From assembly GCA_028456385.1 (NCBI GenBank), contig JALNQF010000117.1, positions 1 to 64,000 of the forward strand: a stretch of 64,000 bases of DNA, given 5' to 3'. Positions 1-64,000 of the stretch are shown piece by piece (position 1 is the first letter of the stretch; every line of letters begins with the position of its first letter). Below the pieces are notes generated by a model. That model saw only the letters and a program-made list of their open reading frames with translations. It ran no database searches and was not told the origin of the DNA. Both the position numbers and the translations under genes were made by a program. This DNA comes from Ophiosphaerella korrae (taxonomy: Eukaryota > Ascomycota > Dothideomycetes > Pleosporales > Phaeosphaeriaceae).

Positions 1-1300
1 ATCTTATTATCTTTATAATACTAGTTAAACTTAGGTATAGTATAGCTACTATACCTATCTAAGATTAGTAGCCTATACGCGCTATTAACTACTACGTATA
101 CTTATTAAAGTGCTTTAGCTACTTAAACCCTAGCTTATTAGTTGTCTAGCTATTATTAGAGACTATAATTATCTAGTTAGGTAGAAGGTTTAATACTAGC
201 TAGCTTAGTAGACCTTACTAGCTAAAATTATAAATAGTAGCAATATTAAGCTAGACGTACTAACGCACTTAATTACTATAACCTAGTTACAATTACTAGG
301 CTATACGTTAGTAGCTTAACTAATTGTATCTAAACTAGTAACTACTTTTAACGGTTAACTAGCTACTCCTATTATAAAGCTAGTCTTATTAAAGTTGTAT
401 ATATCTCTATTAAGTATTCTATACGCTTTACGCGTCTCTTATATAAAGCTTAAACTACGCTCTTAATCTTAACTAGGTCCTTATATTTAGTACGCTATAA
501 GTAGAGCTTCCTATTCTACTTTATCTAAAGCTTAGACTAGCTCTTAATCTAGCGTAACATCTAGTACTTGCCTATAGGCTTTAGAGGAGGATTTTAGCTG
601 CGTATAGTAAGAAGAACGTTACTATTTGTTGTACGTTAATAATCTAGGAGGGAAATCCTTAACGATTAAGGTCTAAGATCTATTAAACAACTGCCTGTTC
701 TTTACTTAGCTAGAGCTTTCGTTTTCTTACGTTAAATTCTTAGATTATTAGTACACGTTTAACGCGTCGCCTAAGTGTTATTCTTAGCACGTTATATAAG
801 AAGCAGTTCTACAAGTACTTTTTTATTTCTTATTTTAAATATATTTAGTTACAAGAAGTATTCTTCTATCTTTTTAAGATAATTAAACGCGTTAGGTAGG
901 TAGCATAGCTAATAAAGCTAAAGAGAGATAGGCAGTTTTAGTAGGGTAGGCTGAGGAGTTAATATAGGCCAAGGAGTGATAAAACACGTTATATACCTAG
1001 TACTTACTTAGATAGCTTTATCTACTATTTACTCTTTTTAGTTAATTATTAAAACTGCCTTTATTAAGTTATCTTGCGTAAAGTCTACCTTACAATAACT
1101 TAAACATACTCTTGTAAATTTCTAGTTCGAGTTAGGGGTAGAGCTAAGACGCTAGAAATAAAACATTGTATAGTTATAGTCTAAAGTAGAGTAGATGCGC
1201 TACACAGGCGCAAAAAAGCTCTACACTTACAAAGAGAGTTAAAGCAAGTAATATTCTCTCTTAGATACTAGTAGTACTCTTTAATACTATTTCGTCATCC
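1..1300 (-). mobile_element. RIP-degraded pogo/Fot1-like DNA transposon remnant
   Basis: The stretch is very rich in TA-containing words and has no open frame. Read on the minus strand around 560-660 it gives a broken peptide with a GFP-like start and a P-I-G-K-Y-stop-M-L-R stretch, like the helix-turn-helix region of pogo/Fot1 transposases. The word ctataggcaagt also occurs in the better preserved copy at 42688-44540. Stops fall where Gln or Trp is expected, which fits C-to-T change at CpA. The left end lies outside the window and no terminal repeats were found, so the element limits are approximate. Confidence 0.55.
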
Positions 1301-2305
1301 CTTCGCTATCTCTTGTGGCCTACAGCAAGTACTATGTCTTCTAGCTACCTCCTAACATTTATAAAACCAAAAGGGAAGCTTTTCTTGCGAAGCTCGAAGT
1401 TTGATTTGTTTGTGTAGAGTAATTGGCTAATTGACCTCGCGACTTTATAGCTAAACCTAATCTCACCTTAGTTATAAATACGGCAGTCGTCTGGCTATAT
1501 ATGGTGCATAAGGCGATCGATGGTAAGAATATGTCAAGACGTATCCTAGTTATTATAAAACACTGGCAAAATGTTAGAACATGAATAAGCAGCGCTCGCC
1601 CGAGTCTTTAGGTATTCATGGCTATCCAATCGAATGCATGTTGCCAATTAGGGCAACTTTGCGTTCAAAGTTGTGCTGGGAGGTGGGAAGTAGGAAGCGG
1701 AAATCTCCAAATTTGGATCCCAGTCGTTTAGTGCCTTCACAGCCTCAAAAAGCAAGGGCCTAACCTTAAATAGCGGTCAACAATTAAGTGAAATCTACTC
1801 TTACACGAAGCTTTTTCCAGATTTGATCTTGGGTTACGCAGGGGCGTAGTGTAAGCAATAAGTAAGCAGCTTGAGTTGTGGCTGAGCAACCCTGAGCTCG
1901 CCGTAAGCCAACATGAGCTAGCGTGGTTGCGCCTGATTTCCTCCCTGAGCAGCATGAAGAGGGTCTGAAATTAGGCCCCAATCAGCTCGTGGGATGTAAG
2001 GTGTCAAGGACTGACTGGTCCCATTTTTTGGGTTACAATTTTCTGTGGCTCGCTCTTTGCCCCTTGTGCCGACAATACTTTCCTTTCATCTACAGTCCTT
2101 AAGATCACTCGAAAAGCCAAATACACATAATCAGCTACTCGCAATAATCTTTGTAATCTTCGCTCATGAACGTGGTACGGACCAAATATTTATCTAAATA
2201 TAAAGGGCATAGTCTAAAGGGTTCTAGGTTTTACCTACTTATTTTAGAAGGAAAGTAGGATTAGAATTATAGAGTCTAAGGATATTGTAAAAGCCCCTTA
2301 GTATT
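1301..2305. other. Intergenic, no gene recognised
   Basis: Only short, unrecognised open frames on both strands. Base composition is closer to genic DNA than the AT-rich block to the left. Nothing supportable was seen. Confidence 0.5.
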
Positions 2306-3020
2306 ATGTTAGTGTTCTGCTGCATTACCGCCACGATAGTAAAGAGGACCAGGTCCTTCAGCTATTCGAGAAGGGTCCTGCATGGGGGAACATTGAAATC
2401 GCGAGTCGTGGGCGGATCGGATCCTGTACCGATCGAAAGGGGGCGGGTAGAGTTCAAAAACGTATGGCTCATTAAAGACGGGATCAGCATACTGAAGGAT
2501 ATACTACCTAGCCTTAGAAAAGTACTTAGGAGTGTCCCCCAAGCGACATTGCTCTTCGAGAACCGATCGCTCTTGCAGAACATCGAATACGGTCCTTTGG
2601 GAGCGTCAAGGAAAGATATCGAGGAGATGCAAGTCTGCAGTCATCGCGGAGAAGATTGGAGATCTTGCCGACGACGGACTTGCGAACATAAAATATTATT
2701 CTGATGGATAGAGACAACACATTCGGCTTGCGTGAGTGTTCGTCGGCCGTGGTCCGATGATTACCCTTGATGAACTAACCTCGGCGCCGGGTGGGAAGAC
2801 CGAGGAAGCGGTTAGTGCATCCATCTTGAGACTAAGGTTGCAAGGAAACACAACACAGTCATTGCTGTAGCGCATCTCTTGAGCACTGTCAAGCAGGCGG
2901 ACATGGCATTGGTTGTGAACGGGGTGAAATCATTGAATGGGGGTATATATGAAGCTCTGGTCAAGCGTGGTGGGGAATACTCGCGTGTGTGGACATGGGG
3001 CGAAAGCGGCAAAAACAGTC
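2306..3020 (+). pseudogene. ABC transporter (ATM1/HMT-like) nucleotide-binding domain remnant
   Basis: Pieces of one ABC ATPase domain appear in order but in different frames. Around 2440-2500 is G-R-V-E-F-K-N-V. Around 2535-2630 is a Q-loop block (VPQATLLF, then LLQNIEYGPLGASRKDI). Around 2715-2760 is a degenerate signature region. Around 2765-2790 is a Walker B/D-loop remnant (TLDELTSAP), and around 2855-3000 the H-loop block (VIAVAH-LSTVKQADMALVV). These match heavy-metal or mitochondrial half-transporters of the ATM1/HMT type. Walker A and the membrane domain are missing, and stops and frameshifts separate the blocks. It is a fragment, not a gene. Confidence 0.8.
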
Positions 3021-3786
3021 AAGATTAGGATGATCCAGCTAGATTCCTATTGTCGTAAGTCAAAAAGGGTTGAGGCATTGTAGCCCTAATTAGAAGATAA
3101 ACCAGGGTCCCGTTGTATTCCTCCAATGAACGCTTGCTCCACCTCATCGTACAATCCTCCTTGTGTACTACCCATCAATAGATCTTCGATCCCATATTCA
3201 ATCAGTGCACACCACGTTCTTGACACCCTGGAGTCCGGCGTGCTCACACACATCCCAGGCGACAGCGCACCATCTCATTCCATCCATATCTGCTGTAGGA
3301 GGCTTGAAGGATGCGTATCAGCCTCCGATCAGGATCGAGACCACAGCTCCAATATACAATACGGCATTAACCGAGAAAACTCTACATCCTCTCAAGGAGC
3401 ATTAGACTCGCGCGACAAGAGCTAGGCACATATACCGAAAACGATATGCGCCCTCTCCCCCGCACTATAAGATCGGCACCAGGATGCCCTCGACCCGTGT
3501 GCACGCAACACCAGACACGGAACCTTTACCGATGCTGCAGGCCCCGCACCCACACGACCCTGATAAAAATCTGTTTGGAGCTTATCATTGCCTATCCATC
3601 TTACATAAGATGGAGCTGGGTCCCAACCCTGTGGGTTTTTTTCCTGGGAACTTTTTCGTTTTGTCCTCCCATCTTCGTTCTTTCTCCGACCTTCACTCTT
3701 TGGCTTGGAGATTGTGATTTGGGGACGTCGCTCGAGAGACTTTATTCTGAAGATTGAAGAGAAGGGTTCTAGAATAGCAAGGCACA
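3021..3786. other. Upstream region of the sugar transporter, no gene recognised
   Basis: Open frames of up to about 120 codons occur on both strands but overlap each other and resemble no family I know. The region probably contains the promoter of the transporter at 3787; a pyrimidine-rich stretch lies at about 3635-3700. Confidence 0.4.
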
Positions 3787-5488
3787 ATGTCGACCGGCGT
3801 CAAGGATGCCGAGGCGCCTATCGAGGTGCGCAAGCTCTCGACGCAGCAAGAGCAGGCCGAAGAAGTCGCCGAGGCGATTGCGATCGAGCACACGCTTGGT
3901 TTTTGGAGGGCGGTCAAGTTGTATCCAAAGGCTATTGGATGGTCTATGTACTTTAGCATGGGAGTTATTATGCTCTGTATGGTTTTTTCCCCCCTCACTA
4001 ACACCGTACACACCTGTTTCAGAGAGTGACTGACATTTCCCTAGCATTCGACCCCCAACTCCTCGGCAACCTCTACGCCATGCCCGCCTTCCAACGCGAC
4101 TTCGGCTACTGGTTCCCACCCAAAGAGCAATACATCATCACCGCGGCGTGGCAAACCGGTCTCTCCATGGGCAACCCCATCGGTCAAGTCGTCGGCGCCC
4201 TCGCCGCAGGATACCCCATGGAATGGTACGGCCGCAAGAAAACCTTCAACGCCTGCGTCGTCATGGTCGCCGGTCTCGTATTCATCCAGTTCTTCGCGCG
4301 CTCGCTCAGAGTCCTTCTCGCAGGCGAACTTCTCGCCGGCCTCGTGCTGGGCGCTTTCGTCGTTATCGCACCTTCGTACGCTTCGGAGGTTACGCCGCTG
4401 GCTATGCGCAGCGTGTCGACTTCCTACATGAATCTGTGCTTTGTGACCGGCCAACTCCTCGGCAACGGCGTGACGGCAGGCACGAAGAATCTAGACAGTC
4501 ACTGGGCATACAGCATCCCTTTTGCGCTACAATGGTTCTGGATCCTCCTCATCCTTCCCGGCATGTGGTTCGCGCCCGAATCCCCCTGGTGGCTCGCACG
4601 CCAAAACCGCCTCGAAGAAGCTGAAGTCTCGCTCCGCCGCCTGTCCTCCAAGCACGTAAACGTCAAAGCCGTGCTCGCACAACTTATCGAAACGGATAAA
4701 CTCGAGACCCAAATGGAAGCAGGCTCCACCTACACGGACGTCTTCCGCAAAGTAAACTGGCGCAGGACTGAAGTCGCTATTGGCGTGTACGCCACACAGG
4801 TCCTTTGCGGGATTTATCTCATCAACTACGGCACATACTTCTTCAGCCTGGCAGGTTTGAATACTAAGCAAGCATATGATATGGGCATTGGATTCTTGGC
4901 CGTTGGGTGGGTGAGCACCGTGTTTAGTTGGTTCCTGATGCAGAGATTTGGGCATAGAGTGTTGTATAATATTGGGCTGATGATGCTGATGGTTATTATG
5001 TTTTTGGTGGGGATTCTGGATGTGGTGGGGACGAATGGGGCAGTTTGGGCGCAGAGTGCGTTGCTGTTGGTTTGGAATTTTACTTTTGACTAGAGGTTCG
5101 TACCTTTTCTCCTCTTCGCTCTTCCCCAAGTCAACTTCATCTTGGGCATTGAGGGAGGTGCTAATGTGTTTGCAGTGTCGGCCCCGTAGCCTACGCCATC
5201 TTCTGCGAAGTTAGCGCCATGCGTGTACGTTCGAAGACCATCGCCGTCGCTACCGCCGTGCAGGCCGTCGTCGGCATCATCATGACGGTCGCTATTCCGT
5301 ACCTCATCAACCCCGATGAGGCGAATCTGAAGGGCAAATTGGGCTTCTTGTTTGGTGGGCTTAGCGTGCCGTGTTTGATTTGGTGCTGGTATAGAGTTCC
5401 GGAGATGAAGGGACGCACGTATGAGGAGTTGGATTTCATGTTCGAGAGGGGCGTGCCGACGAGGGAGTTTGGGAGGTATGTGATCTGA
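3787..5488 (+). CDS. MFS sugar transporter (alpha-glucoside/hexose permease type), possible nonsense allele
   Basis: Three exons fit: 3787-3976, 4045-5095 and 5176-5488. Introns are 68 nt (gtatgg..tag) and 80 nt (gttcgt..cag with a gctaatg branch site). The conceptual product is about 517 residues, normal for the sugar-porter family of plasma-membrane H+ symporters. Family marks are FDPQLLG at the end of the first helix, GRKKTF in the loop after helix 2, PESPWWL after helix 6, and the VPEMKGRTYEELD tail. The frame holds one in-frame TAG at 5091-5093, two bases before the exon 2 donor, just after the NFTFD motif. A C-to-T change in CAG would explain it. An alternative weak donor at 5066 would skip the stop but lose the motif. 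Substrate cannot be told. Confidence 0.8.
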
Positions 5489-5706
5489 GGAGGGGGGTGG
5501 GTGTGGGGATTGTCTGTCCTTAACTTGGGATTTTGTTCCTGAGCATGGTGAACTTTGGGTCAGAGCGGCCAGGGTAGGGCTTGAGGGTGGATGGGAGAGG
5601 ATAAGAGATACGAGGATTCGTTGTTAATGGAAACTTGACCGACATTATTATTCTCTTGAGTATCCTAGACTCCAGTCCTTGAACCGAAGGGAAATGTATA
5701 GGGAAA

Positions 5707-8700
5707 CTATCGTAGCCTCTCTTCGCCACCCGCCACTACATCGTGCTCTTGCTCCAGTGCTTCAACCTGTGCTCCTTCGGTGGCGCTACCTACTTGCGGC
5801 TCCAACGCACCCTCAACTATTCCTTCGCCTTCAGAAGCCTCCTTTTGTTCGACAGCGGCTCCGCTCTGCAGGTCTCTGGCTTCTTGGACACCTCCCTCTG
5901 CGACGTGATCGTCAGATACTTCATTCCTCGAATTCTTGTCTCGCTGCGTGGCTCTATCAACCTGCGGTGGCACGTCTTGGGGAACGGTGTCGTTTTGCTT
6001 CGCATCCGTAGCTAGTTGAACAACACCTTCCGTTGGGTATTGTGAGCCCTATTCAGCGGGCTGCTCGTTGGATGTACCAGATGCCCCTGTGACGAGGTCT
6101 TGCTCTGATGTATTCGATCCTAGCTCCGCCGCTTCGAGAATGGATACCCTTTTGTACTGGATGAAGACACATGATCGCTTACCTATCTTAGACTCCTTTG
6201 TGAAAGAATTGAACGGTGCGAACTGTATCCCTGACTTTCACAAGACAACCCACGACATCCCCTACATCCCAAATAGGTCCTTTATGTAGGGAGCGGGCAA
6301 AGTTTAGGAAAATACCGCCATCTTCATTGTGGTATCCAACAGCTAGAGATCGGGGCCAACCAACGTGGCCGTAGTGATCTGAGCTATGGCAACATATTCC
6401 CATCGGTATAAATCTGTCGCGGATGAGTGGATGCACATCAGGCCCTCTTCCACCGGAACATACCCGTCATCTGAAAGATTCACAATCTCAAGCTTCCAGT
6501 AGTACCTTGATTGATGCAGAGGTATGCAATGGTCTGCCCGGACCATGAGTCAAGTCTTTTCCTCATTTGGACAACACAGATACCCTGTGAAGGGCGAGGT
6601 GACTCCTGCATTAATGAGTCAGCGTTATACTCGCAATCTACTATAGGAAGTATCCGACGTACTCAGAAGACAGCCATCGGCTTCGATAAAGGGATTGTCA
6701 CCCCTGACTGCCCAAGAAGGGGGTATGTGTTGAGAACCGAACTTCTCATCCGTTGCTCTTCCCAAGGATGCTTGTAATTGCGGCCGCTTCATGAGTGACT
6801 GTAAAGTCCCCGCATAAGCCGCGCAATCTCTCACCGTCCAACCATTAGCATCAAGATTTATTAGCTCGATTGCAACTTTCATTTCGATTAGTTCTCCTAG
6901 GATCCTGTCACCGGTCGTGCCAGCACGCTGTGTGCAGGCCTATGTCACCGCGATAGGCTGCCAATTCCATCTGGGAACGGCCAGTATCATCGGTTGAGCA
7001 CGGGTCTGCGCCGACTCCCGGCAGGAACTTGACGAGCTCGGCCTTCTTGCGGCAGATCCATGCGATAGCATTAGAGTGCCCTCTTACTCCTTCGTCCTCT
7101 TTCCTCGTGCCGAGAACATGTCGCGAATAGCGGGAGTGAGCTTGTCGCTGAAAGCATCTTTGTAGGCCACCATGAGAGGCGATAGTCCTTCAAGGTTACG
7201 CCGATGTGGGTCCAATTTAGGGAGCTTGTCGACGAGATCCTTGAGCATTGGCTCGTTCTACCAATAGCACCAAACAAGAGCTATGTCCCCTTCTTTGTCC
7301 TGGATATTTGGGTCGAGCTCGGGACATGTTGACAGGAAGTCGAGTATTTTGTCATTGCCGTATCTAACCGCTTCGATTAGGGGAGTCGTGCGATAATGGC
7401 TCCTGTTGGGTTCGATGACTACTTGGGGATTACTTTCAACCATAGTCTTCCACATCTTCTTCCAGGGCTCATAATTCTTTTGTAATGCATACGTGAAAGC
7501 AGACATATCATGACCATCGAAGCCCCTCACCTTTGCTCCCTTGTCAAGGAAAAAACTAGCCAAAGGTCGGAAGTCCCTCCGCACAGCGTAAATAAGCGGT
7601 GTCTTGTAGTACCGTCCCTGGGGTTCGTTCAAGGCCTTAGCCCTTTCGTCCTGACTCCACAGTTGCCAAAGGGCTTCCAGAACCCGTATACGAATGTCGC
7701 TTCCTATCGAGGCGTCGTTGGAATCTAGCTTGGGCCTGAATTTTGCGAGATAGGCAATACCCGATCTCCTCCCAGCGTCTTTCTGATTCCAATCAATGTG
7801 ACTAGGGATCTCCACTTCGACACGTGGACGGGCGTCCTCGTTCGTCGGAGGTGATCGTGAGGTAACAGGCTGATGCTTATCGGTCGACCGCGTTGTTATT
7901 TTAACCTCTATTGTGACTTCTAGGGGAGTATAATCGCGTACGGGGCTGGATTTCGGAATGAGCGAGTCGACAGTCCTAAGCATCAATAGTAGCATATCAT
8001 CACGTCGGAGTTTCTGGGCAGTTCAAAAGGCGTCCCTGATCCAAGCCAGTTCCAACTTTTGATCCTTGATGTGCCTGAAAGCCAGCCTCAAGGCAAATTC
8101 AGATCTGAGGCGGGCCGCATCATACAAAATGCTTTTGAAACACCCGGTAGACACATTCGATTGGGCATCTTCGCTCTGCCGCCTTTCCACTTTCGACAAT
8201 CTCGCAATTATCTTTCCGAGGAAGTCCTCGTCCTTACTCTCCAAAGCCCATGTAATGGGTGAAGAACAGACCTCATCAACGATTGTCATGGCCCTGAGAT
8301 CTTTCTCTCGCGTCGGCAATACCACAACAATCTCTCGCATCTCTTGACCCCTGTTATTTCGGTGACTGTTTGGCTACGAGCGACAAGTGCAGTGCCGTCC
8401 ATCGCAGCAGTTCTGCCCCAGTCTGCATGGTTGCAACGTTGTCCTCTTTACAAAAATGCTCAACGACTTCCTTGTTGCTGATCATGACGCTGAGATGAAG
8501 CGGAGATCGGTTGAAGGCATGTAGTGCAGCTGTATTGGAGTATTTGCTCAACTGTTCCACCGATTCCATGTTCGCGCTCCTGGCGGCACGGTGTATGGAT
8601 GATGTTCCATCCCTCCCACGTGTGTTTGTAGCAGATTTGCCTTTTTGCTCGTTGCCGATTAGGCGCTTTATTCTTCCTGGTGCGTACATTGCTGCGTAAT

Positions 8701-9611
8701 AGAGTGGCGTCCTGCCCGATCTGTCTTTGAGCTCATGTTGCGCCTTTGCGCTGCACCCTTCGAGGATGATTTCGAAAACTTCGTCGTCATCGTTCACTGT
8801 AGCATAATGAAGCGGGTACCAGCCGAATATATCCTGTTTCCTAACCTCGTCAGGCTCGGCAGCCTGTTTTGTTGGACGGACTCCTTGGGCTGACCATCTT
8901 CGTTGGTTGGTGAGTTGAGAACTCGTACTCGCTGTATGGACTTCAGACTTCGATATATCCTCTCGTACTTTTCTTTGCGACGCTGTTTATGGTAGAACCA
9001 TCGCGACTCTCCAGCTTTCTTGAAGAGTAAGTCGTGGGCTTTCAGGCTCTCCATGATAGCCTTCACAGCTCACTTTCAATGTCTTTTTGTGGGCCTACCA
9101 TAACATCAAGGTCGGTGACCGTGTCTGTGGTCAGGAAAACGAACTCAATTATCTCAACAACGACTTTGTACGTGATACGATCCAGTCTTTTAGGATGTAA
9201 AGGCAGTTCCATCAAGTGACGGTATGCTTCTTGCGTTTGGTCTCAGTCGTGGTATCTCTCATGTTCTTTGGCCCTCGTGAGTAGCACACCCATCATATCC
9301 TCGTTTGGGAGTATTCCTCGGTGGCTCAATGGCGGTATGATACCTAGAAGCACATCATCGATCGGACCGAGCCCAAACCCGGAGATAATTCTTGCCACCT
9401 TCATTAGTGTTTTGTTTCGGAGTGTGGGAAGATACCAGGTACTGTGGAATTCTGAATTGTCGAATAATTCCGGATCTTCTACGGTTGCCTTGTCGAGCTT
9501 GTCCTCTTGTATATAGTCCGACACGGCCCACATGAAAGCCGAAAATAAGTGATGAGAGATCACCGTTGCAAGCGGCCCATTAGAGACGATGGAGACATCT
9601 TTTGGCTGCAC
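5707..9611 (-). pseudogene. Ankyrin-repeat protein with C-terminal SPRY domain, decayed
   Basis: Read right to left, the blocks are: a helical N-terminal region (9611-9243, with LSHRGILPNEDMM), a linker (9240-9070), ankyrin-like repeats (8797-8354, e.g. SGRTPLYYAA, RSPLHLSV; 8340-8023; 7995-7258, e.g. KTPLIYAVRRD, TTPLIEAVRYG; 7257-6900), then a SPRY/B30.2 region (6882-6188, with WPRSLAVGYHNEDG and GDVVGC), and an acidic, Glu-rich tail (about 6175-5707). Adjacent blocks are split by stops and frame changes: TGA about 9237, TGA about 9070, TAG at 7258-7260, TAG in the tail near 6050. Some breaks could be unrecognised introns, but several gaps are too short. Ankyrin-SPRY architecture is common among fungal NLR-like proteins; no NACHT or NB-ARC is present here. 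Confidence 0.65.
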
Positions 9612-9727
9612 TTGGCGGCGCGAACACTGCAGCCGGCTGCTGCGGCCATCTGAGCAGCCGTAAGTTCGTTACTTAGTATCCTGGTGTGGATCATCCTGCG
9701 CTGTGAGACCGCCAGGTTTGGCGCCAT
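9560..9727 (-). mobile_element. Tc1/mariner-type transposase N-terminal fragment
   Basis: A short frame starting at 9727 reads M-A-P-N-L-A-V-S-Q, then ELTAAQMAAAAGCSVR. This is the start and first helix-turn-helix of the Tc1-like transposases common in ascomycetes. Homology stops after about 40 residues, around 9610, where the first codons of the ankyrin gene begin in another frame. It looks like an insertion-deletion scar at the 5' end of that gene. No inverted repeats were identified. Confidence 0.6.
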
Positions 9728-9920
9728 CTTTCGCAGACGGTGGTTCAGGAGCAATTAGTAGCGGTGATGCCGGGGCAGCAAGGAAGGCTGGGTGGCCGAG
9801 AAGCCTGCAAGCCAACAGCGCAAGCAGCCAGGCTGAAGCACTGCTGAGGCTTCGCAACAACCACCACAGCCGCATGACGCACTACAGCACTATTACATTG
9901 CCATGGCCTCTGCTATCTCC

Positions 9921-9974
9921 TTTGGTGACGCAAACGCCGGCTTCCAAGCCGGCATCATCAACGGCCCGGTGAAC
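9921..9974 (+). other. Amyloid-like signalling motif of NLR1
   Basis: Codons 7-24 encode FGDANAGFQAGIINGPVN. The N-x-G-x-Q-x-G core resembles RHIM-, PP- and sigma-type amyloid motifs that link NLRs to effectors in fungi. Function is inferred from similarity to the motifs of NLR2, NLR4 and the HeLo gene in this window. Confidence 0.55.
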
Positions 9975-11505
9975 ACTGCGTTCCACCTGCTACCCGGTGA
10001 GTTGCGGGACCGCCCTGGATGTGTAAGGCCGGAGCAAGCGCTGACAGATCCCACCTCAAGAGCGCCCGGAGACTCCGCCTCCCCCATCAATCTCCATACC
10101 CTTTACCCGCGACGCCGACTTCGTCGAGCGAGGCACGGCACTCCATCAGGTCTACCAAATATGCGCGGAACCGGGCTCGCGGGCTGCGCTCGTCGGCCTA
10201 GGCGGCGTAGGGTAAGCAGAAATGGGCTTTACCGGCGCTACATGCTAACCGCAGAGAAGCAAGTCGCAGCTCGCCATCGAGCATGCCTACCGCACCCATG
10301 AGCGGTCGCCGGAGACGCGGGTGTTTTGGGTGCACGCCAGCAATGCCGCCCGGTTCGAGCAGGGCTTCCGCGACATCGCTGACTACGTCAAGATCGCTGG
10401 GCGGCGAGATCCGCAGGCGAACATATTCAAGCTGGTGCACGACTGGCTGCGCAAGTGCAAGCAGCCATGGCTTCTCGTGCTCGATAACCTCGACGATGCT
10501 CGCTTTCTTCTCGGTGCTCAGGCTAACGATCGAGGCCAGAGTGCCGATCCAAAGAGCGCTGCTAGGCCGTTGCGCGAGTACCTCCCCTACTGCGAGCGCG
10601 GCTCGATCCTTGTAACAACGCGAAGCAAGGAAGCAGCGCTGAGGCTGGTTGAACGGCGCAACACCGTTTCTGTGGAACCTATGAATAAGGCAGAAGCGCT
10701 TGCGCTCTTTCAGAAGAAGCTGGTAGCGCAGGAGGATAGGGATGACCTTGCTGAGCTCTTAGTCGCGCTTGAGAACATGCCGTTCGCCATTGTGCAAGCT
10801 GCAGCGTACATCTCGCATAGAGCTCCCCAATACACAGTGGCGATGTACCTAGATGATTTTAGAAAGAGCGAGCGCAAGCGGGCAAGCCTGCTCTTCTATA
10901 ATGGCGGCCAGCTTCGGCGAGACCGGGAGGCGGAAGGCTCGATCATCGTTACTTGGCAGATATCGTTTGACTATATACAGTACACGCGACCATCTGCAGC
11001 CGATCTGCTCTCGCTAATGAGCCTTTTTGACCGACAAGGTATTCCAGAGGCTTTACTTCGGCCCCACACTAAACGAGAAGAAGCGCGGACAGCTCCGGAA
11101 GGGAAGGAAAATGATGGAGATAGCGACGCTAGAGACGACGTGTCGCAGTCAGGCACAGAGAACGACGAATTTGTAGAGGATGTGGCAATGCTGCAAAACT
11201 TCTGTTTCGTCTCTGTCAACACTACTGGCACCAGCTTTGAGATGCACGCACTAGTGCAGCTAGCGACGCGGAAGTGGCTTGAGGACAATAGCAAGCTTGA
11301 GTGGTGGAAGCAGCAGTTTGTTTGTAACCTCTGTGCAGCATTTCCGATTGGAAAGTACGAGAACTGGGCAGCATGTAAGGCACTTTTTCCACATGCCAGG
11401 TCGGCGGCAGGACAACCGCCAAAAGACGAGTCGTCGCTAGCAGAGTGGGCTACACTACTCTATCGCGCAGCATGGTATGCAGAGACGACGGGCAATATTG
11501 CCGAC

Positions 11506-12891
11506 GCTGCAACGCTAGCTATGAAGTCAATGAAAGCGCGGAAGAAGGTGCTGGGGCAAGAGCACGAGGACACGCTGTGGAGTATAGCAATGGTGGGACT
11601 GGTATACAGAGCTGGAGGCCGATGGGACGATGCCGAGAAGCTAGAGGTACAAGTGATGGAGACTCGCAAGATGAAGCTTGGAGCGGACCATCCTGACACG
11701 CTAACGAGCATGGCCAACCTAGCGTCGACATACAGGAACCAAGGCCGATGGGACGACGCTGAAAAGCTAGAGGTGCAAGTAGTAGAGACAAGCAAGATGA
11801 CACTAGGAGCAGACCATCCCGACACGCTAAGCAGTATGGCAAGCCTGGCTTTAACATACTGGAATAAAGGACGATGGGACGATGCTGAGGAGCTATTTGA
11901 GCAAGTAGTTGAGACTAGCAAGACAACATTAGGGGCAGACCATCCTTCTACGCTAAGCAGCATCTCTAACCTAGCATCGACACACCGGAATCAAGGCCGA
12001 TGAGATGAGGCTGAAAATCTAGAGGTGCAAGTTCTAGAGATGCGGAAGATCAAGCTGGGAGTGGACCATCCCTCTACGCTGAGTAGCATGGCCAACCTAG
12101 CGTCAACATACAGGAACCAAGGCCGATGGGACGACGCTGAAAAGCTAGAGGTGCAAGTAATGGAGACTTGTAAGATGAAGCTTGGAGCGGACCATCCTGA
12201 CACGCTGAGCAGTATGGCCAATTTAGCGTCGACATATAGGAACCAAGGTCGATGGGGCGATGCTGAGGAGCTACTTGTACAAGTAATGGAGACTTATAAG
12301 ATGAAGCTAGGAGCGGACCATCCTTCTACTCTGAGCAGCATGGCCAACCTAGCATTAACATACAAGAATCAAGGCCGATAGAACGATGCTGAGAAGCTGT
12401 TTGTGCAAGTTCTAGAGATGCGGAAGATGAAGCTGGGAGCGGACCATCCCTCTACGCTGAGCAGCATGGCCAACCTAGCGTCGACATATAGGAACCAAGG
12501 CCAATGGGACGATGCCGAGAGGCTAGAGGTGCAAGTGGTGGAGATGCGCAAGACAAAGCTTGGAGCCAGCCATCCTGACACGCTGACAAGCATGGCCAAC
12601 CTAGCGTCGACATATAGGAACCAAGGCCAATGGGACGATGCCGAGAAGCTAGAGGTACAAGTGGTGGAGGTGTGCAAGACAAAACTAGGAGCATACCACT
12701 CTGATACGCTATATAGTATGCACAACCTAGCTTCAACATATGTGAATCAAGGCCGATGGGACGACGCCGAGAAGCTGTTTGTGCAAGTAGTGGAGACAAG
12801 CAAGATAACACTAGGAGCAGACCATCCCAACACGCTGAGCAGCATGACCAGCCTAATGTCAACATACAGTAACCAAGGACAAAGGGGCAAG
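11506..12891 (+). repeat. Tandem 126-bp TPR-coding repeats (NLR1), about 11 units
   Basis: Eleven consecutive 42-codon units encode near-identical tetratricopeptide repeats; the best conserved are units 2, 5, 6, 8 and 9. Both early stops fall at the first base block after the NQGR sequence of units 4 and 7. High similarity between units suggests recent unit exchange or duplication. Confidence 0.85.
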
Positions 12892-13335
12892 GCCGAAGTT
12901 TTAAAAGTGCAATTGATAGAATGCAGAAATGGTTTGAGCAAAGAGGATACAATTAAGGACTCTGACGGTATCCCTAATATCTCTGATACACCTTCGCTCT
13001 TCTCTACAAACTCTTCTCTAGATAGCTGCTCATCTGTGGGGCTGTTTGGGGATATTCATTGGACGGCGACTCAATACCTGGCAAGCACACTATCCCAGGA
13101 TCCTTTTCTTCGGCCACTATATACTCGAGCTCTGCAAGAGATCGGGCCCAAACGATTCTCAACACATCATGACCGACTTCTGAAGAAGTTTTTGGCAGAC
13201 CTTCGATTAGAGAGGAAAGACTATATCCATCTGCAAGCTGTCCGCTTTCTCCGAAATCGATCGAGACGGGAAGAAGTGACGGCGCAGATTTGTCGATTCA
13301 ATCGACCACACTCTAGCCTTGCAGATCAGTAAAAA

Positions 13336-15999
13336 ATGCAGCAGATCTTAGACCAAGAAGAAGACCGGAGCTACCGCCTGGATCATTTTCTCGAAGCAAA
13401 GAGCGAGCCCCTGCACGAGATGGAAGACGAATATGGAGATATCGATGACGTAGCTGACTACGGAAACAATGGAGATGACGAGAATGAAGAAGAAAAAGAA
13501 GCAGAAGAAGAAGAAGATGGTGATGATGATGAGACCGAGGAGGTTCAGATTGACAAGCTTCCCAATATCGAGTCAGTAGTGGCCATTCTCACCAAGGGAC
13601 CATCATTTCAGGCATTCAAATCGAGCCTTCAATCTTTAGTCAATCCTCCCACAACGATAAGGGAAGCGCTCAGTTCTCGAAACATGAAGGTGTTGCAACA
13701 GTTACTCAAAAAACGATTTGAGGTCGTTGCCCAGGGCGAGTACTCCTGGATTCGTGAGCTAGATGATATTGGTTACACACGCGATGAACTCGCAGAAATT
13801 TTGTTCGAGCAGGCCAGTGACGCTCCCTGGATATATTTCGAGCCGAGCACATACAACCTACCTGCAGTACGAACTGGTGTTCATCTTCAAGGATGCGTAC
13901 ATCAGTTCCCCTCATCCGATCGATCCTCTCTATATCAATCAGCCACAACACAGGTGGTTCTTTCTCCTTCTGGCAGTTGGCGAGGTATTATCAAAATTGT
14001 TGAAGAACTCTGCGGTGTAGCCGGTATCACGCCAACAACCCGACACAGAGAAAAATGGGATGGCTATATCAGATTTGAAGAGGGAAATTCTGTGGCCACA
14101 GTGACATGCTCTCAGCCTCTCGAAAGTGTTGATTCGGAGCACTGCACAATAGTTTCCCGGCTCAGAAACTCTCTTGGGCGCTTCTGTCTCGCTGCGGGCC
14201 ATGTTCAAGCTGCAGGGCTCTGTTGCGATTCATTTACTATACTGTGGCTACCGACACAATATAGTAATCAACAATTTCCATCAGAACCGTCAATAGAGGT
14301 CTGTAGGATCGGCTTCGAACTCCCTCTGCAGCTGCTATCGGGGTTGGAGGATTTATCTGGCATACGCAACATGAGCCCGGCAGATATTCTGGGGGTCAAG
14401 AAGACGGCCTCGCAGATACTTCGACCCTTTATACAAGGCATTACGGAAGTCTCCTACGACGACAGTGTCAATGCTGGCCTCCAACTCTGTTCCCTAGCCA
14501 CTCAGGTCGTGTGCTTAGGCTTTTTGTCGTACACTCAGGCACATGCTGGGACCATCCGGCCGTTCTTTCTGGATACTCCGCTGAAGAAGATCCGTCTACT
14601 TGGCAATTTGACATCCACTGATGGACAAGGCTGGATAGAAGCGAGTCTCAACAATCTGACATGCATCGGAGACATGATACAATCTCAAGTCCTTGCGTTC
14701 GACCTGATGCAGGCACGTATCCCTTCCCTGTCATCCACCAAAGGAACCATATACAATCTCTGTACAAATGCGTACGACCTTCTTGACACATGGGGCCCCG
14801 GCGACTTCTTAATTCGACGTACAAGTATAATGCCTTTCGCCATCCAGATTGGCAACGGAATTGTCCACGCATCTGACTTGAGTGGCAACAACAAATTCCA
14901 TTGGAGCAGAACTGTTTCTATTGGAAGCCTACCCCAAATCGCTCTAGATCCACTGGGCAAGATGGTCATTGGAACATCAGTCGTTGTCAACGGGAATTGC
15001 GAAATCGATGCGAAACATTGCTGGGCAACTTCATCTCAATTCCTCGAACCCCTTGGTCCTTACGGAACTCACTGGGAGCTCGATGAGAAGCAGTTTGGAA
15101 TGCAAGCCGGAAATTACATCATGGTCCAGGCCATTGTCGCCTCACACAAGCTTCCTGGTCAGACTTTGAAACAGCATAGACTCCAGCAAGACGATGAAAT
15201 GCTTGTTCCTTTTTTGGACAATATATGGGCCGTTCAAGTAAGCTTTTGCACACGTGTTGCTCGAAGAGTGCCACTCCGCGAAATGATAGCCGACCTGCTT
15301 CCAGTATTTGCGATGGCATCAGCGTCTTCCCACGATGAAGCACACCTGTGGCAAGAGCTCCTGAAAGTAGATATTATCAACACATTTCGGCACAACACTA
15401 TCCGTGATTCATTGATTAAGCTTTCTTCTCAACTTCACCAACACGTTCTGAGAATGATTCGGAGAATATTCAAAGTCCTTCAGCATACGGGACTAGACCG
15501 TGAAGGGAAGATCCTGGTTGTGGCGTGGCCGCATGAACATGAATTATTCAGATGTTTCAGAGTCGCCTGCGAGAAAGAAAACTCATGGGCTGGCGTCCTT
15601 GCGGACTCGGAGGATTCCGCTACCTTTGCCTACATCACGACTAGGTGTTTCGAAACCAAAAAGATCAAGTGTAGCGGTCCTAGCCCTACTTGGCGGAGTA
15701 CAATCCACCTATTGGAAACAGCTGTTGTACTTCATGGCAGAGACGCTTCCTCACTCACAACTGCTCTACAGCACAATGTGACGTACTTTTTCGAGAAGCC
15801 GGATCGCCTCTTCTATGTCAGAGCTCGGAGACCAGATACCGCCGATGTAGCAAATTTGATCACTTCCCGCATGACAAGTCCGCCAGATATCCAGCGAAGA
15901 TTGCTCGTTAGACTCACGAAAGAGCGCAAACAGCGGGCAAGACTCCGTGAACGGATAGCCTCTGATGATCTTGCCGAGGAAGTGGCCATTCTCCAGTAG
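13336..15999 (+). CDS. Large protein of unknown function, in frame with NLR1
   Basis: An 887-codon frame begins three bases after the TAA that ends the NLR1 frame and is in the same reading frame, so the two probably were one gene. The protein starts with a short helical stretch, has a strongly acidic run (about residues 30-70, mostly Glu and Asp), and then a long globular region with no named domain that I recognise (blocks such as EKWDGYIRFEEGNS and LGRFCLAAGHVQAAGLCCDS). Immediately upstream, the end of the NLR1 frame (about 13030-13320) matches a fungal C-terminal region also seen in the pseudogene at 34.5-37.5 kb. Whether 13336 is a true start is doubtful; no promoter separates it. Confidence 0.6.
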   Translation: MQQILDQEEDRSYRLDHFLEAKSEPLHEMEDEYGDIDDVADYGNNGDDENEEEKEAEEEEDGDDDETEEVQIDKLPNIESVVAILTKGPSFQAFKSSLQSLVNPPTTIREALSSRNMKVLQQLLKKRFEVVAQGEYSWIRELDDIGYTRDELAEILFEQASDAPWIYFEPSTYNLPAVRTGVHLQGCVHQFPSSDRSSLYQSATTQVVLSPSGSWRGIIKIVEELCGVAGITPTTRHREKWDGYIRFEEGNSVATVTCSQPLESVDSEHCTIVSRLRNSLGRFCLAAGHVQAAGLCCDSFTILWLPTQYSNQQFPSEPSIEVCRIGFELPLQLLSGLEDLSGIRNMSPADILGVKKTASQILRPFIQGITEVSYDDSVNAGLQLCSLATQVVCLGFLSYTQAHAGTIRPFFLDTPLKKIRLLGNLTSTDGQGWIEASLNNLTCIGDMIQSQVLAFDLMQARIPSLSSTKGTIYNLCTNAYDLLDTWGPGDFLIRRTSIMPFAIQIGNGIVHASDLSGNNKFHWSRTVSIGSLPQIALDPLGKMVIGTSVVVNGNCEIDAKHCWATSSQFLEPLGPYGTHWELDEKQFGMQAGNYIMVQAIVASHKLPGQTLKQHRLQQDDEMLVPFLDNIWAVQVSFCTRVARRVPLREMIADLLPVFAMASASSHDEAHLWQELLKVDIINTFRHNTIRDSLIKLSSQLHQHVLRMIRRIFKVLQHTGLDREGKILVVAWPHEHELFRCFRVACEKENSWAGVLADSEDSATFAYITTRCFETKKIKCSGPSPTWRSTIHLLETAVVLHGRDASSLTTALQHNVTYFFEKPDRLFYVRARRPDTADVANLITSRMTSPPDIQRRLLVRLTKERKQRARLRERIASDDLAEEVAILQ

Positions 16000-16309
16000 T
16001 TGATCCCATTTATGTCAGCCATACAATCAGCCATCACATTTGAACTTCAAATGTTGTTTTCGGGTGTGCCTGCGCTTCATTAACGCGTATTATACGTGGT
16101 TTGTATAGGATGGTGGGGAAGAGGTTCTAGGGCGGAATTAGCATAAATAGTGGCTGTGTGAAACGTATTCTACCATAGCTGTTCTGCTTACCAGTGCACC
16201 TCTATGTGTACACAGGCTAGCTGGCTTATGGCTGCTCCAGCTCGATAAGACTGCAATTAGCCATGTTTAGCCAGGAACATTCCCGGCTGACAGGGGTCAT
16301 ACAACGGTA
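16000..16309. other. Intergenic, nothing recognised
   Basis: Short non-coding stretch after the stop at 15999. No gene or repeat was recognised. Confidence 0.5.
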
Positions 16310-16740
16310 TCGCCTGCGCAAAAGGTCAGGTCGGTTTTTGCAAAGTGCTGTACAAAGAGGCCGAGGCGATGAACCAACAGACGCTGGCGCGGAGAGAGAG
16401 AAGGTACTGGGGCCTGAGCATCCAAACACGCTGAGGAGCATGAAAAAACTTGGCGCTTGTGCTAGAGCGCTAAGGTAAGCCCGAGGAGGCGGAATTAATG
16501 AATAGGCAGACGATGGCGCGGAGGGAGGAGGTGCTTGGGTCTGAGCATCTAGACACGCTGACGAGCGTATACTGGCCTCGCCCACCTCCTCGCTAATTAG
16601 CATTGCTACAGCGAAATCCCTTGCTCCGTACGAAAGAGCATGCCCCGCATACCACACCGTCCTTGGGAAAGATCACCTAACTACCCGCGCGTGTCGCTAA
16701 CAATATGCTATAGCTAAAAAATTATGCAACGGAAGAACAG
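16310..16740 (+). pseudogene. NB-ARC/TPR C-terminal remnant
   Basis: Broken frames encode TPR pieces (EAEAMNQQTLA.., LGPEHPNTLRSMKKL, NRQTMARREEVLGSEHLDTLTSVYW) followed by ALAPYERACPAYHTVLGKDHLTTRACR. The order and the ending match the end of NLR2 at 30.0-30.4 kb. It is a 3' fragment of a related gene with frameshifts. Confidence 0.75.
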
Positions 16741-18684
16741 GGTCGGTCTACTCGTTCTACTGAGATACTAGATAGCAGCATACGTATATACACACGCAAG
16801 GCATTAAAGCTAGCATGCATGTGGGCTAGCAAGGATTGGTATTAAAATCTCGAAAAACCTCTACAACAACGTGCGAGAATGAATTCTTGTGAAAATACTA
16901 CAACGCTTAATACAATGCAAATATAATCTTGATCCCCTCTATCTATAATTTGTACTCAACTTAGCACGCTATGAAGACAAGGGCGCGCAGACGGCTCGAG
17001 CGAGTCAAGCTCGAAACAAGCCTTAGCCTAGCGGCCGAAGCTAGGTTAAGCCTTGCGGCATACGATTCCAACATCCGCACACTTAAAATACAGCTAGTCT
17101 AGTCTAGTCTGCTCTTGACTTTTCCGTCCAGGCAAAGAAGTAAGGTCCCTCACTTGGTCAACCCCGGGTATAGGTCTACCCTGACGCTCAAACGGCGCAG
17201 ATATATGCAAATCCTGTACTCGGGATACGGTGTTTACGTGTCTCTCTACAGGTCCGCAAATCCTGGATCAGAATGCTCGAGCGTTGTAGCAGGTCCGAGG
17301 TAGTCTGGCGTGGCGCTGCTTTTGCAAGCTCGCAGTGAAATATGGTATTTGAGGCTGAGTTGGAGTTTTCTATACAAGGTATGAAGTACATACAAAGGTT
17401 TAGAATCTAGTACATCTATGCCGAGATTATCTGTGTCTCTTGGTCGTTGTGGACTTTGTTGTGATGAAAAGCACCGTTGAGTTTCTGCCACGGAGGGTTT
17501 TCCGCCACACAGGGAGGGACGTGATACAAGCTTATCCTCTTGCTGTTGGCTAAGCTTTCTCCAGTTGAGTTTTTTGGTCTGATCTGAGCTTGTTAGACCC
17601 TAGCGTCTTCGACTTTGCGTAGTTCACTCAATATTATGTTTGGCAGCATTTTTTTTATATATATAAGAAACCTTCTTCTCGTCCTCAAGACTCGATTTCT
17701 TCAATCGCGGCTTGATTCGGGTCCATATTAGCGGAGCTTGGGATGGATGGACTGGGGAAGCCGCCTCCTCCGAGTTGACAGCAATTAGCTTCAAGCTAAG
17801 TTCGATGCAAATAAAAGTTTTCTCTACGATACTTGTCTTGAATACTTCATGAACAATTCCGTCTACTTGTCCGCGTTGCGTTTCGTTGAGGTTGAAAATT
17901 TGGTGACTTAGTCGTTTCGCGGTGGCCCGGGCTCAGTTTCTCCCCCCTCCCCCGCCTTGTGATGGGTTCCGGTGCTGTCGTTGGGCATCCGAGCAACATA
18001 AACAACCGCGTCTCCGTTTTTTCCAGCTTTTTTTTTTCTGCGTTTGGAGCGTTGCTGGTGCGCGTGTGCAGGCGAGCGAACTCCCTTCCTCGCCCCGCAC
18101 GCAGGCTCTCGAGCCCAGCCCAACGACGACGACGACGCCCTCGAGCAACACCACAAACGTTTGATAATGGAGAAACTTCATGGCACTGGCGGCCGGGTAC
18201 GTCCCGGACGGTTTTCGAGCTCAGTTCGACCCCTTGGGCACACCACAAACATTTGACAACGGAGGATTTGCAGCGGGCAGGGCAGGACAGGGCAGGGCCG
18301 GGCCCAGCTCACCAGAGGCCAAACCTTTTAGCCTCTGCAGCAGCGTGGCAACAACAAGTTTGGTCAAACAAGACATTTTTGGTACAATAGGGTAGGCTTT
18401 ACGTAGAGGAGGCTGAGCAGGGAGCTTGAACAGGCATGCAAAGATTGCCGGTCAGTAGTTATGTATATTCAGCTGGCTGGCATGAATATCAGCAATGTTA
18501 TTTCGCGAAAAGGCAAGACGCGCAGCAGCTGTGTGTCAAGCGAGTTAGTATATGAATCTACGTTGCTTGTGCTGCCAATCGGCAGAGTAGCAAAGCGTAA
18601 GAGACACGATCAGCGCCTAACGATCCCTGCAGCTTCATTTTGTCAGCGAATAGTATCACACGTTATAAGCCTATAACGTGTCTG
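16741..18684. other. Long intergenic stretch with low-complexity DNA
   Basis: No gene family was recognised. Visible are a short (TA)n/poly-T stretch near 17650-17665, pyrimidine/purine-rich DNA around 17940-18140 that creates overlapping basic open frames on both strands, and an imperfect direct repeat (caccacaaac-g/a-tttga) at about 18148 and 18242. Confidence 0.5.
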
Positions 18685-19085
18685 TGCGTGACGCACGCTG
18701 AACACCAGAGTCGCCATGTCAAAAATGAGGCTGCAGAGCCACATATAATGGCTATTATCGCGAGATTTTGTGGTGGGGCGGTAACTGAAAGCTTATGAGT
18801 AGTTTAGACTCTCTGAATTTTGCTGGGAGGCTGACATTACAGCCAGAGCGAGTATTTGTGAGCGGAGCTGCTGACGCAGCCGCTGGAGACTCCTCACTGC
18901 CGGTAGCATCAACTACCTGTTTGCTGCGCTTCTTCTTCTGAGTAGATGAAGTTGAAGCCTTTCTCTTCTGCCTCTGCCCAGGTTGTATAGAGTTTTTGAT
19001 GTTGATGGCTACGCGCTAGGCTACGCGCTAAGCAGCCTTATCGGCCCTCTCCTTCTCCCTCACCAACTTAGCTGCCTCTCGCGCT
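18685..19085 (-). mobile_element. Pogo-like transposase C-terminal tail and 3' flank (copy A)
   Basis: This segment is similar to 41905-42297. On the minus strand both read as a basic, Lys/Arg/Gln-rich tail (RPGQRQKRKAS.., KRSKQVVDA) ending in LPAKFR-stop, typical of the C-terminus of Fot1/pogo transposases. Copy A carries extra damage. The DDE core is absent, so these are 3' fragments. Confidence 0.6.
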
Positions 19086-19088
19086 ATA

Positions 19089-19440
19089 CGTGTCAGATTT
19101 GATGGTCACTCGGTCACCGATGCGAGTAGAGGTAAGAATTGGATTTATTGATTGTTCTGTCTATCATCTGCCTTCTGGCTGCTATTGATATACTTCGCGA
19201 GGTTCTTTGATTGCTCCCGCAGTTGAGTTGGTGCGTCGCCAGAGATTCCGAACGTGCGCGCGTGCTCGATCGATCGCCATCGCCATCTCAATCGTCATCT
19301 GAATCAACTTCATGAGCTGGCTCGTGACATAAGTATTCTCGCTAATTGTGCTTTTAGAGCTCGTCGTGCGCAAAAGAGTTGTCCTTGATCCTGCTAGGCT
19401 ACTATTAGCTGCGACTGACGCCAATGTCTAAGTAGATAGT
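19089..19440 (-). repeat. Dispersed repeat family R, partial copy
   Basis: Begins with a cagattt..ggtcactcggt end sequence and shares blocks (ttgattgctc, gcagttgagttggtgcgtcgcca, gatcgatcgccat) with copies at 26580, 30596, 41517, 55795, 56300 and 56845. The right part has an open frame (RTTLLRTTSSKSTIS). Class of element not determined. Confidence 0.6.
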
Positions 19441-19640
19441 AGAGACAGAGGGTGTCGAGTTACGCTTGGAGTGATGCAATTGTCTCTTAAAGCTCGGCGT
19501 TCTAGTCCTTAAGATATTGCTGTTCTGCTTTGATTGTCGTGAGGTCGCTCCTTATGTCAATGACGCTGCTCTGTTGCGTGATGGTCTCATTGTACAAGCT
19601 TGCTACTGCTTCCTGCTTGTTGACGGTGCCACCGGGGCTC
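19440..19640 (-). pseudogene. Retroelement gag-like coiled-coil remnant
   Basis: On the minus strand, with stops at expected Gln codons, it reads IRSDLTTIKAEQQYLKD, NAEL, ETIASLQA, LDTLS. This resembles the Gln-rich coiled coil before the zinc knuckles in gag-like proteins of fungal LINE elements. Only about 60 codons are visible and no reverse transcriptase is nearby. Confidence 0.35.
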
Positions 19641-20781
19641 CGGCACAACGTTCGGTAGTCCGCATGGGCCGCCTTGCAGCGGGGACTAGCTAAGCGAACG
19701 ACCGGGAATTGAGTAAAAGAATGTCCGAGATGATATCCTAATAGGCCATCACCGATAAACGTTCACGGCAAGGGTGCGGTCGGTGCGGGCCGGCTGCCTG
19801 CATCAGGTCAAGCCACATTTCACGACTAGATGGCAGAGCAGCAAGTTTGCGCAGAAGACGATCATTCTGCAGCGATCACGCAATAAGATATCGTATGCTT
19901 TAAGCGGAACGAGAGTGTGTCATGCATTCTGCGTAGCTAGTGTCAGCAGCTCTTGCCGCAGCGGACAAGTTCTACTGAGCTAGTGCACAAACCAAACAGA
20001 TTGAACACGGAAAGTAAAAAAAAAACAGTAACAGTACTCCTGAACATTTTGAAGCGTTCAATTAGAAATTTCATTCATTCGGGGGGGGGGGGGGAGGTAT
20101 CAACAAGTATATACTATTCACAGGTACGCCGAAGTGATACTTGTTATCAAGTCCGATGCTCCAGAGTGCGGCCCTCGAGCACCCTGGAGACTGAGTCCAG
20201 AGAAGTGGGCAAAGCACCCACGCTTCTCGTAGAAAACAAATGAGATGTCCAAGGGGAAGTGTGGCGAAACACTAACCCTTGGGGAGGGGGAGAAGCTCCG
20301 CAGTGGCTATGGTGACCATGCGACACTGCACCCACCCATGTGCGCAGTGTACCCCTAAAAACCAGGACCCTTGGTCTAATGCAAAGCGACGAACGATGAG
20401 TATATGCGTAGCGGGGCGGTGGGGGGCACAGGGCGTAGATGCGCTGTTAGTGCAGAAGCACTGTTGCTACTGTTCGGTCGCGGGAGAAAGATCGAAAGAA
20501 AACAAAACGCCAATGCTAATGCCAGTTATAAATCCAAGGCGTTGTTGCGTGACCCATTTATCCCAAAACCTTCCGTGTAAATGCGATGATGAATCAAGAG
20601 ATCTTAGAACTGGTTGATGCAGATCCTGTTCCTGGAATGGAGGACGAATCCAGAAAAGGGAAGATGCAGTTAAGAATGTGTCTAGGAGTAGTAATAGTGG
20701 TTGTCGATCGATATATGCGGTGGTGAATAGTTGCAGGGGATCAAAGGTACACGCCTCGGACGTCTCGAGCATCAGTGAAGT
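19641..20781. other. Intergenic, no gene recognised
   Basis: Short overlapping open frames only. A 14-base G tract lies at 20081-20094. Nothing supportable as a gene. Confidence 0.5.
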
Positions 20782-21460
20782 TTACACATTGTACGGGCCA
20801 AGTCGGGCGCGAGAGTATTGTGGGAGGGTATTGAGAGGGATCGTGTCGAAGTCATTGTTGTTGTTGTTGTTGTTGCGGTTGGGCAGGAGGGAGTCAACAA
20901 AGCTGCGGAACGTAGTCCCGTCAGCGCTCCTCCACGCAGCTCGGCCGCCGGTGCTCAGAGCAATACCCAGGTCAACGGCGAGCGGGCCCCAAACTTGGAG
21001 CATTTCGGGGTCGAGCTGCACATACGTAGCGCAAAAGCCCAGGACGAGGAGGACACAGACCATGTGGAGGAGAGCGAGACTGGTAGCAATGGTTAGCGGG
21101 GTGGGTGCAGAGCGGGGTGGGTGCAGTGCGGGGTGGATGCGGTGTGGGGTGGATGCAGTGCTTTGATAGAGTGTCGACTTACTCGGGACGGGAAAAGGCA
21201 TGATAGACACAGATGGCCAAGAGCACAAGAGCGAAGAAGATCCACACGCTGAGGGCGCTGTGAACGTACGTCAGCATCAAAAGAATTGTGGAATCGTCCA
21301 ATAGGAGCTCTTACATGATGAAGGTGGTATTCAGTGAGGTTGGAGTGATAGTATGAGCTTCAGTAGGGCTCTTGAGCATCATGCCGGTTGCGAGGACTAT
21401 GATAGCAGCGCTTAGTGTGATTCCGAAGCTCGAGAGCTTCACCATGTTTAGGATGGCCAT
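20782..21460 (-). CDS. Small multi-pass membrane protein, function unknown
   Basis: Exons 21460-21315, 21257-21183 and 21079-20782 join in frame (introns 57 and 103 nt, both GT..AG with ctgac/ctaac branch sites) to give about 172 residues. I chose the ATG at 21460 because the sequence upstream in that frame is low-complexity. Hydrophobic segments are at about residues 9-27 (FGITLSAAIIVLATGMML), 48-67 (ALSVWIFFALVLLAICVY) and 76-96 (ALLHMVCVLLVLGFCATY), with a shorter one after. The tail has a run of seven Asn. The 3-4 helix, short layout resembles MARVEL-like fungal membrane proteins, but no signature proves it. Confidence 0.6.
21099..21163. repeat. Minisatellite inside an intron
   Basis: About four copies of a 14-18 base unit (gcggggtgg-gtgca) lie within the second intron (21080-21182) of the membrane-protein gene, which explains why that intron is longer than others in the window. 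Confidence 0.7.
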
Positions 21461-22250
21461 GTTAGCGGTGGGGTATGGGCGGGCGAGAGCGGGAGCGGGA
21501 GCGGGTATGGAGTGTGAGGATGGGAACGGTTTCCGTGCAACGTCAGGATGCAGGGCAGCGCCGAACGCCGCGGCAATAACGATGCAGACAATAGAGAGGG
21601 TGCAGCCCAGCGGTATGCCGTGGGCTGGTAACAAGAGGAGGGAGGATAGCAAGTGTCCGGCGGGGACTGTGCTGGGGCAGAAGCACGGAGCGATGTTGGG
21701 TGGTCGAAGGACTTTATGCAACTTTCTTGTCGCGTCTGCGGCAGGCTGACCAGACGCCCCCGCCGTGCCTGGAGCCGTTGCCCAACCTCGAGTCCGCCTC
21801 AAGCACGCCAATGCGTGCGGCAAACAACGGTGGTACAACAAGGAACTGGTACGTTCCTCGAGCGCCTCCGAGTCGTTTCTTGTTGCAGTGCGAGATGGAG
21901 TATCGGCCGCCCAAGCAGCCAGAGGCATACCTCGAGGGCTATTCGCAGCCGGTTGGCACGTGACGGCACGTGACGGTACGTGACAGCACACGTCATAAGT
22001 CGACGTGGGCGGGGTCTGGTTGGTCTGTGCACACATGACTTGAGATGGCTCGGCTGTTTCGGCCGTCCGAAGCTGAGAGAGTACACAGCCCCATTACCCA
22101 CAGCCACCTTCCACCGTTATAAGGTGGGAGCATACCCGCATTGCGATAGTGAAGGGCTTTGTTTCTCAAGTCGCCTGCTGAAATCGTTAGCAAGTAAATC
22201 CAACTGAGCTATGGGAGAATGCGTACTAACGACCAAGTCATATCCACGTC
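21461..22250. other. Divergent intergenic region
   Basis: Lies between the minus-strand membrane-protein gene and the plus-strand gene at 22251, so it probably holds both promoters. A long minus-strand open frame (22036-21311) runs through it but is Pro/Ala/Arg low-complexity before the ATG at 21460. A cacgtgacggcacgtgacgg-type short repeat is at about 21957-21985. Confidence 0.45.
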
Positions 22251-23205
22251 ATGGAAACTCGAGTCGAAAAACTTCCATTCATCCAAATACGATTACCCAA
22301 AGACCGCCGCTTGACGACTAATTTCCAGCGGCTTCACCGAGGGGCTTACGATGTTGTGCGCGGAGGCTCCTTACTGCTGTGTAGTGCTGCGATGAGCGGA
22401 AGTTATCTGGGCCTGAGAGTTGAACCGGGCCACAATGCAATCTTTAGAAAATGGCAAAGCGTAAGTCTTTCAAGCCGACCCGCATCTCGAAATGCCGAGC
22501 TGATAATAACATGCGAGCTGACTTGACAAAGTTTGTGGCCGCGCAACCCGATCGATTCCCAACTTCAACGCTGCTCGGTGGACTAGTAGTGTCTACAGCC
22601 GGGTACACATTAGCAATAATAGCAGTTCATCGAAGGGCACCGGATGCCGTTGCAATGGTATCAGCACTATGTATAATATTGGTCTTGTCAGAAGGCTGGC
22701 TGAACGCTCTCAGGGTGACACCTGCAGAGAGACTACTGGTAGTCATGCCGGCAGTAGTGAACCTTGGCATGATTCTGGTCCTTATGAGCACTGGAAGCCA
22801 AATCAAGAACCTGTCTGGGCCGGTTTTGTTGTCAAACGCGTAGTAAACGGGGTATCAGGAGGCTGCGATTTTGATGGTGATTCTTGCAAAGGGCGAGCTG
22901 CGAATCTGTAGCTTTTTTTTTGATACCGAGTGGGCGAATGTGAGAAGCGCGAGGTGTTGAAGGTCGTCTGGCATTTTGAGCCAATTTTCAGTGTGGTAAT
23001 TGTGTGCATATATCGCGCCGAGCTTGAGCCCCCGTGTTGCTCAATACCCGACGGCAGCGCCAAGAACGAAGCAGAAGCCTTTCTGGCAACATTTCTCTGG
23101 AATAGTAGAAATATGGTGTTATCGGGCTTTGTAGCCTCCCTTGTTCTTGTTGTAAGCTTGCTCTGGAGGCCAGAAAGCCACTCAAAGGATCCACCCTCGG
23201 CATGA
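22251..23205 (+). CDS. Putative multi-pass membrane protein, function unknown
   Basis: Exon 1 22251-22460 and exon 2 from 22532 join in phase 0 across a 71-nt intron (gtaagt..aag, branch gctgac). Exon 2 encodes three hydrophobic segments (LLGGLVVSTAGYTLAIIAV; AVAMVSALCIILVLSEGW; LLVVMPAVVNLGMILVLM). It either ends at the TAG at 22841 (173 residues) or is spliced from 22840 (gtagta donor) to 22992, which keeps the frame and adds another hydrophobic segment (VLSGFVASLVLVVSLLW), giving 243 residues. The second model is supported by the in-frame join and by hydrophobic coding beyond the stop, but the donor is weak. No family recognised. Confidence 0.5.
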
Positions 23206-23515
23206 TGTTCCAATCGGTGCTGAGGCATACAAGCGGCAAGCTTGCGCCACACGCGGACGCCAGCTGAACCCCACTTGCGCCGAGGGGTTCCGAACTAGCA
23301 TGCACGCGGGGTGACAGTTGTGACGCATTCTCACGGCTGCACAGATTATTGCATAGAATTCTGCCACCTCTGTGCTCCTGAGCAGCCATCTGAGTTCACC
23401 AAGAATCACCCTCTCTTTCAATTGTTCGTGGGACTGGCCAGCCGGTTGCGTCAGTGCCCATCTGCAGCTCTAACCACCTACTGAGACCTTGTCTCTGGTT
23501 CTCCGTCCATACACC

Positions 23516-25193
23516 ATGTTCATTGCAATACAGGAGTTCGTACGACGGCAAGGGCTATGGCTCCTGCTGCTCTGGATCTTCCGCGAAGTCATGGGCGTCG
23601 TGTGGCAGGAATACGGGAGCTCACGCGTGTCCTGGCCCTCCAACGGCGGCGTCGAGGGCCCCCAAGCGATGCTAGTGGAGGCTACAACTATAGCTGTTCT
23701 GGAAGCCATGCTTTTCGGTGTCGCAATCCTCGCGTTCCTGCTCTGGGTGAGCGTTGTTGAGCAGCGACGTGAGCTGGTGCGACTCCAGAGTCGTCCGCCC
23801 GGGCAAATAGCGGAAGGCGGTATGTTATTGTCTCTCGAATAAGCCCGTGGCATGACAACGAGCCATGACTAACCTTGATTAGAGAAACCCTCAACGGCAA
23901 CCTCGACGAGCACTACTGCGAGGCATAGTCGCAGCAGCAGCTCACGCCGACCCGTTAGCGAACGAGCCTCGAGCGAACATTCGATCGCGAACGCCGACAG
24001 ACATACCTCGACAGATAGCTTGACAGCAACACTTGATAGGCACACCTTGGTAGAACCATCTCAAACGCCTCGCGAAATGGTGTCCGTGAGCTCCGATACA
24101 ATGGCGCCAGCCAGAGATGCACAGCTAAACCACGCTGAGAGTACTTTGGATAGTAATATGCTTGGGAATTCCTCCAAGAATAACCCAAAAGAGAGTCAGT
24201 CGAGAGTGATGAACCAACAATCGTCGGGGCCCAGGACAACGACGACTTCCAATAACCGAGTTTCGAGAACCGACAGAGTTTTTGGGACGGATAGGTCGCT
24301 CGAGGGGAGCCGACGGCGCGCTGGGGGACGGCGTTCCGCGGTTGACCCGGGTAGGGGTCCACAAGAAGGAAACCGCGGCCAAAATCAATTGCCCAAGAAG
24401 ACCAGGAACAGGACCAGGACTGGGAAATCCGGCGGAAATGCGCCCAAAGAATGGAAGCAGGCCGGTCGCGGACAGACACTTGGAACGAAAGGCAATGCTG
24501 GGAAGAACAATCGTCGAAAGGAGCCAATCAGTCAACCACAGCACCAACACCCCATCCTCAACCAGCCCGAGCACCGTGAAATGCCGTCAACTGCTCTGCA
24601 ACAACCGCACGTGGATCATCCCTTCGAACAACCGACGGATCAAAGTTTCATGCCTGCACCAACCCGGGTACACAATAATTCGCGACCTCCTCCAGTAAAC
24701 CCACCAGGTCTTTCGCCTACCGCCAGTTCTGAGACAAGAATTGTGTCGCCAATATCCCACACACCTCCGACAGCGCCTCAGTCGTCGATGGCATCTCAGC
24801 CAAGTCCAAGTGTTGCCTCAGTAACAATGACCACGATATCGACCAATACCCAAGGCTCTAAGCTGATATCGGACGTTGTAGAGTTGCAATACAGTCCAAG
24901 TGCGCTTTCTGCCCATGACGAGTCTTTTGAATCAAGCATAGAAGCGGAAGTTTCGAGTCTAGAGCCGATGGTCGCACATTTCCGTTCCAAATCGATCCCG
25001 ACGGCCTACAGCACAGACTTAGAGCAGGGCGGCAAAGCTCTGAACCGTGCTCTGACGTTTCCGCAGGGAGGTAAGAGCCATATTTACTGGGTAAGCACTA
25101 GTCTTGCATTGTGAAGATTTCGAGTCGAGTCGCTAACTCATGACTGTGTAGAGAACTCTTGAGCAAACGGATTGTGAAGAGCAACATGATTGA
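23516..25193 (+). CDS. Membrane-anchored, Ser/Thr/Pro-rich disordered protein
   Basis: Exons 23516-23819, 23883-25090 and 25152-25193 join in frame (introns 63 and 61 nt; the first has a gactaac branch site), giving about 517 residues. The N-terminus has two hydrophobic segments (GLWLLLLWIFREVMGVVW at about residue 12; TIAVLEAMLFGVAILAFLLW at about 59-80). Residues from about 102 on are rich in Ser, Thr, Pro, Gln, Asn and Arg and look disordered, with a basic patch near 190-270. A second donor at 25071 would give a shorter tail. Together with the two membrane-protein genes to the left it forms a small cluster of lineage-specific genes. No function can be assigned. Confidence 0.55.
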
Positions 25194-25829
25194 CGTTGGC
25201 GCATTTTTCACATTTTTCTCTTCCCGTTTGGATACGTGCTCTTTCAAGTCTGGTGTTCTGGCGGCATGAATTTGGCGAACCATGGCGGCGCTATGCTTCC
25301 ATCATCGTGGTTTCGGTAATCCAGCATTTACGACGTCTTTCTTCTTGGAGTGCGGAGGGAAAAAGGATGGTGTAAGTGACGGGATTCGGCCAAAAGGGAG
25401 TCTCAGGTTATCTTGATCCGTAGTTTCCGCCGCTCCCGCGCAGACTTTGCTGAATGGAGCTTCGGTCACCTTGCGCCAATTTACTTTAGTACTTAGCGAA
25501 ATCGTTCGACTTGTTGTCCATGACTCGGCACGGTGAATTCCGGCGACTTCCACGGGACCGTGAAAAGTTTGTGAGGCCTTAGTAAACGTCATCATCGCAA
25601 ACTCAGTCATCAACTAACCATGGTAAGTCCCCGAAATATGACACTAGGATAGGACAGCGAGATATCCCCTCCATCCATCCCCACATCAACTTGCTGCAAC
25701 CTAGCCACACCCAAATTTTCTCCACCGCGCGTGTTGCAGCCCAGACAAATGATTAGCAACACATCGGCATACCGCATTCGCAATACTCGGGTCATGACGA
25801 GCAAACGCTACACGCGTGTAGAAAATGTG
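25194..25829. other. Intergenic, no gene recognised
   Basis: Only short unrecognised frames. The TPR remnant begins near the right edge. Confidence 0.45.
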
Positions 25830-26270
25830 GAGACGTCGCTTCGCATTGGTTGCGCCCGGTGGAAGGAAGCCGAAGAGCCGTTTGTGCAAGCGATAGAGAC
25901 GAAAAAGAGCGTGTTTAGCGACGAGCATCCAGACACACTGATTAGCGTACACAACTTGGCGTTGACGTACAGCAATCAGGGGCGGTGGTGGAAGGAGGCC
26001 GAACAGCTGTTTATACAAGTGATAGAGACGTTTGAGCGAGCGCTTGAGGATGAGCATCATCCAGACACGCTGGCCAGTATAAACAAATCTTGCATTTACA
26101 TTGAAGAGCTACGGCTCTCTAAGTAGAGCGATTTCTTTAATGGAGGACTACTCTAAGATGCAGACAGCAGCCTTGGGTCCTCAACACCCCTATACTATTT
26201 CATTTCGCGAAGCCCCTCACAGCATGGCGACTAAGAGGCCATGGAGCTTAGCAAGCAGAATGATTTCTAA
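25830..26270 (+). pseudogene. NLR TPR-region remnant
   Basis: A short frame (ending TAG 26124-26126) encodes two and a half TPR units (DEHPDTLISVHNLALTYSNQGRW; EAEQLFIQVIETFERALEDEHH), then, in another frame, AISLMEDYSKMQTAALGPQHPYTIS, the usual end of these repeat arrays. No NB-ARC is present upstream. It is the 3' relic of another TPR-type NLR. Confidence 0.75.
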
Positions 26271-26579
26271 CTTGGTGAGGAAGGTTGGTGGTCAGACTTT
26301 CTTTAAAGTGGCGGGCTAGACGTGATACAAAAACAGTATAGCCAAGGCATGGCAGTTCGCTTACCAATTATAGTGAAGGCAACGCCTATGCGAATAGTAC
26401 ATTAGGTCCCTTGCCGTAAACATTTAGAATGAATGGCGTTAGGAAATGAGATATAACCATCGTATCCAGTAACAGAACAGTTGTTAGATTTGAAGCAGGT
26501 TATTGCAGGCTGATAAAAAGGCTTTCTCGTAACGGCCAGGTGGAGGTTGAGATAATGATGGATATACTGAGGGTTTCAG

Positions 26580-27065
26580 AAAAGCCGTATTTCAGATTGA
26601 TCATGTGACTTGAGTGAGTGAGCTCGAGTAGGAATTGAGTAGATTGATTGTTTCTGTGTCTCAGCTGTTCTATCTGTGTGTGTGTGTGTGTGTGTGTCTC
26701 CCAGTCTATATACTCGTTTCCACGCAGCTGCGACTCGGTAGTAGAAAGCCATTATCTCGAGTTTCGTGGTTGACTAATGTATCGGCTCTGCGCAGTCAGG
26801 TCATGACGTGAAGAGCCATCATACCGATGATAGCCGTTTTGCATGCGATGGCTTTGCCTTTGGCGATTGTTTGCCGACCCAGAACTCAATTCTCTGGCCT
26901 GCGCTGGTGCGTTTCTTGAATGCGACTCTCCAGGGCTGTGCCGCAGTTGAGTTGATGCGGCGGCCACATGGCTCGCTTAGTTTGTGGTGCGCACGCGATG
27001 ATCGATCGCCGGCTGAATCGTGCGAGCCAGCTCAGTTCCATCTGGCAGCGTCACATCTGACACCC
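26580..27065 (-). repeat. Dispersed repeat family R, long copy
   Basis: Reverse-oriented copy, ending at its 5' side with ctggcagcgtcacatctgac and sharing long blocks with the 56300-56820 copy, including ccacgaaactcgagataa and agccgatacattagtcaacc. It encodes on the minus strand a short frame (SGSANNRQRQ, SRYISQPRNSR) also present in the other long copy. A (GT)n microsatellite is at 26675-26697. Confidence 0.7.
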
Positions 27066-27464
27066 CTACGCAAGGCTCTTCTCCAGCATGACTCGTACCA
27101 GCTTAGAACACGTGCATAACCTAGTTTGTAACCCATCGTTGACTAACTAATTATCAAGCAGTAATTTGGTATGTATAGTATCGATAGCCTCGTACAGACA
27201 GCTGCTCTGGCGCATGAGGCTGAGCCATGGTTGGGCTGTCGCGGCCGGTTGGACTGGCGTTTTAGCTGGGCTATTGGCCTGTCTAGGCCTTAACCCGCTA
27301 TCGTTGCCCGCCTTCACAGGCTCGGCACGTGCGCTAGTGTTGACCTTGTCTTAGACATTGTAGAGAAAAGCAAGAGATATCATTGTTTCATAGATGTAAA
27401 AGTTGTTGAACTATTCTTCGTACTAAGGAAGCAAACACCATACCACATACGAATCCCTACCCCT
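27066..27464. other. Intergenic, nothing recognised
   Basis: Between repeat R and the HeLo gene. No gene family recognised. Confidence 0.45.
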
Positions 27465-28256
27465 TCAGCCGCCTTTTCCAAACGTGAACCTAGAAATTGT
27501 ACCAGAGTTGTGGCCAAGCTGTAGGCCGGCGTTGCCACTGCCTGAAAAGACAATGTGGTGGGACTTGTCGGCACTATCTGTTTTCTTCGTGATTGCTTGC
27601 TCTAAGAACTTGTCCTGGGAGGCGACGATTTCCTTTAACACAGAGATAGCTTCACTTTCTCCGATAGCAGATACTTCCGTGTCGCAGAGATCACGCTGCG
27701 CCTGCTAGGTGGCTGGGAAAAGACCTACTAAGCTGTCGACCAGTTTAGTGATGTCCTCAATTAGGCGCCGAAACTGCTTCTCCTGGTACAGCGCCCACTT
27801 TGCCTTTTGCCGTGTGCTAGACCGGTTCTATCGCTTGATAGCTAGCTGCCGTATCTTCTCATGAAGCTTCGCTATTGCCGGGTCTAGATCTGTCTGCAGG
27901 TTGTATACCACAAGGCTATCCTCTTGGGGCGCTGTCTAATTCTTGTATTTGTTAGATACACCTTCTGCTTCTGCGAATAATTCTATAATCTAGCCAAGCA
28001 AGCCTTCGGCGTGTTTAACGGTTGATTCTGATCCAAACCGTCCCCGAAGCGAAGTGGTATCGCGAACATCCTCATCCAGATGTGGAGACTTGCCCCGCCG
28101 CGACAGGCGGAGTCTTGCGCTGTCGAGCTTGAGCTGACTTGTCTGGAAGTCCTTTCCAAATGTGCGCCCAAGCTGGACGAGCTCGAAGCACTCGACTGTG
28201 TTGTTGAATAGGCCAGCAAGGGCGACGACACCAACAAGTCCGGCAACCTCTGCCAT
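27465..28256 (-). pseudogene. HeLo-domain cell-death effector with C-terminal amyloid-like motif (HET-S/SesA type), four TAG stops
   Basis: A single frame of 264 codons runs from the ATG at 28256 to TGA at 27465-27467. The start (VALAGLFNNTVECFELVQLG) and the following DFQTSQLKLDSARLRLSR are diagnostic for the HeLo (prion-inhibition and propagation) domain of HET-S, a membrane-targeting helical domain. The length is close to HET-S (289). Residues 237-254 form a FSGSGNAGLQLGHNSGTI motif, the position of the prion-forming domain in HET-S. The frame holds TAG codons at 27990, 27936, 27828 and 27705 (left coordinates) but no frameshift, so loss is recent and by point change. The gene is head-to-head with NLR2, which has the matching motif at its N-terminus, as in het-S/nwd2 pairs. 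Confidence 0.85.
27495..27548 (-). other. Amyloid-like motif of the HeLo effector
   Basis: Encodes FSGSGNAGLQLGHNSGTI. Twelve of 18 positions are identical to the N-terminal motif of NLR2 (28406-28459), including the run GLQ-x-GHNSG. Confidence 0.65.
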
Positions 28257-28378
28257 ATCGGCTCGCTAGGGTAGAGACAATGGTGATTGTAAAAACAGGA
28301 AGGGAAAGGATATTGATGAGAGGTGCGCTTCTTCTTCACACTTGCTTACGGCTCTCAACCAGATCGCTATCATGCACA
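28257..28378. promoter_or_regulatory. Divergent promoter between HeLo effector and NLR2
   Basis: Only 122 bases separate the two start codons, so the two genes must share their control region. No specific element was identified. Confidence 0.6.
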
Positions 28379-30454
28379 ATGGCCTTCCCTAGCACCAACA
28401 TCACCTTCGCGGGTGATAGCAACCTGGGACTGCAGGTAGGACACAACTCTGGCGCTATCCACGTTGCTGCGCCTTGACCAGCGCTGCGCTAACGTTCCTC
28501 TGTCCTCCAGATCGTCCCGAGACTCCACCACAGCCCTCGTGCTTCGTGCCGTTCCGCCGCGACCCTGAATTTGTCGACCGTAAAACGCTGCTTGACCAGA
28601 TATGCGAGCGATGCGCCGCGCCAGCATCTCGTGTCGCGCTGTTGAGCCTTGGCGGTGTGGGGTAAATTCAGCAGACGATCCCTGTGGTCAGCGCTCGCGC
28701 CTAACACAAGGCATAGAAAGCCCTAGCTAGCTGTCGAGCACTGCTATCGCACCGCTGAGCAGTCACCACAGACGTGGGTGTTCTGGACGCACGCCAGCAA
28801 CACCGCCCGACTCGAGCAGAGCTTCCGGGAGATAGCAGACCAGGCCAAGATTCGCGGCCGGAAGGACGCACAAGCAGATGTGTTTAAGCTAGTTCACGAC
28901 TGGCTCCACAGCGAGAAGAACGGGCGATGGCTGTTGGTCCTCGACAACGCCGACGATGCTAGCGTGCTCTCACCGCCACCAAGCAACAGTCAGAGTTCGC
29001 CGGCCGACGGCTTCACCGATGACGCCGGCGCCAGCACCAGCACCGGCGGCTTTCAGCGGCACTTATCCAAGTATCTGCCCCCGAGCAGGCATGGCTCAGT
29101 CCTTGTGACGAGCCGGACAAGGCGCGCGGCGAAGCAGATCGTGGAAGACAACGACGTTATATTGATCGAGCCAATGTACAATGCGGCTGCACAAGCTCTG
29201 CTTCGCAAGAAGCTAGGAGACGGGATTAACAAGAACGACGACATTGTCGAGCTAGCAGAGACGTTGGACTATATGCCTCTCGCTCTCGTGCAGGCGGCCA
29301 CATACATTCGAGAGCGAGCACCGCGATGCTCGGTACAGCAGTATCCTGCGGAGTACCGCAAAAGCGACAGCAGGAAGACGAGCCTGCTGAACCAGGCAGC
29401 TGGCCATCTTCGCCGCGACAAAGCAGCCAGCAACTCTATCATCATAACGTGGCAGATATCGTTCGATTACATGCAGAGCAAAAGGCAGTCAGCAGCGGAT
29501 CTGCTGTCGCTTATGAGCTTCTTCGACCGACAGGGGATTCAGGAAGCTCTACTTTGTAACCCAAGTAGTACAACAGACAATGAAGGGTTTGAAGATGATA
29601 TTGTCATATTGCGCAACTACTCCTTTATTACGGTTACAAGGGATGCGAACACGTTCGAGATGCACAGCCTAGCACAGCTAGCTACACGCACGTGCCTGGA
29701 GAACCAGGGTCAACTTGATAGGTGGCGGGGGCAATTTATCCCCAACCTGTGCGCAGAACTGCCTACAGGATAGCACGAGAACTGGCAGAAATGTCAAGTA
29801 CTGTTTCTACATGCGAGAGCGGCATTAGCATATCGGCCTCAAGACAAGGACTCGCTTAAGGAGTGGGCCTTGTTACTATACAACGCGGCGTGGTACGTAT
29901 GGCAACGAGGAAGAGTAGGCGAAGCAGAATATATGTCAACGGTATCGATGGAGGTCAGGCAGGAGGTGTTTGGGAAAGAAAATGCGGAGACGCTAAGCAG
30001 CATGGCAATGATCGGGCTAGCAAGAAATCTTGGAGGCAAGTACAAGGAGGCAGAAGCAATGAACAGGCAGACGCTAGCGCTAAAAGAGACGGTGCTTGGG
30101 CGTGAGCATCCTTCCACGCTGGTAAGTATGAGTAACTTAGCGGAAGTGCTGGGGCGCCAAGGCAAGTATGAGGAGGCGGAAGCAATGAACAGGCAGACGC
30201 TGGTGCTGTCAGAGACGGTGCTTAGGCGTAAGCATCTAGACACGCTGACAAGCATATACTGCCGCGCCCAACTTCTCACAAAGCTGCATTACTACCACGA
30301 GTCTCTTGCCCTTTACGAAAGAGCATGCGCTGGGTATCACATTGTCTTTGGGGAGGATCACTTAACAACTCGTGCGTGTCACCAACATTATACTATGACT
30401 AGAATATATGCAACAGAAAACCAGCATTCACCCGTACTCGCTCCAGCAGCATAG
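28379..30454 (+). pseudogene. NLR2: NB-ARC/TPR protein paired with the HeLo gene, inactivated
   Basis: Exon 1 starts at 28379; exon 2 is 28511-28661 (151 nt, exactly the size of NLR1 exon 2); exon 3 starts at 28717 and runs to 30454. Residues 10-27 are the motif FAGDSNLGLQVGHNSGAI. The domain order is motif, RPETPP linker, NB-ARC (LLVLDNADD, VLVTSRTR, MPLALVQAA), MHS-like FEMHSLAQLAT, then about four TPR units. Lesions: no GT donor is visible at the end of exon 1; the P-loop reads GGVGKP followed at once by TAG (28724-28726) where Ser-Gln is expected; and TAG at 29771-29773. The rest of the frame is open. The product would have been the sensor of the HeLo effector. Confidence 0.8.
28406..28459 (+). 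other. Amyloid-like motif of NLR2
   Basis: Codons 10-27 after the ATG at 28379. Matched to the C-terminal motif of the divergent HeLo gene. Confidence 0.65.
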
Positions 30455-30595
30455 GTATACATACAAGGTGTCGAGGTTGGCACGCAGGCTATTAAAAATT
30501 GGTATTAGAAGCTCAAAGACATCTTCAAAATAAGAAGCTTTTACATGGATTAGTATACTGTATAGCAGTTTAGTTACTCTCTTGTACGTCTATCT

Positions 30596-30690
30596 TACTG
30601 TCAGAGATGCGACGCTGCCAGTTAGAGCTGAGCTGGCTCGTGAGATTCAGATGGCAATCGATCGAGTATCGCACGTGCGCGCCACTAGCT
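30596..30690 (+). repeat. Dispersed repeat family R, short fragment
   Basis: Starts with ctgtcagagatgcgacgctg and continues agctggctcgtgagattcag, matching the left end of the 56300 copy in the same orientation. The rest of the element is missing or strongly diverged. Confidence 0.6.
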
Positions 30691-31836
30691 AAGCAGCCAA
30701 TCAGTATCCATCGATAAATTCGACAACATCTCGAATCGCGTGAACGTCCACGCATTGTGTTTCTATGTCGTTGATCTGCTACCTGAGGCAGCAGTTTGCT
30801 GACATGAGACAGTGCCAACATGACCCAGGATACCATTTGTTCAAAAGCTCTGGCGTACTCACTGCAGCCTCAGCTCGAGACGCGCGACTTGGCGAGCAAA
30901 ACGTTCAAAATTACGACTTTGTATAATGGATATATTATACTCAAATTTGGCTGTTTTACATGTTCACTTTTCATCTGCGTTGTGCAGTTATTAAGGTTGC
31001 AAGACAGATTTGTATGCGTTGAGGTGGCCATTGCGGCGAGTAAAGGCAGCTAAAACCGCGGCGAACCAGCGTTGTTTATGGTCCGTGCGCGTTGCTGCGT
31101 ATATCAGATAGACAAGCGGCCTCTTAGGACATGACCATTCAACCATGACCACTCAGCCATGACCACTCAACCATGACCACTCAACCATCACTACTCAACC
31201 ATCGCTACTCAACCATCACTACTCGACCATTCCTCTCCTGACCTTCGCCATCTTTACACGACAATGCTGTACGTTCGCGGACCTGCTCTGATCCTCTCAA
31301 TTCTTCAACCGCCACAACGTTAGCCGATCTTCTTCCGTCATCCCGGCTACGATGATAGCAACAACGTACTCTTCAAGCTCTATGCGATGGACATAGATAC
31401 AGATGGCAGTCACAATAATGAACACGACGAACCACAAGCACTGGGTAATCCAGGTCTGTATGCGCAGTTTGCGCTTAGAGCAGTGCTTGCGGCAACACGA
31501 TAGGTATAGCTAATAGATAACAATATAGAGAAAGTTTACGCTCGGCTCGGATCTTCGTTGAGCTCAACTTGTGCGGATACTTGATTGGTCAAGGATACTC
31601 GATTGGTCAAGGATACTCAGTTCGCCAAGCACGTCATCAGCTTCATCAGTGTTTAAGTCCAGAAATTAGTAGGGCTCGACATATTTTGCCAAGACTTTCA
31701 TCAATAGCTTCTAGTACGATTTTCGTGTTACCGTGAATGCCCATGTCGAATTTATCCACACGAAGGCATACCACCTTCCAAACTCGAGTGCCTTGCTTGG
31801 CCATCCCATACTCTCTGGCCTGTCTATCCTTGAGGC
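30691..31836. other. Intergenic with a short tandem repeat
   Basis: No gene recognised. A minus-strand frame near 31810-31670 (RVWKVVCLRVDKFDMGI) looks protein-like but is unassigned; it may belong to the damaged kinase gene next to it. Confidence 0.4.
31130..31232. repeat. 14-bp tandem repeat
   Basis: Seven to eight imperfect copies of catgaccactcaac, the later copies changed to catcactactcaac. Confidence 0.85.
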
Positions 31837-32728
31837 CTAAGCGGCGCGCTTGCAGTAACGCGACACAGATGACGATACGGGGAACGAGCTGCGGCGTGCG
31901 CTAGCAGCTGGCAGACGACGATACGATGAAAGAAGAACGGCGGCGCGCTGGCAGCTAGTAGATGACGATACAGGGAATGCGTTCTTTAGCTCGCCGGGAA
32001 TAAGGATATGTAACCAATCATAGCTTTCCACTAGATGATTGTTCGAGTTATACACGAGACCAACGTCTAATTTTCCCTTGCTGACCGAACCAGGAATAAG
32101 CTTGTTTGGGGTGGTAATACAGTGGCGACGCCTCGAAGGATGGGAGCCACGTTCTTCTGCAACTAGCAAGGGTTGGTCAATGCAACGGTGAAGAAACTGC
32201 AGAACCGATGCTTCTTCGCAACCCTCAGGCCACTCCACCCAGCCGACACCCTCTTGGAACAGCGGTGGGTCCGACTCTTTGCAGCTCTGTAATACCGCCG
32301 TTGTAATTTCGGCAAGCTTCGGTATCTCTCCAAAGAATGAAGAATGTGGCAAAGACACCTGGATGATTTATCCTCAGGTTATCCTCCACCTCGGTCTTGA
32401 GGGTAGGGTCCACACTCCTCCTCAGGCACAGCGTCTGTTGGAAGGACGCGGTACGTGAAGGATGGGATGGGGGTAGGGATAGGGGCGGTGTCGACGACGG
32501 TTTGGCATCCGTTGTGGCCGCTGACTCGGCAACAAGTTCATAGACGTTCGCCCAGACATGGGAATCAGACTCATGGTTGAGGACTGCTGCGAGGAGGGGT
32601 ATGGTGCGTCCAAGGTCGAACGCGCCACTTTTGACTGCAAGGTTGAGTTGGGACAGGTCGCTAAAGAGATTCTTCACGCCGCTGCTAGATGGCAATGAAC
32701 GAGATGCGGTGAGAGCTTGCAGTGCCAA
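31837..32728 (-). pseudogene. FunK1-type protein kinase, N-terminal part only
   Basis: Two overlapping minus-strand frames (32728-32225 and 32358-31837) continue one another with a frameshift near 32340. Together they read like the N-terminal region of fungal FunK1 kinases: NHESDSHVWANVYELVAE, QQTLCLRRS, GVFATFF/FFGEIPKL, GVGWVEWPEGCEEASVLQF, GKLDVGLV and HILIPGELKN. After GELKN the homology ends in a short tandem repeat (cgtcatct..ctgccagcgcgcc) and a stop. The catalytic kinase lobes are absent. An intron before 32728 may hide more 5' sequence. Confidence 0.7.
31845..31975. repeat. Tandem repeat at the FunK1 truncation point
   Basis: About three imperfect copies of a 40-46 base unit containing ctggcagctagtagatgacgatac/ctggcagacgacgatacg. 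It replaces the rest of the kinase gene. Confidence 0.65.
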
Positions 32729-33762
32729 AACGAGTTCGACAGTAGAATCCTGAAGATTTAAGTTATGTCTATTAGAAGAACACGATGAAAGATTTCATAT
32801 CAGTAACCCCTGTATTCGTCATTTATTCCATCTGGCACAGTAGTGGAACTAGACACGTCGAGGCGCTGTAAGAGCGATTGAGTAGAGTCGCGAAACGCGT
32901 CTAGCCCATAGCTTCGCCTCGACTATCGTCGATCGCGTCGCATCCGCCATGACGACAAGGCGTAACAAACGACGCGCTTACAGGCTAAACGCACACGATG
33001 GCCGTGTAATGAGCGGGGCGGGGCGGGGCAGATGCATGCGAGCCTTGCCCTACTACATCTGGAAGAATTCGAGCATCGAGAGGGAGGCAAAGGTGAATGG
33101 TTTGGCGCCATTACAACCTCGCTTAATCCATGGTCAGTTGACCTGCTGCCTCGAATGTCGGCAGATATCGGAGAGGTAACTGGATTGAGATTGTGGCACA
33201 TGTGGCTTATCCCTCCGTAAGCCACACTAACCACAAGCCTAGCCCGTAGCTAGAAGCCATCCTAAAATAAACGGTGGGAAGCCATGTAATCATAATCGTC
33301 CGAAGTTAGGTCGAAGCAGGCTACCGTACTCCACCACCAAACAAGACACGCTAGCGAACAGAGCATAACAACCTCAATCTCTAGTCCTTTTATTCCCTCT
33401 GAATTCGATGATGAGTTTGATAATGCTGATGCCGAGCTCCGATCCTAATCTACCACCCCGGGCGGCCCTAGAGCTCGGTTCTCGAGAGGATCCAGACGAG
33501 CATGTATGGGAATACGGGTTTGGAGATGACACTGGGATGGTGATAAGAGGTTAGGGCATGATGAAGCAAATGAAAATGCAATGCATAGGGAGTTATGACG
33601 CCGAGAAACGCAAGGAAAGGAGGACGGCATAGCCGCGTCCTTATTATTGCGCTGCTACAATGAGACGGCACTTTGTGCAGCAAATAGCGCATCATAGCGC
33701 GAGAAGAGAATCGAGAAGGTATCTGCTAGTCAGCAAATCACTAGTAAGATGCTCTTAGTTAA
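32729..33762. other. Intergenic, no gene recognised
   Basis: Short frames only on both strands. Nothing supportable. Confidence 0.45.
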
Positions 33763-34250
33763 TTATTTATCCTCGTAATCACTCTCCTGATCTGCGCGCT
33801 TTGCTGCTCTCTCCTCTTGCTCAGCGTACTTTGCTTCATCATCTGACCACATCTTTTCAGGAGGTGTTTCTGATCGTTTTCGTTCATTGATGTTATTAGG
33901 CAAAGATTCTTTAGACTGTGTTTGCCGTACTGCACTCTCTGCCGTGGCAAGATATTGGTAGAGTTGTATCCCAGAGATGTAGATTTCTGTATCGTCATCT
34001 CCTATTTCCTCCTGTGCAAGTGCTTTGTGGGTGAAATCTCGGAGGTGGAGCCGTAGTCCAGGGTGTTCGACGAGACTTCCTTTCTCATCACGAAAAGCCT
34101 AATAGGAACGTCAGAACATTAAGAATGGGTCAAAGTTATGAAGGCTGTGCCTACCTTGTCTGCGACCACGTCCACAGCTCGTAAAAGGGATCGCAAAAGC
34201 GATAATGTGTATAAAAATCACGCGAATCGCCGAAACTACGTATCACACCT
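33763..34250 (-). pseudogene. 3' exons of an unrecognised gene
   Basis: The last exon (34098-33763, stop TAA at 33763-33765) reads RDEKGSLVEHPGLRLHLRDF and ends in a charged, Glu/Lys-rich coil (EAKYAEQEERAAKRADQES). It joins in phase 0 across a 56-nt intron (34154-34099) to an exon ending LLRAVDVVADK. Upstream that frame soon meets a stop, but a further stretch near 34360-34260 (SDNCNELASYLLKWGREFKF) also looks coding. Could be the tail of the HET-NACHT-WD40 gene to the right or a separate gene. Function unknown. Confidence 0.4.
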
Positions 34251-34559
34251 CAAGACCCTAGATGGTTTCGTCATCTGAGTTTGGTGTGTTGAATTTGAAT
34301 TCACGACCCCATTTCAGCAGATAGCTGGCGAGTTCGTTGCAGTTATCGGAAATGCAATAGCAGTCGTGCATTGAGGAAAGTCAGCACGGCGTGATGCATA
34401 GTCGAACGAGTCGTTCGAGATTGTGCTTATCAATACCTGGATCGGATGGTTGTCGTAGCTCGTATTCGGCTTTTCGTTCACATAGTAACTCTATTTTGCG
34501 GAAAGAATATCGGCCATGGGGGCGCCGGAACTTTTCATGTTAGAAGCGGTTTCTATGAA

Positions 34560-37495
34560 GTGTTGCCTAGTGTTAAGGCACTTACCTGCACAAATTCCCA
34601 GGAGCTCAATTTCCAGAACGTAAAGTTCAATCGAATCCAACCCCTCAATTAGTCATGCCTCCGTTTCAATCTCCACGGAAATATTGGATCGGAGGCCAGA
34701 GAGTGCTTGTAGACCTGGCCTAGCTCGACGGTTACCCGTGTTCCGGGTACTCCGAAGACTAACCACAAGGACTTCGACTGCTGAGGGCTGTTCTGCGGGG
34801 AAGCGTTACTATTGGGTGGGTTTTGGGCTCCTCCTGGGGATCCTCCGGAGCCGGAATTATTTATATATTGCCCACTGTTTGTAGGTGTAGAGCCCGTACT
34901 AGGCTGGGCTTGCCTTTGAGGATTCGGAGCGCGTGATGTTTGGGTCCCGGATCTAGGTGTGGAACTAGAATGTTGCGTGTGGTGCGTTGCACGCCGATTT
35001 TGTGATGATTTGAGTGAAGCGCACAGGGGCCAGCGCAGTAATTTCGCCGAATGTTGGCTGGGAAGATCTTTGGTAGTTTCCTTTCTTGCTGGATGAGTCC
35101 GTAGAAGATCTTCCAGAATTTCCCTCTGCGCAGGTCTCAACTAGCGCCAGCTGGTAGTGCCGGATATCTGATAAATTAGCATAGGGACATCTTGAAATCA
35201 TGAAAGAGGTGCTTACACATTGCCAAAAGACGCGTGTCTCTTCGTGACGTAGCGGGCGCATTCGCGGCGACAATGGCCACTAGTCCCATTCCAACCCAGT
35301 GATATCCTCCAAGCAGCCCTGAATTGTGTTGACGACAACGGATTTTGTGTACGGCTCAAAGGCTATATGGTCCTTTGGAATGGGTAATACATCTTTAAGG
35401 AGACCGTCCGGGAGAAGGAATGCCTTGAGGCCGAGAAGCATGTCTTGTAAAGGCTGGCTTTCGACTAGTGCTTGTATGACTTGGTGATGCTCAAATGTTG
35501 TCAAGGTCGTGGGACTTGCGTCTTTTCTATCGTTCAGGTAGTCCGTAAGATCTTCATCGTTACTCGACTCTGCGTAATCATTCACTACATTATCCTCATC
35601 ATTGATATCATTTATTTTTTCATGAAACTTTGTATTTCTCTTGCGTTTCGGAATTTCCATGTCAGAATCTGGGCTGTCACCTCGTTCTCCCTTCTCGTGT
35701 AATCTAGCTCTCGAGTCTTTGTCCAGCCACATTTTCCACCGTTCATCCCGAAGTTTCTCCTGCTCTTGGAAGTCATCTTCTTCAAAAATCGTTTGTTTAT
35801 CAGAAATCTGTCGTCCCGTCTTACGCCGATAACCTTTGATTATTCTTTCCGCTATCCTGTGCTGATCCTTTCTGAACCTCAACGGCGCCTTTAGTTTATG
35901 TGTTACTGCCCTTGTAGGCAATGTCGAGATGCCCCTTTCGAAGACCCTTAACAGACGTCGATAGTTGTTGATAAATCTATCCTCTGTCATTAATTGTAAA
36001 CCCTTCTCGTACAGAGGAGCTAGCAGGTTGTTGCTCGCAAGGATATGGACGACTGCGGTTTCGAACTCGGTTTCTGGTTAGGTCTCGTGAATCTCATAGG
36101 GTTCATTATCTCCCTTAGATATCAGTGACTTGGTGTCTGCATAACCCCTTGCTAAGGAAGCGCCCTCACCAACCATCAAATCATCATTCGTTCTTTCGGG
36201 TACGGCCGCTAGAACCAAAGTTTCCCCTGAGACACTGAACTGTTGGACATTGACTATGATGCCTCCAAATATAGAGATATCGCAACCGTTGGACCCTGAT
36301 GCCAGAATCTCGCCATCAGGCGAGAAGGCCACGGCGTTGACGCTGCAAGAGTGGCCCTCGAGCGTGCTGTGCAGCGCGCCTGCCCCTACGCCCCACAGCC
36401 GCACCGTCTGGTCGTCGGAGACGGACGCGACCAGTTTCCCGTCTAGCGAGAAGGCCAGCGCGTTGATGAAGGGGGAGCGGCCGTCGTGCGTACTACGACT
36501 CGCATCCCAATCTGTTTCCTTTTCTGGCAACACTTAGCAGACGATTGGGCAGCAGTGCGCGCAAACGTTGACTTTCCTGTACCAGCTATACCGCTCAACC
36601 AGAATATAGGTTTACTATCCTTGTTATTCGCCCATTCTGCAACAGTCTTCAGCAGCTCAGTGCAGGTGCCTGGCAGGCATCGTGCGTTTTGTTCTTCGGC
36701 ATGCCCGTTAAAGGAAGCGCTTGTTGCAATAGGTAACACGAAAAGATATTGTTGCCCTGTATCTTCGTCGATTTGAGCTCGAAGCCGTCTCAGCGCATCA
36801 TCTTCTCCTTCGTCATGAACAAGAGGCAAAAAAATGCCAAAAATACCCAGTAGACAATACGCTTTCTCCTCCATTGTTGTTTAGCGGCTTGTTGCCTACA
36901 GCAGCCGCTCATTAACGCTAAAGCCTTGTAGGGATGCGCCTCGAAGTGCTGAAAGAGCAATACCCGTTATTTCGTGGATTTGCTGCTCTAGACTTCGCTT
37001 GTTACCAAGATGTTGGCCCTTCTGTGAAAAGAACTCGACAGAACGAGCAAGAAGCTCTGGCAGGGCCCAGCCCCTCTAGAGCCACTGGCTCGCTCGAAAC
37101 GCTGATTCCTAGGCAAAGTTGGAGTCTTCACTAAGAGCTTTCTGCTTGGTTATTGACACGTCCGATAAAAAGACGTAGCGCTTGGCCGCATCCCGATACC
37201 AGCGAAACATGAAGTTGATCGCATACTGAAGCTCGACGTGGTCTGCCTTGTTGATGCAGCAGGTATCTACCCAAAAGTATTGTAGATGGTCGCGTTGAGC
37301 CTCTTGTCCACAAAACTGAATCTTGTCGTAACCCGTCTTGTCCTTTCCTGTGCCGTCGATCACATCTTTGTAGGTAACCTCTTGACCATGGTGTCAGGTG
37401 TGTGGCAGTATCGCGTGGGGCGGGATTACATCGTTGCCGATAAAGTCCTTGGTAAAGCTGAGCTCGCCGTCACCGCCGCGCTTCAGGAGCCGCAT
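34560..37495 (-). pseudogene. NLR3: HET-NACHT-WD40 gene, deleted and full of nonsense codons
   Basis: From the ATG at 37495 the frame gives the HET domain: DVIPPHAILPHT, YFWVDTCCINKADHVELQYAI, FRWYRDAAKRYVFLSDV, RSLEQQIHEITGIALSAL and EKAYCLLGIFGIFLPLV. Then the NACHT start (ARCLPGTCTELL, IFWLSGIAGTGKSTFARTA) is fused after about 15 residues to two WD40 units (EGHSCSVNAVAFSPDGEILASGS), so most of NACHT and the array is deleted. A C-terminal region (35990-34560) like that after NLR1 follows. In-frame stops occur at 37394 (TGA), 37109, 37076, 36896 (TAG), 36881 (TAA), 36078 (TAA), 35280, 35141 (TAG) and 34649 (TAA); nearly all sit at expected Trp or Gln codons. HET proteins trigger incompatibility cell death. 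Confidence 0.8.
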
Positions 37496-38110
37496 CGCAA
37501 CGTGAGGGCAGTAGATGGGTGTGCGGTAGGCTGAGATGCAGGGGACGCCAAATACAAGTGCACTGATAGAGCACGACGCTTCGGTCACGCGTCGGGGGCA
37601 GCAGTCATCGCTGTTGAGGCTCCGTCGTAGATACGCAAGGCGGCGAAGCCGTTATGTGAGTGTCGAAGATGTTACCGTTCATTTGAGTGCGGTGAGGCTG
37701 AAAGGCTGAAAGGCTGAACGCTGGACGCTACAGTGTGATGTGGGCTGGCAGCGCTGTACTGCGCTGGCGAAGGCCTCAGTCGCGGCCACGGTGCTTGTCA
37801 AGAAGTAACGTCAACATGTCCAACATTAAACCACAGCCGGCTCTCGACACAGTTATCGAACGGCTTTGAGATACAGTTTTACGCACAGCATTTTCTATTA
37901 TAGAGAGGCAATCATATAGCCCTAAGCTCTATAAGCCTATCTCCCTACGTAATCTAGCAAAATAACCTTTGGATTTATAAAGTAGTATCTCGAATTTTCG
38001 ACGTGGCAAATTGTCTAGCTATATATTCACCTCTATCCCCTGCCCTCTCTGAAATAGAGGAAATAATAAATATTTACGAGATGAAAAGAAGGCTATCATA
38101 TCTCCCTTTT
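37496..38110. other. Intergenic between NLR3 and NLR4
   Basis: 5' flank of NLR3 and 3' flank of NLR4. No gene recognised; the part from about 37880 to 38100 is AT-rich. Confidence 0.5.
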
Positions 38111-41100
38111 TTATAACTTGAATGTTTCTTCAGAGTCTATAGTGCATACCCATACCCTACCAGATGCTGTGCCAATACCGATTATATTACCTGATACAGC
38201 TGAGCGGAGCGGACGATACTCTTGTGGGAGCCACAGTAGGTTCTTTGAATTAAATGTTATCCATATGTTGTCCGAACTAAGTGCTGTATGCTGAAATTGA
38301 GGAGGTTGAGGTGTGGCGACTGTTGCAACATTTGGGACTACTAAGGAACTGATAAGGATTGGACCAATGTTAGTGCTAAGGTAAGAGCCAGTGGCGTCAA
38401 ATGATATACTATGAAGATTCTGACTAATATTGAGCTTCTGCAAGCACACGCCGCTGCCAGCGTCCCAGATCTTGACCGTGTGGTCGTCCGACGCCGACGC
38501 CAGCCGTGTCGAGTTGTGAGAAAAGGCCACCAAGTTGACATAATCGCTATGGCCTTTGAGTGTCTGCAAGCATGCGCCGCTGCCGGCGTCCCAGATCTTG
38601 ACCGTGCAGTCGGCCGACGCCGATGCCAGCCGTGTCGAGTCGTGAGAGAAGGCCACCGATTTGACATAATGGCTATGGCCTTCGAGTGTCTGCAAGCATG
38701 CGCCGCTGCCGGCGTCCCAGATCTTGACCGTGCGGTTGCTCAACGCCGACGCCAGCCGCGTCGAGTCGTGAGAGAAGGCCACCGAGTTGACATAACGGCT
38801 ATGGCCTTCGAGTGTCTGCAAGCATGCGCCGCTGCCAGCGTCCCAGATCTTGACCGTGCGGTCGGCCGACGCCGACGCCAGCCGCGTCGAGTCGTGAGAG
38901 AAGGCCACCGATTTGACATAACCGCTATGGCCTTCTAGTGTCTGCAAGCATGCGCCGCTGCCGGCGTCCCAGATCTTGACCGTGCAGTCGTACGACGCCG
39001 ACGCCAGCCGCGTCGAGTTGTGAGAGAAGGCCACCGATTTGACATAATGGCTATGGCCTTTGAGTGTCTGCAAGCACACGCCGCTGCCAGCGTCCCAGAT
39101 CTTGACCGTGCAGTCGTACGACGCCGACGCCAGCCGCGTCGAGTCGTGAGAGAAGACCACCGATTTGACATAATGGCTATGGCCTTCGAGCGTCTGCAGC
39201 AACACTTTCCATTTCTCCTCAACCCTTGGCGGCCTTCGAATCCATCTAGGTATATAGCTTTTAAAAATTTTCTTTAATATGCTCGTCGCTGGTGCAAATA
39301 CGAGCCCGCTATACTTCTGAAGAGGCGCCTGCTCAATCGCTGCCCGGCTGTAAAGAACAAACCGCTTTGCATCGTGGATTAAACTTAAGAGGGAAGGGCA
39401 ATTGCTGGACTAGCTAAATTGTTAGCGAAATATTGTTTTCTGTGCTGCCGGCATACTAACGGAGACAAACAACTCGAGAGATGTAATGGCATGAATTCCT
39501 TCTGGTACTTTCCCCATCCACCCAAGAGCCTCAAGCCAGTGAACGAGGTGATTCTGTAAGAATTGGTGCACTTGGTCATTGTCGTTAGGCTGGGCACCGC
39601 TCTTCTGGAGATGCTGTATCCAGTATAGACATGCATACTGCAGCTCTGGAGGAAGGGCTCGCTCAACTTGGCTTCTCTGTATGTCGGCGACAAGCATGCC
39701 AGGAGCACCCACGCCACAGATGTCTTGCTTAAGAGAGATGGCCATAAGCTTGATGCAGTCATCTGCCAAGGTCTGATGCGCCTGCTTCTTGTCTACCCAG
39801 AAGTTAGCATCGCCGCATCTGTCTTTGTCGAGGAGGAAGTCCCGAAATGATGGATGATGTAGCCCAAGTGGGTGAGTGTCGAGTTTTGGGATGTCCAGAA
39901 TGGCATGAAGGTCCTTTAGCACAGGATTGAATCTTTGCTTTGATATACTGAGCAGCTTCTGGAGCGAAGTGGCAGAAAGCTGAGAGAAGAGGACTACGAT
40001 ACTTCCAGGGATGCGCCGCAGAATGCCGTACAATGCGTCTTTTTCTTTTGCTGAGTAGCTCTGCCGGACAGACTTTCTCAAGACGGTAGTGTATAGCTCG
40101 TTCAGGTGCTTTTCTGGGTGCTCTCTAGGTGCTCCCATTGAGATGCTACCTTCCAGCAAAGTTTGCACGCTTTCATCAGCGAAGGCGCTTTCTTCAATAA
40201 ACCGGCATGCGGTCGCTGCCCAGATGAACAGGCCACCTGCAATCTGGATTAAGCGTCGGATAACCTCTTCACTAGGCCAGGCAACGTCCAAACCGTGTTC
40301 CTCTTCGATGATTTTGAACTTGTACTTGAAGTAAACATAAATATCGTTGTCCACGATCTGTAGTGCGATATTGTGGAGCACAAAGTCCTGGTGTTCAGCA
40401 TCTGGCATTTTGATAATGTTGTTTCGAATCGGAATCTCCGGGCGGCTCGTTAGGAAAACCCGTAATTGGAACTTCTCCAACACTCGAATGCTAGCCAAGA
40501 TGTGTATGATAGTCTGGATGTTGTCGTCGTTATCGCACTCATCCAGCGCATCCAGAGTGAGGACGTACGGGGCCCGGTCGCTATTTTCATCTAGCTTCGA
40601 CAGCGGACGCAAGACGAGTTGCTGCCACTGGTCGCGGAGAGACTCGCTCGCAATGTCGGGGCGCTCTGCGATAGCATCGCATATGTGTTGGTCAAGAGAC
40701 GGTATGCTGCTCGCCAGCTGCAATGCAATGCTCGTGACGAACTTGCTTGCATTGCCGACGTCTCCACCACCATGCGAGAAGAAGAAGCTGGCCCCAAGGC
40801 GCTTCTGGCCGAAGAATCTACGGGCGACCGTGCGGGCAACCGTCGACTTCCCCGTGCCGGCCAACCCGTTTAGCCAGAAGATGCGCCGCTCGTCTTGTCC
40901 GTCAGCCCAACTATATATCTCGCGCAACAGGTCGACGCGTGTATTCTGCAGGCAGGTGGATTCGTGTTGGTTTGAGTACGAGTTGAACAGCGCATCTGCG
41001 GCATAGGGAAGCCGACTGAGAAGGCTATCTAGTCCGATGAGCGCACTGTCAGCTGCGGTCTTTTGGCGGCCGGATTCTCCCGCAACGTACCAGGGGGAAG

Positions 41101-41184
41101 TTGGAGCGTGGTATTGACCGAGCCGTAGATGATGCCGGCCTGCAAGCTATGGTTTCCATCGCCAAACGCGATCTTAGAAGACAT
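38111..41184 (-). CDS. NLR4: NACHT-WD40 protein with N-terminal amyloid-like motif
   Basis: Exons 41184-41091 (94 nt, as in NLR1), 41028-39461 and 39409-38111 join in frame (introns 62 and 51 nt with ctgac and ctaac branch sites), giving 986 residues with no stops. Residues 7-24 are the motif FGDGNHSLQAGIIYGSVN. NACHT follows: GLAGTGKST (86-94), LTLDALDECD Walker B, VFLTSRPE sensor, HPSFRDFL, and the usual RFVLYSRAAIEQAPLQ block. Then six 42-residue WD40 units of very high identity and a degenerate seventh blade with a long tail. It looks like a functional HET-E/NWD-class STAND receptor: the repeats sense a ligand and NACHT oligomerisation templates a downstream effector. No cognate effector with the same motif was found in the window. 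Confidence 0.85.
38444..39199 (-). repeat. Tandem 126-bp WD40-coding repeats (NLR4), six units
   Basis: Six units of 42 codons, consensus GHS-YVKSVAFSHDSTRLA. Differences cluster at repeat positions after GHS (H, G, R, D), at K/N two later, and at the triplet before TVKIWDAGSG (YDC, ADR, SNR, ADC, DDH). Confidence 0.9.
41113..41166 (-). other. Amyloid-like motif of NLR4
   Basis: Codons 7-24 of NLR4. Shares F-G-D-x-N, LQAGII and G-x-V-N with NLR1, forming a subtype distinct from the NLR2/HeLo motif. Confidence 0.5.
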
Positions 41185-41516
41185 GGTGCTGTCGCAGCGA
41201 GTATGCATCAGCGATAGTTTCTGCGGCGAAGCGCCAGCTGGTCCTCAGCCTTGGCAATCTCGCAGTCGCCCCGATCATACGCAAGGCTGAAGGCGGGAGG
41301 CCGCCAAGCAAGCCTTGGCCACGCTTCTCTCGCTTCGGCCGCAGTTTTGTCACTGCTTTTATACAACCTCACTATTGCTGCGAAGTCAAAGTACTATTCC
41401 TTTTTTCTATTTCGGTAGTTATTCCGTTACGTATAGATATACGTAACTCTTACTTGTAATTTAATTGAAAAAATTAAAAAGCGTATACAAGGCTGCTTCT
41501 TTATACGACATCCTGA

Positions 41517-41904
41517 TGTGAGATTTGAAGGTGTAACTCGGTTACGGATGTGAACTTGAAAGTATGTAATAAATGTATGCGATAACTGAGTATCTAGTCA
41601 CTGATTGATTTCAGTGATCGATGAGTTTGATTGAAGTGAGTTGATTGATTGTTCTGTCTCCTCTCTCTGCTGCTCTGTCCCCAGTCTGTATACTCGTCTC
41701 TACGCAGTTTCGACTCGGTGGTAGAGAGTCGTTATCTCGAGTTTCATGGTTTTGCTAATGTATCGACTCTACGCAGTCCGGTCAACGCGATAAGCCATCA
41801 TACTGATGATAGCCATTATGCATGTGATAGCCTTGCCTTTGACGATTGCTTGCCGAACCAGACCTCAATTCTCCAGCCTGCGCTGGCGCGTTGCGGCTCG
41901 CTTA
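41517..41904 (-). repeat. Dispersed repeat family R, long copy
   Basis: Begins gatttgaaggtgtaactcgg (compare the right end of the 56300 copy in reverse) and shares tactcgtctctacgcag, tcgactcggtggtagag and the gatgatagcca block. Runs directly into pogo tail copy B. Confidence 0.65.
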
Positions 41905-42297
41905 ACGTGTCCGTGCACTCAATGCACGCGGAACACCATTTTCAACACCACAAAGATGAGGCTGTAGAGTCACCCACAGTAGCTATTATTACGAGATTAT
42001 GTAGAGGAGCAGTAACTAGAGGCTTGTGAGTCATTTAGACTATCTGAATTTTGCTGGAAGGCTGACGTTGCGGCTAGAGCGAGTAGTTTTGAGTAGAGCT
42101 GCTGATGCAGCTACTGGAGACTCCTTACTGCCTATAGCATCAACTACCTGTTTGCTGCGCTTGCTCTTCTGAGTGGATAAACTTGAAGCCTTTCTCTTCT
42201 GCCTCTGGCCGGGTTGTATACAGTTTTTGGTATTGATGGCTGCGCGCTGGGTTGCGTGCTGAGCCGCCTTATCTGCCCTCTCCTTCTCCCTTGCTAA
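41905..42297 (-). mobile_element. Pogo-like transposase C-terminal tail and 3' flank (copy B)
   Basis: Better preserved than copy A at 18685. On the minus strand it is open from about 42297 to a stop near 42048 and reads REKERADKAAQHATQRAA, then a Lys/Ser-rich tail ending in LPAKFR. This is the usual basic C-terminus after the DDE domain in Fot1/pogo transposases. The rest of the element is missing. Confidence 0.65.
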
Positions 42298-42687
42298 CGA
42301 CTACTAGTCCCGGCTGGTGCGAAACAGCTACATAATCATCACAGTGTACCCCGCAATTTACTTAGTGGCTGCCGGGCCTGTGGCGTTGTGAAGTCTTGGC
42401 AAGCGGGCCGACCCTAGCCTGCGATCCAACTCAACCTTGGCCATGCCTCCAGTCAACCAACTCACCTCTTGCAGAATTCGCCACCTCACAAGGGTGTGGC
42501 CGGAGCGGGTCGTCCATCCTTCCTACCAACGGTGGCGAAATCCCACTGCGGCCCACGCCATATGCTGACACATCAATCCAGAGTTACATGCACTTCATAT
42601 ACTTCAGATGTACAGCTGTTCCTACATACCCAAATGGCTAGCTAACTTGCACTCACGATTAAGTTGAATATAGAGATAAAAAAGCGT
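42298..42687. other. Spacer, nothing recognised
   Basis: Between the pogo fragment and the complete element. Only a short unrecognised frame (42396-42641). Confidence 0.45.
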
Positions 42688-42745
42688 TAACGTATTCTAT
42701 CACCGAAACCGACAAATCACCGGAACCGACAACTTTCCTTGGCAC
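42688..42745 (+). repeat. Left terminal inverted repeat (58 bp)
   Basis: Inverted match to 44483-44540 with two mismatches, both C/T differences. First two bases are the TA target. Confidence 0.95.
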
Positions 42746-44482
42746 TACGAACACTACTTCTACACCGCCATGTCACAACAACAACAAAAAAATACGCCTG
42801 CGTATGAAGGTAGAGTAGAGCTTGCCCTTAAAGCTTTATCTCTAGGCCAATTCTAAAGCCAGCGACGCGCTGCTGAAGTGTTTAACGTTGATTATCATCG
42901 CCTCTCTAACTAACTTAAAGGAATCACACTACGGGCAATTGCAACTGCTAACTACTAGAAACTTACTTCTAACGAAGAGCAGACAATTATTAACTATATC
43001 CTCGACCTCGACCGACGAGGATTTGCCCCCCAGCTCTACGAGGTAGCTAATATAGCTAATAAACTACTAGCAGTATAGGATAGAATACCTATAGGCAAGT
43101 GCTAGCCTACACGCTTTGTAAGGCGCTTAGACAAACTAAAGATAGCGTTTAACTAAGCAAAGGATCGCTAGAGAATACTCTAGGAAGACCCTAAGGTTAT
43201 TAGCTTGTAGTTTAAGCTTGTAGAGGACACTAAGGCCTAGTATAGGGTAGTAGATAAGGACGTCTATAACTTTAATAAGACTAGCTTCTAGATAGGAGTA
43301 ATTAGGTTAATAAAGGTCGTTACGGGCTTAGAGAGGCGTTAACGACCTACGCTTACTTAGGGCAGTAATCGCGAGTAGGCTATAGTAATCTAGGGCATCT
43401 ACGCAGTAGGGTACGCTATCCCGCTATTTATTATCTACAAAGGGCGCGTCTACATCTCTACCTAGTATAAGGAGATAGGTATACTACTAGACTAGAAGCT
43501 CTTAGTCTCTAAGAACAGCTAGATAATAAATCTACTTAGCCTAGAGTAGTTAAAGCACTTTAACGCGTATACAAAGACGCGCTAGGTAGGGGTATACTAG
43601 CTACTTATCTTAGACGGCTACGAGAGCTACCTTAACTAGGATTTTAAGGATTATTACCTTAAAAACAAAATCTTTACCTTCTATATGCCCTCTTATTCGT
43701 CGTATATCCTCTAGCTACTTAATGTAGTGTGCTTCTCGCCGTTAAAGCGCAAGTACTCTAATTGCGTACAGGACTTAGTATAGAAACGCGTATTCTACAT
43801 TAACAAGGAAGGCTTCCTCTCTACCTTTAGAGACGCGTTTTTAGACGTGTTTATAGAGGAGAACTATAAGAAGGCCTTTAAGGCTTTAGGACTTATCCCC
43901 CTAGACGCGTAGTAAGTGCTAGATTGCCTTAACGTGCGCATTTGTACCCTACTAGGACCCTTACTACTAGAGACGCTATAGCAGTCGAAGACTCTAAGTA
44001 ATATGCTTGAATTTAGGTCTTAGTTAAAGCTTGTAAAGGAATCCTTTGTATAATCCCTTAAAACTATATATACTAGCCTCTCCTAGCTTATTAAAGGTAC
44101 TAAACTACTACTACACTACAATGCACTCTAAGATACCCACATTAAAGAGCTTGAAGAGCAAGTAGATAGGCTTACCTAGCAGAAATTGCGCAAAAGAAAG
44201 CGAATTTAGCACAGCAGTACAATAGAGTATAGAACAGGAGCAATACAGGCAGCTGCAGAGGGGTTAAGGGGTGCGCAGAGAGGGAAAAAGGCTCGTAGTA
44301 GGGGTAATCAGGAACAGGCTCAGCCAGGTCAACGGCGCTATAGGAACTATAGGAAGATAGGGCACAACGCACGAACGTGCTAGGAAGGTAAAGAAGAGAC
44401 TTCTGAATCAGATAGTAGTGTTATAGTAGTAGGGAGTACTAAGTAAAGTTTGTTGTTAACCCCCAAAGAGGTGGTGTTCGCA

Positions 44483-44540
44483 GTGCCAAGGAAAGTTGTC
44501 AGTTCCGGTGATTTGTCGGTTTCGGTAATAGAATACGTTA
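44483..44540 (-). repeat. Right terminal inverted repeat (58 bp)
   Basis: Inverted match to 42688-42745; ends in TA. Confidence 0.95.
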
Positions 44541-44678
44541 TCCTCTAATCCAATTGTTCTATAACACTGTATAGGAAGCGTTGTCATTCTTCCTGCATCT
44601 TCTGCACCAGAGACCAGTAGTGCCGGGAGCATACTAGAGCTAACGGTTTATCCAGACGTTTTTGCGTACAGCACCTAC

Positions 44679-45692
44679 TCAGGAGGCGTGAAAATCCGAC
44701 TCTCTGGCCATCCAAGCCTCATCCCCGTCCATATAACTAACTAAACCCGGAATCTTGTAGTCTTCAGGTTTCACAGCAATGAAGTTGTCGAGCTTATATT
44801 CCGGCTTGCTTTCATATTTCCCGTGAAAGGTAGCTCCTGTCGTGACGTACTCGCTTTCCACTGCCTTGCTGCCGAACCAGCTTGTCTTGTAGTAGAAGAG
44901 TCTCAGACACTGGATGCCGACCACAATATCGCTTGATTCTGTGAAGGCATAGACGGGTTTGTTCTCCACCTTCCCCTCCGCCTTTGGTCCCACTTTCACG
45001 ACTCCCTCAGGAGGATTGACTCCAGCTGAGATTTTGCCTTCGATATTGCTGCTCTTCTCAACTTTCACAGTCACTCCCTTCGCCACTTTGAGTCCGGTGA
45101 TGAGATGCACGGATTTCTTGTACCGACGGCCCTTCAAGTAGTCGTCCACATCAGAGAGCGCTATACACGACGAGATGTAGCTCAGCGTAGGATAAAAATA
45201 CTCCGTATCGAGGTTATCAAACGAGTATCTATAGCCACACTAGTTAGCAAGTAAGACTTTGAGGGTGGTTCTTGCGTCGCGGAAGAGGGGAGGAAGAGGA
45301 GCAGGGCGCGGCGAGCTCGTTGTTCGAGGCTTCCAACCATGGAAGCAATAAACATACAAATAGATCAGGAGTACCTACGTATCGGTGTCATTACGTGCGG
45401 CGGAGATATTGGCTTCGGCGCCGATACCTTGGATGCCCATGACCTTTGCCCACAAGCCGAGTTCGCCGCTCCTCAGTTGGCTTCTCGTAGCTGTAAATTT
45501 GCCTTTGTGATTTAAATAGATATCTGTGTCAATATTTATTCTCTTATCCGCTCCCTGATTAAGTGGTGCCATCTGCTCTTTTTGCTCAAAGTCCTTCAGC
45601 ACCGTTCCAAGGTGGAACGGCCCCTTTGGAGGAGGCACCGTCGAGAAGTTCGGGGGAAGGTGGTAGGTTGGCTTCGCGTCGCTCATCTTCAA
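44679..45692 (-). CDS. Fungal gasdermin-like pore-forming protein (RCD-1/HET-Q1 family)
   Basis: Exon 1 45692-45379 and exon 2 45228-44679 join in frame over a 150-nt intron (gtaggt..tag), giving 287 residues; HET-Q1 has about 278. An in-frame ATG two codons in (45686) is an alternative start. Family blocks in order: PFHLGTVLKDF (about 25-35), FTATRSQLRSGELGLWAK (about 67-84), FDNLDTEYFYPTLSYI (about 108-123), DDYLKGRRYKKSVHLITGLK (about 133-152), then a strand-rich half. The last 35-45 residues (from about 245) form the short C-terminal part that in HET-Q1 is removed by a protease to start membrane pore formation. The frame is intact. The S8-protease gene lies 705 bases upstream on the same strand. 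Known role of the family: regulated cell death at non-self recognition; here inferred. Confidence 0.9.
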
Positions 45693-46397
45693 CTATCAAG
45701 AGTAGCTCTTGATTTCCACGGTGCGTGTTACGTGAGTGTAGGGTCGTGATACTTGTCGATTGACAAAGAAGCTCTCATGAGCGAGAAACCGAACTATGTA
45801 TTTATAGGCCTGACATATTAGTACGCGCCCCCACCGTTCGTTCTGGTGAAGAGCTGAAACATTCCGAACGTTAGGTGGGATGCGGGATCAGCTACACGAA
45901 CCACCCCAGCTGGCCCCCTGGCGCGCTACGATCGTTGATCTGATTGGCTCGAATGATGTTCTGGCTTTTTTTTTGCTTTTTGCTGCATGATGGTTACCCC
46001 GCTCCCGACTCCTGTGCTCCCTCTCACATCGCGAAACTGAGGGCAAGTCCAACTGCCGCCGCACCCCACTGGGTCTGACCAAACACGAATGCCTAGACTG
46101 AGAGGCCTTTAAAAAGATAGAACAGAACAGACCCATACAATCATATCCTACTAGTTTGGAGGTAGCTACGCTCCTGTTAGGCTGACCGGTTAGGGTTGGT
46201 GACGAATAGGTTTGGTCGTGATTTTGGCGACATGAAATGATCCACCACGAAAAGGCGCTGAGAATGGGGGCCTATCAAGCTAGAAAATGAAGCTACCGTA
46301 CTTGATTCGACTGTTGGCGTGACGTGTTCTTTTCTACCGCCACTACGTGTACCTAGGTAGGTATTTGCTGTTATATGTACCGGCCAAGACATCGATA
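45693..46397. promoter_or_regulatory. Intergenic region upstream of the gasdermin gene
   Basis: About 700 bases between the protease stop and the gasdermin start. It must contain the gasdermin promoter. A TATA-like tatttata lies at 45798-45805, on the minus strand about 110 bases before the ATG. A short frame at 46136-45888 is not recognised. Confidence 0.45.
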
Positions 46398-49268
46398 TTA
46401 CCCTCTCGCGCACTCCCGTATCAACTCGATGATTTTTGCCTCAGAGTTTTCCGCCGTCCACAGATGACATGGCATTATATAATCGTAGCCGCCGCGTGCC
46501 TCCGCATTTTTCTCAACCATCAGTCTTAGAATCTGACACACCCCGTTGTAGTGGTGTAAAACAGTCTGTTCATGCTCGCTTAGCTCACACTTGTGCCTGG
46601 CAAATTCAAGCACGTTTGCAATGAGAGCTGCGGCAATCGGCGTGGCAAAGGACGTTCCTGAGATGTGGCTTTCAACCCCTTGCCACTTGGAAGGGATGCA
46701 GATGCCTAGCGTTGAGAAGTTATCCTTCTTTTTCAGAGGCGTAGGGCTGATGAGGCCATCATTACCAACACCATCGCTGGCATGAATGCAAATTACCCCG
46801 TGGTTCCTACTGGATGGGTACGCACGGGGCTTGTTACCCCCAGAATTCGAAGCCGCGGCGAAGATGCTGATGTTTAAGCTGACTGCGGCATGGATGGCTA
46901 CATCTATGTCGGTGTCTCGAATGCCGGACTCCAAGCCGAGGGACATAGAGATTATGTGCACCTTCTTCTCGATTGCCCACCGGATTGCCTGATATGCATT
47001 AGCTAATAATCTTACTCACTTGGCGTCGTACTAACTCTTGCTATGCGATGCAAATCCGTCCGGTTAATCGTTTTATCGTCCGTGATTTTCGCAATGAATA
47101 CTTCTGCCGACGGCGCCGCGTTCAACACAAGTCTGGCAACGCGTGTTCCGTGGCCAAACTTGTCCTGGACATCGTTCGGATCTGGAGCTGCGTCCAGTCC
47201 ATTCACGAATCCACCACATTCTTGTATACGTTTGTCATCTAGTGCTTCTTTAATGATATTATCGTTTTTATCAATTCCAGTGTCGATTATCATGATCCGA
47301 ATCTTGTCTGCACGCCATGGTGCCCAGAGAGGGATACTCTTGTTTTTCTCGGTCAGTAGCTCGATGGTTTCGGCAAATTTCTCGAGCTCTTCCACGAATT
47401 TCTCTGCATTTTTGACTTTTCTATATGATCATAAAATGTCAGGAATTTCCCAACTGTTATGAGTACACCAGTAATACTCACTGGAGGTCAGGCGTCATCA
47501 TTTCTTTGCCGTCAAACAATTCCAATCCGGAGCTGGACGCTGGCTGTCCGGTGCGGGGTGCTGGAATTGAGGGGTTTGGAGCAGATCTTGGGAGTTCGCC
47601 AAAGAGCTCAGACGCGGCTCGAAAACCGTTTGTGACGAGTCGGTAGAGTGGAGCGAGGATGTACCTGTACATCGCCGCCGTCCTTCTCTTCTCTTGCGTC
47701 AACGATGGATCGTAGAACTTCTCGGACAGTTGTCGAAAAATGAGACATGCTGTAGCAATGTCCTTGTACCCGTCATCCACATAGCCGGCCCATTCCTCCA
47801 GAACCCTCTTCAACATGCTGTCCCTGGATGGCCTGTCGCTTCCCCATTCCGCGTCTTCTTTCTTCGGCTCTGCAAGCCGCTTAGCTTCCATTTCCATAAG
47901 AAGAAGGCCAAACGAAAGTACAGCAACATTTTCATCCTCTTCGCCGTCCAGCGATGCAAGAGAACAAGAAACGTGTGGCTTCCAGCGTTCCAATAAATTG
48001 AGAGTTTCCGTGACTCTCAATGATACAGTGTCGACGGTCAAGCCTAACTTGACCCAACGACTCTTGTCCAAGTTCAATAAGGAGTAGGCGATGAGAAGCT
48101 CAACAACTCGTCGATCACGCTGCTCGAATTCAGCCATGTCTGAGTTCGAGTTATGGCGTCTGGAAAGTAATAATTCATGGAGCGTTGGGTCGGTAACTGA
48201 CTCCGGCAGGTGTGACGTTTCGATGTCGTGATTTTCATCATCCCATATAGCATCCTGATTAAAGGCTATGTGTATTTGTTGGGAGGCTGTCGATCCTTGG
48301 AGATTGGCACAAGCGAGATGCTCCCGGCATTTTGTTCCGATTTGGTTGGGAATGGTGGTCCTACTTTATTGTCAAACAGAAGCATAAAAGGCACTAGAAC
48401 GACGTCCTCACCAGGTACACTTAGCGAAGTTCCATTTCTGCCGCCCGCAGTCTCTGAATCGAAGCCGGAAATTGATATCGGAGGCTAGGAAGCCGGAAAG
48501 GTGTAGCCGGGCTTCGTGGCTCTCGGTACATGCAAAACCGTTCGCGAGCAGAGCGAATAGAGTTCGGGACCAACTATTCAGATGATATGCCTTCTGAATA
48601 AAACTGATTTCTTCGTGCGTAAGCTGCGCGGCGTTTCCCAGATTCCTTTGCAGAGCCGCCACAGGGTCCATAAAAATTTTGTCTACTGCGGTTCGAAACT
48701 CGCGTATTTTCTGTACAATGGCTGCTAAGCTGTACTCTTGCTGAAAGTTGATGTGCGTCGCTAGCTCGACTAAAGTAGCCTTATGGGACAAATCGGGGTC
48801 CGTGAGTGTTTCAGAGCTCGTAATTGAGCCCCTGAGTACACTCGTCAAGGTCAATAGCTTTCTGAACCTCGACTGCAACTTCTCGTGCTTGTAAGGTTTA
48901 GTAACATGTGTAATTATCTCAGCCGAGGCTCTTACTTCAGCTTTCTCTTCAGGGTCTTCTAAGTGTGACCGTCGATTGTCGTAGATGTTTAGTACCTTCT
49001 CATCGACTAGCGTCTCAAGGACTTTGAGCAGGGCATCCAGGGCCTGGGAGAACTTTGTGTCGTCGAGTTTAGACTTGTCGAAATCGGCACTCGGAAAGCT
49101 GAGGGGTATCGCAGAGACGTTATGGCGGAGCTTGGTGATATTGTCTTTCATGGGCCGGCTGAAACCGCTTGTTCTGTGGGCGTTCTCGGGCAGCGCTTGC
49201 TTCAAAACGGGGTGGAGAGCGACGAAGAATTTCCAGAGCACTTGCCCGCCGGCCGTAACCTCCCCCAT
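46398..49268 (-). CDS. Subtilisin-like (S8) serine protease with large N-terminal regulatory region (HET-Q2 type)
   Basis: Exons 49268-48412, 48360-47482, 47420-47036 and 46988-46398 join in frame (introns 51, 61, 47, 47 nt), giving 903 residues. Residues 1-285 are helical (ALHPVLKQALPENAHR, ARLHLSGFLAS). Residues about 286-570 resemble the fungal DUF7580-like region (RRVVELLIAYSLLNLDKSRW, RYILAPLYRLVTNGF). The C-terminal third is a subtilase with all catalytic residues: Asp625 in MIIDTG, His669 in FGHGT, Ser820 in SGTSFATP, and oxyanion Asn755 in AASNSG. No signal peptide is seen, so it should act in the cytosol. Next to the gasdermin gene it fits the HET-Q2 role, a protease that cleaves gasdermin. 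The exon 1 donor (gtgagg) is the least certain splice site. Confidence 0.85.
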
Positions 49269-49634
49269 GGTGACCAGAAAAGAGTATCACCTCGTAGGCT
49301 ATGGGTCATCGCGACATTGAGGTAGGCTGAGAGAGACTGAGGCTGGATGTGGGGGTCATGCGGGATGTACCTCTCATCACGTGGGCGTTTAGCCGCACTG
49401 ACCTTGGAACATTGCGAACTTGTCGGGACAATCGTGGTAAACGCGGCACCTCACTAGGCCTTATCAGACACCTTAGTTATACCGCAGCTATCTTTACGGA
49501 AGGATAGCGAGCTGTTACAATTTCGTATCTTCTATTAGAGGTCTCCAGACTCAGCCAGGTTCGTCTTAACGGAGCTGGTGATGCGCGGTACTGGTAGAGT
49601 TTGTTCCGGCCTTTTTACGGCATAAGGGAACAGC
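49269..49634. promoter_or_regulatory. Shared divergent promoter of the S8 protease and NLR5
   Basis: 366 bases separate the two start codons on opposite strands. Any control elements here could co-regulate the pair. No specific site was identified. Confidence 0.6.
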
Positions 49635-52600
49635 ATGGCGGAAGAGGTTGATAACGACGATGGGACGGGCAACCAGGACGATGACGCCATATACAAAGCC
49701 ACTATTTCCTGCTTGAACCTTCTCAACAGTCTGGCTAAGGAAGCCGACTCTTCAGCTATACTGAGCCCAGGAAAGGCAAGTGAGCGCTCGGTACAGGATG
49801 CGGCGTTCCTGGAAGACATGGCAAGGAGCTTCAATATCTGGATTAGCTATACTGGTGCTTTGGCTGATCTTAGCCGATGCCTCGATTTCCGCCTTAAAGG
49901 TTACGATGACATAAGAGACATGGTCCTGGAGCTGCTTCAGATGCTTGAAAGGAACCTTGAATATGGTATGTTCAAAAGAAAGGCCATTCCCGCCTGCCTT
50001 GGGTTATATGTCGTGTTGCTTACTGCCGCTAGTGGAAACAAGAGACTCGAATCACGAATTAGAGGAAGAAGCTACCGAATCTATTCGACAAGCCGTCGAC
50101 GAGCTGCACTTCATGGCAAGTGCTATTCGCAAATCCTCGGTGCGAAGTCAGAATTTCATGCTCTCCTCGTCGTTTCAAACGAGTGACGACCCTTTCTTTG
50201 AAAATAGCACATTCTTCATTGTCAGGAACACCTTCCCCCATGCTCGACGATCTCTCTGTAAGCAAATTGGCGCTTCTCTTGCGCTCCGCCGCAAGCGGCT
50301 ACTCCGTCAAATGCAGCACGAACAGAAATTGGGCACAAGGCGACAGCCAACCAAGGAAACCGTCATCAAGGTGGAGGCGCCCAGGGACCTAGTCATTCCA
50401 TTGCAACCCTTGTCGCCTCAGCCCGAAACCCTACCCGTATGTCTGCAGACATCACAAGCAGATGTTCGTGATATTCAAACAAAAAGCGTCGACACGGGGA
50501 GCCATTTGGACGCTGGAATGGCTCGCCATCACATAGCGAAAGGGTCCACACTTCCAACGATTAGTACAGGATCTTCTGTGCGCCTATCCTCGAGGGAGTA
50601 TCCCCCCAAGCCCGATTTCCCGAAGGGAGCTAGTGATTGCCAATGTCCTTATTGCGCACGGCGATTGCCAACAGCTAGATTGAAAACCAATCCAACCTTT
50701 TGGGAGTAAGTGTTTTTTGTATATGTCACTTTTCGCGGCCGAATTCTGACCATCGCAAATAGCGACCACCTAGACGAGGACATACAACCCTACGTCTGCC
50801 TCTCTGAAGAGTGTATATCTCCATTGCTATTCTTTGTTAGCATGAAACAGTGGGTCAACCACATGAATTCTGTGCACTCGAAGCAATGGAACAGAAAAAT
50901 ACACATGAGCACCTGGTATTGCGATGTCGGTCATGGAGAAACGCACCAGTTCGACGACCTTGAGAGTTTTATAGCACATATGAAGGCTCCTGAAAGCCAT
51001 CCAGATCGACAGCCCCCGAGCGACTTGCAGATAGACACCCTGTCAAGGACCAAGCAGCGGATTCTCATACGCGAAGATGAGTATTCATGTTCCCTCTGCA
51101 ATTGTATTCCAGACAAGCTTAAGCCCGTCATTCTAACTAGCAACCCCGAGGCCATCCTGTATGAACTACATAAGCACATCGCTAGCCATATCAAAGACCT
51201 AGCCTTTTTATCCGTCCCAAGAATTGACGCAACGGAAGAGCGTGAAAAAGAGGTCTCTGAGGCGGACGACCAGGAGAGGGGTCGCTGGCTGAAAGGCGGG
51301 GAGAAGGCATCATACCCAAGCGGATTTGATGAGTGGGTACAAGCTATATCCTTCTCCTTCTCCTCCGGGAGTTCAGCACATATACTGCTACCCGAAGACT
51401 CCCTGGACAAAATAGAGGATGACAATGCTCAGGATGAATACGAAGAAGGCAAGGCTCCTATTACGCCAGGACCAGCCATTGGAGAATGGGATTTCGTGTT
51501 TGAACCCCCGAGGGGACAACCGAGAGTTTTTCCCTCCCTTGAAGATGACGAGACCATTAAGGAATTTCGAAGAGCGAGGAACGCTACTCACCCTAAGCGC
51601 CAAAGTTCGACCAAAGAGCCCACCACCGGAAGGTCGAGTGATCTGTCCAACAGGCTTCTGGTCGACAAGGGCACCGGCGTCATCGCGAAGGGTGAATCCT
51701 ACGGCAACGCACCCCAGACGGCTTCAGTCAGGAAGAAGAGGCTCGTCTTCCGCGTCACCGGCTTGCCAGCCTCGCAGCCCGACGATGAGCTGGCTGCATC
51801 GCTGAAGGCTGCTATCAACGACAATCTAGCGGCGGACGAACAATCAAAGTTAACTGTCCACGCGGCCGTTGTGCCCTCTTGCTATGAAAATGACACGAAA
51901 GTCGCACTGGTGGAGTTCCACGGCGGGGCGCCTGAATTCCTGTCCGAGCTGATGGCCAACCCGCTGGGCGGCTGGCAGGTCGAGAGGGGGGACACGGACA
52001 TCAGTTTCGACCAGCATTTCTTCGGGTTCACGCAGCTGTATACGCCAAAGCTAGACTCGCCGGTTACCGCTGAGTATGTGCTTTCTCGCAAGTAAACCAT
52101 GTCCGCTGTTTCTAACCTACCGCGTAGTGTAATCGCCATTACTGGCCTCGACGGACATGCATACGGCTCGTGGAGGGGGGATGGATTCCTCGGGCGCATG
52201 TGGCTGCGCGACTTCCTGTCCAAGGACCTGCCTTGCTGCCGCACGATGATCTACGGCTACAACTCGAAGCTGTCGAGCCATGGGATCGACACGATCATGG
52301 ACTACGGGCGGGAGCTGATGGAGGAGCTCAAGAAGGTTAGGAACACAGACGAGGTGAGCGCTGTTGTAACGGGCTATGACCAGCACGCGAACACGAGATT
52401 GACGGTTATTACACCCTAGCTAAGAAAGCGACCGCTGTTCTTCATCGCGCACAGCTTCGGTGTTATCATCCTTGCTCACGTACGTTATCGCGTATAGCAC
52501 GCGTGTGCATATGGCTAAGAAGCGCAGTGTCTTGTCAAGGCGGTCCAGGCGAACGAAGACGACCACCCAACAATAGCGTCTCTGCACGAAGCCATATACG

Positions 52601-55600
52601 GCATGCTCCTGTTTGGGATTCCACACAAGGACCTAGTAGTAGACGATATCCAGAAGATGGTGGCTGGACAGGATAGCCATCCGCGGGGTGCGCTGCTTGA
52701 GCAGATCAGATCCAAATCTGACTTATTCGCGCTTCAGCTGGCGGATTTCAAGAATCTCGTCCAAGACCGAAAGGTCGTAAATTTCTATGAAACGCGCCAG
52801 ACCAGACAGCTTGAATTTGTATGATGCCCAGGAGGTCATGAAACAACAGCGGGTTGCTAATAGTATGTAACAGGACAGCGAAAGCAGACGCTGGAAGCGA
52901 ACGGGCGGCTTCGTCACGGCCGTCGATACCGACTCAGCTCTCCTCCAGCTGCCAGACTCTATAGGGGACAAGATGCCTCTGGACGCCGACCACTCGATGA
53001 TGGTCAAGTTCGAGACCAGGAACCACCGAGGGTACCGCAGTGTGCGAGACAAGCTGTTACAATTTGAGCGGGATGCTCCAAGTGTGGTTGCGGCTCGTTT
53101 CTGTACGTAGCATTCTTGTCTGCCGCCCTTATGTTTACTCCTAGCTAATTCCGACCGGGTGCAGCGCGAGCGCAAAACACGCCTAAGCCTTCTATGGTCC
53201 CCTTCGAGAGGGATCGCGCATTCGTGGGCCGGAATGACATTCTGGAAGAGTTGCGGAAGAAATTCGAACAAGAGGCGCCACAGGACCACGCTCGAGTGGC
53301 CCTCATTGGTCTCGGCGGTGTCGGGTAAGTATATCTATACATTCTAGCGTAGATCACGCTCATACTCTGGCTAGGAAGTCCCAGATTGCTATCGAATACG
53401 CATACAGAGTGAGAGAATTAGCATCGCAGACCTGGATGTTTTGGGTGCATGCAAGCAACGCTATCCGATTTGAGCAAGCGTATAGGAATATTGCTGCCAA
53501 GGTCGAACTTCCCGGCCGCGATGATCCCAAGACTGACATCCTCCAGTCAGTGCACAACTGGTTGTGCGACGAAAGAAACGGCCGATGGCTTATGATACTA
53601 GACAATGCCGACGACGACGGCGTTTTCTTTGCTGATGACAGAGATACTGTAGGTTCTGTGCGGACGATTAATGCGACGGACCACAGGAAGCCGCTCGAGA
53701 GCTTCCTCCCTCAGACACCAAACGGAACGATTCTGATCACGTCTAGGAACAGGACTGTAGCAATCAACCTCGTTGGCGGACACGGCGAGGTTGTCCAGGT
53801 GCAGCCAATGGGCGAAGACGAGGCGCTGGCGCTGGTGCACGCGCTTGAACGAATACCGCTAGCCATTACGCATGCTGCGGCGTACATCAAGACACGAGCT
53901 TCTACAACTACCTTATCCAGCTATCTCGAGTTGTTCCAGGAGAGCGAAGCGAACGAGATGCACTTGCTTGGCAGGAAAGAGTGGAAAGACAACCGGCGAG
54001 ACCACAGTATCCGAGATGCGGTGATCGCAACATGGCATATCTCGTTCAAATATATCCAGACGACAGAGCCGCGGGCAGCAAACCTGCTTGCGCTGATGAG
54101 CATGTTCGACAAGCAGGGCATACCGCGATGGTTGGTGCAGGGCACGACCAGCCACCTGGACTTTGAGGACGCTCTAGCGCCGCTACTTAGCTTTTCGCTG
54201 GTAGGGACAGAGATAGGCAAGCAAGTGTTAGGGATGCATCGGCTAGTGCAGCTATCGATGAGGAGGTGGCTGGAGGGCGAGAAGGAGCTGGGCAAGTGGG
54301 TGAAGCGGTCGATCGCAGCCCTCGACGAAGCATTTCCGAACGGAGACTACGAGACGTGGGAGGCGTGCGAAGCGCTGCTTCCGCACTTGAGAGTGGTAGT
54401 TGGCTACGCAGCAGAAGAGGAGGACATACTAGGCCAGGCTCGCTGCAGTCTAAAAGCTGGATGGTATCTCCTGCTAAAGGGGGAGTATACAGCGGCAGAG
54501 AGGTTTCTGCGACTATCACTCGAGGTTAGAGAGAAAGTGCTCGGACGCGAGCACCCCGACACGCTCACCAGCGTCAGCCAGCTTGGGTCGGTGCTCGAGA
54601 GCCAGGGAAGGTACGAAGAGGCAGAGGCGATGCATCGTCAAGCGCTAGAAGGGCATGAGAAAGTTCTTGGGCGAGAGCACCCTCACACGTTCGCTAGCGT
54701 CAGCAACCTTGGGTCAGTGCTGGAGAGCCAGGGAAAGTACGAAGAGGCGAAGGCGATGCATCGTCGAGCGCTAGAAGGGCATGAGAAGGTGCTTGGGCGA
54801 AAGCATTCGAACACGCTCACTAGCGTTGGCCAGCTTGGGTCGGTACTGCAGAGCCAGGGAAAGTACAAAGAGGCGGAGGCGATGCAGCGTCGAGCGCTAA
54901 GAGGAAGAGAGAAGGTGCTTGGGCGAGAGCATCCGGACACGCTTACTAGTGTCAGCCAACTTGGGTCAGTACTAGAGAGCCAGGGAAAGTGCGAAGAGGC
55001 GGAGGCGATGCATCGACGAGCGCTAGAAGGGTACGAGAAAGTGCTTGGGCGAGAGCATCCGAACACGCTTACCAGCGTCAGCCGGCTTGGGTTGGTGTTA
55101 GAGGGCCAGGGAAATTACAAAGAGGCGGAGGCGATGCATCGTCGAGCGCTGGAAGGAAGAGAGAAGGTGCTTGGGCGAGAGCATCCGGCTACGCTCGCTG
55201 GTGTCAGCAACCTTGGGTCAGTGCTAGAGAGCCAGGGAAAGTACGAAGAGGCGGAGGCGATGCAGCGTCGAGCGCTAGAAGGAAGAGAGAAGGTGCTTGG
55301 GCGAGAGCACCCGGACACGCTCACTAGTGTCAGCCAACTTGGGTCAGTACTAGAGAGCCAGGGAAAGTGCGAAAAGGCGGAGGCGATGCAGCGTCGAGCG
55401 CTGGAAGGAAGAGAGAAGGTGCTTGGGAGAGAGCATCCGGACACGCTCACTAGCGTTGGCCAGCTTGGGTCGGTGCTGTCGAGGCAGGGAAAGTACAAAG
55501 AGGCGGAGGCGATGCAACGTCGAGCGCTAGAAGGAAGAGAGAAGGTGCTTGGGCGAGAGCATCCGAACACGCTCACCAGTGTATATCACCTAGCCTTCCT

Positions 55601-55748
55601 CTTCCACCAACAGCAGAGTTATACCGCTGCAGTAAGACTCTACAACCGAGCATACAGTGGGTACTTAAAGGTGCTTAGCGGAAACCATCCTACAACAAAA
55701 GCGTGCTTAAACCACTACATGTCCGCTTTGAGAAAGGAAGGACCATAG
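49635..55748 (+). CDS. NLR5: C2H2 region / SesB-like hydrolase / NB-ARC / TPR fusion receptor
   Basis: Nine exons join in frame: 49635-49965, 50033-50705, 50763-52073, 52128-52353, 52420-52479, 52528-52818, 52874-53102, 53165-53324, 53375-55748 (introns 48-67 nt, most with clear branch sites); 1,884 residues. Residues 1-330: helical region and CPYCARRLP. Residues 335-450: C2H2-type block (YVCLSEECISPLLFF, WVNHMNSVHSKQWNRKIHMS, YSCSLCNCIP). From about 675: SesB-like lead (FRVTGLPAS) and alpha/beta hydrolase with VIAITGLDGHAYGSW and nucleophile Ser859 in IAHSFG. P-loop GLGGVGKS at about 1089-1096, Walker B LMILDNADD, LITSRNR, IPLAITHAAAYI. TPR from about 1465. The motif block EALALVHALERIPLA is about 20 residues shorter than in NLR1 and NLR2. 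Hydrolase-NB-ARC-TPR is known; the zinc-finger part in the same exon is unusual. Confidence 0.85.
54482..55741 (+). repeat. Tandem 126-bp TPR-coding repeats (NLR5), ten units
   Basis: Ten 42-codon units, consensus AEAM-RRALEGREKVLGREHP. Units 2-8 are nearly identical at the DNA level, which predicts copy-number change between strains. Variation lies mainly at H/Q before RRAL, at G-R/H/Y, and at SQ/GQ/RL/NL before LGSVL. Confidence 0.9.
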
Positions 55749-55794
55749 CAGTCGTACCCAGCATCCTTTATCAAGTCACTGCGCCAGCTTTTAT

Positions 55795-56075
55795 CAGATT
55801 TTATGGTCACTCGATCATAGATGTGAGTAGAGGTCGGAATTGAATTGAATTGAATTATTGCTCTGTCTATCATCTGTCTTCCGGCTGCCACTAATATCCT
55901 TCGTGAAGTTCTTTGATTGCTCTCGTGCCCAAGGATACGCCGCAGTTGAGTTGGTGCGTCGCCACAGATCCCGAATCTGCTGATTGGCTCGCTTAGCTAG
56001 TGGCGCACGTGCGAGCGCGTGCCAGATCGATCGCCATCTGAATTTCACGAGACAACTGATGAGCCAGCACGCAAG
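55795..56075 (-). repeat. Dispersed repeat family R, partial copy
   Basis: Very similar to 19100-19330 (ggtcactcg, tgagtagaggt, ctgtctatcatctg, gttctttgattgctc, gcagttgagttggtgcgtcgcca). Starts about 45 bases after the NLR5 stop codon. Confidence 0.65.
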
Positions 56076-56299
56076 CTTCATCTGCGGCATCAGTCTAACA
56101 GCTTTTCCCTAAATTTCTTTTAGTTAATACTCTCTCCTATAATAACTCCCAACACTAAGCATAACTTAATTACAAGTTGCTACTAAACTGCAAATAACGC
56201 GCTCTTTCTCCTAATAAGAATTATGCATTCGCGCAATAGCCGTACCTGCAATTATTGGCTAAATAACTAGCCACCCATGTAATATTATACCCGTTCTGT
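56076..56299. other. AT-rich spacer between repeats
   Basis: No gene or repeat recognised. Confidence 0.4.
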
Positions 56300-56820
56300 C
56301 ACTGCCAGATGTGACGCTGCTAGATGAAGCTAGGCTGGCTCGTAAGATTCAGATGGCGATCGATCATGGCGATGCTAGCGTGCACGCCACGAGCCATGTG
56401 GCTGCCGCATCAACTCAACCGCCGCGCAACTCTGGAGAACCGCAATCAAGCAACGTGCCTGCACAGGCTGGAGAATTGAGGTCTGGTTCGGCAAATAATC
56501 GTCAAAGGCAAGGCTATCACATGCGTAATGGCTCTTCATGTCATGACCTGACCGCGTAGAGCCGATACATTAGTCAACCACGAAACTCGAGATAACGGCT
56601 CTCCACCACCGAGTCGAAACTGCGTAGAGACGAGTATATAGACTGGGGGACACACACACACAGATAGAAGAGAGAGACGCGATCAATTAACTCACTTCAA
56701 TCAATCTCATCACTCACTGAAATCAACTAGTGACCAAATACTCAGTTATCACATACATTTATCACATGCTTTCAAGTTCACATCAGCAACCGAGTGACCC
56801 CTTAAATCTGACAGCTATTT
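56300..56820 (+). repeat. Dispersed repeat family R, near-full copy
   Basis: About 520 bases from ctgccagatgtgac to cccttaaatctgacag, short imperfect inverted ends (ctg-cagat). Contains a short frame with IDHGDASVHATSHVAAASTQ and SGSANNRQRQ shared with other copies. Could be a MITE or a fragment of a larger element. Confidence 0.65.
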
Positions 56821-56844
56821 TCGATTTGGTTGATTTGCTCGATT

Positions 56845-57070
56845 CGGTTGAGACAGTGGATCAGTTGCGATACTGATGATAGCCATTTTGCATGTGACAG
56901 CCTTGTCTTTGGCGATTAATTGCTGAACCAGACCTCAATTCTCCGGCCTGCCCTGGAGCGTTGCCCGATTGCGGTTCTCCAGGGATGCGCGGCGGTTGAG
57001 TTGATGCGGCAGCCACATGGCTCGTGGCGCGCACGCTAGCATCGCCATGATCGATCGCCATCTGACCACG
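56845..57070 (-). repeat. Dispersed repeat family R, partial copy
   Basis: Minus-strand copy of the left half of the family (gttgagttgatgcggcagccacatggctcgtgg), giving SGSAINRQRQ in the same short frame. Confidence 0.65.
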
Positions 57071-57076
57071 CTGGTG

Positions 57077-57101
57077 AAAAAAAAAAAAAAAAAAAAAAAA
57101 A
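57077..57101 (+). repeat. Poly-A tract (25 A)
   Basis: A run of 25 adenines directly after a repeat R fragment. Confidence 0.9.
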
Positions 57102-58365
57102 GCCCAGAGAACTAGCGTTTCAAGACTCCGTGGACCGAAGGAAATGCAGAGGATAAGGCTTCAACAAATGCTAAAGTTAGGGCTCTCAGATTTGACCTTC
57201 ACTCAATGATTGATGTGATCAGTTGGATTGATTGATCGCTCTGTGTCGTTCGGGCTTCTGAGATGTATCTATGCAACGCTCTTTCATTGGTCCCTTCGTT
57301 CTCGTAGCTGAATAATTGCGCCATAGTTGATCCAGCGTGTTGTGTGCTCGTCATCGTTGCGCTAGCTTTGTTCAACAAGGGGGACCCTGAGTCTCCGGAT
57401 TGCGCATCCTCCCCACGCGTTCACGCCCCATCAACAATCTCCCCTACCAACGCGCTTGACATGGCTCCCCCATGTATGTCCGCGCTGTGTCTGGCTCTTG
57501 CACCAAGCGTAAGCCCTACCCAGGTTGCTATAATCGAGGACGTGTCTGCCTCTCCCCATGTCCTGAGTTTCCTAATGAGCAGCTGCATTCCCAGTAGAAG
57601 AGAGCTCTCTTCAAGGGGGTTTGGCAAGTGGAGTTGGGTGTCTAGTCACTAGTTAACACTTAATTCGAAGTTCTAACCTCGAGCGCTTACCTTGAAATTG
57701 TCAGGTGTGACGCAGCTAGATGGAGCTAGGTCAGCACGCGGGTGAAAAAAAGAAAAGCCGTACACCCAAAAAGTGCCCTTTCTGCTCGCTTTCTTATGCT
57801 CTCGATATCTTAGAGATACTTGATATCAGAAATTTCGACTTTATTATCTTTCATTGTTGTGATGAGAGGTTGCGAAGTTGAGTAAGGTCTCCAGGAGGTC
57901 TAGTGTTCTCACCTAAACGGACTTTGGGTATGCGGGCTACGGACTACATATGCTACGGTACGCTACGTTTCAGTGGGAATTCTATTTTTATTTTTATTTT
58001 TTCACGCCTTTTCCAAAATTTCCGGAATTTCGCTTAACTCTGCCTGGATGTAAGTGATAGATGCGCACCCGCCCGTCTGCCGCCGCCCTTGTTTAAAATG
58101 CAAGCCATCTACCTTCCTTTGTTAGATGCTACCGGAGAGAACTAATCGGATCCTTCCCTATCCCGCACTTGCTCTGCGCGAGTTCCAATATTGAAACCAT
58201 GGCCTCTGTTTCTTTACCCCTGACGAACTTTTCTACGAGTGAGTGGGGGGTGATATATCATGGCAGATAGGTCCTTCATTCTATTGCCTTACCGCGTCCT
58301 TCGGTCCTTTGCTAGTTGCCTTCCTGCATCCCCTTGTCGCCTACGCTCACACCCCACCCGCCACC
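57102..58365. other. Intergenic, upstream of the bZIP gene
   Basis: Contains a further weak repeat-R-like stretch (57190-57330) and a small one at about 57715 (gtgacgcagctagatggagc). From about 57960 on it is probably the promoter and leader of the bZIP gene. The frame of the bZIP gene is open back to 58243, but that part is low-complexity. Confidence 0.45.
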
Positions 58366-59085
58366 ATGAATATCGATGAGCTCCTCGGGCCTTTGGGCTT
58401 TGGGGCAAAACAGGAGCATGCCACCGTTCGCTCCGCGTATGCTCAGTCTCCCGCCGATAACAATACCTCGCCCGCCCATGCCACCGCGTCTACGCGAGAT
58501 AAACGGGTTCTCCCAGCCTTTTCAGAAATCCTCCGACAGCCTAATGCGGAGCAGCGCCCATATGCAGCCCTTCTTCAAACATCACCTGCCACTTCACAAA
58601 CTTATATCGCCCCCGGCCAGCATGGTAGAGATCAGATGGCACACGCCAGTCAAAGCAACACCGACATCATGACCATTAGGGACTGGGAAGGGCACCAAGT
58701 TGGGATTACCGTCGATACCGAAGTCGGCTCTAGGGCGGCAGACATGAAGAGGCGGCGCAGCGCGGGCGCATCGGCGAGATTCCGAGTAAGGCAAAAGCAG
58801 AAAGAACGCGAAGCATGCATGAATCTCGGGCGCCTACAAAAAGCACTTGAGAAAGCGCTCACAGACGTGCAATATTACCGGGACAAAATGGACTATTTCA
58901 GGTCCCTCGCCGCGATGCAGCCTGGCGCCGGGCAATACCACGCGAGGCCCCTATCAGCTCCTCGACCCAGTCGATTGTCCTCGAATGCGCCGTCCTCTGA
59001 GACGGGCGCCGGTTCTACAGACTCGTTTGCAAGTCGCGGGGATCACGAGTCGCACTATCCAGCCGGCACTCGTCAGGCATACTAG
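58366..59085 (+). CDS. bZIP transcription factor
   Basis: Single exon of 239 codons. I chose the ATG at 58366 because of its good context (ccaccATG) and the MNIDELLGPLG start. The basic region at about residues 125-145 reads KRRRSAGASARFRVRQKQKE, followed by a leucine-containing coil (LGRLQKALEKALTDVQYYRD). This is the arrangement of fungal nuclear bZIP activators of the RNAGASARFR type. The nearly invariant Asn of the basic region is Ser here, which should weaken DNA contact or change specificity. The flanks are Ser/Pro/Gln-rich. Target genes unknown. Confidence 0.75.
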   Translation: MNIDELLGPLGFGAKQEHATVRSAYAQSPADNNTSPAHATASTRDKRVLPAFSEILRQPNAEQRPYAALLQTSPATSQTYIAPGQHGRDQMAHASQSNTDIMTIRDWEGHQVGITVDTEVGSRAADMKRRRSAGASARFRVRQKQKEREACMNLGRLQKALEKALTDVQYYRDKMDYFRSLAAMQPGAGQYHARPLSAPRPSRLSSNAPSSETGAGSTDSFASRGDHESHYPAGTRQAY

Positions 59086-59964
59086 CAGACGGCAAGTAGA
59101 TTTTCTGCATAATAGCCCTCGCAGGCTAACTCGCGCTCCAGCATCGGCCCAGCGAAGTTTTCGCACGGCGCTCTGAAAAGAACCTTGGTGCTCGCTCAGT
59201 TTTTGTCACCGTCGCGTGGCGCTAGGCTCAGCAACGCCCGGCGCCATGGCGCATGAGCCATGTCGCGAGGCTGGGACGGACGGGCGGCTGCAGCATGTCG
59301 GCAGCAGAGGTGACGGGGGCTGCATTTCGTGCAGGGCACCAGCCCCAGGTACGACGATGCCTGCTCGACGCACCGCCCACTCCAGGCGTGGGTCCCAACT
59401 AGCCACCCCGCGGTCTCACCTCATCCAGTATAGACCAATTCTAGTGTTCGGCGCACATCCGCAAGCGCCATGCACCTTCTCTGGCACCGCGGACAAGCAA
59501 TTTGAAGGCGCATAATGTGCTCCGGCTTGCCATCTCTCGCGGGGAGGATGGCCGAACCGCATCGGCTATGCTCTTGTCAAGAGACTGAGTGTTTTCTGTG
59601 GCGTTGATGGAGAGTGTCAGGTGAGGTGTTGCCGCGGAAGGGAGTTGACACACTAGATGAACGCGCGGGGTTGATCGCCAAATCGCAGCCAAACAGCCCA
59701 CCTATTCAAGCGTACAGCTCGGCAACGCAGTAGAGTTGAATGTTGAAGCAGCACGCTTGACCTGTTTCATTTGCTCTTTTTGAAGAGAGGATATAGCAAG
59801 AGTAATATCTGATTCTTCGTAGCTTGATTGAGGCATTATTAGTTGAGTTGCTTGGCGTGGGAGATGACTAGGTGCGTAAAAGTTGGTTGGGGGTGGCGGC
59901 TCGCTTGTGCAAGGGGGGTGCAATTGTAACCCGCTCTTGCACCCCCCTTGTAACAGGGAGTATA
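59086..59964. other. Intergenic, no gene recognised
   Basis: GC-rich short overlapping frames without family resemblance. A perfect inverted repeat around 59915-59950 (caaggggggtgcaattg .. cttgcaccccccttg) could form a hairpin. Confidence 0.45.
59915..59952. repeat. Short inverted repeat / hairpin
   Basis: gcaaggggggtgca and tgcaccccccttg are complementary arms separated by about 11 bases. Confidence 0.6.
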
Positions 59965-60878
59965 CCATGTTTTAGTTTCGGGATCGACGAACTCTGCTAC
60001 GTCATCAAGCAACACATGGAAATTCGAAGTAAGAGTGGGCGCACATCTATCGTTTATCACTATGCAAACGGCCTGGTTGCCAAAATGTCACGGGAGATGT
60101 CAGCGGGACTTCCGGGCCGCAAGGAGTGGGATGCTGAGACTGACAATGCTTTTATGGTAGAGCAGAAGCTCTTGCGACGGCTAGGGGTGCATCCCAGAAT
60201 TGTTGTGTTTGTCTCTACCATCCCTGCATTACTACTCTTCTCACGCAACTATTAGATACCAAGGGTCGTGTAATATCAAGGGCATGAAGAAGGGGCTGCT
60301 GCTTAGCAAGGCAAATTGTGGAGATCTCTCCAATCATACATCAACAAATTTAATTGCGAGATCGACAGCGCGTTGCGGAAACAGTGGAGTTTGCAAGTTG
60401 CTCAAGCCGTTAAATACATGCACGGGAAAGGGATTATCCACTCAAACCTCGGCACAAAATGCCCTTGTTCATGGCGCTGGAGGAGGAATTCCCGAATTGC
60501 TTCTCGCCGACTTTGGCGAGCTGCTCCCTGATGATCTCTTTAGCGACCCGCGGCTGACAGGCGATCAACTCAAATCGCCAAAACTCAATCTATACAGTCT
60601 GGGCATCGTCATCTACATCATCATGACCGGGCATACCATTTCACCACGGTCCAGCGCCACAGGGTAAGGAGCGGCTAGATTACATAAATCGTGTGCGTAA
60701 ACTCTACGAACAGGGACAGTTCCCAGACCTGGTCGACGTACCATTTGCAGGTATTATTCAGGGATGTTGCATGGAGCGTCGTTTCGACACGGCGAAAGAG
60801 GTTGTTGCGGCTATTAAAGTAGAAATGGCCCCTAGGCAAGGCAAGGCGGGCGCGAGAGGCAGCGTAGCAGAGCTATAG
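59965..60878 (+). pseudogene. Serine/threonine protein kinase, decayed
   Basis: Kinase blocks appear in order in different frames: GLVAKMSREM (lysine strand), AFMVEQKLLRRLGVHPRIVVF, then QSYINKFNCEIDSALRKQWS, VAQAVKYMHGKGIIHSNLGT (catalytic loop, with N in place of D), NALVHGAGG, LLADFGE (DFG motif), LKSPKLNLYSLGIVIYIIMTGH and PDLVDVPFAGIIQGCCMERRFDTAKEVVAAI. Stops and indels (for example TAG near 60302, frame changes near 60455 and 60630) separate them. One break near 60210 could be an intron. It belongs to the small fungal kinases with a catalytic-domain-only layout. Confidence 0.75.
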
Positions 60879-61649
60879 TAAATTCTCTGACCTTACAACC
60901 GTTCTATAAGTTCTCAACCGCGATGAGATGATTCGTCAGTACTTAAATACCACCTTCCATCCCTATCCCCAAATAAGCGAGTAACTGCAAGTCGTCCGAC
61001 TCTAGTCACAGTACACGCTTCCGTTAACGGAAGTACATATCGCCTCTATCCTCGCCTAAACCCTTATTATTGTCATCGTCCCTGTCCTCCTTATCCTCGC
61101 TTTCGTCCTCTATCTAATTTAGCGAGATTGTATAGTAGTTATATAGCTAATTAATAATAACTTCTACAACAAGCTAAACTCATCGAGTTAAGCTTTAAGA
61201 CGCAAGCGATCAGCCTACTCTATTCCTTTATCTTGAGTAATTCTAGTCTATAGGGGTTGATAGATAGGCTATACTATAGAGGGTAGCCTAGGCTTGAGAG
61301 TGTACAATACCGGCTTCCCCTCCAACCGCACGGCTGAGATTTTACCCTACCTAGAAGCAGATCTCTTGGCATCCTAACCGCGCTACAACGCCACGCCCAA
61401 AACGATTTATTCGTCCCCAGCCACAACATACCTTTTACTTTCACTATTCCTCAAGTACACCCTCACAACGTCAGGGCGACAGCAGGTCAGTTATCCTTCC
61501 TACTAACTTTACCAAAGTATCTATCTACTCCTTAAGCTATATTCAGCTAGGGTTGGATCGGGGTTGGGTCGCACAGACTCAGGTTGCCTTGGGTCTAAGT
61601 AAGTAGAAATTTATTGTTTTATATATCGAGTTTGAATTAGCTACAAGCG
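60879..61649. other. Intergenic, partly AT-rich repeat-like DNA
   Basis: No gene. From about 61120 to 61300 the sequence has the TA-rich look of RIP-mutated repeats, like 1-1300. Confidence 0.45.
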
Positions 61650-61815
61650 AGTTTGACTGACGGCGAGCTGGCCATGAGCTTGACTGAGAGCTGGCTACGA
61701 GCTTGACTGGCCACAAGTTTGACTAACTGTGAGCTTGATACACGCTAACTGTGCACGAGCTTAACTAACTGCGCACGAGCTTAACTAACTGCGCACGAAC
61801 TTGAGCTTAATTTAT
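61650..61815. repeat. Tandem repeat, about 20-bp unit
   Basis: Imperfect units related to gcacgagcttaactaactgc and gagcttgactggccac; the last three copies are nearly identical. Confidence 0.75.
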
Positions 61816-61979
61816 AAAACGTCCCGTTAAAGGTAACCCTGATGGGTATACCTAACCCAACCCCAACCCAAGCTCCTACCACCCCTACCCAGCCCCTTCC
61901 CAGTGCCGAGTACCCCGAACCCATTTACCAGCCTAAGCTAAGCTGCCGCCAAAGCTACGTAAATCGAAGTACAAGAGCC

Positions 61980-62470
61980 TAGCTTAATACTAAGCACGAG
62001 TTAGAGAGTGGGAGGCGATGCTACTGCTACTAATAGAAGGTGAGCCTAGCAGTTACTATATAACTATACTCCTGCCGTATGTATAGCCTAGTTCAGATAG
62101 AGTAGCGGCTTCAAGAAGATAGTGACCTATCTTACGGCAAGCGGAGTACTGATAATATAGCAGAAAACCTCTATAGAGCTAAATAGATCGTAGTTATAAG
62201 GTATCTACTGCGAAGTTCAGATCTAAATCCTATTGAAGGAGTTTGGCTAGTCCTGAAATAGCGCGTTAAAAAGCAACTCTACGATGGCGATATATACTAG
62301 GATGGGACCAAACAGCACCTCAAGAAGATACTTAGTATTATCTGGGATACTATAACTATAGAGGAAGTACAGTCTCGTATATCAGAGATGCCCTGGCGGA
62401 GAAAAACTCCGATCCGAAAAGTCGTGATTTTTGAAGTTACAACACCAAAAAAAGCTCTATATCGCTCTCT
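61980..62470 (+). mobile_element. Tc1/mariner transposase remnant (catalytic C-terminal part)
   Basis: From about 62212 the sequence reads LRSSDLNPIEGVWLVLK, then RVKKQLYDGD, DGTKQHLKKILSIIWDTI and EVQSRISEMPWR. SPDLNPIE with the final Glu of the DD34E triad marks Tc1-like transposases. In-frame stops at expected Gln/Trp codons (for example TAG in K-stop-R) indicate RIP damage. The 5' part is not recognisable. Confidence 0.8.
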
Positions 62471-62864
62471 ATATATATACCAAAAGCCTCACTTGTATAT
62501 ATCTTAATTCCAGCTTAAAATAATCTGTTTTCTAGCTTTGTATAGGGTTTCTTATGGGCGTAGTGAAGGCTGGCTATTTTGGCGCACGCGCTGCTTACGC
62601 AATCACCATGAATTAACGCCCCACCTGGTGCTGTCTGCGACCTCCGGCCCGATATCTCCGGATGCCCTCGAGTAAACAGAACGAGTTAGTCATGCCACCA
62701 CTTCGTAGGCAACCGTAGCGAGGAATCACCCACCCACCACCCATCTCATGCCAATGTTCCACCACGAGTTTTCAAGCCTTTGTCTGACTAGGTTCTTGGA
62801 TATCGGGAGTTGGTATGACTAGGGCTTGCTTCCGTTGACCTAATTTCACTTCGCAGGCCTTCCA
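62471..62864. other. Intergenic, upstream of the DUF4238 gene
   Basis: No gene recognised. Probably contains the promoter of the gene starting at 62865. Confidence 0.45.
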
Positions 62865-64000
62865 ATGGCAGCTCATGCGATTCAATACCACCACTACATA
62901 CCTCGCTTCATCCTGAGGCGATTCGCCCACGGAGACTTTGAAACAAAGAGGTAAGAATGTCAATATCTTGGCCCAAAGCTATGCTCTGATAGGGATATAG
63001 TTCCACACGGGACGGTATTCTACATGTATTCGACGGGTCCAGTGGACAATTTTACCTGGGAGAAGTCGAGAAGACTTGCGGCACACAAAACCTCTACTAC
63101 AACGCGAACGACACTGATCCGATGAGAATCGAGCATCTCTTCAGCAAGCTGGAGTCCAAAACTAGCATGATTTTTACTAAGATCAGTACCGCTGTAGCCG
63201 AAGGTCAAGACCATATCGACATACTTGAGAAGGATATTCACATTCTTTTCAAGTTTATGAACCTTAAGACGCTCCGAGAAGTACAGAGACGAGATCAACA
63301 GCTCTTACCGTGAGAACGACTTCATGTTTCAACGACTGTTTGAGGCCTCGAGAAAGAGTGGCCGGTCTGGCGATCCGGGCCAATCCTGGCTCGACCACTT
63401 GCTCTACCTCCTGGAGACTAGTCACGAGAACCTCCTCATAGATGCCGAAAAGACTGACCACAATGCTACAGCAGACACATATAAGCACTTCATCGAAAGC
63501 TATGCCCTTCAGATTTGGAAAGCAGCTGATGGCTACGAGTTCTTCCTCAATGACAGTATGATCGATTTCGAGGGCGATACGCAATCCTTCTTGGAAGCAG
63601 AAGTGAAAGGAATTGGGACTCAACCTATATGGATGACTACGGAGGACTTAATTCATCTCATCCTTCCCATCAACCCGGAAGTAGCTGTTATCTTCTGCAA
63701 TGAGTCGCGATGCTGGGAGTCGCCTTTCGCTGACAGAATGCATCGGCTCAAGATACCCTACCCCCAGAACAGCCTGTTGAAGAACGCACCACACAAGGAT
63801 ATCGTCAATGTCCATGTACCAAGTGAGAGGAGGGGCAAGAAGAGATGGCCCGCAACTGCAGCGTGGCGAGTGAACATCGGGACCCTATCTCGAGACCACC
63901 ATCAAATCCTCGCATCTTACTCACTCAGTCACGCTGAATCATTTGTTGTAGTCCGACGCAGGGCGCGATTTGAGAGAGCCAGAAGAGAGTTGGAGGCGTT
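62865..64000 (+). CDS. DUF4238-family protein, partial at right edge, one frameshift
   Basis: Exon 1 62865-62950 encodes AIQYHHYIPRFILRRFAHGD, the signature start of DUF4238. After a 50-nt intron (62951-63000) exon 2 reads GILHVFDGSSG, TCGTQNLYYNAND, IEHLFSKLESKTSMIFTKI. Around 63270 the frame must change by one base; downstream the +1 frame (RDEINSSYRENDFMFQRLF, FIESYALQIWKAADGYEFFL, LILPINPEVAVIFCNES) stays open to the window end. Without a change the product stops at 63313. Either a real frameshift or a sequencing error. DUF4238 proteins are of unknown function; their His-rich start and acidic residues have led to nuclease-like proposals, which the sequence does not prove. Confidence 0.75.

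Follow-up and report, generated by a model that had tools for sequence, protein, structure and literature searches.

A gasdermin gene beside a Q2L-type subtilisin protease gene in Ophiosphaerella korrae: a probable cell-death module of a known fungal class

About 80% of fungal gasdermin genes cluster with a protease gene, with about 63% S8 and 19% CHAT proteases, and among some 1500 Q2L proteins 18 architectures cover roughly a third (PMC10197012). The triggers of this class of gasdermin/protease pairs have been called an open question (PMC12881547). In Podospora anserina the gasdermin HET-Q1 and the subtilisin HET-Q2 are encoded by idiomorphs, i.e., by different genes at one locus (PMC12881547), and HET-Q2 has a length of 388 residues (PMC10989679). 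It was proposed that het-Q derives from a rearrangement that led to a constitutively active sensor (PMC10197012). The gasdermins RCD-1-1 and RCD-1-2 of Neurospora crassa are set off by an encounter with the antagonistic allele rather than by a proteolytic cut (PMC12881547), and in bacterial operons a gasdermin is encoded beside a protease (PMC10197012). For the fungal gasdermin/Q2L clusters we rely on three reviews (PMC10197012, PMC12881547, PMC10989679).

The window analyzed here (64,000 nucleotides of contig JALNQF010000117.1 from the Ophiosphaerella korrae assembly GCA_028456385.1) harbors a gasdermin gene and, upstream on the same strand, a gene for a large subtilisin-like protease (Table 1). 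The genes found in the window are those of a fungus. As in the two-gene clusters of other fungi, the gasdermin gene is less than 10 kb away from an S8 gene, the protease has several domains, and the gasdermin tail is short; no difference that breaks with this class was found. The pair is an ordinary member of the known gasdermin/Q2L class and not a new system. It is far less surprising than the original prediction rated it, since co-encoded clusters are the common form, and the original prediction was right in stating that such clustering occurs in other fungi. We consider it highly probable that the two genes constitute one cell-death module. This reading is based on the gene models, homology, the folds of relatives, the intact catalytic residues, repeated adjacency, indirect signs of linkage, and correlated divergence.

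Table 1. Positions of the features discussed in the text (numbering of the window).
Feature	Position	Strand	Basis or remark
RIP-like mutated stretch on the downstream side of the gasdermin gene, stopping close to it	42001..44650		composite RIP index
Fungal gasdermin gene, 285 aa	44679..45686	(-)	splice model, homology, fold of relative P0001; ATG at 45686, stop ends at 44679
Gasdermin exons	45379-45686, 44679-45228	(-)	intron 45229-45378
C-terminal 48 residues and stop, predicted inhibitory tail	44679..44825	(-)	5.57 kDa, mass computed
G234-A235-T236-F237 block in the linker before the tail, predicted to be cut after Phe237 (P1)	44826..44837	(-)	conservation
Spacer, protease stop to gasdermin start	45687..46397		711 bases
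Q2L-type protease gene, probably 887 aa	46398..49268	(-)	splice model, relatives
Protease exons	48936-49268, 48412-48887, 47482-48360, 47036-47420, 46398-46988	(-)	
Peptidase S8 (subtilase) catalytic domain	46557..47305	(-)	Pfam; Asp, His, Asn, Ser in place
DUF7580 (PF24476), proposed sensor/regulatory domain	47643..48566	(-)	Pfam, E = 2.8e-26
In-frame intron overlooked in the original prediction, 48 bases	48888..48935	(-)	GT..AG, TACTAAAC branch site

The gasdermin frame proved to be intact as predicted, but its length had to be corrected from 287 residues, a value obtained by starting at a TTG (45692) two codons before the ATG. The best relative, P0001, also has 285 residues and shares the start methionine with the window gasdermin in the alignment. 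Because P0001 begins at this same methionine, the start is ATG and not TTG, and the protease gene, correctly placed upstream on the same strand, is separated by 711 rather than 705 bases. A protein search retrieved 56 gasdermin relatives, the top one being 78% identical over the full length. Homology to characterized fungal gasdermins was found by phmmer against PDB sequences (RCD-1-1, E = 3.6e-5; RCD-1-2, E = 2e-4). The original prediction had proposed HMM searches for both families as a check. Pfam gave no match for the gasdermin protein at E ≤ 10, and detected Peptidase_S8 in the protease (E = 3.7e-21). The predicted model of P0001, i.e., of a relative and not of the window protein, resembles the RCD-1 fold, so that the likeness to RCD-1 concerns the gasdermin core in both sequence and fold. 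As judged from such predicted folds of relatives, the window protein should adopt the gasdermin pore-forming fold. The fold search with the relative's model also matched bacterial gasdermins (7n50, 7n51, 7n52), which are distant in sequence from the window gasdermin. Bacterial gasdermin operons have different protease partners. Two alignments were used, A1 with 31 and A3 with 39 of the 56 relatives; those omitted are mostly partial or short, and P0006, which is full-length, was omitted as well. In the tail, Trp275 is nearly invariant in A1.

For the protease, the predicted 903-residue model could be reproduced, but one intron had been overlooked. Residues VRASAEIITHVTKPYK of that model are absent from all nine aligned protease relatives. 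Because this 16-residue stretch is lacking in 9/9 relatives and the intron signals GT..AG and TACTAAAC are present, the product probably has 887 residues. The unspliced 903-residue form likewise keeps an open frame. Asp625, His669, Asn755, and Ser820 (numbering of the 903-residue form) were all found in place, in agreement with the prediction; in the 887-residue model the triad is at 609/653/804 and the oxyanion Asn at 739. About 600 residues precede the S8 domain. They include DUF7580 (residues 235–525 of the 903-residue model in Pfam), an additional domain of the kind found in Q2L proteins, for which a sensing role is presumed. The predicted protease structure, like that of the gasdermin, is of a relative and not of the window protein; outside the S8 domain it is weak (mean pLDDT 52.9), and two fold searches with this model yielded, among the matches listed (50 each), subtilisin-type entries judging by their titles. 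When proteins were searched with the protease alignment, a single further match, a distant one, was gained.

To see the pair in its genomic context, we searched the O. korrae assembly (63 Mb, 974 contigs); all locus counts are lower bounds. Four gasdermin queries revealed at least ten gasdermin loci, some of them weak. Peptidase_S8 gave at least 24 rows, which we merged into 19 loci, counting adjacent same-strand matches of DUF7580 and S8 as one gene. At least seven loci carry DUF7580 and S8 on the same strand (C21, C22, C40, C113, C223, C569, C669), and a gasdermin adjoins each of the seven, in several orientations. An S8 locus is present within 5 kb at 7 of the 10 gasdermin loci, compared to 0.03 expected. 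The three other gasdermin loci are fragments (C185, C14) or bear stops (C846, 3 TAG in one search and 5 in another), and an eighth S8 locus, C180, has a weak gasdermin candidate only (E = 0.02). Several S8 stretches of the other six pairs contain a stop in the six-frame search, which introns or decay may explain. Subtilases have many roles, and the protease could be a chance neighbor that acts on another substrate. The adjacency at 7/7 DUF7580-S8 loci speaks against this, as does the excess over the 0.03 expected, on which we reject a chance neighborhood. We regard this explanation as extremely unlikely.

The same conclusion is favored by other fungi. Nine protease relatives (P0057–P0065) are 43–87% identical to the window protease, with 97–100% of the query covered, and for seven of them the longest contig is identical in size to that of a gasdermin relative, which again argues against chance neighbors. 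This applies to Lophiotrema (215347), Penicillium pancosmium (22005), Fusarium austroafricanum (16170), Xylariaceae FL0255 (625363), Trichoderma evansii (1033202), Apiospora TS-2023a (2839916; tags 012858 and 012859), and a further relative (5041), where the gasdermin match P0019 is a 161-residue piece. The protease relatives from Apiospora arundinis and Stachybotrys chartarum (2/9) had no gasdermin contig of equal size. Equal contig sizes point indirectly to linkage of gasdermin and protease elsewhere. The divergence of the two proteins was correlated over nine fungi including the window (r = 0.77; 3 of 20000 permutations as high), in a test that took in A. arundinis and S. chartarum despite their unmatched contigs and in which the species tree alone could yield such a correlation.

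The linker between the core and the tail of the gasdermin contains a G-A-x-[F/L/M] block that is conserved. Among the 32 rows of A1, which include the window gasdermin, Gly is found in 31/32, Ala in 32/32, and Phe, Leu, or Met at position 237 in 32/32, and the mean top-residue frequency is 0.83 in the block versus 0.48 in the residues immediately preceding it and 0.34 in those immediately following. The count was extended to six divergent paralogs from the own genome that have the region: the column of Phe237 holds Leu in four and Phe in two of them, and the preceding Gly-Ala is kept in only 3/6. In the P0001 model the linker between core and tail (residues 229–248) has pLDDT values below 50, which may stem from a shallow alignment. 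Subtilisins favor large hydrophobic P1 residues. Based on sequence conservation, Phe237 is the likely cut site, and a cut after it would free 48 residues with a computed mass of 5.57 kDa. Alternatively, the block could be conserved for structural reasons. HET-Q1, with 278 residues, is reported to be cut at P1 Phe238 and to lose 40 residues of about 5 kDa (PMC10989679), compared to 285 residues, the candidate Phe237, and 48 residues of 5.6 kDa in the window; this comparison uses the reported figures. A tail with a candidate cut site also distinguishes the window gasdermin from RCD-1.

Taken together, the upstream gene would encode a multidomain sensor-protease in which an N-terminal region is followed by DUF7580, whose ancestry may be kinase-like, and then by a subtilisin at the C terminus, while the downstream gene would encode an inactive gasdermin that is restrained by its tail of about 48 residues. 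A cytosolic location is presumed. Some signal (non-self, virus, or damage) might trigger the sensor part, upon which the subtilisin would cut the linker of the gasdermin, most likely after the Phe of the G-A-x-F block. The tail would depart, the core would form a pore in the plasma membrane, and the cell would die, presumably the natural role of the pair. The value of the pair lies in being a clean, intact example that offers Phe237 as a directly testable candidate cut site and DUF7580 as a named candidate for the receptor domain.

The original prediction had called the locus a HET-Q1/HET-Q2-type pair. A gasdermin beside a probable activating subtilisin was indeed found, as in P. anserina, but the genetics and the protease differ: both genes occur together in one genome, on a single contig, rather than as idiomorphs, and the protease has about 887 residues with DUF7580, about 500 more than HET-Q2. 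An idiomorphic HET-Q system, with alternative genes at one locus and a 388-residue protease, does not describe this locus as it stands in the one genome examined. With regard to the proposed rearrangement of het-Q, the long protease of the window would match the unrearranged form. One may still consider vegetative incompatibility, with other strains that hold only one of the genes and fusion uniting them, since the same two protein families operate in het-Q (PMC12881547) and het genes might arise in a region where a RIP-like stretch and NLR-type genes adjoin. However, with both genes in one genome, a HET-Q2-like protease that is always active would be lethal to its own bearer; about 600 residues are kept before the S8 domain, more than the whole of HET-Q2 (388 residues; PMC10989679), and pairs on equal-size contigs recur in other genera. 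We therefore judge incompatibility to be very improbable and favor the co-encoded sensor-protease and gasdermin.

A mixed profile, built from fusion and non-fusion DUF7580 sequences of the O. korrae genome and relatives, was compared to PDB sequences, and all 36 matches at E ≤ 10 were protein kinases (best E = 7.4e-6), 19 of them Src and one MLKL. In addition, one protein of the genome, L050, has a Pkinase match (1.7e-5, below its cut-off) to the same stretch as its DUF7580 match, behind a partial HeLo match. On the other hand, the fusion-only profile gave no PDB match at E ≤ 10, and the non-fusion profile a single kinase match (E = 2). Likewise, hhalign of DUF7580 profiles with four own-genome kinases resulted in probabilities of 14.9% and 0.4% (negative control with the gasdermin profile, 0.1%). 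The fusion DUF7580 does align with the non-fusion ones over the length of the fusion domain (97.3%, E = 1.9e-11). With profile evidence on both sides, a kinase-like ancestry of DUF7580 appears likely but is unproven. DUF7580 was not mentioned in the literature that our search returned. According to one review, "other predicted kinase-like domains" occur as fusion partners of Q2L-type proteases (PMC12881547), and the kinase-like idea is therefore not wholly new. We tentatively suggest, as a possibility that is rather doubtful at present, that fungi employ DUF7580 as a kinase-like receptor domain without catalytic activity in two routes to cell death. In one, as in this pair and at six further loci, it would be joined to a gasdermin-opening subtilisin; in the other, it would follow HeLo-type membrane domains, arranged much as in MLKL. 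Gasdermin opening by these proteases would take place at a single conserved position of the linker where P1 is a large hydrophobic residue (G-A-x-[F/L/M] in this gasdermin family), and HET-Q2 would have lost the receptor part and become constitutively active. If DUF7580 is kinase-like and common to HeLo proteins, gasdermin death and HeLo death in fungi would share one type of sensor.

The pair could also be a relic or a non-functional copy, with frames still open in a module no longer in use. A RIP-like stretch, with composite RIP indices of 1.37 (42001–44000) and 1.88 (43000–44650), lies on the downstream side of the gasdermin gene and stops close to it, and some of the other gasdermin loci are fragmentary (C185, C14) or stop-bearing (C846). 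Nevertheless, the index is negative in both genes (gasdermin −0.19, protease −0.55), all four catalytic positions are intact, no frame is broken, and the gasdermin is 78% identical over its full length to that of Lophiotrema nucula. A relic is thus very unlikely, and we maintain the view of a probable cell-death module. We reject a broken pair in view of the open frames, the intact catalytic residues, and the negative RIP indices.

Rfam gave no match at gathering score over the window. The window also contains TPR-type and NACHT/WD40-type NLR-like frames, which are not striking by themselves because the genome has at least 151 NACHT-type matches. By hand count, NLR matches are located within 20 kb at no fewer than four of seven gasdermin loci (P = 0.004 under one assumed NLR number and 0.019 under another); we take this proximity only as a lead, as NLRs may cluster on their own. 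The original prediction had placed the pair amid mostly dead neighbors. This holds for the strongly RIP-like stretch downstream, whereas several NLR-type neighbors have long open frames, one of them with 836 residues.

In the window, the gasdermin/protease pair is surrounded by NLR-like frames of two types, DUF7779/TPR and NACHT/WD40. Among the matches listed for the genome, an NLR match lies within 20 kb of four of the seven gasdermin/protease loci (P = 0.004 or 0.019, depending on the assumed number of NLRs). Gasdermin/protease genes and their NLR neighbourhood possibly represent a fungal defence island. The stretch directly downstream of the gasdermin gene (42001–44650) is mutated in a RIP-like manner. 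Elsewhere in the assembly, NB-ARC matches are equal in score and frame length on contigs C509 and C908, as well as on C255 and C806; these contig pairs may be recent duplicates or else haplotype contigs left unmerged.

No S8 match was found adjoining the gasdermin fragments on C846, C185 and C14, and the C846 fragment carries several in-frame TAG codons. As a gasdermin candidate, the convergent neighbour of the S8 gene in L039 (contig C180) is weak, with E = 0.02; of the DUF7580 matches listed for this contig, the closest is about 24 kb away.

DUF7580 also occurs outside protease fusions. In the L050 protein a sub-threshold Pkinase match overlaps DUF7580, and the domain order, with the partial HeLo match preceding this overlap, is MLKL-like.

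Features in the window and in other stretches of the genome (L numbers)
Feature	Location	Strand	Type or basis
NLR-like frame	window 10249–13329	+	DUF7779/TPR or NACHT/WD40
NLR-like frame	window 28727–30451	+	DUF7779/TPR or NACHT/WD40
NLR-like frame	window 53238–55745	+	DUF7779/TPR or NACHT/WD40
NLR-like frame	window 36081–36880	−	DUF7779/TPR or NACHT/WD40
NLR-like frame	window 38114–41146	−	DUF7779/TPR or NACHT/WD40
S8 gene and convergent neighbour	L039: 4163–5016 and 5141–6061	+ and −	
Gasdermin fragment	L035 (C846)		
Gasdermin fragment	L036: 4296–4680 (C185)		
Gasdermin fragment	L037: 3993–4490 (C14)		
Partial HeLo, then DUF7580, one protein	L050: 44–2239	+	domain matches
Pkinase, then C-terminal DUF7580, single open frame	L047: 1556–3937	−	domain matches
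Pkinase, then C-terminal DUF7580, single open frame	L048: 112–2367	+	domain matches
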